A stretch of 34,397 nt of DNA from Comamonadaceae bacterium (lineage in GTDB: Bacteria; Pseudomonadota; Gammaproteobacteria; Burkholderiales; Burkholderiaceae_C). The notes beneath the pieces are model-generated. The model was not told the origin of the DNA and searched no databases. It saw nothing but the letters and a program-made list of their open reading frames with translations. The stretch covers positions 1 through 34,397 of the forward strand of contig JAIXRH010000128.1 of the NCBI GenBank assembly GCA_027485285.1, given 5' to 3'. This document shows, in pieces, positions 1-34,397 of this stretch. Made by a program: the position numbers and the translations under genes. Every line of letters starts with the position of its first letter. Within the stretch, counting starts at the first letter, position 1.

Positions 1-579
1 CAGGCGTGGCGCAAACATGGGCACATCGCGTTGCAAGTAGCAGCGCACAAAGTCTTCGCGCCAGCTCAGGCTGGCCGCATCGTTGGCGGCTAACAAACTG
101 TCTGGAAAGCCACCGCGCAGCCACAGCGCATCGGTGCTCATGCTTTGCCCTTGCAGCTCTTGTGCGTTCACGGGCGTGACCTCTAGATAAGACACCCGCC
201 CTGCCAGCGTTTCGCTGCTTTGCTGCATCAAGTCCAGCGAGGCCGAGCCCAGCAACAAAAACTGCCCCGCGCGTTGCCCCGCCCGCCGCCGCTCGTCAAT
301 GATGCCGCGCAGCACCTCAAACAAACCGGGCAAGCGGTGAATCTCGTCGAGGATGACCAGCTTGTCGCCCTGCATGCGCAAAAAACCGTCGGCATCGTCC
401 AGCTTCAGCCGGTCGGCGGGGCGTTCAAGGTCGAGGTAAACCGAGGCCTGTGGCCACGTGCGTGCCGCCTCTAGAGCGAGCGTGGTTTTGCCCACTTGGC
501 GCGGCCCGAGCAACACCACAGCGGGCGCTTGCTGGAGCTTGTCTTGCAGTTGGGAGAGGGCTTGGCGTGGAATCATCAT
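1..579 (-). CDS. AAA ATPase, DUF4143 family (3' part outside window)
   Basis: The first 193 codons are visible; the gene runs off the left edge. The translation shows a Walker A motif GPRQVGKTT at residues 25-33, a Walker B strand LVILDE at 74-79, a sensor-like LLLGSAS near 110 and LAGR at 125-128. YLQRDVP at 181-187 is typical of the start of the C-terminal DUF4143 region. This is the COG1373 type of P-loop ATPase, about 400 residues long, whose physiological role is unknown and which is patchily distributed in bacteria. Two ATG codons in tandem (577-579 and 574-576) can both serve as start. Both lie inside one arm of a perfect inverted repeat, so initiation or transcription may be controlled there. 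No Shine-Dalgarno sequence is evident. The family call is secure; the function is unknown. Confidence 0.85.
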   Translation of the reverse strand, partial: MMIPRQALSQLQDKLQQAPAVVLLGPRQVGKTTLALEAARTWPQASVYLDLERPADRLKLDDADGFLRMQGDKLVILDEIHRLPGLFEVLRGIIDERRRAGQRAGQFLLLGSASLDLMQQSSETLAGRVSYLEVTPVNAQELQGQSMSTDALWLRGGFPDSLLAANDAASLSWREDFVRCYLQRDVPMFAPRL

Positions 580-619
580 TGAAATTTTAACGTGAGACTT
601 TAAAATTTCAATGATGATT
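571..619. repeat. Perfect 20-bp inverted repeat over the ATPase start codon
   Basis: Bases 571-590 are the exact reverse complement of 600-619, separated by 9 bases (591-599). The left arm contains the tandem ATG codons of the minus-strand ATPase gene. By symmetry the right arm carries ATG-ATG-ATT reading rightward, which opens a frame of only eight codons (611-637). In the ATPase mRNA the arms could pair and bury the start codons; as DNA the site could be an operator. The arms are AT-rich. The repeat is directly visible; any role is inference. Confidence 0.9.
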
Positions 620-796
620 AAGCGAATAAAGAGCTAAAAAGTGTATTTGGTGGGTATTTAGGAATTAATTATTTCTCTCTCTGGTCTATATTCCTGCTTC
701 GCAGTTGCGGGAGGAGTTGTCCGACTGCTCTGGTTTTATACCGCAGGGTTTGCGGTCTACATAACGTTAAAAGTCTCAACCACGAGGGAGTGCCAT

Positions 797-1048
797 ATGA
801 GCATCAAACAAGTCATAGCGTCAGCCGGGGAGAACTTGCACACAATCATCATCACGGCGCGCGAAGAAGATGGAAGTGTCGAAGCCCGAGAGGCAGAGCC
901 ATATAGCTATAGATTCAAAGGTGGTCGCGAACTGCTCTTCTGTTACGACATAGCCAAACAAGGCACACGCTCCTTTGTTGTTGCACGAATTATCGCGGTC
1001 AAGGAAACCGCTAATTCATTCGCGCCGCGCTGGCCTGTCGAGGTTTAA
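797..1048 (+). CDS. Small stand-alone WYL-like domain protein
   Basis: An 83-residue product with a clear start: GAGGGAG lies 7 bases before ATG. The middle and end resemble the core of the WYL domain, a ligand- or nucleic-acid-sensing fold usually found at the C-terminus of HTH regulators: EPYSYRFKGGRELLFCYD (about residues 34-51), then RSFVVARIIAVKET and a closing F-x-PRWPVE. No DNA-binding segment is present, so it is a single-domain form. The gene is AT-richer than the chromosome around it and is followed after 31 bases by a second tiny gene on the same strand. Together they appear to fill one integron-like cassette. The fold assignment comes from pattern memory only; no partner protein is visible. 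Confidence 0.6.
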   Translation: MSIKQVIASAGENLHTIIITAREEDGSVEAREAEPYSYRFKGGRELLFCYDIAKQGTRSFVVARIIAVKETANSFAPRWPVEV

Positions 1049-1079
1049 AACAACCTCATAAGTTCATAGGGAGAGCTGA

Positions 1080-1247
1080 ATGGTTATTAAGAAAATTCAC
1101 CCGCCCAAGCCACCGAAGCCAATTGACCGGATTCAAAACATCAAGACAGTGCGTCCCATAGGAAAAACAAAGTGGGTTAAAGCCCATTGGCGCTGGGACT
1201 ACAACACAAGAAAATGGGAATGGGTTTTGGGGCACTGGAGTGCTTAA
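1080..1247 (+). CDS. Tiny Trp-rich protein with a WxxxHW/WxxGHW repeat
   Basis: A 55-codon frame with a good ribosome binding site (GGGAGAG, about 5 bases before ATG). The N-terminal third is Lys/Pro-rich (HPPKPPKP at residues 7-14). The C-terminal third carries two related Trp motifs, WVKAHW (about 32-37) and WVLGHW (about 48-53), separated by RWDYNTRKWE. This spacing recalls the YXWGXW/WxPGHW repeats of some small exported or lipid-anchored proteins, but no signal peptide is visible here. It follows the WYL-like gene by 31 bases and precedes the attC-like site by 18 bases, the position expected of the last gene in a cassette. Function unknown. The stop is TAA at 1245-1247. Confidence 0.55.
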   Translation: MVIKKIHPPKPPKPIDRIQNIKTVRPIGKTKWVKAHWRWDYNTRKWEWVLGHWSA

Positions 1248-1265
1248 AACGACTTTTAATATGGC

Positions 1266-1340
1266 GCTCAACCTCGCTCCCTTCGGTCGCTGGACGTTGC
1301 GCGATAAAGCCGCACAGCGCCGGTTAGCTCTACGTTAGGC
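1266..1340 (+). other. Integron attC-like recombination site
   Basis: Bases 1334-1340 read GTTAGGC and fit the attC R' consensus GTTRRRY. Bases 1266-1272 read GCTCAAC and fit R'' (RYYYAAC). The two can pair with one wobble and one mismatch. Between them are imperfect inverted segments: CGCTG 1288-1292 with CAGCG 1315-1319, and TGCG 1298-1301 with CGCA 1311-1314. GGCGCT/AGCGCC (1263-1268/1316-1321) is an alternative outer pairing. The layout, an imperfect palindrome of about 75 bases just after one ORF and 24 bases before the next ATG in the same orientation, is that of a cassette junction. The L boxes are not clean, so a covariance-model check is needed. Confidence 0.65.
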
Positions 1341-1364
1341 TTTGAATCAACTACGCTGAACCGC

Positions 1365-2156
1365 ATGTCTATCGAATCCAATCCCGCGAGTCGACTTCAT
1401 ACCCTTCTATTGGGATTGTTGAACGGCGATCCCAAAGAACGAGTTCTCGATGCCTGGGCTCGTGTTCTCGAGGTATCCGACAGGCACGACGTGGAGATTC
1501 CGCGTCGCCTCGTAGAACTCAACGATCTGCTGGACGACACCGAACAAGCCATAAAGCTAAATCCAAAGCTGAACCCTAAGATTTACTTATCTTGCTTCCC
1601 GCAAGTTCGAACAGTCTTCTCGCCGCTGTTCATTCAAAACAGCCGCGAAGGCATGATCACAGGGCATTTGACTCCGGAAGTAATGGCCCGGATGGAATTT
1701 TGTGCCGAAGCATTGAAGCAAGGTTGGAGTGAAGTTGAAATTCCAAATGATGATCTCCAAGAGATTTCGGAGGACCTAAATAAACTTATTGAGGCAGTTG
1801 CATCCAGCAGCGTAGAAGTTCGTCTCCGAAAGGCTCTCCTAGAAGCACTCGAAGGGGTCCGTCTCTCGCTCTCGCTGTACCGTATCTATGGCGCAAAGGG
1901 CTTGAAGAAAAACTTGCAAGGGCTATTCGGGCTCGTATTCACCGAGCGAGCCGAGTTAAGGAACGAAGCGAGCAAGAATGCGGACGTAATCGATCGGCTA
2001 GGCAAGCTGATGGACAAGATTGACTCGGTATCTGCGAAAGCGCTGAAGGTTCATAAGGCCTTAACTGCGACAATTCAATTTCTCATTGGACTAGTTACTG
2101 ATTCTGATGAAAAGCTAAACAATGAACAATCGCCTCCGGACTCCATCGAAGAATAA
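1365..2156 (+). CDS. Unknown helical protein, cassette-borne
   Basis: A 263-residue product that I do not recognise. It begins 24 bases after the attC-like core, as cassette genes do, and has no clear Shine-Dalgarno sequence. Composition suggests an almost wholly alpha-helical protein: charged amphipathic stretches (for example ERVLDAWARVLEV near residue 26 and VEVRLRKALLEALEGVRLSL near 150) and heptad-like Leu/Ile spacing. A single moderately hydrophobic segment near the C-terminus (ATIQFLIGLV, about residues 237-246) is followed by an acidic tail. There are no P-loop, nuclease or HTH motifs. Codon use (AAG, ATA, CGA, GGG) and lower GC differ from the neighbouring uvrA, which supports recent acquisition. 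It could be a defence-associated or stress protein like many cassette genes, but nothing in the sequence shows that. Confidence 0.7.
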   Translation: MSIESNPASRLHTLLLGLLNGDPKERVLDAWARVLEVSDRHDVEIPRRLVELNDLLDDTEQAIKLNPKLNPKIYLSCFPQVRTVFSPLFIQNSREGMITGHLTPEVMARMEFCAEALKQGWSEVEIPNDDLQEISEDLNKLIEAVASSSVEVRLRKALLEALEGVRLSLSLYRIYGAKGLKKNLQGLFGLVFTERAELRNEASKNADVIDRLGKLMDKIDSVSAKALKVHKALTATIQFLIGLVTDSDEKLNNEQSPPDSIEE

Positions 2157-2165
2157 CCCTTCCAT

Positions 2166-2213
2166 CAACCGGACAATAACTGGCCAGTTTCGCTATCCGG
2201 TTATTGCCGGTTG
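2166..2213. terminator. Long bulged hairpin between convergent genes
   Basis: Bases 2166-2183 pair with 2197-2213 as a 17-bp stem containing one G-T wobble, with a single unpaired A at 2173 and a 13-base loop. It lies between the stop of the unknown gene (2156) and the stop of uvrA (2223), so it is well placed as a shared terminator. There is no strong T-run on either side, so intrinsic termination is not certain. The single-base bulge also resembles the extrahelical base of attC sites, but the flanks do not match RYYYAAC/GTTRRRY. Confidence 0.5.
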
Positions 2214-2222
2214 TCTCAAAAG

Positions 2223-5198
2223 TTAACCCCCCAACAACCTCTTCAAATACCTCCCCGTAAAGCTAGCCGCATTCGCCGCCAACTCCTCCGGCGTGCCCAC
2301 GCCCACCACCATGCCACCCCCACTGCCGCCCTCTGGGCCCATGTCAATTAGCCAATCAGCGGTTTTGATCACGTCGAGGTTGTGCTCGATGATGACGATG
2401 GTGTTGCCCGCGTCGCGCAGGTGTTGCAGCACTTTCAGCAGCAGCGCAATGTCGGCAAAGTGCAAGCCCGTGGTGGGCTCGTCCAAGATGTAGAGGGTGC
2501 GGCCTGTGTCGCGTTTGCTCAGCTCCAAGGCCAGCTTCACGCGTTGCGCTTCACCGCCGGATAGCGTGGTGGCGGCTTGGCCGAGTTGCAAATACGACAG
2601 GCCCACGTCCATCAAGGTTTGCAGCTTGCGGGCAATGTTGGGCACGGCGTTGAAGAACTGCAAAGCAGCCTCTACCGTCAGCTCTAAAACCTGCGCAATG
2701 TTTTTGCCCTTGTACATCACCTCTAGTGTTTCGCGGTTGTAGCGCAAGCCGTGGCACACATCGCAGGGCACATACACGTCGGGCAAGAAGTGCATTTCCA
2801 CTTTCACCATGCCGTCGCCTTGGCACGCCTCGCAGCGGCCACCGCCTGAGCCTGCGGCCACGTTGAAGCTGAATCGCCCTGGGCCATAGCCGCGCTCGCG
2901 CGCCATGGGCACTTCGGCCATCAGCTCGCGAATGGGGGTGAAGAGGCCGGTGTACGTGGCGGGGTTGCTGCGCGGTGTGCGGCCAATGGGCGACTGGTCG
3001 ACGTTGATCACTTTGTCGAAATAGTCGAGGCCCGTGATTTCGTCGTGCGCCGCGGGCTCGTCGTGCGCACGGTGAATCGCGTGCGCCGCTGCGGTGTACA
3101 ACGTGTCGTTCACCAGCGTGGATTTGCCCGAGCCCGACACACCCGTGACGCAGGTGAGCAAGCCCACAGGAAAATCAGCAGTGACGTTTTTCAAGTTGTT
3201 GCCACGCGCACCACGGATGCGAATGACTTGATGCGCTGATGCTTCTTTGTGTAGTTTGCGTTGGAACTTCAGCTCTTCCGCTTCCACGGGCAAAAAGGCG
3301 TTGCGCTTGGCAGGCACGTCGATGCGCAGCACTTGCGCGAGGTAGCGGCCCGTCAGTGAGTTGGGGTTGGCTTCAATCTCGGCGGGTGTGCCACGCGCCA
3401 TCACTTGGCCGCCGTGCACGCCCGCGCCAGGGCCCATGTCCACGCAAAAGTCGGCGGCGCGAATCATGTCTTCGTCGTGTTCCACCACCAGCACGCTGTT
3501 GCCAATGTCACGCAGGTGTTTGAGGGTGTCGATGAGGCGGTCGTTGTCGCGCTGGTGCAGGCCAATGCTGGGCTCGTCCAACACATACATGACGCCCGTG
3601 AGGCCCGAGCCAATTTGGCTGGCCAAACGAATGCGCTGCGCTTCGCCGCCCGACAAGGTGTCGGCACTGCGGTCGAGGCTGAGGTAGTTCAGGCCCACGT
3701 CGTTCAAGAACTTCAAACGTGAGGCAATTTCGCGCACCACTTTGTCTGCAATCTCGGCTTTGGCGCCGTGCAGTTTGAGCGTGTTGAAGTAGCCAAAGCA
3801 TTCGCCCAGCGTGGTGTGGCTGATGTCAAAAATGCCGCGCATTTGCGTGCCCTCGCCAATGCGCACGTTGCGCGCTTCGCGGCGCAAACGGGTGCCACCG
3901 CACGAGGTACAGGCACGCACGCCACGGTAGCGAGACAGGTCTTCGCGCACCACGGTGGAGTCGGTCTCGCGGTAGCGGCGTTCCATGTTGACCAAGATGC
4001 CTTCGAAGGGGTGCTTCTTGCTCAGCTTTTTGCCAGAGCCGTTTTCTAGGCTGTAGTTGAACTTGATCTCTTCGTCGCCCGAGCCGTACAACAGCACTTG
4101 GCGTGTCTCGGGGCTCAGGTCTTCAAACGGGGTGTCGAGGTCAAACTTGTAGTGCTTGGCCAAGCTCTCCAGCAGGGTGAAGTAATGCGCGTTGCGGCGG
4201 TCCCAGCCCTTGATGGCGCCGCTGCCCAAGCTGAGTGAGGGAAACGCCACCACGCGCGCGGGGTCGAAATAGTCTTGGTGACCCAAGCCGTCACACGAGG
4301 GGCAAGCGCCCACGGGTGAGTTGAACGAGAACAAACGCGGCTCAAGCTCGCTGATGGAATACGTGCACTGCGGGCAAGAAAACTTGGCGTTGAACGCGTG
4401 CTCCACATCCGTGTCCATCTCGAGCGCAATGGCGCGGCCTTCGGCCAAACGCAAAGCGGCTTCAAAGCTCTCGGCCAAACGCTGGCGCAGGCCGGGCGGG
4501 GGCGCGGCCACGGCCACATCGCCAACGCTGGGCGCGGTCACAGGTGTGGGTGCTGCTGGCGCTTCGTGGCGCACCTTGATGCGGTCTATCACCACGTCGA
4601 TGTCGTGCTTCTCGGTTTTCTTCAGCTCGGGCAACTCGTCGTATTCGTACACCTTGCCTTCGATGCGAAAACGCACATAGCCCTGCGCTTGCAGCTGCGT
4701 GAAGAGCTCGCTGTACTCGCCCTTGCGGTTGCGCGCGATGGGGGCGAGCAGCATGAGCTTGGTGTCTTCGGGCATGGCCATCACAGCGTCCACCATTTGC
4801 GACACGCTTTGCGCTTGCAGCGCCAAGTTGTGGTCGGGGCAATAGGGCGTGCCCGCGCGGGCAAACAGCAAGCGCAGGTAGTCGTGAATTTCGGTCACCG
4901 TGCCCACGGTGGAGCGTGGGTTGTGGCTGGTCGCTTTTTGCTCAATGCTGATGGCGGGCGACAGGCCCTCAATCAGGTCCACATCGGGCTTGTCCAAGCG
5001 GCCCAAAAACTGGCGCGCGTAGGCCGACAGGCTTTCTACATAACGGCGCTGGCCTTCGGCATACAGCGTGTCAAACGCGAGGCTGGATTTGCCCGAACCC
5101 GACAAACCCGTGATGACCACCAATTGGTTGCGCGGAATGTCGAGGTCGATGTTTTTCAGGTTGTGCGTGCGCGCCCCGCGAATGCTGATGTTTCGCAT
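2223..5198 (-). CDS. uvrA: UvrABC excinuclease subunit A
   Basis: DNA-damage sensor of nucleotide excision repair; as an ATP-dependent dimer it loads UvrB on lesions. The 991-residue product carries both ABC ATPase modules: Walker [10 protein letters not shown] near residue 30 and a second GVSGSGKST, signature [12 protein letters not shown] in the first module and [12 protein letters not shown] in the second. The zinc-binding pairs CPQC...CPSC and CEAC...CDVC are present. An Ala/Pro-rich insertion ([12 protein letters not shown] and following) explains why it is about 50 residues longer than E. coli UvrA; such inserts are common in related betaproteobacteria. The frame stays open upstream to 5540, but family alignment begins at [16 protein letters not shown], so ATG at 5196-5198 is chosen. 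No LexA-type CTGT-N8-ACAG box was seen in 5199-5337. Confidence 0.97.
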
Positions 5199-5337
5199 GG
5201 CTGATGGATGGGTCAGGGCTTGGCCTAAGTAGGCGCCGTCAGAAGGTGCGTTCACTGGACACTCAAAATAAAAGGGCAACCCGACATGATAGTGGCGGCG
5301 CAAGTCACTGGCGGGGAATGCGGGACAATGGCAGGCT

Positions 5338-6573
5338 GTGACCTTCAACCTGACCCCCACCCCCGCGCTAGACGACAGCCCCACCATGACGCCCCTTGAG
5401 CGGCGATCTAGCTTGACGCTGGCGTCGATTTTTTCGCTGCGCTTGCTGGGTTTGTTCTTGGTGATGCCTGTGTTTGCGCTGGAAGCGCGCAAGTACCCCG
5501 GCGGGGATGACCCCGCGCTGATTGGCTTGGCCATGGGCATTTATGGCCTCACGCAGGGCCTGTTGCAAATCCCGTTTGGCATGGCGTCGGACCGCTTGGG
5601 CCGCAAGCGGGTGATCCTGTTTGGCTTGCTGGTGTTTGGTTTGGGCAGTTTGTTGGCGGGATATGCGGATTCTCTGTACGAGCTTTTGGTGGGCCGTGCC
5701 TTGCAGGGCGCAGGTGCTGTGTCTGCCGCCGTGACGGCCTTGTTGGCCGATCAAACCCGTGACGTGGTGCGCACCAAAGCCTTGGCCTTGGTGAGTGCTG
5801 GCATTGGGCTGATGTTTGCTTTGTCGCTGGTGGTGGCGCCTTTGTTGAACGCCCATATTGGCTTATCGGGTTTGTTTTTTCTCACCGCCGTGCTGGCAGT
5901 GATGGGCATGGCGGTGGTGGTCTGGGCGGTGCCACCTGAGCCCGCTGTGCTGAAAGACGCGGGGCGGGGCGGTTTGCGGCGGGTGCTGTCTGACCCTGCG
6001 CTGCTGCGTTTGAACCTCGGCGTGTTTGTGCTCAATGCGGTGCAACTGGCGATGTGGGTGGTGGTGCCCGCCATGTTGGTGCAAGCCGGTTGGCTCAAAG
6101 ACGACCATTGGCAAATCTATTTGCCCGCCGTTTTGGGCTCCTTCGTCGTGATGGGGGGCGTGTTTCCGTTGGAGCGTCGCGGTTATTTGCGCGCCGTCTT
6201 TTTGAGCGCGATTGCCTTGTTGGCTTTGGTGCAACTTGCCTTTGTGTGGGTGTCGTCGGATGTGCCCAGCATCACGTGGCTGGCTTGGTTGCTGTTTGCC
6301 TTTTTTTGTGGCTTCAATGTGTTGGAAGCCACGCAGCCCAGCATGGTGTCGCGTATCGCACCCGCTTCCTCGCGCGGGGCCGCCATGGGCATTTACAACA
6401 CATTGCAGTCGCTTGGCTTTTTTGCGGGTGGCTTGATGGGCGGCCAGTTGGCCAAAAGTCACGGCACACAAGGGCTGTTTGTAACTTGCGCGGCACTCAT
6501 GCTGGTGTGGCTGGTGGTAGCTTGGCCCATGGTGGCGCCTCAGCGCCCAGCCCCTTCCGCAAAGACCCCATAA
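5338..6573 (+). CDS. MFS transporter (YajR-like drug/sugar efflux type)
   Basis: A 411-residue inner-membrane protein with about 12 hydrophobic segments. The major facilitator motif A appears as [12 protein letters not shown] between helices 2 and 3, and [10 protein letters not shown] marks the helix-4 region with its conserved Arg. Closest in character to the YajR/Bcr-type proton-driven exporters; the substrate cannot be read from sequence. The frame opens with GTG at 5338. ATG at 5386 (MTPLERRSS) is an alternative that removes a Thr/Pro-rich tail; neither has a good ribosome binding site. It is divergent from uvrA, and ssb follows after 27 bases. The uvrA-MFS-ssb order is, as I recall, conserved in Comamonadaceae, so co-transcription with ssb is possible. 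Confidence 0.88.
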
Positions 6574-6600
6574 TTAGCCCATATCTGGAGGAATTTACCC

Positions 6601-7092
6601 ATGGCATCCGTTAACAAAGTCATCCTCGTCGGCAACTGCGGCCGCGACCCCGAAGTGCGCTACTTGCCCAGCGGCCAAGCCGTGGCCAACGTGAGCGTGG
6701 CGACATCGAGCAAGCGCAAAGACAAAAACAGCGGCGAGATGATTGAAGACACACAGTGGCACCGCGTCACGTTCTATGACCGCTTGGCCGAAATCGCTGG
6801 CGAATACGTCAAAAAAGGCCGCCCCATTTACGTGGAAGGGCGTTTGAAATACGGCGTGTACACCGACAAAACCACGGGCGTCGAAAAAAACACCGTGGAC
6901 ATCATCGCCACTGAGCTGCAGCTCTTGGGTGGACGTGAAGGCATGGGCGGCCCCAGCGGTGGTGGCGAAGAAGGTGGTTACAGCCGTCCTGCCGCGGCCC
7001 CCCGCGCTGCTGCTCCTGCCGCACAGCGCCCTGCGGCTGCAGCGCCTGCCAAAGGTGGCTTTGACGACATGGATGACGACATTCCCTTCTGA
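6601..7092 (+). CDS. ssb: Single-stranded DNA-binding protein
   Basis: Coats single-stranded DNA during replication, recombination and repair and recruits partner enzymes through its tail. The 163-residue product has the N-terminal OB fold (residues 1-110, beginning [20 protein letters not shown], with [12 protein letters not shown] in the middle). A flexible Gly/Ala/Pro-rich linker follows, then the acidic partner-binding tip DDMDDDIPF at the very C-terminus. Length and ends match the family. A strong ribosome binding site (GGAGG) precedes the ATG. A strong terminator follows 26 bases after the stop. Its neighbour across the MFS gene is uvrA, another DNA repair gene, as in many proteobacteria. 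Confidence 0.97.
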
Positions 7093-7118
7093 GACCTGGC
7101 CGCTGCAAATCAAGCGCT

Positions 7119-7157
7119 TAAAAAAACCGGCGGGTGATGAGCCCGCCGGTTTTTTTA
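7119..7157. terminator. Strong bidirectional intrinsic terminator after ssb
   Basis: CCGGCGGG (7127-7134) pairs with CCCGCCGG (7142-7149) around a 7-base loop. An A-run of seven precedes the stem and a T-run of seven follows it. This gives U-tracts on both strands, so it ends ssb from the left and the small minus-strand gene (stop at 7169) from the right. Confidence 0.93.
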
Positions 7158-7168
7158 CGTGTGTGTCT

Positions 7169-7375
7169 TCAGTATCTTTTGACGTTGTGCAAAGTCTCTT
7201 GCGCAATCCACCCGATGCGCCCCTCGGCATCCATGCGCTGAATGTCTTCCAACGCCACGCGCATGATGTTGTTTTCTTGTTCCAGCTTGTAGACGCGGTT
7301 GCGCAAATTGCTCGCGTCCAACCACGAGCCAATGGCGCTGAGCAATCGTGCAGCGAAGACGCCCCAATTAGGCAT
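7169..7375 (-). CDS. Small conserved-looking coiled-coil protein
   Basis: A 68-residue product, MPNWGVFAARLLSAIGSWL followed by a Leu/Asn heptad-like segment (LRNRVYKLEQENNIMRVAL, about residues 24-42) and a charged end. It reads as a short amphipathic or hydrophobic N-terminus followed by a coiled coil that could mediate dimerisation. I cannot name the family. Support for a real gene: its stop lies 12 bases from a bidirectional terminator that has a U-tract on its strand, and its composition is protein-like. Against: no clear ribosome binding site precedes the ATG at 7373-7375. An internal ATG (MRVALED) would give about 30 residues only. Confidence 0.55.
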   Translation of the reverse strand: MPNWGVFAARLLSAIGSWLDASNLRNRVYKLEQENNIMRVALEDIQRMDAEGRIGWIAQETLHNVKRY

Positions 7376-7468
7376 CAGCGAAGAAGTTCAAAAGAGATGA
7401 CATGCAAACAGTCTATTGGCAAATTTGTCTTTTAAGTTTGCGTGGCACAACGAAACGTCTGTGAAAAC

Positions 7469-7500
7469 GTTGACCGAAATAATTAAATATTTGCGTCAAC
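7469..7500. promoter_or_regulatory. Operator-like 32-bp inverted repeat
   Basis: GTTGACCGAAATA (7469-7481) and TATTTGCGTCAAC (7488-7500) are inverted copies with 11 of 13 positions pairing and a 6-base AT spacer. The centre-to-centre distance of the GTTGAC/GTCAAC ends suits a dimeric regulator. It sits about 70 bases upstream of the exported-peptide gene at 7573 and about 95 bases upstream of the divergent small gene. The regulator is unknown. Confidence 0.5.
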
Positions 7501-7572
7501 AGCTATGCATCAGCTGCCGTTGTTGAAGTACTCCGATGTTGGAGTTGTTCAAAACCTCAAAGGAAATTTTGT

Positions 7573-7788
7573 ATGAACAAGTTGATTGCCTCTTTGATCG
7601 TTGGTGCTTTTTCTGCTGCCGCGTTCGCAACCTCACCCGTTGCGCCAGTGGCAACACCAGCAACCGCCGCGCCCGCTGCTAAAGCCGAAGCCAAAAGCGT
7701 GGTGAAAGAAAAGGCGGCTGTTGGGAAGACGGATGCCACCAAGAAAGTGGAAGCCAAAGCGCCAGCGGCTACAGCCGTTCTTAAGTAA
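7573..7788 (+). CDS. Exported Ala/Lys/Pro-rich small protein
   Basis: A 71-residue precursor. MNKLIASLIVGAFSAAAFA is a textbook Sec signal peptide with a likely cleavage after AFA (residue 19). The mature part is low complexity, almost only Ala, Lys, Val, Pro and Thr, with repeated AxAKxE and KKVEAKAP patterns and a net positive charge. Such disordered basic periplasmic peptides resemble acid-shock (Asr-like) proteins in composition, but no homology is claimed. The ribosome binding site AAAGGAA stands at a good distance from the ATG. A large inverted repeat lies in the leader, so the gene is probably regulated on its own. It converges with mnmA, with only 30 bases between the two stops. Confidence 0.75.
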   Translation: MNKLIASLIVGAFSAAAFATSPVAPVATPATAAPAAKAEAKSVVKEKAAVGKTDATKKVEAKAPAATAVLK

Positions 7789-7818
7789 AGCCAACGCGGC
7801 ATCCAGGCCGCGGGCCAC

Positions 7819-8973
7819 TCAGGCAGGGGTTGCGTTCAGCGCTGCAGCGCTGGCAATGACCCCGCCGCCCATACACACTTCACCGTCATACAACACAGCC
7901 GATTGACCCGGCGTGACGGCCCACTGAGGATCATCAAAGGCGAGCAACAGCTCGCCTTTGTCGTTGTAACGCAGCTCGCACGGGGCATCGGCTTGGCGAT
8001 ACCGCGTTTTGGCAGCGTAGCGGCCAGGTTCTGGTGCACGGGGCGCGCACCAGCTCAGGTCGTCGGCGTCCAGTGCGCCGTACAGCAACCAAGGGTGGTC
8101 GTGGCCTTGCACCACATACAAAGTATTGGTGGCCATGTCTTTGCGGGCCACAAACCAAGGTTGGTGTTCGCCAGCGCCGCGCAATCCACGGGCGCGGAGG
8201 GCGTCCATGTCTGCGCCTTTGGCTTTCAAGCCACCAATACCCAAACCTTGGCGTTGCCCCAGTGTGTAAAAACTCAAGCCCACGTGCGTGCCAATCTTGC
8301 GGCCGCGTTCGTCTTTGATGGGGCCAGGTTCGTTGGCGATGTAGCGGTTTAAAAACTCGCGGAAAGGACGCTCACCAATAAAGCAAATGCCGGTGGAGTC
8401 TTTCTTCTTGGCGTTGGGCAAACCAATGTCGTCCGCAATGCGGCGCACTTCGGTTTTGTGCAGCTCGCCCACGGGAAACAAGGTTTTAGACAGCTGCGTT
8501 TGGTTCAAGCGGTGCAAAAAGTAGCTTTGGTCTTTGCTCGGGTCCAAACCTTTGAGCAGTTGAAACTCGCCATTCACTTCGCGTACGCGGCAGTAGTGGC
8601 CGGTGGCTATTTTTTCAGCGCCAAGGCGCATGGCGTGGTCTAAGAACGCTTTGAACTTGATTTCGGCGTTGCACAAAATATCGGGGTTGGGTGTGCGGCC
8701 ACCTTGGTACTCGCGCAAGAACTCGGCAAACACGCGGTCTTTGTATTCGGCGGCAAAGTTGACGTGTTCAATCTCAATGCCAATCACATCGGCCACGGCC
8801 GCGGCGTCCACAAAGTCGATGTTGGACGAGCAGTAGTCGCTGTCGTCATCGTCTTCCCAGTTTTTCATGAAGATGCCGACGACGTCATAGCCTTGTTGCT
8901 TGAGCAGGTGAGCGCTGACGGCAGAGTCCACGCCGCCGCTCAAGCCCACCACCACACGTTTGTTATTTGCCAT
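7819..8973 (-). CDS. mnmA: tRNA-uridine 2-sulfurtransferase
   Basis: Makes the 2-thio group of wobble uridine 34 in tRNA-Lys, -Glu and -Gln using ATP and sulfur relayed from IscS. The 384-residue product shows the PP-loop [12 protein letters not shown] near the N-terminus and both catalytic cysteines in context: ILCNAEIKF (nucleophile) and [10 protein letters not shown] (persulfide-bearing). [14 protein letters not shown] is also characteristic. The frame stays open upstream to 9006, but the family start is [14 protein letters not shown], so ATG at 8971-8973 is used. That leaves 7 bases after the stop of the nudix gene, and the two are evidently one operon. Confidence 0.96.
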
Positions 8974-8980
8974 GTGGCAA

Positions 8981-9481
8981 TTATCCCTTTGCGGCCTGCA
9001 ACACACTCGGGTCGGTGTAGATCATGCCCAGTGGAAAACGTTGGCCAGCCAAGTGGTCATCCATGCAGCGCAACACCAGTGGGCTGCGCAGGCGGTGCAC
9101 ATTGGCGCGAATTTCGTCAGGCGTCATCCACAGGGTGCGCACAATGCCTTTGTCCAGCTGCGCGCCCAGCACTGGCGCGCCGAGTTCGCCGCAAAACGCG
9201 AGGCGAAAGTAAGTCACGTCTTCGGCCGCACGGCCTTCGCGTGCAGGGCGCTGTAAGCGCGAGATGTAGATGCCCACCAACTCCGTGGGCTTGAACGTGT
9301 GCGTGGTTTCTTCCAAGGTTTCGCGGGCGCAGCCATCTTCGGGCGACTCGCCTGGGTCAAGGTGACCCGCAGGGTTGTTGAGGCGCAGGCCCTCTGGCGT
9401 GTGCTCTTCGATCAAGAGGTATCGGCCCTCGCGTTCAATGATGGCGGCGACGGTGACACTGGGCTTCCAACGATGATTCAT
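8981..9481 (-). CDS. NUDIX hydrolase, NudJ-like
   Basis: The 166-residue product contains the complete NUDIX box [20 protein letters not shown] (G-x5-E-x7-RE-U-x-EE), which binds the catalytic divalent metal. The fold is a sanitising pyrophosphohydrolase. E. coli NudJ hydrolyses thiamine pyrophosphate and nucleoside di- and triphosphates and, as I recall, also lies next to mnmA, so synteny supports a NudJ-type assignment. The start at [11 protein letters not shown] (ATG 9479-9481) is chosen over an open extension to 9580, because the family begins just before the first beta strand (SVTVAAIIE). First gene of a two-gene operon with mnmA, 7 bases apart. Confidence 0.88.
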
Positions 9482-9591
9482 TTGACCATTATCTTTCGGG
9501 TTTTTCCGCCTCTGTCGCCTGCGCAAAGTCGTGTAACCTTGCGCCACCCTGACGTGGGTAAATCTTCCAATGGACAGCAAGAGGCTATCGC

Positions 9592-11280
9592 ATGAACTCT
9601 ACACAAAAGCCGTGGTTAAGCGCCTACCCAGAAGGTGTGCCCGCAGAAATTGACCTCACCGCTTACAGCTCGCTGGTTGATCTGATGCAAGAGAGTTTTC
9701 GCAAATACGGTGATCGCACGGCTTTCAGCTTTCTTGGCAAAGGCTTGACCTACAAAGAACTCGACCGTTTGAGCCAAGTGTTTGCCGCGTACTTGCAAAG
9801 CTTAGGCTTGGTGTTTGGTGACCGCGTCGCCATCATGCTGCCCAACGTATTGCAGTACCCCATTGCCGTGGCCGCTGTGTTGCGCGCTGGTTTTGTGGTG
9901 GTCAACATCAACCCTTTGTACACGCCGCGCGAGTTGGAAGCCCAGCTCAAAGATTCAGACGCCAAAGCCATCGTGATTTTGGAAAACTTCGGTGCCACTT
10001 TGCAAGAGTGCTTGTCTCGCACACCTGTCAAGCATGTGGTCTTGTGCGCCATGGGCGATCAATTGGGTTGGCTCAAAGGCAACCTGGTCAACTATGTGGT
10101 GCGTAAAGTCAAAAAAATGGTGCCTGAGTTTGAGCTCCCAACCGCGGTGCGCTTCAACGACACCTTGGCCCAAGGCGAACTGTGCACACTGACGTCACCT
10201 GAAATTCATGGCGACCATTTGGCCGTGCTGCAATACACAGGCGGTACCACCGGCGTGGCCAAAGGGGCCGAGCTGTTGCACCGCAATGTGATGGCCAATA
10301 TGTTGCAAGCGTCGGCGTGGTTCCAGCCTGCGCTCAAGCGCATTCCAGCCAACGAAGTGCCCACTTTCATTTGTCCGTTGCCGCTGTATCACATCTTCGC
10401 GTTCACGCTCAACATCATGGCGTGCATGCGCATGGGTGGTTGTTCGGTGCTCATCCCCAACCCGCGTGATTTGCCTGCGGTGTTCAAAGAGCTGACCAAG
10501 CACCGCTTCCATGTGTTTCCTGCCGTTAACACGCTGTTCAACGCCTTGGTCAACCACCCCGATTTCAACAAAGTCGATTGGTCGCACTTGGTGGTGTCGG
10601 TGGGCGGCGGTATGGCCGTGCAAGGTCCTGTGGCGCGTCAGTGGTTAGAGAAAACGGGCTGTTCCATCTGCGAAGCCTACGGTTTGTCTGAAACCAGCCC
10701 TGCAGCCAGCGGCAACCCCGTCACGAACACGGCCTTCAACGGCTCCATTGGTGTGCCCTTGTCCAGCACGGACATGAAGATCATCGACGATGAGGGCAAC
10801 GAAGTGCCTGTGGGCACACCCGGCGAAATCGCCATTCGCGGCCCGCAAGTGATGGCCGGTTATTGGCAGCGCCCAGAAGAGACCGCCCGTGTCATGACGG
10901 CCGATGGTTTCTTCAAATCAGGCGATGTGGGCGTGATGGACGAGCACGGTTACTTCCGCATCGTGGACCGCAAGAAAGACATGATTTTGGTCAGTGGCTT
11001 CAACGTCTACCCCAATGAGGTGGAAGAGGTCGTCGCTGGTTTGGCGGGTGTGATGGAGTGCGCGGTGATTGGCATTCCAGACGAGCACTCGGGCGAAGCC
11101 GTCAAGTTGGTGGTGGTCAAGAAAGACCCCGCCTTGACCGAAGAGCAAGTGTTGGAACACTGCCGCCACAACTTGACTGGCTACAAGCGCCCGCGCGTGG
11201 TGGAGTTCCGCACCGAGCTACCCAAGACACCGGTGGGCAAAGTGTTGCGCCGCGAATTGCGCGACAAACCACCTGCCTAA
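9592..11280 (+). CDS. fadD: Long-chain fatty acid-CoA ligase
   Basis: Activates fatty acids to acyl-CoA via an acyl-adenylate, feeding beta-oxidation and lipid synthesis. The 562-residue length is typical. The AMP-binding P-loop reads YTGGTTGVAKGAEL near residue 215, the acyl-adenylate motif YGLSETSP lies near 364, and the hinge and C-terminal signature GYFRIVDRKKDMILVSGFN near 453. The final catalytic lysine context PKTPVGKVLRREL is present. A ribosome binding site AAGAGG precedes ATG at 9592. The stop codon ends on the base directly before the stop of convergent corA, with no terminator between them. Several acyl-CoA synthetases share this architecture, so the chain-length preference is inferred. 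Confidence 0.92.
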   Translation: MNSTQKPWLSAYPEGVPAEIDLTAYSSLVDLMQESFRKYGDRTAFSFLGKGLTYKELDRLSQVFAAYLQSLGLVFGDRVAIMLPNVLQYPIAVAAVLRAGFVVVNINPLYTPRELEAQLKDSDAKAIVILENFGATLQECLSRTPVKHVVLCAMGDQLGWLKGNLVNYVVRKVKKMVPEFELPTAVRFNDTLAQGELCTLTSPEIHGDHLAVLQYTGGTTGVAKGAELLHRNVMANMLQASAWFQPALKRIPANEVPTFICPLPLYHIFAFTLNIMACMRMGGCSVLIPNPRDLPAVFKELTKHRFHVFPAVNTLFNALVNHPDFNKVDWSHLVVSVGGGMAVQGPVARQWLEKTGCSICEAYGLSETSPAASGNPVTNTAFNGSIGVPLSSTDMKIIDDEGNEVPVGTPGEIAIRGPQVMAGYWQRPEETARVMTADGFFKSGDVGVMDEHGYFRIVDRKKDMILVSGFNVYPNEVEEVVAGLAGVMECAVIGIPDEHSGEAVKLVVVKKDPALTEEQVLEHCRHNLTGYKRPRVVEFRTELPKTPVGKVLRRELRDKPPA

Positions 11281-12267
11281 CTACTTCAGCCAGCCCCGTT
11301 TGCGGAAGTACCACATGGGGCCGACCGCACTGGCGATCATCAGGCACAGCGCCATGGGGTAGCCCCAAGCTTGGTTGAGCTCGGGCATGTACTGAAAGTT
11401 CATGCCGTAAATGCTGGCAATCAAGGTGGGGGGCAGCATGGCCACGCTGGCCACCGAGAAGATCTTGATGATCTTGTTCTGGTTGATGTTGATGAAGCCC
11501 ACGGTCGCGTCCATCAAGAAGTTGATCTTGTCGAACAAGAAGGCCGTGTGGTTGTCGAGCGACTCAATGTCGCGCAAGATTTGTCGGGCTTCTTCAAATT
11601 GGTCGGCGTTCAACATGCGCGAGCGCATCATGAAGCTCACGGCACGGCGCGTGTCCATGACGTTGCGACGAATGCGGCCGTTCAAGTCTTCTTGGCGGGC
11701 AATGGCACCCAGCACTTCGCCGGCCAGCTCGTCGGTCACGTCCTCAGACAACACCAACTTGCCTGCTTTTTCCAGCTGGTCGTAAATGCCTTCCAGCGTG
11801 TCGGCGGAGTATTCGGCATCGGCGTCGAACAGTTTCAGCAGCACGTCTTTGTCGTCTTCAATCAGACCAGGTGCGCGTCGGGCACGCATGCGCAACAGAC
11901 GGAACACAGGCACGTCTTCGTCGTGGATCGTGAACAGCACGCCACGGCTGCGCAGCGAGGCGTTGTTTTGGTTCAAGATGAACGCCACGCGGACCGTGCG
12001 GGGCTCGTCTTCGTTGGCAATCAAAAAGTCACTACGGATGTGCAGTTCGCCGTTGTCTTCTTCGTAGAAGCGGGCCGACTCCTCAATGTCCTCGTCCATC
12101 GCGTCTTCGGGGATGGAGAGTTCGTAGTACTGCTTGATCCAGCGTTTTTCCTCCAGCGTGGGCGCCTCGAGGTCAACCCAGATGGGTTGGAATTTGGAGA
12201 GTTCCTCCAACGATTCGATCTCTTCTTGAAAGAGACGGCCGTTGGCCAGCGTGAAAATGTTGAGCAT
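11281..12267 (-). CDS. corA: CorA-family Mg2+/Co2+ transporter
   Basis: A pentameric inner-membrane channel for divalent metal influx. The 328-residue product has the long acidic cytoplasmic domain first, then two C-terminal helices. The selectivity signature YGMNFQYMPEL sits at the end of helix 1 (about residue 285), and the last helix is followed by a basic tail RKRGWLK. An upstream in-frame extension to 12336 exists, but the family start is MLNIFTLANGRLF, so ATG 12265-12267 is used. A perfect 10-bp inverted repeat lies 27 bases upstream of this start. The 3' end abuts fadD without a single intervening base. Confidence 0.93.
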   Translation of the reverse strand: MLNIFTLANGRLFQEEIESLEELSKFQPIWVDLEAPTLEEKRWIKQYYELSIPEDAMDEDIEESARFYEEDNGELHIRSDFLIANEDEPRTVRVAFILNQNNASLRSRGVLFTIHDEDVPVFRLLRMRARRAPGLIEDDKDVLLKLFDADAEYSADTLEGIYDQLEKAGKLVLSEDVTDELAGEVLGAIARQEDLNGRIRRNVMDTRRAVSFMMRSRMLNADQFEEARQILRDIESLDNHTAFLFDKINFLMDATVGFININQNKIIKIFSVASVAMLPPTLIASIYGMNFQYMPELNQAWGYPMALCLMIASAVGPMWYFRKRGWLK

Positions 12268-12293
12268 GGCAGTCCTTGCGCGTGGGGCACAGA

Positions 12294-12326
12294 AATTCGA
12301 AAGGTTAAAAATGCAGCTTTCGAATT
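12294..12326. promoter_or_regulatory. 10-bp perfect inverted repeat in the corA leader
   Basis: AATTCGAAAG (12294-12303) is the exact reverse complement of 12317-12326, with 13 bases between. It lies 27 bases before the corA start codon on its leader side. It could be a repressor operator or an RNA hairpin. No T-run follows, so it is not an obvious terminator. Confidence 0.5.
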
Positions 12327-12544
12327 CGCGCGGCAACTAAAGGCCAGTGGCGATCCGAAAGCTACCGACTAGGGTAGGTTTCCAAGGAGAAGGCTCCGCT
12401 GTTAAGGTGGAAAGATTATGGCACTGCATCGGTGCAACCTAAGGGTTTTCCGTAGGGATTTTGAGCAAGTTTCTGACTTCAACCCATTGCCATTTCAAAA
12501 AGACAGGCGCATAGTGAAAGCGCCAACTCAATGGAGGTTTTTTT

Positions 12545-12874
12545 ATGAACTTGACGATCAGTGGACACCATCTGGAAGTAACCCCCGCTCTGCGCTCATA
12601 CGTGACAGGCAAGCTAGACCGAATCACCCGACATTTTGACCAAGTGGTGGACGTGAAAGTGCTGTTGAGCATTGAGAACCAAACTGAGAAAGAACGCCGA
12701 CAAAAAGCCGAATGCAACATCCATGTGAAAGGCAGCGACATGTTTGCCGAAAGCGCACACGCAGACATGTACGCCGCGGTAGATGAGTTGGTCGACAAGT
12801 TGGACCGCCAAGTGGTGCGCCACAAAGACCGCTTGCAAAGCCACCACCATGAGAGCCCCAAGCGCTTGATGTGA
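12545..12874 (+). CDS. hpf: Ribosome hibernation promoting factor (short form)
   Basis: Binds the 30S A/P-site region and helps form inactive 100S ribosomes in stationary phase. The 109-residue product starts [20 protein letters not shown] and holds the single S30AE/YfiA domain with beta strands around [11 protein letters not shown] and AECNIHVKG, ending in a short His-rich tail (SHHHES). There is no long-form C-terminal dimerisation domain, so it is a short HPF. The ribosome binding site GGAGG is followed by a T-run before the ATG. The 277-base stretch upstream (12268-12544) holds no gene. In gammaproteobacteria hpf follows rpoN; here rpoN is absent, while ptsN follows as usual. Confidence 0.94.
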
Positions 12875-12891
12875 TGCTTCACAAGCTTTTC

Positions 12892-12915
12892 AAAACCGCC
12901 ATTTTTGGCGGTTTT
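12892..12915 (+). terminator. Intrinsic terminator/attenuator between hpf and ptsN
   Basis: AAAACCGCCA (12892-12901) pairs perfectly with TGGCGGTTTT (12906-12915) around a TTTT loop, followed by GTCGTTTTT. It starts 18 bases after the hpf stop and probably cuts down readthrough into ptsN. A -10-like CATAAT at 12946-12951 close to the ptsN start suggests that ptsN-hprK may also have a promoter of their own. Confidence 0.85.
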
Positions 12916-12963
12916 GTCGTTTTTGGCGCCGTGGGTTTGTAGGTGCATAATCTGCGCTCAACC

Positions 12964-13428
12964 ATGAACCGCCTAGCTTCCATTCTTCCTTCCGCACAAG
13001 TTCTTGTGCGCGTTGAGGTCACCAGTAAAAAGCGCGCCTTTGAAGAGGCGGGCTTGTTGTTTGAGGGCCTGCACGGCCTCAACCGCGCTTTGGTGGCCGA
13101 GAGCTTGTTTGCGCGTGAGCGCTTGGGCTCGACGGGTTTGGGCCATGGCGTGGCTATTCCGCATGGTCGCATCAAAGGGTTGAAGTCGCCCATGGCTGCG
13201 GTGTTCCAGCTGGACAAGGCGATTGGCTTTGATGCCCCCGATGAGCTGCCCGTGAGTTTGCTCATCTTTTTGTTGGTCCCTGAGGCGTCCACACAAAAGC
13301 ACCTTGAAATCTTGTCTGAGATTGCCGAGTTGCTCAGCGACACCAGCTTGCGCGAAAAAATCAAAACCTGTGATGAAGCCCCAGAGCTACACCGCATCAT
13401 CTCAACCTGGAACGCGGTGCCGCTGTGA
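12964..13428 (+). CDS. ptsN: PTS IIA-like nitrogen regulatory protein EIIA(Ntr)
   Basis: Terminal phosphocarrier of the nitrogen PTS; in other bacteria its phosphorylation state tunes potassium transport and stress responses. The 154-residue product has the family pattern with the phosphorylated histidine in GVAIPHGR. The preceding frame is open to a GTG at 12943, but [13 protein letters not shown] is the usual beginning and is used here. Its stop overlaps the hprK start by four bases (GTGA), so the two are translationally coupled. The potassium transporter gene kup lies about 11 kb away in this window, a possible functional but not an operonic link. Confidence 0.93.
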
Positions 13429-14372
13429 GACCGACGGTCATCAGCGCGGATGTGTTGTTTGAGGCCTTTCGTGAGCGGCTGCGTTGGGAGTGGATGGCGG
13501 GCCTAGGCGCCTCTGATCGCCACTTTGACGAAGTGGCCGTGCGCAGTGCCCGTTCTGGCGCTGATTTGGTGGGCTACCTCAACTACATCCACCCCTATCG
13601 TGTGCAAGTGCTGGGCGAGCGCGAGGCCAATTACGTTGGCAAAGCAACAGCCGAAGACAGCGCTCGGCGGATTGCCCGCATCGTCACCTTAGAGCCGCCA
13701 GTGTTGGTGCTGGCGGATGGCCAACAGCCCACGGAGGCGCTGGTTTCCATGTGTGAACGCGCCCAAATCCCGTTGTTTGCCACGCATGAGTCGGCTGCCT
13801 TTGTCATTGATTTGTTGCGGGCTTATTTGTCGAAGCACTTTGCCGACCGCACCACCATGCATGGTGTGTTCATGGATATTCTGGGCTTGGGCGTGATGAT
13901 CACTGGCGAGTCAGGCTTGGGTAAAAGCGAGCTGGGTTTGGAGTTGATTTCTCGCGGCAACGGCTTGGTGGCGGACGATGCGGTGGACCTGTACCGCATC
14001 AACCAAACCACCATCGAGGGCCGCTGCCCTGATCTGCTGCAAAACTTGCTGGAAGTTCGCGGCATTGGCTTACTTGATATTCGGGCCATCTTCGGTGAAA
14101 CGGCGGTGCGTCGCAAAATGCGCTTGAAGCTCATCGTGCATTTGGTGCGCAAAGAAACCCTAGAGCGCGACTACGAGCGCTTGCCCCACGAACCCCTCAT
14201 GCAAGACGTGCTGGGCGTGCCCGTGCGCAAAGTGGTGATTCAAGTGGTGGCCGGCCGCAACATTGCGGTGTTGGTGGAAGCGGCGGTGCGCAACTCAATC
14301 CTGCAGTTGCGTGGTGTGGACACGTACCAAGAGTTCATCGCGCGTCATCAACGCGCCATGCAGCAGGGCTAA
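13425..14372 (+). CDS. hprK: HPr kinase/phosphorylase
   Basis: Bifunctional enzyme that phosphorylates or dephosphorylates a serine of HPr; in proteobacteria it acts on the PTS-Ntr HPr paralogue rather than in sugar uptake. The 315-residue product has the P-loop GESGLGKSE near residues 161-169 and the HprK signature region [20 protein letters not shown]. The start is GTG, overlapping the ptsN stop by four bases. No HPr or enzyme I gene lies in the window. It converges with fur; the two stops are 3 bases apart and no clear terminator separates them. Confidence 0.95.
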
Positions 14373-14375
14373 GCC

Positions 14376-14810
14376 TTACTTGCCTGCAGGGCGGTGTTCG
14401 CAGTTCTTTTTGCGGCAGTGGGCGTACAGACTGAGCGCGTGGTCTGCAATTTCAAATCCATGGCGCTTGGCCACGCTCACCTGCAGCGCTTCGATTTCTT
14501 CGTCGTGAAACTCTTCCACGCGGCCGCAGTCTAGGCACACCAAATGGTCGTGGTGCTCGCCCTCGTTGAGCTCGTACACCGCGCGTTCGCTCTCAAAGTG
14601 GCTGCGCTTCAAAATATCAGCTTGCTCAAACTGCATCAGCACGCGGTAGACCGTGGCAATGCCAATGTCTATGTTTTGCAGCATCAAATGGCGATACACA
14701 TCCTCGGCCGTCATGTGGCGCTGGGTGCCTTGTTGGAACAACTCCAAAATTTTCAGGCGAGGCGCGGTGGCTTTGAGGCCAATGCTTTTGAGGTCGTCTG
14801 GATGTGCCAT
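14376..14810 (-). CDS. fur: Ferric uptake regulator
   Basis: Iron-responsive repressor. The 144-residue product has the winged-helix part (LKATAPRLKILELF ... DIGIATVYRVLMQFEQADIL) followed by the dimerisation and metal domain with HHDHLVCLDCGRVEEF and a C-terminal CRKKNCEH, so both structural zinc CxxC-type sites are visible. ATG 14808-14810 is chosen because GAAAG precedes it at the right distance; a GTG two codons upstream (14814-14816) is an alternative. It is divergent from bamE, with 85 bases between the starts, a fur-bamE (omlA) arrangement that I recall from several proteobacteria. A perfect 8-bp hairpin lies in the fur leader just upstream of the ribosome binding site. Confidence 0.95.
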   Translation of the reverse strand: MAHPDDLKSIGLKATAPRLKILELFQQGTQRHMTAEDVYRHLMLQNIDIGIATVYRVLMQFEQADILKRSHFESERAVYELNEGEHHDHLVCLDCGRVEEFHDEEIEALQVSVAKRHGFEIADHALSLYAHCRKKNCEHRPAGK

Positions 14811-14824
14811 GGTCACTTTCGCTC

Positions 14825-14848
14825 AGCGGTGGAAATAGGCCCACCGCT
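14825..14848 (-). promoter_or_regulatory. Hairpin in the fur leader
   Basis: AGCGGTGG (14825-14832) and CCACCGCT (14841-14848) are perfect inverted repeats around 8 bases, ending 14 bases before the fur start codon. If transcribed, the hairpin would sit directly upstream of the ribosome binding site. No match to the 19-bp Fur box consensus was seen in the 85-base gap. Confidence 0.4.
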
Positions 14849-14895
14849 ACAATCAATGAATCATAGCCTCAGCGCCTCATTCGGCCTTTCACACC

Positions 14896-15432
14896 ATGTT
14901 TGAATCCTGTCGAAACGCCTCTGTTTTTTTGCGTCAGCCACGTCGTTTTTTTGCGCTTGCTTGCGCGGTTGCAGGTCTCGGCCTCACAGCCTGTTCGAGC
15001 AACTTCATTTACAAACCCGAAGTCGTGCAAGGTAACTTTGTCTCGCGCGAGCAAGTGCAGGCCCTTCGCGCGGGCATGCCTCGCCAAGCCGTGCGTGAGG
15101 TGTTGGGCACACCCTTGGTGACCAGCGTCTTTCACGCCGAGCGCTGGGACTACGCGTTTACCATTCGTCGCCAAGGTGCTGAGCCACAGCAGCGCCGATT
15201 CAGCGTGTTTTTTAAGGGCGATGCGCTCGATCGCATTGAGGGCGATCCATTGCCCACCGAGGCAGAGTTTGCGGCCAAGCTCGACAACCGCCGCCTCCCC
15301 ACCAAGCTGCCTGCACTCAAAGCCACCGAGTCTGACTTGGCCAAGTTCCCGACGAAGCCAGTGACTGGCGCGGCGCAGCCCGCCGCCCCCGTCGGCCCTG
15401 TGTCTTACCCGCCGCTTGAAGTGGCCCGTTGA
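14896..15432 (+). CDS. bamE: Outer membrane assembly lipoprotein BamE (OmlA/SmpA)
   Basis: Lipoprotein partner of the BAM complex that inserts beta-barrel proteins into the outer membrane. The 178-residue precursor has a signal peptide with lipobox LTAC, the lipidated Cys being residue 33. The SmpA/OmlA domain follows: YKPEVVQGNFVSREQVQALRAGMPRQAV, then VLGTPLV and ERWDYAF. A Pro/Ala-rich C-terminal extension makes it longer than the 113-residue E. coli protein, which is usual in betaproteobacteria. Divergent from fur; dapB follows after 22 bases and is probably co-transcribed. Confidence 0.94.
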   Translation: MFESCRNASVFLRQPRRFFALACAVAGLGLTACSSNFIYKPEVVQGNFVSREQVQALRAGMPRQAVREVLGTPLVTSVFHAERWDYAFTIRRQGAEPQQRRFSVFFKGDALDRIEGDPLPTEAEFAAKLDNRRLPTKLPALKATESDLAKFPTKPVTGAAQPAAPVGPVSYPPLEVAR

Positions 15433-15454
15433 TTTTTGAAAGCGCCGACACACC

Positions 15455-16273
15455 ATGGCCCAATCTCCTGATATTTTGAAAATTGCCATCGCAGGTGCCA
15501 GCGGCCGCATGGGCCACATGTTGATCGAGGCCGTGCGAAACGACCCTGCTTGCCAGCTGGCGGGGGCGTTGGATGTGCCCTCTAGCCCTGGCATTGGCAA
15601 CGATGCGACTGGCTTTTTGGGCCAAGCCAGCGGCGTCAACATTGAGGCCGATGTGCGCAAAGGCTTGCAACACAGCCAAGTGCTGATTGACTTCACCCGC
15701 CCCGAAGGGACGCTGGCGCATTTGACCATTTGCCGAGAATTGGGCGTGAAGTTGGTCATTGGCACCACGGGTTTCTCGGATGCGCAAAAAGCAGAAATCG
15801 CCGAAGCCGCCAAAGACATTGCAATCGTCATGGCGCCCAACATGAGTGTGGGCGTGAACGTGACCTTGAAGCTCTTACAAATGGCGGCGCAAGCCATGCC
15901 GACCGGCTACGACATTGAAATCATCGAAGCGCACCACCGCCACAAGGTGGATGCACCTTCAGGCACGGCTTTGAAAATGGGCGAAGTCATTGCCGACGCC
16001 ATGGGCCGCGACCTCAAAGACTGCGCTGTGTACGAGCGCTTCGGCCACACCGGCGAGCGCGACCCTTCCACCATTGGGTTCTCCACCATCCGTGGCGGCG
16101 ACATCGTGGGCGACCACACCGTGTTGTTTGCTGGCATTGGCGAGCGCATTGAGATCACGCATAAGTCCTCCAGCCGCGCCACCTATGCGCAAGGCAGCTT
16201 GCGTGCCGCCAGCTTCTTGGCGGGTAAAAACAAAGGACTGTTCGACATGTTTGACGTGTTGAACCTGCGTTAA
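15455..16273 (+). CDS. dapB: 4-hydroxy-tetrahydrodipicolinate reductase
   Basis: Second committed step of the diaminopimelate/lysine pathway, in the cytosol, using NAD(P)H. The 272-residue length is typical. The N-terminal Rossmann motif reads [11 protein letters not shown] (about residues 10-20), and the substrate-binding signature [19 protein letters not shown] contains the catalytic His and Lys. GTTGF and [11 protein letters not shown] are also diagnostic. The ribosome binding site is weak. Only 5 bases separate its stop from the exbB/tolQ start, so the genes are read as one unit. Confidence 0.96.
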
Positions 16274-16278
16274 AGCAG

Positions 16279-16905
16279 ATGGATTTCTTCGCCACTCTTT
16301 TTGAAGGCGACGCCCTCAGCATCACCTTGGCGGTGGCCCTGTTGGCCATGTCGGTGGCAAGCTGGTCGGTGATGTTTTACAAAGCTTGGTTGCTGCACCG
16401 TGTGAGCGCCGATGTGGCGCTCGGCAAAGCCGCCTTCTGGCAAGCGCAGGATGTGCAGCAAGGCATTCAAGCTTTGGCCGCGATCGACCGTGCCGCCGTG
16501 CTGCTGCCGCTGGCGCAAGCCAACCAGCAGCTCATGCCCAATACCCTGGGCGCGCAAGGCGATGTGTCGGCCCAACGCACCCGCGTGTTGCGCGATGCCT
16601 TGCACGGCGTGCTGCACCGTTTGCAATCGGGCCAAGTGTTGTTGGCCACGGTGGGTTCCACCGCGCCGTTTGTGGGTTTGCTGGGCACGGTGTGGGGCAT
16701 TTATCACGCGCTCGCTGGCATTGCCACGGCAGGGCAACTGACGATTGAACGTGTGTCTGGTCCTGTGGGCGAGGCCTTGGTCATGACGGCTGCGGGCTTG
16801 GCCGTGGCGCTGCCCGCCGTGCTGGCCTTTAACGTGATGGGCCGTGTCATCCACCGCTTGGAGCAAGAGCTAGAAGGCTTTGCCCACGATCTGCGAGAGC
16901 TCTGA
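16279..16905 (+). CDS. exbB: MotA/TolQ/ExbB proton channel family protein
   Basis: Inner-membrane subunit of a proton-driven energising complex. The 208-residue product has an N-terminal helix (ITLAVALLAMSVASWSVMF), a cytoplasmic helical region, and two C-terminal helices with the conserved TVGSTAPFVGLLGTVWGIYH and the last helix around TAAGLAVALPAVLAF. Its stop overlaps the start of the ExbD/TolR gene by one base (TGATG), so the pair is translationally coupled. No tonB, tolA, tolB or pal is in the window, so ExbB versus TolQ cannot be settled from context; the absence of tolAB nearby favours the ExbB type. Confidence 0.9.
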   Translation: MDFFATLFEGDALSITLAVALLAMSVASWSVMFYKAWLLHRVSADVALGKAAFWQAQDVQQGIQALAAIDRAAVLLPLAQANQQLMPNTLGAQGDVSAQRTRVLRDALHGVLHRLQSGQVLLATVGSTAPFVGLLGTVWGIYHALAGIATAGQLTIERVSGPVGEALVMTAAGLAVALPAVLAFNVMGRVIHRLEQELEGFAHDLREL

Positions 16906-17357
16906 TGGCTTTCGGACGTTTTGAGCGCACGCCGGGCCAAACGCCCATGAGCGACATCAACGTCACCCCGTTGGTCGATGTGATGATGGTGTTGCTGGTG
17001 ATCTTCATCATCACTGCCCCTTTGATGCTCAGTGCCTTGAAACTCGATTTACCCAAAACCGATGGCGCACAGGCCAGCAGCGCGCCACCAAGGTTCCTCA
17101 GACTCAGCATCGATGCCCATGGCGTGGTCTACTTGGACGACAAAGCCACCTCACTGGACGACCTCAAACGCAGCCTGAACGCCCAGGCCTCCAAGGCGTT
17201 GGCCACGGGTCACGGCGAATTGCCCGAAGTCCAGCTGCGCGCCGACGCGCGTGTGCCCTACGGCAAGGTGGTTGAAGTCATGGGCCTCGCCCAGCAGGCG
17301 GGTATGAACCGCATTGGCTTTGTGACTGAGCCCAAGCCGCCCGTTGCCGCCCCTTAA
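16905..17357 (+). CDS. exbD: ExbD/TolR family biopolymer transport protein
   Basis: Partner of the preceding channel protein. The 150-residue product has a short cytoplasmic start, one membrane helix carrying the essential proton-relay aspartate in INVTPLVDVMMVLLVIF (the Asp of LVDV), and a periplasmic domain with RADARVPYGKVVEVM, the typical end of the ExbD/TolR fold. The start codon overlaps the exbB stop by one base. A 140-base gap follows before leuS, so leuS may have its own promoter. ExbD is preferred to TolR for the same context reason as its partner. Confidence 0.9.
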   Translation: MAFGRFERTPGQTPMSDINVTPLVDVMMVLLVIFIITAPLMLSALKLDLPKTDGAQASSAPPRFLRLSIDAHGVVYLDDKATSLDDLKRSLNAQASKALATGHGELPEVQLRADARVPYGKVVEVMGLAQQAGMNRIGFVTEPKPPVAAP

Positions 17358-17497
17358 TTCGCCCCGTCATCACGCACTGCGTGTTGCCTGCTTGGGCATC
17401 CCGATTGTCCCAAACCAAGGCCTAAAATCTGCGTATTCATTGCCTTTGTTTGAAGGCGCTGCCTCGCGACCCCAGCGGGGGTTCTCTGACTGATTCC

Positions 17498-20185
17498 ATG
17501 CAAGACAAATACAACCACACCGAGGTCGAACGTGCCGTTCAGGCCGCTTGGACCCAAGCCGACGCCTACCGCGTGACCGAAGACGCGTCCAAGAAAAAGT
17601 TTTACGCCTGCTCCATGCTGCCTTACCCCAGCGGCAAGCTGCACATGGGCCATGTGCGCAACTACACCATCAATGACATGCTCACGCGCAACCTGCGCAT
17701 GAAGGGCTTCAACGTCTTGATGCCCATGGGCTGGGACGCGTTTGGATTGCCCGCCGAAAACGCCGCGCTCAAAAACGGTGTGCCACCCGCCAAGTGGACC
17801 TATGAAAACATCGCCTACATGAAGAAGCAAATGCAGGCGATGGGCTTGGCCATCGACTGGTCACGCGAAGTGGCCACCTGCGACCCGACCTACTACAAGT
17901 GGAACCAATGGCTGTTCCTCAAGATGCTCGAAAAAGGCATCGCCTACCGCAAGACCCAAGTGGTCAACTGGGACCCCGTCGACCAAACCGTGTTGGCCAA
18001 CGAACAAGTGATTGACGGCAAAGGCTGGCGCACGGGCGCACCGGTTGAGAAGCGCGAAATTCCTGGCTACTACTTGAACATCACCCACTATGCGCCTGAG
18101 CTCTTGGAGCATGTGCAGATCGGCAACGACAAAGCCACCTTGAATGGCTGGCCCGACAAAGTTCGCCTGATGCAAGAGAACTGGATTGGCAAGTCTGAAG
18201 GTGTGCGTTTTGCGTTCACGCACGACATTGCTGGCGCAGATGGCGCTTTGATTGGCGACGGCAAGATGTATGTGTTCACCACACGCGCCGACACCATCAT
18301 GGGTGTGACTTTCTGTGCGGTGGCGGCTGAGCATCCGCTGGCGCTGCATGCTGCGGCGAGCAACCCCGCAATGGCAGCCTTCCTCGAAGAGTGCAAAAGC
18401 GGCGGCACGACCGAAGCTGAGTTGGCCACACAAGATAAGAAGGGCATGCCTACGGGCTTGTTCGTCACGCATCCGTTGACAGGAGCGAAGGTCGAAGTGT
18501 GGGTGGGTAACTACGTGCTGATGTCTTACGGCGATGGCGCGGTCATGGGCGTGCCAGCGCATGACGAGCGCGACTTTGCGTTTGCTTTGAAATACGACTT
18601 GCCCATTGAGCAGGTGGTGTCGGTCAAAGACCAAGCATTCAACGACAAAGCGTGGCAAGAGTGGTACAGCGATAAACAGAACTGCGTGTGCATCAACTCT
18701 GGCGAACTCAATGGTTTGAACCAAAAAGCCGCTGTCAATAAGGTGGCTGAATTGTTGGCAGCCAAAGGCTTGGGCGAAAAGAAAACGACTTGGCGTTTGC
18801 GCGATTGGGGCATCAGCCGTCAGCGCTATTGGGGCACACCCATCCCCATCATCCATTGCGACGAACACGGCGCAGTGCCTGTGCCTGAAAAAGATTTGCC
18901 CGTGGTGCTGCCGCAAGACTGCATCCCAGATGGTTCGGGTAACCCATTGCACAAGCATGAAGGTTTCCATGCGGGTGTGACTTGCCCCGTGTGCGGCAAG
19001 CCCGCGCGCCGCGAGACCGACACCATGGACACGTTTGTGGATTCGTCGTGGTACTTCATGCGCTACTGCGACCCGACCAACGTCGACGCGATGGTGGCCG
19101 AGGGCGCACAGTATTGGGCGCCGATGGACCAATACATTGGCGGCATTGAGCATGCGATTCTGCATTTGCTCTACGCGCGTTTTTGGACCAAGGTCATGCG
19201 AGACATGGGCTTGGTCAAAGTGGACGAGCCATTCACCAAGCTGCTCACGCAAGGCATGGTGCTCAACCACATCTATTCGCGCCGCACGGCCAAGGGTGGC
19301 AAAGACTATTTTTGGCCGCACGATGTCGAGCATGTGCTGGACGACGCAGGCAAAGTGGTGGGCGCCAAGCTCAAAAACGCTGCCGACAGCAGCGATGGCA
19401 AATTGCCTGTGGGCACCGCCATTGACTACGAAGGCGTGGGCACCATGTCCAAGTCCAAGAACAACGGCGTGGACCCGCAAGACCTGATCGAGCGTTACGG
19501 CGCTGACACCGCACGTCTGTACACCATGTTCACCGCGCCCCCTGAAGCCACGCTGGAGTGGAACGATGCGGCGGTGGAAGGCAGCTACCGTTTCTTGCGC
19601 CGGGTGTGGAACTTCGCGCACAAGCACGAAGCCACACTCAAGGCCGCCACCGCTGGCAACTTGAGCGCTGCCAAGCCACGCAAAGAAGCTTCTGACTTGC
19701 GCCGCGACATGCACGTGGTGTTGAAGCAAGTCAGCTACGACTACGACCGCATGCAATACAACACCGTGGTATCCGGCTGCATGAAGTTGCTCAATGCTTT
19801 GGAAGATTTCAAAGCCGATGGCAGCGATGGCGACAACGCCGTGCTGTGCGAGGGCGTCTCTGTTTTGCTGCGCATGCTTTACCCCGCATGCCCGCACATC
19901 ACCGCCAACCTGTGGGCTGAGCTGGGCTACTCAGCCAAGACGGGCGACTTGCTAGATATGGCTTGGCCTGAAGTCGATGAAAGCGCTTTGCAACGCGATG
20001 AGTTGGAGCTGATGCTGCAAATCAACGGCAAGCTGCGCGGCTCAGTCATGGTCAGTGCCACGGCCAGCAAGGAACAAATTGAGCAAGCCGCATTGGCCAC
20101 GGAAGCCTTCATCAAGCAAGCCGACGGCGCTGCACCCAAGAAGGTGATCGTGGTCCCTGGCCGCTTGGTCAACATCGTTGTTTAA
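17498..20185 (+). CDS. leuS: Leucyl-tRNA synthetase
   Basis: Charges tRNA-Leu; class Ia. The 895-residue product has the HIGH-type motif HMGH at residues 49-52 within [15 protein letters not shown], and the KMSKS-type motif as TMSKSKNNG near residue 650. The zinc/editing inserts contain [22 protein letters not shown]. The frame remains open upstream to 17450, but family alignment begins at [15 protein letters not shown], so ATG 17498-17500 is chosen. A short stable hairpin (17469-17482) ends 15 bases before this start and takes the place where a ribosome binding site is expected. lptE follows after 8 bases. Confidence 0.96.
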
Positions 20186-20193
20186 GGGCTGAT

Positions 20194-20700
20194 ATGCACA
20201 CCACACGCCGCACTTGGTTGATGTCCAACATCTTGTTCGCAGGGTTGGCGGGGTGTGGGTTTGAGCTGCGCAAACCACCGCGATATGCCTTCAGCACGCT
20301 GTTCAGCAGCATTCCGATCGTGTCGCCATTTGGTGTGAAGCTCAAGCGCAGCTTGGAGTCTTCGGGGCAAGTGGAAGTCATTACCGATGCACGTCAAATT
20401 GAGCGTGCCGAAGTCATCTTTGACCAGCTGTTTGAGTTGCGCGAAAAAGTGGTGGTGGGTCGCACCTCCACGGGTGCGATTCGTGAATTTCAGTTGCGCC
20501 TGCGTTACCGTTTTCGCGTGCGTTCGAAGGGCGGCATTGAGCTGATTCCTGACACCGAAATCACGCTCAACCGCGACATCAACTTTAACGAAACCGGCGC
20601 TTTGTCCAAAGAGTCTGAAGAAGCCTTGCTTTACCGCGACATGGAAAATGACTTGGTGGTGCAAATTCAACGCCGTTTGGCTGCGATTCGCCAAATTTAG
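20194..20700 (+). CDS. lptE: LPS-assembly lipoprotein LptE
   Basis: Plug and chaperone of the LptD barrel that places lipopolysaccharide in the outer leaflet. The 168-residue precursor has a signal sequence ending in lipobox LAGC (residues 18-21) directly followed by GFELR, the characteristic LptE beginning. The domain continues with a conserved ADVIFD/LRYRF-like strand pattern (AEVIFDQLFEL, EFQLRLRYRFRVRS). Location between leuS and holA is the classic proteobacterial position of lptE (formerly rlpB). Gaps of 8 bases upstream and 2 downstream show one transcription unit. Confidence 0.94.
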   Translation: MHTTRRTWLMSNILFAGLAGCGFELRKPPRYAFSTLFSSIPIVSPFGVKLKRSLESSGQVEVITDARQIERAEVIFDQLFELREKVVVGRTSTGAIREFQLRLRYRFRVRSKGGIELIPDTEITLNRDINFNETGALSKESEEALLYRDMENDLVVQIQRRLAAIRQI

Positions 20701-20702
20701 CC

Positions 20703-21773
20703 ATGCAAGTCGCTCACGCTCAATTTGCCAACCACTTGCAAGCGCAGGCAAGCAAGGGCGTGCGCAGCCTCTACACCTTCCATGGTGACGAGCCCTTGTT
20801 GCAGCAAGAAGCACTGGATGCCTTGCGCACCACCGCACGCGCGCAGGGCTACACCGAGCGCAGTGTGTTTGCCGTGGCGGGTGCGCACTTTGATTGGGGC
20901 GAGGTGCTGGCAGCAGGCGGCTCGATGAGTTTGTTTGCCGACAAGCAGCTGATTGAAATTCGCATCCCCTCTGGCAAACCAGGCAAAGATGGCAGCACGG
21001 CATTGCAACAAATTGCAGAGTTGGCGGTGGGCAACGACAGCACCCTCACCGTGGTGCTGTTGCCGCGTTTGGACAAAGCCACAAAAAGCTCAGCGTGGTT
21101 CAGTGCCTTAGACAACAATGGCATCAGCGTGCAGATTGACCCGATTGAACGCCACGCTTTGCCCGCCTGGATTGCGCAGCGCTTAGGCGCGCAGCAGCAG
21201 CGCGTGGCCGCTGGCGAGCCAGGTCAACACACCTTGCAGTTTTTTGCCGAGCGTGTGGAAGGCAACTTGCTGGCCGCGCACCAAGAAATTCAAAAGCTCG
21301 CGCTCTTGTACCCAGCAGGCGAACTGAGCTTTGAGCAAGTCGAACGTGCCGTGTTGAATGTGGCGCGTTACGACGTGTTCAAACTTTCAGAAGCTGTGTT
21401 GAGTGGGCAGCCGCTGCGCGTGCAGCGCATGCTCGATGGCTTGAAGGCCGAGGGCGAAGCCGAGGTGCTGGTGCATTACTCGCTGGCCGAAGAAATCCGC
21501 GCCCTCAAGCGCGTCAAAGACGCCGTGGCCTCTGGCAAGGCTTTGCCTATGGCCTTGCGCGAGCAGCGCATTTGGGGCCCGCGCGAGCGTTTGTTTGAAC
21601 GCGTGCTGCCGCGCCTGAGTGTGGGCATGCTTGACAAATTGTTGCAGTCGGCCCACCAGGTGGACGGCATTGTCAAAGGTTTGAAAACGCCAGAGTGGCC
21701 GGTTGACAGCTGGCAAGCCTTGCACCGTTTGGCCATGCGTTTGTGCCGCGCTTGTATGCCGCGCAACGCTTAA
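20703..21773 (+). CDS. holA: DNA polymerase III subunit delta
   Basis: Wrench subunit of the clamp loader that opens the beta clamp. The 356-residue product shows the family start with [20 protein letters not shown] (the degenerate P-loop region of delta) and later [17 protein letters not shown] and the C-terminal collar helices ([20 protein letters not shown]). Length is normal. It begins 2 bases after the lptE stop, so translation is probably coupled. proA follows 14 bases after the stop. Confidence 0.95.
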
Positions 21774-21787
21774 TTAGGAAAACACAC

Positions 21788-23068
21788 ATGACAACTCTGA
21801 ATGTTGCCGACCACATGCGCGCACTCGGTGCTCAGGCCAAAGTGGCCTCTGCGCAAATGGCCAAAGCCTCTGCCGCCGTCAAGAACGTCGCGTTGCGCAA
21901 GCTGGCCGCTCTGCTGCGCGAGAACATGGATGCGCTGCAAAGTGACAACGCCAAAGACATCGCGCGCGCCATTGCTGCAGGCCTTGATGCCCCCATGGTG
22001 GACCGCTTGAAGCTCACGCCCAAAGTGCTGGAAACCTGTGCGCAAGGTTGCGAGCAGCTCGCCGCCATGCCTGAGGTGATTGGCGAAATCACCGGCTTGA
22101 AAGAGCAGCCCAGCGGGATTCGCGTGGGCCAAATGCGTGTGCCTTTGGGCGTGTTCGGCATGATTTTTGAAAGCCGCCCCAACGTGACGATTGAAGCCGC
22201 GTCCTTGTCCATCAAGAGTGGCAACGCGTGCATCTTGCGCGGCGGCTCGGAAGCGATTGATTCCAACAAAGCCTTGGCCAAGTTGGTGCAGCAAGCTTTG
22301 CGCGAGAGCGGTCTGCCCACCGACGCGGTGCAACTGGTGCAAACCACGGATCGCGAGGCCGTGGGTCACCTCATCGCCATGCCCGAGTTTGTGGATGTCA
22401 TCATTCCGCGCGGCGGCAAGGGTTTGATCGAGCGCATCAGCCGCGAGGCCAAAGTGCCGGTCATCAAACACTTGGACGGCAACTGCCACACCTATGTGGA
22501 CGACCCCTGCGACATCGCCATGGCCGTGACCGTGGCCGACAACGCCAAGACCCAAAAGTACAGCCCCTGCAACGCCAGCGAAAGCTTGGTGGTCGCACGC
22601 GGCGTCGCGGCCGAGTTCTTGCCAAAAATTGGGGCGATTTATGCCGCCAAAGGGGTGGAAATGCGTTGCTGTCCAGAAGCCAAAGCCATCCTCGCCAGCG
22701 TCCCAGGTGCCAACCTCAAGGACGCGACCGAGCAAGATTGGTTTGAGGAATACCTCGCCCCCATCATCAGCGTGAAAGTGGTGGACGGTTTGGATGCGGC
22801 GATTGCCCACATCAACCACTATTCCAGCCAACACACCGAATCCATCCTCACCCGCGACCACATGCACGCCCAGCGTTTTTTGCGTGAGGTGGACTCGTCC
22901 AGCGTGATGGTGAACGCCAGCACCCGATTTGCGGATGGTTTTGAATACGGTTTGGGGGCTGAAATAGGCATTTCTACCGACAAGTTCCACGCGCGCGGCC
23001 CTGTGGGCATCGAAGGCCTGACCTCGCTCAAATACGTGGTGTTGGGACAGGGCGAAATTCGCGTCTAG
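21788..23068 (+). CDS. proA: Gamma-glutamyl phosphate reductase
   Basis: Second step of proline synthesis from glutamate, NADPH-dependent, giving glutamate semialdehyde. The 426-residue product belongs to the aldehyde dehydrogenase superfamily: [30 protein letters not shown] and the catalytic cysteine in [31 protein letters not shown] near the C-terminus is diagnostic. An upstream in-frame extension (21743) overlaps holA. ATG 21788 is preferred because AGGA precedes it by 8 bases and the family starts here. The gene for glutamate 5-kinase (proB) is not in the window. Confidence 0.97.
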
Positions 23069-23149
23069 TCGCGCGCCTGACTTTTGTCGGCTTGAATCTG
23101 GCAATGTCACCGCAAGGTCCTAGAATTGCCCTCCACATACAAGGACACC

Positions 23150-24445
23150 ATGGTTCCCCACCTCATCACGGCCCTCAAGGGCCCCATCAACGAGCTTGAG
23201 CAACGCATCCTCGATTCGATGCCCGCCATTGAGCGCTGGTTTCGCTTGGAGTGGATGGAGCACACGCCGCCGTTTTACAGCTCTGTGGACATCCGCAACG
23301 CGGGCTTCAAGCTCGCACCAGTTGACACCAACCTCTACCCAGGTGGCTGGAACAACCTCACGCCCGAGATGCTGCCGCTGGCTGTGCAAGCTGCGATGGC
23401 CGCGATTGAGAAGATTTGCCCCGAAGCGCGCAACCTGCTGCTGATTCCTGAGAACCACACGCGCAACATGTTCTATTTGTCGAACGTGGCGCAGCTGCAA
23501 CGCATCTTTCACATGGCGGGTTTGAATGTGCGCGTGGGTTCCATCAACCCTGAGATCAAAGAAAACACCACCATCGAATTGCCCAATGGCGACAGCGTCA
23601 CCCTAGAGCCTGTCATCCGTAGCGCACGTCGTGTGGGGTTGAAAGACTTTGACCCCTGCACGATTCTGCTCAACAACGATTTGAGCGCTGGCATCCCCGG
23701 CATCTTGGAAGACCTGCACGAGCAGCATTTGTTGCCGCCCTTGCACGCAGGTTGGAGCGTGCGTCGCAAGACCAAGCACTTTGAGTGCTACGAAGAGGTG
23801 TCCAAGCGGTTTGGCAAGTTGCTGGGCATCGACCCATGGCTCATCAACCCCATGTTCAACCAATGCGGTGAAGTGAATTTCGCCGAGGGCACGGGCATGG
23901 AATGCTTGCAAACCAATGTGGACGCCCTGCTCACCAAAATCAAGCGCAAATACAAAGAGTACGGCATCAACGAAAAGCCGTTTGTCGTGGTCAAGGCTGA
24001 CAACGGCACGTATGGCATGGGCATCATGACTGTGCGCGATGTGAAAGACCTGGACCTGGTCAACCGCAAGACGCGTAACAAAATGAGCGTCATCAAAGAT
24101 GGCCAAGAAGTCAACCAAGTCATCATCCAAGAGGGTGTGATCACGCACGAGCAGCTCAACGACGCCGTGGCCGAGCCTGTGGTCTACATGATGGACCGTT
24201 ATGTGGTGGGCGGTTTTTACCGCGTGCACGCCGACCGAGGCATTGACGAAAATTTGAATGCCCCAGGTTCGAGTTTTGTGCCCTTGGCTTTTGAGCAAAG
24301 CGCGCACACCCCACAGCCTGGCATGAAGCCAGGTGCGAGCACACCCAACCGTTTTTATATGTACGGCGTGATTGGACGCTTGGCCATGTTGGCCGCGAGT
24401 TACGAGCTCGAAGCCACCGACCCAGAAGCAGAAAACTACGATTGA
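23150..24445 (+). CDS. gshA: Glutamate-cysteine ligase (proteobacterial ~430-aa type)
   Basis: First step of glutathione synthesis, joining glutamate and cysteine with ATP. The 431-residue product is the GshA type found in betaproteobacteria and Acidithiobacillus, unrelated in length to the 518-residue E. coli enzyme. Recognisable stretches are RNAGFKLAPVDTNLYPGGWN near the N-terminus, ENHTRNMFY, and VVVKADNGTYGMGIMTV, which resembles an ATP-grasp-type nucleotide loop. ATG 23150 is chosen because AAGGA precedes it; a TTG eight codons upstream is the only other option. kup begins 5 bases after the stop. Confidence 0.93.
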   Translation: MVPHLITALKGPINELEQRILDSMPAIERWFRLEWMEHTPPFYSSVDIRNAGFKLAPVDTNLYPGGWNNLTPEMLPLAVQAAMAAIEKICPEARNLLLIPENHTRNMFYLSNVAQLQRIFHMAGLNVRVGSINPEIKENTTIELPNGDSVTLEPVIRSARRVGLKDFDPCTILLNNDLSAGIPGILEDLHEQHLLPPLHAGWSVRRKTKHFECYEEVSKRFGKLLGIDPWLINPMFNQCGEVNFAEGTGMECLQTNVDALLTKIKRKYKEYGINEKPFVVVKADNGTYGMGIMTVRDVKDLDLVNRKTRNKMSVIKDGQEVNQVIIQEGVITHEQLNDAVAEPVVYMMDRYVVGGFYRVHADRGIDENLNAPGSSFVPLAFEQSAHTPQPGMKPGASTPNRFYMYGVIGRLAMLAASYELEATDPEAENYD

Positions 24446-24450
24446 GGTAA

Positions 24451-26325
24451 ATGATGGAACAGCACGGTAAATCGTCGCTCGCGGCGCTCACCTTGGGCGC
24501 GATTGGCGTCGTTTATGGCGACATCGGCACCAGCGTGCTGTATGCGATGAAGGAAGTGTTTGGTTCGGGCCATGTGGCGTTCACCCCCGACAACATTTAC
24601 GGCATCTTGTCGATCTTCTTCTGGACGCTGACGGTGATCGTGTCCATCAAGTACGTGACCTTGGTGCTGCGTGCCGACAACAACGGTGAAGGCGGTTTGG
24701 TGGCCATGTTGGCCTTGGCATCGATGGCGGTCAAAGATCGGCCCGTGTTGCGCCAGCGCATGATGATGGTGGGCATCTTTGGCACCTGTTTGTTTTATGG
24801 CGATGGCGTGATCACGCCTGCCATTTCGGTGTTGTCTGCCGTGGAAGGTTTGGAGGTGGTGTCGCCTACTTTTAAGAAGTATGTGATCCCGCTCACCATC
24901 GTGATTTTGTTTGGCCTTTTTGCTGTGCAAAAACGCGGCACGGCGGGCATTGGAAAATTCTTTGGCCCCATCACGGTGATTTGGTTTGCCGCGATTGCAG
25001 CGCTGGGCGTCTATCACATCGCCTCGCATCCTGAAATCTTGTGGGCCATCAGCCCGCACTATGCCGTGATGTTCATGGTCAACGAGCCTGCCATCACCTT
25101 TTTGATCTTGGGTGCGGTGGTTTTGTGTGTCACGGGCGGCGAGGCGCTGTATGCAGACATGGGCCACTTCGGCAAAAAGCCCATCCGCATCGCTTGGTTT
25201 TTGGTGGTCATGCCTGCCCTCACGCTGAACTACTTCGGCCAAGGCGCGTTGTTGCTCGACGACCCTTCTGCCGTGGCCAATCCTTTTTACAACATGGCCC
25301 CTGACTGGTTGCTGGTGCCCTTGGTTATTTTGGCGACGGCCGCGACGGTGATTGCATCGCAGGCCCTTATTTCTGGTGCATTCAGCGTGACCAAGCAAGT
25401 GGTGCAAATGGGATTTTTGCCGCGTTTGCAAGTGCTGCACACCAGCGTGAAAGACACAGGCCAAATCTATATTCCCGTGGTGAATTGGGGCTTGTTCGTG
25501 GTCATCGTGTTGGCGGTGGTGATGTTCAAGTCGTCCAGCAATTTGGCGGCGGCTTACGGCATTGCGGTCTGTACCGACATGTTGATCACCACGGTGCTCA
25601 CTTTCTTTGTGATTCACTACGGTTGGAAATACTCCCTCGCTTTGTCCTTGGCCGTCACAGGCTTCTTCTTGGTGGTGGACCTGGCTTTCTGGGCTTCCAA
25701 CTTGATGAAGTTGCTCGAGGGGGGTTGGTTCCCACTGTTGATTGCCTCTGTCATCATGTTGTTCATGGTCACATGGCGTGATGGCCGTGCGTTGCTAGAC
25801 AAAAAGCGCAATGAGGACGCCCTCGATTTGCCCAGCTTTTTGGAGGCTGTGTTTTTGTCGCCCCCCGCCCGCGTAGATGGCACGGCGGTGTTCTTGACGT
25901 CCACCAAGGGCAATGTGCCCAACGCCATGCTGCACAACTTGAAGCACAACAAAGTGCTGCACAAGCAAAACCTGTTTGTGAATGTGCAAAACCATGAAGT
26001 GCCTTGGGTTGAGGACAAAGAGCGACTTGAAATGACCGACATCGGCAATGGGTGTTGGCAAGTGGTGATTCACTATGGTTTCAAAGACAACCCCGATGTG
26101 CCAAGTGCCTTGGCACATTTGAATGGCAAGGGCTGTGAGGTCCATGCCATGACGACCAGTTACTTCTTGTCGCGCGACAGCATCGTGCCCACCGTGGGCG
26201 GTGGCATGGCCACTTGGCGCGAAAAAATGTTCGCGCAAATGCACCTCAACGCCAGTTCAGCGGCTGACTTTCTGAACTTACCCAGCAACTCCGTGGTGGA
26301 GTTGGGCAGCAAAGTTGAAATCTAA
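24451..26325 (+). CDS. kup: KUP-family potassium uptake protein
   Basis: Low-affinity, proton-coupled K+ importer of the inner membrane. The 624-residue length matches E. coli Kup (622). Family hallmarks are [20 protein letters not shown] at the N-terminus, [20 protein letters not shown], and [20 protein letters not shown], with about 12 membrane helices and a roughly 170-residue cytoplasmic tail. GAGGTAA serves as ribosome binding site; two ATG codons stand in tandem. It is wedged between gshA and gshB with 5-base gaps on both sides, an operon that couples potassium uptake and glutathione synthesis. Confidence 0.95.
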
Positions 26326-26330
26326 TTCTC

Positions 26331-27278
26331 ATGCACATCCTCTTCGTTGCTGACGCGCTGTCGTCCTTCAAAATTTACAAGGACACCACGTTTGCCATGA
26401 TGCGTGAGGCGCAGCGTCGAGGCCACCATGTGCTGGCCTGCGAACCGCAAGACATCGCGTGGCAAAGCGGGCAGCCAGTGTCGGCACGCGTGCAGCACGT
26501 GCGCCTCACGGGCGATGCTGAGAATTGGTTTGACGTGCAAAGTGTGGACGCGCGTTACGCGCTCAAAAGTGCCGATGCCATCGTGATGCGCAAAGACCCG
26601 CCTTTTGACAGCGAGTATTTCTACGCCACCCACTTGCTAGAACAAGCCGAGCGAGAGGGTGCCAAGGTGTTCAACAAGCCGGCGGCTTTGCGTGACCACC
26701 CCGAGAAGTTGGCCATTCTGGAATTCGCCCAATTCATCAGCCCCACACTGGTGACGCGCAGCGCTGATGCCATTCGCGCCTTTCACGCGCAACACCGTGA
26801 CATCATCTTGAAGCCGCTCGACGGCATGGGCGGTATGGGCATCTTTCGCGTGAAAGATGATGGCTTGAACCTAGGCGCGATCACGGAAACCCTGAACCGC
26901 GACGGCGCACAAACCGTGATGGTGCAAAAGTTCATCCCCGCCATCGACCAAGGCGACAAGCGGGTGCTTGTCATTGGCGGCAAGGTGGTGCCCTACTGTT
27001 TGGCCCGCATCCCGCAAGGCGGCGAAGTGCGTGGCAATTTAGCGGCGGGCGGCAAAGGTGTGGCGCGCGCCATCTCTGCGCGCGACCAAGAAATCGCCGA
27101 AGCCCTGGGCCCCATCCTGGCCAAACGTGGCTTGTTGTTGGTGGGCTTGGACGTGATTGGTGACTGTTTGACAGAGGTGAACGTCACCAGCCCCACGTGT
27201 TTTCAAGAGATTTTTGACCAAACTGGTTTTGATGTGGCCGCGATGTTCATCGACGCGCTTGAGGTTGCTGCCACTTAA
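26331..27278 (+). CDS. gshB: Glutathione synthetase
   Basis: Second step of glutathione synthesis: ligation of glycine to gamma-glutamylcysteine. The 315-residue ATP-grasp enzyme starts MHILFVADALSSFKIYKDTT. It contains FNKPAALRDHPEKL, ILKPLDGMGGMGIF (ATP-binding Gly-rich loop) and ends with the metal-binding region ITEVNVTSPT-like sequence LTEVNVTSPTCFQEI. Length equals E. coli GshB (316). It follows kup by 5 bases. Its stop codon overlaps the stop of the convergent amidotransferase gene within a TTAA palindrome, so no terminator separates the two. Confidence 0.96.
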   Translation: MHILFVADALSSFKIYKDTTFAMMREAQRRGHHVLACEPQDIAWQSGQPVSARVQHVRLTGDAENWFDVQSVDARYALKSADAIVMRKDPPFDSEYFYATHLLEQAEREGAKVFNKPAALRDHPEKLAILEFAQFISPTLVTRSADAIRAFHAQHRDIILKPLDGMGGMGIFRVKDDGLNLGAITETLNRDGAQTVMVQKFIPAIDQGDKRVLVIGGKVVPYCLARIPQGGEVRGNLAAGGKGVARAISARDQEIAEALGPILAKRGLLLVGLDVIGDCLTEVNVTSPTCFQEIFDQTGFDVAAMFIDALEVAAT

Positions 27279-28051
27279 GCGCGTAGCTCCCCGTTGACAA
27301 ACAGCTTCAATTCCCCGGGGGCAAATGGGGTCCACACTTCATTGGTGGTGAGAGGGGCAGTCACCACAACCGCCACGCGGTCATTGGGCGTGGCGTAGTC
27401 CGCAAAATTGATGCTCAAGGCTTGGTCGCTCAATGTCGCGGTGGCAAAAGGGTGTTTGCGTTCGATGTACCAAAGGCTGGTCGATGCATGTGACCACAGC
27501 GCCTGCCCATTCGACAGTAAAAAATTAAACGTGCCGAATTTGGCGATCTGAGGGACCAACTCTTGCAAGGTGAGTGTGAGTTCCTCGATCGAAGGCATGT
27601 CGGCGTGTGATTTGGCCATTTCTTGGAGCAACCAGCAAAACGCTTGCTCGCTGTCTGTGTCGCCCACAGGCTTGAAGCTGCCGTGCAAACGCGGCGCATA
27701 GTTCTCCAGGTTGCCGTTGTGCGCAAACACCCAGTAGCGGCCCCACAGCTCGCGCACAAACGGGTGGCAGTTTTCCAGCGACACCACGCCTTGCGTGGCT
27801 TTGCGAATGTGCGAAATGACGTTGCGGCTTTTGATGGGGTACTTGCGAATCAACTCGGCCACGGGCGATGTGCTGGCAGGCAAGTGGTCGATGAAGTGGC
27901 GCAACCCACGGTCTTCTTCTGAGCCTTCAAAAAACGCAATGCCCCAGCCGTCAGCGTGGTGATCGGTCACGCCCGCGCGTTGCGCGAAGCCACTGAAGCT
28001 GAAGGTGGCATCTGTTGGGTTTTTGCAGTTGAGTCCGAGCAATTGGCACAT
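27275..28051 (-). CDS. Class II glutamine amidotransferase (YafJ-like)
   Basis: Ntn-type glutaminase domain protein. The start is fixed by chemistry: MCQLLGLNCKNP places Cys2 at the mature N-terminus, where it is the nucleophile after Met removal, so ATG 28049-28051 is used although the frame is open further upstream. HADGWGIAFFEG (about residue 30), VISHIRKATQG, FAHNGNLENY and GDTDSEQAFCW are the usual glutamine-site motifs. The 258 residues are all glutaminase; no synthase domain is attached, so the ammonia acceptor is unknown. Relatives include E. coli YafJ and fungal DUG3 (glutathione degradation). The contact with gshB is suggestive but only positional: the stops overlap. Confidence 0.88.
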   Translation of the reverse strand: MCQLLGLNCKNPTDATFSFSGFAQRAGVTDHHADGWGIAFFEGSEEDRGLRHFIDHLPASTSPVAELIRKYPIKSRNVISHIRKATQGVVSLENCHPFVRELWGRYWVFAHNGNLENYAPRLHGSFKPVGDTDSEQAFCWLLQEMAKSHADMPSIEELTLTLQELVPQIAKFGTFNFLLSNGQALWSHASTSLWYIERKHPFATATLSDQALSINFADYATPNDRVAVVVTAPLTTNEVWTPFAPGELKLFVNGELRA

Positions 28052-28098
28052 GGTCCAAAGTGTAGCGAAGCGGACAAGGCACAATTACAAAAAATCTT

Positions 28099-29310
28099 AT
28101 GTACGAATTTCCACCCACGCCTGAAGCTGCGCAGCTGCGCTTAGACCACGTCAGCCCCAAAGACTATGCGCATTCACGCAATGCTTTGGACGGTGCTGTC
28201 ACGCATTTATCGCCCTATCTCACACATGGTTTTTTGAGCGTGCCCGACGTGGCCAGTGTCATGTACCACCAGTACCGCGTGGGCGTTCAGCACAAGCTGA
28301 TTTACGAGCTGGGATGGCGCGAATACTTCCAGCACATGCACCACCATTTGGGCGCGGGCATTGCCCAGTCTTTGCACGAGGGCCTGCTGCCAGATTCGGC
28401 CTACAGCAACGAGTTGCCCGAAGATGTGCGCCATGCCTGCACCCGCGTGCCAGTGATCGACAACGCCATCCGCATGCTCTACACCACCGGCTATTTGCAC
28501 AACCATGCGCGCCTGTGGCTGGCCAGCTACATCGTGCATTTGCGCAAAGTGCACTGGCGTGTGGCGGCAGATTGGATGTACAGCCATTTGTTGGATGGTG
28601 ATGTGGCCAGCAATTACCTCGGCTGGCAGTGGGTGGCCGCCACGGGGAGCAACAAGCCTTATTTATTCAATGCCGAGTCGGTGGAGAAATTTGCGCCAGA
28701 AATTTGGCACAGCCGTGGCACATCGGTGGATGTGAGCTACGAACTGATGGAGATCTTGGCCAACAGCCAGGCGACTGTTGCGCAAGTGCGCAAAAACGAA
28801 TTGGCGTGGGACGAGCCAGCGGTGTTTGCAGCACCCCCTGCTGAATTGGGTTTTGTTCAACCTGTTGCGGCTGATGTGACGGGCAAGCACGTATGGTTGG
28901 TGCATCCGTGGGTGCTGGCCAATATGCCAAATGACTTGCCTGCGGATGTGGTGTGCGTGGCGGTGGCATTTGCTGAGCACACACACGCGCATCCTTGGAA
29001 TACCTTGCGCTGGCACTTTGTGAGCGAGCGCATGGCAGCCCTCACACCACACCGTTGGTTTGGTTCCGCTGAAGATGTGTTGGCCGCCTTGGCTGCAGCG
29101 CAGAGCGTGCAAACCGTGGCCCACTTGTGTTTGCCAGACCTGTCGGCGAGTCATGTGCAAGTCAGGGCTGCACCCCGCTTGTTCCGTCACATCGACAAGC
29201 CCATGGACTCATTCAGCAAATGGTGGGTGCAGGTGAACAAGAATGTGCGCCATTTGCAGCAGCTGGTGTACCCGCTGCCAGCCCGAACGCCCGGGCCTCA
29301 TCGCGGGTAG
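28099..29310 (+). CDS. Photolyase/cryptochrome-like FAD-domain protein with swapped domain order
   Basis: A 403-residue protein whose first ~215 residues match the C-terminal FAD-binding helical domain of photolyases. SRNALDGAVTHLSPYLTHG recalls the TS-x-LSP-x-L segment, followed by YELGWREYFQH, TRVPVIDNAIRMLYTTGYLHNHAR, ASYIVHLRKVHWR and DVASNYLGWQWVA. Two of the electron-transfer tryptophans appear kept (VHWR and LGWQW); the outermost one has no evident counterpart. After a linker, residues ~258-345 (KHVWLVHPWVLANMPNDLPA onward, with PWNTLRWHFVSERMAAL) look like a degenerate alpha/beta antenna domain, which in ordinary photolyases comes first. Proteins of this type occur in Burkholderiales as 'FAD-binding domain' proteins. 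Repair activity is unproven. No ribosome binding site is clear; divergent from the amidotransferase, 47 bases away. Confidence 0.8.
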   Translation: MYEFPPTPEAAQLRLDHVSPKDYAHSRNALDGAVTHLSPYLTHGFLSVPDVASVMYHQYRVGVQHKLIYELGWREYFQHMHHHLGAGIAQSLHEGLLPDSAYSNELPEDVRHACTRVPVIDNAIRMLYTTGYLHNHARLWLASYIVHLRKVHWRVAADWMYSHLLDGDVASNYLGWQWVAATGSNKPYLFNAESVEKFAPEIWHSRGTSVDVSYELMEILANSQATVAQVRKNELAWDEPAVFAAPPAELGFVQPVAADVTGKHVWLVHPWVLANMPNDLPADVVCVAVAFAEHTHAHPWNTLRWHFVSERMAALTPHRWFGSAEDVLAALAAAQSVQTVAHLCLPDLSASHVQVRAAPRLFRHIDKPMDSFSKWWVQVNKNVRHLQQLVYPLPARTPGPHRG

Positions 29311-29315
29311 AGGCG

Positions 29316-29711
29316 TTACTCGCCGGGGGCAGGCAGCACCTTGGTGATGAAGTATTCCGTCTCACCAAAGCAAGTGGGCAGGCCTTTGTGTTGTTCATAT
29401 TCGATCACCACCTTTTGCCCGATGCGTGCGTTGATCTGATCTGCTATTGCATCGTCGCGCACAGTGAATGCAAACTTCTCTGGCACCGCAGGCAAGGTTG
29501 CCAAGGCGCGAATTTGTTCGCCTTCCCACGTTTTGCAGACCCAACCCTTGTAGGACAGCTTTTGTACAAAGCCCACGCTTTCACCCTTGGAGTAAGTGAA
29601 GTGGTAAGTGAACAGCAAATACAAGCCGACGCCAATGACCACGGTCAGCACCAAGCCGATGACGGTGCGCAGTGCAAAGCGAATCAGCGTGCTGATGAAA
29701 TGGGTGGTCAT
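29316..29711 (-). CDS. Small membrane-anchored protein of unknown function
   Basis: A 131-residue product with one N-terminal membrane helix (TVIGLVLTVVIGVGLYLLFTY, about residues 16-36) and an outer or periplasmic domain. That domain has KLSYKGWVCKTWEGE, FTVRDDAIADQIN and VVIEYEQHKGLPTCFGETEYF, with two cysteines that could pair. I recall close relatives in many betaproteobacteria, sometimes misnamed 6-phosphogluconate dehydrogenase; there is no such domain here. It lies downstream of malate synthase on the same strand, but a strong hairpin stands between them. The stop is 5 bases from that of the convergent photolyase-like gene. Confidence 0.78.
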   Translation of the reverse strand: MTTHFISTLIRFALRTVIGLVLTVVIGVGLYLLFTYHFTYSKGESVGFVQKLSYKGWVCKTWEGEQIRALATLPAVPEKFAFTVRDDAIADQINARIGQKVVIEYEQHKGLPTCFGETEYFITKVLPAPGE

Positions 29712-29763
29712 AAGAGGCTTTCAAAAGAAGTTCAACGTCATGAATGATAGTGAGCCTGTATGA

Positions 29764-29793
29764 CCACAACGGCTCCCGAAGGAGCCGTTGTGG
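29764..29793 (-). terminator. Hairpin terminator after malate synthase
   Basis: Bases 29764-29776 pair perfectly with 29781-29793 (13 bp). Read on the minus strand the loop is TTCG closed by C-G, the very stable UUCG tetraloop. It begins 21 bases after the glcB stop. The following bases (TCATAC) give only a weak U-tract, so it may act partly as an mRNA 3'-end stabiliser. Confidence 0.8.
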
Positions 29794-29814
29794 ATGGTGT
29801 CACTGGAGCGGTAA

Positions 29815-32034
29815 TTACACCGTTCCGGCTTTGACCTTCAAGCGCCAGGCGTGCAGCAAGGGCTCGGTGTAGCCGCTTGGCTGCTCTTTGCCTTTGAACA
29901 CCAAGTCCAGGGCCGCTTGGTAAGCCGGGGCTTTGGCATAGCGCCCCGCCATTTTTTGGTACTGCGCGTCGCCTGCGTTTTGTTTGTCCACGACCGAGGC
30001 CATGCGCTTGTAGGTGGCCTTCACTTGCGCCGGTGTGACCACGCCATGGTGCAACCAGTTGGCGATGTGTTGGCTGGAAATGCGCAGGGTGGCACGGTCT
30101 TCCATCAGGCCGACGTTGTGGATGTCTGGCACTTTCGAGCAGCCCACGCCTTGGTCAATCCAGCGCACCACGTATCCCAAGATGCCCTGCACGTTGTTGT
30201 CCAGCTCTTGTTGCTTTTCAGCAGGTGTCCAATTGGGCTTGGCCGTCACAGGCACTTGCAACAAGTCGTCCAACAGGCTGTTGCGCACCTTGTTGTAGTT
30301 GACCTTCTCCAATTCTTTTTGCACGTCCATGACCTTGACTTGGTGGTAATGCATGGCATGCAACACAGCAGCGGTGGGGCTGGGCACCCAGGCGGTGTTC
30401 GCACCGGCTTTGGGATGACCAATTTTTTGCTTCAACATCTCGGCCATCAGGTCGGGCATGGCCCACATGCCTTTGCCGATTTGCGCTTTGCCACGCAAGC
30501 CGCATGACAGACCCGCCAACACGTTGTTTTTTTCGTAGGCTTGAATCCAAGCGCTGGACTTCATGTCGCCTTTGCGCAGCATGGGGCCAGCTTGCATGGC
30601 GGTGTGCATTTCGTCGCCAGTGCGGTCCAAGAATCCGGTGTTGATGAACGCCACGCGGTTGGCCGCAGCGGCAATACATGCTTTCAAGTTCACGCTGGTG
30701 CGGCGCTCTTCGTCCATGATGCCCAGCTTGACCGTGCTGTCAGCGAGGCCCAAGACCTTCTCAACGCGACCAAACAACTCGGCGGCAAACGCCACCTCAG
30801 CAGGACCATGCATTTTCGGTTTGACGATGTAGACAGAACCTGTGCGTGAGTTGCGAATGCCATTTTTGCCGTGGCCTTGCAAGTCGTGCAAAGCGATGGC
30901 CGTGGTCACCACGGCGTCCAAGATGCCTTCTGGAATTTCGTGGGTTGCGCCGTCTTTGCCCTTGTAGAGGATGGCGGGGTTGGTCATCAAGTGGCCCACG
31001 TTGCGAAGGAACAGCAAGGAGCGGCCATGCAGCTTGACGGGCTTGCCGTTTTTGCCGGTGTACACGCGATCTGCGTTCAAGCCACGTGTGAAGGTCTTGC
31101 CGTTTTTCTCCACCGCTTCAGTCAAGGTGCCTTTGACGATGCCCAACCAATTGCCGTAGGCCAGCACTTTGTCGTCTGCATCCACCACCGCCACGGAGTC
31201 TTCCAAGTCGAGGATGGTGGACAAAGCGGCTTCCACAACCAGGTCGCTCACGCCCGCTGGATCGCTGGCGCCGATGGCCGTGTGGCGGTTGATTTGCAAA
31301 TCGAGGTGCAAGCCGTTATGCACAAACAGCACAGACGAGGGGTGAGACGCCTCGCCTTGGTAGCCTACCCATTGAGCCGATTTGGCCAACTTGGTGGTCT
31401 TGCCGCCTTGGAGGGTGACGATCAATTCATCTTTTTTTACAGCGTAACCGGTGGCATTGAGGTGTGAGCCCTTTTTCAAAGGCACGGTGCGGTCCAGCAC
31501 ATGGCGGGCGTACTCAATCACTTTGGCGCCGCGCACAGGGTTGTAGCCCTTGCCTTTTTCAGCGCCGTTGGTTTCGGGCAGGGCGTCAGTGCCGTACAAA
31601 GCGTCATACAAAGAGCCCCAACGTGCGTTGGCCGCATTCAAGGCATAGCGGGCGTTGAGCACCGGCACCACCAGTTGTGGACCAGCTTGCAATGCCAATT
31701 CAGCATCGACGTTCTTGGTCGTGGCTTTGACCTTGTCAGGTTGTGGCACAAGGTAGCCAATTTTTTCTAAGAACTTGCGGTAGTCCTTCATGTTTTTGAT
31801 GGGGCCGGGGTGGGCGCTGTGCCAGGTGTCCATCTCCGTTTGCAGGCGGTCACGTTCGGCCAACAAGGCGTTGTTTTTGGGAGCCAAGTCCTGCACGATG
31901 GCATCAAAGCCTTTCCAAAACTTCTCGCTGCTCACGCCGGTGTCGGGCAACACTTGGGTCTCGATGAATTGGTACAAGTTGGTGGCAACTTGCAAGCTGT
32001 GCGCTGGCGTGCGTGGTGTGGTGTCTTGGCTCAT
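29815..32034 (-). CDS. glcB: Malate synthase G
   Basis: Condenses glyoxylate with acetyl-CoA to malate, the entry of glycolate/glyoxylate carbon into central metabolism. The 739 residues match isoform G (E. coli GlcB 723) and not the ~530-residue isoform A. Visible family blocks include [68 protein letters not shown] and [21 protein letters not shown] ribosome binding site precedes the ATG at 32032-32034. It stands alone: no glycolate oxidase or isocitrate lyase gene is in the window, and the transporter gene upstream is 129 bases away on the same strand. Confidence 0.97.
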
Positions 32035-32163
32035 GGTGAGGTCTCTCCGGATAAAACAAAAAGGGAATCAGTTCGAATCTTATTGGATTGCGCGACATCC
32101 ATTGCATCGCCAACTTTGGCGCTGTCGTGGAATTGGGGTTGTAATCACGGCCTTGTGCATTCT

Positions 32164-33192
32164 TTAAGCGTCTGCCACGAGCAAGTGGCCGTGACGCAGT
32201 CCGAGCCAAGTGCCTCGTGTCAACCCCAAAATCAGCAGTGAGGTGAGGGTCAGCAGCAGCAATGCAGGCACCTGCATCCAGGCACCACCGGGCGCGTGCG
32301 ACATGCGCAAGGTGAGTGAGGAGAAAGCAGCCATGGGGAAGCTCAGACCCCAGTGCGCCATGTTGAAGGGCTGACTGCGTATGACGGACAGCTCTCGGAG
32401 GGCCAGCATCAAGAAAAAGGCGGCAATGCCCCACAACATCCATGCGATGGCCGCTGGGGCGTCAAGTTGAAGCAGCCCCAAACCGCCGATGGACGGTGGC
32501 ACGACCGTGATGAACAAGCTTGGCGCCATGCGGGCGGGCAGCGGGCCCGCTTGAATCAAGCGAACAAAGAAGAGTGTTTGCATCACCACCCATAAAAACA
32601 AGCCCACGCCATACTGCGCAGTGGCCCAGGCTTCCAAGCCAATGCCCACCCCGCCCAAAGGTGCCAGCACGTTACCCACCACTGGAATGAAAAACACCGG
32701 TGTGAACGTGGACCACTGAATGCCGCCGTGTTCCGAGGGCTTGAGCCAACGGCTGATGACCCAGATGGTGGCTGCCATTTCTAGCACGGAGCCCACGCAC
32801 CACCCAAACATCAGAACCGCATCGAGCATGCGGTTCTTGCCCCAAAACAATTGAATGCCCAAACTTGCCAGTAACAAAATAGAAATAGGCAATGTGGCCA
32901 TGAAGGCATGGCGCTCTGGGTGGCGCATGTCTGCCACCACGGCATTGGGGTGTGCTTTCAGGCGCACGATGCATGCCAAGCACAACACCACAAAAAGCAA
33001 CAGCGCCAAGATGCCCGCCGCGAGGCCTAAGCCAAGCGCGGTGTTGCCCAACGTATCAGAGGCCCGAAGCCAGGCGATGGACAAACCGCACCAACCCATG
33101 ACCATCGCAAACCACACAGGTGTGAGGTGCTCCAAAAGCGCCACGGCCTGTGTGAATCTGCTCGGGCGATGGCTGGCGTCTTGGGTGTTCAT
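32164..33192 (-). CDS. TehA/SLAC1-family anion or C4-dicarboxylate transporter
   Basis: A 342-residue polytopic inner-membrane protein with about ten hydrophobic helices in the tellurite-resistance/dicarboxylate transporter (TDT) pattern. LTPVWFAMVMGWCGLSIAW is at the N-terminus, then TFTPVFFIPVVGNVLAPLG, PSLFITVVPPSIGGLGLL and FNMAHWGLSFPMAAFSSLTL. The family includes TehA, Mae1 malate permease and plant SLAC1 anion channels. Position just upstream of malate synthase on the same strand makes a role in organic acid transport attractive, but that is only context. The gap to glcB is 129 bases and holds no obvious terminator. Divergent from argS. Confidence 0.85.
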   Translation of the reverse strand: MNTQDASHRPSRFTQAVALLEHLTPVWFAMVMGWCGLSIAWLRASDTLGNTALGLGLAAGILALLLFVVLCLACIVRLKAHPNAVVADMRHPERHAFMATLPISILLLASLGIQLFWGKNRMLDAVLMFGWCVGSVLEMAATIWVISRWLKPSEHGGIQWSTFTPVFFIPVVGNVLAPLGGVGIGLEAWATAQYGVGLFLWVVMQTLFFVRLIQAGPLPARMAPSLFITVVPPSIGGLGLLQLDAPAAIAWMLWGIAAFFLMLALRELSVIRSQPFNMAHWGLSFPMAAFSSLTLRMSHAPGGAWMQVPALLLLTLTSLLILGLTRGTWLGLRHGHLLVADA

Positions 33193-33312
33193 GGCTCAGA
33201 TTTTAGGTGGGGGTGGTTGGGCTTAGCCCGTCCCTCATTTCGTCATGGACAAACTCAAAGCCTTTGCGTCTCTGGACAGGTCGTTGTTTGGCGCGCCCCG
33301 TAAAATCAAGCC

Positions 33313-34397
33313 ATGCTCCAAGTCAAACAAGAATTGTTGGCCGCCTTAGGCCAAGCCCTGGACGGTTTGTTGCCCGGTTCTGGCAACAAGGCCGCTTTTG
33401 AATCACCCAAGGTCGCCGCGCATGGCGATTACGCCATCACCGCAGCCATGCAGTTGGCCAAGTCCCTCAAGCTCAACCCGCGTCAGCTGGGTGAGCAGCT
33501 GCGCGACGCGCTGTTGGCTGCGCCCGTGTACCAACAGTGGGTGCAAGACATCGAGATTGCAGGCCCTGGCTTCATCAACATTCGTCTCAAGCCCGCCGCC
33601 AAACAACAAATCGTGCGTGAGGTGTTGGCGGCCAAAGATCGTTTTGGTTTCCAAGCTGACAACGGCCAACGCGTGTTGGTTGAGTTCGTGTCTGCCAATC
33701 CCACCGGCCCGTTGCACGTGGGCCACGGCCGCCAAGCGGCGCTGGGCGATGCGATTTGTAATTTGTTTGCGACCCAAGGCTTCAACGTCTACCGCGAGTT
33801 TTATTACAACGACGCGGGCGTGCAAATCAACACCTTGGCCAAGAGCACGCACTTCCGCGCGCAAGGCATCAAGCCTGGCGACGCCAGCTGGCCCGTGGAC
33901 CCCGAGAACCCAGAGAGCAAAGCGTTCTACAACGGCGACTACATCCAAGACATTGCCACCGATTTCTTGGCCGGCAAAACCGTCAAGTCCGACGACCGTG
34001 AATTCACCGCCAGCGGCGATGTGAACGATGTCGATGGCATGCGCGAATTCGCCGTGGCCTATTTGCGCCACGAGCAAGACCTTGACTTGAAAGCCTTTGA
34101 CGTCAAGTTCGACAACTACTACTTGGAAAGCAGCCTCTACACCAGCGGCAAAGTGGCCGATGCGGTGAGCCGCCTGCAAGCGGCGGGCAAAACCTACGAG
34201 CAAGACGGCGCGCTGTGGTTGAAGTCCACCGACTACGGCGACGACAAAGACCGCGTGATGAAAAAGACCGACGGCACCTACACCTACTTCGTGCCAGATG
34301 TGGCCTACCACATCACCAAGTGGGAGCGCGGCTTCACCAAGGTGGTCAACATCCAAGGCACCGACCACCACGGCACCATCGCCCGCGTGCGCGCAGG
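33313..34397 (+). CDS. argS: Arginyl-tRNA synthetase (3' end outside window)
   Basis: Charges tRNA-Arg; class I. The first 361 codons are present. The N-terminal additional domain (residues 1-110, with [21 protein letters not shown]) is followed by the catalytic core with [24 protein letters not shown] is the HIGH motif near residue 137. [16 protein letters not shown] and [11 protein letters not shown] are further family blocks, and [15 protein letters not shown] stands at the window edge. The start [12 protein letters not shown] is normal. The KMSKS region and anticodon-binding domain lie beyond the window. The 120-base gap to the divergent transporter gene holds no other gene. Confidence 0.96.

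Follow-up and report, generated by a model that had tools for sequence, protein, structure and literature searches.

In ordinary photolyases an alpha/beta domain, which may hold an antenna pigment, comes first and the FAD domain follows. A 34,397-nucleotide stretch of DNA from a freshwater Comamonadaceae bacterium, referred to below as the window, contains an open reading frame (ORF) whose product appeared on initial annotation to have the two domains in the opposite order. The question raised by this locus is whether the inverted order is natural and what such a protein would do in the cell.

The gene, its start, and its neighbors

The reversed-order photolyase ORF (P0001, 28099..29310, + strand), recognized by translation, Pfam, and homologs, codes for 403 amino acids without an internal stop, and the window that carries it is contig 130 of a 2.35-Mb assembly, 98% complete. 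Homologs at E ≤1.6e-77 spanning at least residues 4–314 are present in 25 of the 61 genomes searched with the protein, its own genome counted (22 of 37 within the genus and 3 of 24 in other families), which rules out a chance ORF. One in-match stop is reported in three of these 25 rows (G015, G028, and G033), whose open frame reaches profile position 390 or 396, so that the stop lies at the very end of the match. At the order level 31 of 300 sampled genomes, again with the own one counted, give a family-profile match of E ≤1e-100; stops fall within the profile match in five of the 31, the open frame of locus L098 starts only from profile position 52, and some of the order-level copies of the gene may be broken. 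The nearest relatives in the collection of named genomes are those of Limnohabitans sp. and of other Comamonadaceae or Burkholderiales MAGs, and on the relatives' contigs (22 loci) the best segment is 42–88% identical. The occurrence of the gene inside the genus is patchy, as for an accessory gene. No relative was found in the viral contigs searched with the family profile, and a tblastn search of a phage collection matched 10 of 50,697 records, none of which reached 80% query coverage. In all seven comparisons made (dS being saturated in one of them, with L051) dN is lower than dS, for residues 1–215 and for residues 258–382 alike; both the FAD part and the tail are under purifying selection.

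The start of the gene is shared as well. An ATG stands at the start of the window ORF, or at most three residues from it, in 21 of 21 loci (at the same residue in 15), a count that omits the partial locus L052 and in which earlier starts are also possible for several loci. On the 5' side, a divergent spacer of 47 bases (28052..28098, defined by the ORF map and the start of the neighbor) separates it from a gene on the opposite strand coding for a class II glutamine amidotransferase (Pfam PF13230). The ORF of that gene (27275–28084, − strand) is listed with a TTG start at 28084, its likely true start being the Met at 28051, from which the product reads MCQLLG..., with the Cys beside the start that class II amidotransferases should have. 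Since this likely start lies at 28051 on the other strand, no N-terminal domain has been cut off upstream; moreover, an HMM of the canonical alpha/beta domain has no match at E ≤10 in the window frames longer than 30 codons. The possibility left by the initial annotation, that a domain lost by a sequence error before the ORF could be recovered, is rejected on these grounds, and the natural domain-order swap that it proposed is borne out by the homologs, their common start region, and the lack of an upstream domain. That the protein is a truncated or mis-assembled canonical photolyase, a reading suggested by the fact that the absent half stands in front in standard photolyases, is scarcely credible when start region and length are shared with relatives from many genomes and the upstream DNA encodes another protein on the opposite strand.

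No match to a sigma-70-type promoter was found in the segment 27950–29400. On the 3' side lies a convergent ORF of 131 aa (29316–29711, − strand) with a hydrophobic N-terminal stretch, which matches no Pfam family at E ≤1 and no NCBIfam model at E ≤0.01.

The FAD domain and the active site

The protein is a member of the photolyase/cryptochrome superfamily. Its catalytic FAD domain is N-terminal, at residues ca. 20–205 (28156..28713, + strand) according to Pfam and alignment, with the match to Pfam PF03441 (FAD_binding_7) at residues 69–191 (28303–28671, + strand, E 1.3e-23). The four motifs from which the FAD domain was first placed in front, LSPYLTHG (residues 37–44), LGWREYF (71–77), TGYLHNHAR (130–138), and DVASNYLGWQW (168–178), lie in this half, and the placement stands. 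No other Pfam family is found in the 403-aa protein at E ≤1, PF00875 and PF04244 both being absent. Four NCBIfam photolyase/cryptochrome models fall inside residues 6–201, each below its cut-off, phmmer against the PDB gives 26 distinct sequences at E ≤0.001, all aligned to the FAD half, and profile comparison too links this half to solved photolyases. In a whole-chain AlphaFold2 model the FAD half is poor (mean pLDDT 64.8), with residues 133–236 below 50.

The active site was compared in an alignment of 67 rows, 53 reversed and 14 canonical, to whose pocket positions we assign the numbering and residue roles of E. coli PhrB. The positions of PhrB E274, W277, N341, W384, D372, D374, N378, W359, and W382 hold the same residue in 64–67 of the 67 rows, and the window protein keeps all nine. 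At the place of PhrB M345 it has Leu (L139), as do 4 of the 21 Burkholderiales rows, the remaining 17 having Met. At the place of R342 every one of the 53 reversed rows has His (H136 in the window protein) and all 14 canonical rows have Arg, so that the HNR of the canonical rows reads HNH throughout the reversed set, a motif that is possibly a signature of the group.

N135 and L139 of the window protein stand where eukaryotic (6-4) enzymes have two His residues, and as a sequence pattern the pair is of the CPD type. This Asn with Leu or Met argues against a (6-4) or dual-specificity photolyase, as does the lack of a match to PF04244; some relatives adjoin PF04244 (prokaryotic (6-4)-type) genes and the nearest ones bear Fe-S-type cysteines, which speaks for such an enzyme, and on balance we regard this specificity as improbable.

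Class I photolyases carry a Trp triad, a relay that serves photoreduction of FAD and not the repair step. Of its members, the middle Trp, W153 (28555..28557, + strand), and the proximal one, W176 (28624..28626, + strand), equivalent to PhrB W359 and W382, are invariant across the 67 rows. Where W306, the outer member, would be expected, Y102 (28402..28404, + strand) appears to stand, Tyr being found in 18 of the 21 Burkholderiales rows at this position, where the alignment is uncertain. The missing outer Trp was thus read correctly at the outset. The doubt about light-driven repair that had been drawn from it does not hold up, as the NewPHL of Dinoroseobacter shibae, described as having only a Trp dyad (PMC8948257), is cited as a photolyase of CPDs in single-stranded DNA (PMC9426592).

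Relatives of the Fe-S type and two-gene forms

The window protein has its closest relatives in a group labeled here the Fe-S type. This group counts nine loci, from six order-level genomes (E 1e-69 to 1e-75), one phylum genome (L059/L129), and two Deinococcus plasmids; four Deinococcus plasmids matched, the two not counted matching the fused form over 99–100%, and G695, split between two contigs, is left out of the count. In all nine loci the FAD part precedes the alpha/beta part, the two being separate genes in seven and fused in two (L090 and L128). When HMMs of the alpha/beta part are built with one locus left out at a time, this part is recovered in each of the nine at E ≤1e-20. Eight of the nine have four cysteines with the spacing 85-3-(4 to 7), which is 85-3-6 in four, and L127 retains only the first cysteine. 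The corresponding columns of the window protein hold V119, H204, G207, and a gap, and Cys is shown in them in none of the 21 Burkholderiales rows. The relatives examined from the window protein's own group are single chains except for L130 (G473 contig 117), in which the FAD and alpha/beta parts are read in different frames, owing either to a frameshift or to a genuine two-gene arrangement.

The C-terminal alpha/beta domain

An AlphaFold2 model and intermediate profiles delimit a C-terminal alpha/beta domain at residues ca. 258–382 (28870..29244, + strand). Modeled from 16 sequences, the C-terminal 164 residues are predicted to adopt an alpha/beta fold (mean pLDDT 79.5, pTM 0.76). Foldseek gives no match at E ≤0.001 for this domain alone or for the whole-chain model, with no photolyase among the best 50 of 615 and the best 50 of 279 hits (E ≤10), respectively. 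Single-sequence Pfam scans found PF00875 in none of 16 tails of the window group. In the Fe-S type it appears below the curated cut-off in the fused tail of Deinococcus psychrotolerans (E 0.001) and in the separate second gene of Deinococcus sp. QL22 (E 2.3e-4), and of seven further tails one gives E 0.02 and six nothing. With these scans empty or below cut-off, the homology of the tail rests on profiles.

Tail profiles were built from 35 Burkholderiales, 9 Fe-S type, and 22 NewPHL-like sequences, and a canonical profile from 11 N-terminal domains, with L073, L075, L078, and L079, which are without the start motif used, omitted and L002 added. The Burkholderiales tails match the Fe-S type alpha/beta parts (Prob 97.8, E 6.5e-13), and these in turn match the canonical N-terminal domains (Prob 97.6, E 3.5e-12) and the NewPHL-like tails (Prob 88.8, E 2.5e-6). 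In the 40 column permutations run for each pair, Prob did not exceed 3.0. The NewPHL-like tails reach the canonical domains at Prob 24.5 (E 8e-4). Compared directly, the Burkholderiales tails score Prob 0.3 against the canonical domains and 2.7 against the NewPHL-like tails (hhalign; permuted maximum 2.8); the pooled profile of Burkholderiales and Fe-S type tails scores Prob 82.1 and 54.3, respectively, where the 20 permutations of each control gave maxima of 0.6 and, against the NewPHL-like profile, 0.5. A search with an HMM built on the tails of the Fe-S type also recovers the tails of Burkholderiales (best E 4e-10, with 0.005 for the window protein), that of Persicobacter (2.2e-5), and the canonical photolyase of the window genome itself (E 2.5e-6), and no NewPHL-like row at E ≤0.01. 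The DSFSKWW motif of the window protein (residues 370–376; 29206..29226, + strand), located by profile alignments, aligns with ...RFTAYW... in the tails of the Fe-S type, and this segment in turn with ...VFTPFW... in canonical photolyases. By this chain of profiles, and through intermediate relatives only, the tail is linked to the canonical N-terminal antenna-type alpha/beta domain. The placement of an antenna-like domain last, made on initial annotation, is thereby upheld by the predicted fold and the intermediate profiles, with the direct profile comparison negative and Foldseek giving no significant match.

Phylogenetic position

In a first FAD-domain tree of 67 rows, the 22 NewPHL-like rows all group together in one clade (100/99), with the window protein outside it; the Burkholderiales rows (21), the Fe-S type rows (9), and Persicobacter, 31 in all, join at 96/93, and within them Burkholderiales and Persicobacter join at 98/98, Persicobacter being a long branch whose place is unsure. 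A wider tree keeps 14 of the 22 NewPHL-like and 14 of the 21 Burkholderiales rows and adds loci from searches with DASH (10 above the TIGR02765 cut-off) and plant-cryptochrome models, the latter giving no locus above the model cut-off. It splits 38 reversed rows, the window protein among them, from 44 canonical-order rows at 100/100. The NewPHL-like rows are again a clade (14 of 14, 100/100), and the other reversed groups have no supported order. Both trees omit the PF04244-type and class II photolyases and hence do not fix the root. Going by these trees, the window protein lies outside the NewPHL-like clade and nearest to the cysteine-bearing Fe-S type relatives.

The clade called NewPHL-like here probably corresponds to the published NewPHL class, to judge by architecture and taxa (e.g., Ruegeria TM1040). 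That the window protein is an ordinary NewPHL ortholog, and the published class simply gains a further member, would agree with the shared domain order, the Trp dyad, and the absence of Fe-S cysteines; it is nevertheless very improbable, as the clade excludes the window protein in both trees and the NewPHL-like tail profile matches its tail no better than the permuted maximum. Filing the protein as a NewPHL was rejected on its place outside the clade.

Genomic context

Among 71 distinct Burkholderiales loci, 17 have a second photolyase-family gene in the flank, as do six of the nine loci of the Fe-S type and the single Persicobacter locus; the flanks are mostly 0.3–5 kb long, so these counts are lower bounds. 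The window gene is among the 54 Burkholderiales loci without such a neighbor in the flank. The three long PF04244-like neighbor frames tested all have a Pfam PF04244 match, and the C-terminal fragment used as a probe for such neighbors has none itself and matches the PF04244 protein of the window genome (E 1.7e-91). The search for a canonical phr gene proposed on initial annotation had a positive outcome: in the window genome a canonical-order photolyase adjoins a PF04244 gene on contig 62 and a class I-like photolyase is encoded on contig 128, the reversed gene lying apart from both.

In L123, L125, and L126 the gene row consists of a homolog of the window genome's PF04244 protein, the two-gene reversed photolyase, and a canonical-order photolyase, a compact photorepair cluster in Burkholderiales. 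In L053–L057 (Oxalobacteraceae and one Burkholderiales MAG) a canonical-order photolyase frame nearly abuts the end of the reversed frame on the same strand. NewPHL-like genes adjoin a gene of the AarF/ABC1/UbiB kinase family in L088 and L092 (Ruegeria TM1040 and Peteryoungia plasmids).

That the reversed protein is a cryptochrome-like blue-light sensor or a redox protein with DNA repair lost, as suggested on initial annotation, would fit a genome that also has two canonical-order photolyases and a PF04244 gene, and the shortened relay and the replacement of the canonical Met and Arg by L139 and H136 point the same way. To this reading we give a small probability, since most of the tested pocket residues are kept, the protein is under purifying selection, the five window neighbors scanned with Pfam show no match to a signaling family, and the photolyase-family neighbors in 17 of 71 Burkholderiales loci form a repair context.

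Proposed function

The window protein is likely to be an inverted-topology DNA photolyase that depends on flavin and is driven by light. This is argued for by the FAD domain, found by Pfam, NCBIfam, phmmer, and profile comparison, by the kept pocket residues and the CPD-type pattern, and by the photolyase-family neighbors in related loci together with purifying selection on both parts. It is also argued for by the place of the protein among reversed photolyases, of which those with a cited activity (PMC13274461, PMC9426592) act on CPDs. Against it are L139 at the M345 place and H136 at the R342 place, and, on the side of modeling, the poor model of the FAD half and the lack of a significant Foldseek match. 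In the literature consulted, moreover, no protein of this branch has a reported activity.

In the proposed mechanism, the N-terminal half would bind FAD and a flipped-out cyclobutane pyrimidine dimer, the presumed substrate; excited FADH− would give an electron, the dimer would split, and the electron would return. The Trp dyad of W176 and W153 would re-reduce the oxidized flavin. The shortened C-terminal alpha/beta domain would pack on the FAD domain and act, most likely, as a lid rather than as an antenna, the latter presumably being absent. By analogy with NewPHL, the protein may prefer single-stranded DNA, a preference that would complement what its genome has besides, a class I-like photolyase and a photolyase gene paired with a PF04244 gene; the analogy draws on a sister clade that excludes the window protein.

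Comparison with known photolyases

The NewPHL class was reportedly defined by Emmerich et al. in 2020, and the short photolyase-like proteins (SPL), one of them from Rhodococcus, are said to have been defined by Xu et al. in 2021. NewPHL are described with an inverted topology and as repairing CPDs in single-stranded DNA (PMC13274461, PMC9426592), and PMC13274461 lists the NewPHL sequences A8LJA9, M7YZC8, Q2N8F4, and B6IPR5. In picocyanobacteria of marine and brackish waters Phr4/Phr5 are two genes and Phr6 a fused one, in reversed order, Phr7 is likewise in print as a reversed photolyase, and Phr4 of Synechococcus RS9916 has the cysteines C169, C254, C257, and C263 (PMC9426592). SPL are described, after Xu et al. 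(2021), as being without the alpha/beta domain and placed at the root of photolyases and cryptochromes (PMC9649867), and PMC9498864 reports the same proposal. Inverted-topology photolyases are thus already known, and the expectation on initial annotation of an undescribed activity gives way to the printed accounts of reversed NewPHL and of Phr4 to Phr7 (PMC13274461, PMC9426592). The window protein is a fused, cysteine-free Burkholderiales branch outside the NewPHL-like clade. Our search of the titles and abstract openings of open-licence literature found no reversed photolyase of Limnohabitans or Burkholderiales, which is weak evidence of absence.

The window protein shares with Phr4/5/6 the FAD domain in front and the alpha/beta domain second, and the cysteine spacing of Phr4 of RS9916 (85-3-6) is identical in four of the nine loci of the Fe-S type; the cysteine-bearing SPL members probably belong with Phr4/5/6. 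The window group differs from them, Phr4 and Phr6 being compared by printed description, in lacking all four cysteines and in its more diverged tail. With NewPHL and Phr7 it has in common the inverted topology, the absence of Fe-S cysteines, and the Trp dyad (with the alignment of the outer position uncertain), but it lies in a separate clade, NewPHL-like rows standing in for the published sequences, and its tail has DSFSKWW where NewPHL-like tails, in the rows printed, end mostly in a WPxxxxGFF-like motif. Canonical photolyases (class I and DASH) share the FAD domain, most of the pocket residues, and, by intermediate profiles, the alpha/beta family, whereas in class I, class III, and DASH enzymes the alpha/beta domain is N-terminal and not, as here, C-terminal.

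Two things are new here: the extension of reversed and two-gene forms to Burkholderiales and Deinococcus, with a cysteine-free fused branch, and the chain of profiles that joins the tails of the window group, the Fe-S type tails, the canonical domain, and the NewPHL-like tails. The alpha/beta part behind the FAD part in all nine Fe-S type loci suggests that the "short" photolyases of this type are rearranged and not primitively short, and that the "missing" domain of SPL is present, following the FAD domain within one chain or encoded by the gene that comes next. The chances are about even that SPL, NewPHL, Phr4 to Phr7, and the Burkholderiales group go back to one rearrangement, which put the antenna-type domain behind the FAD domain via a two-gene stage that survives (FAD gene, then alpha/beta gene), with Burkholderiales as a branch that was fused again and whose loss of the Fe-S cluster was independent of that in NewPHL. 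If so, short and reversed photolyases are not primitively domain-less, and the argument that places them at the root of the family is weakened. Two genes with cysteines, a fused gene with cysteines, and a fused gene without them form a natural series in which to test what the Fe-S cluster and the second domain do.
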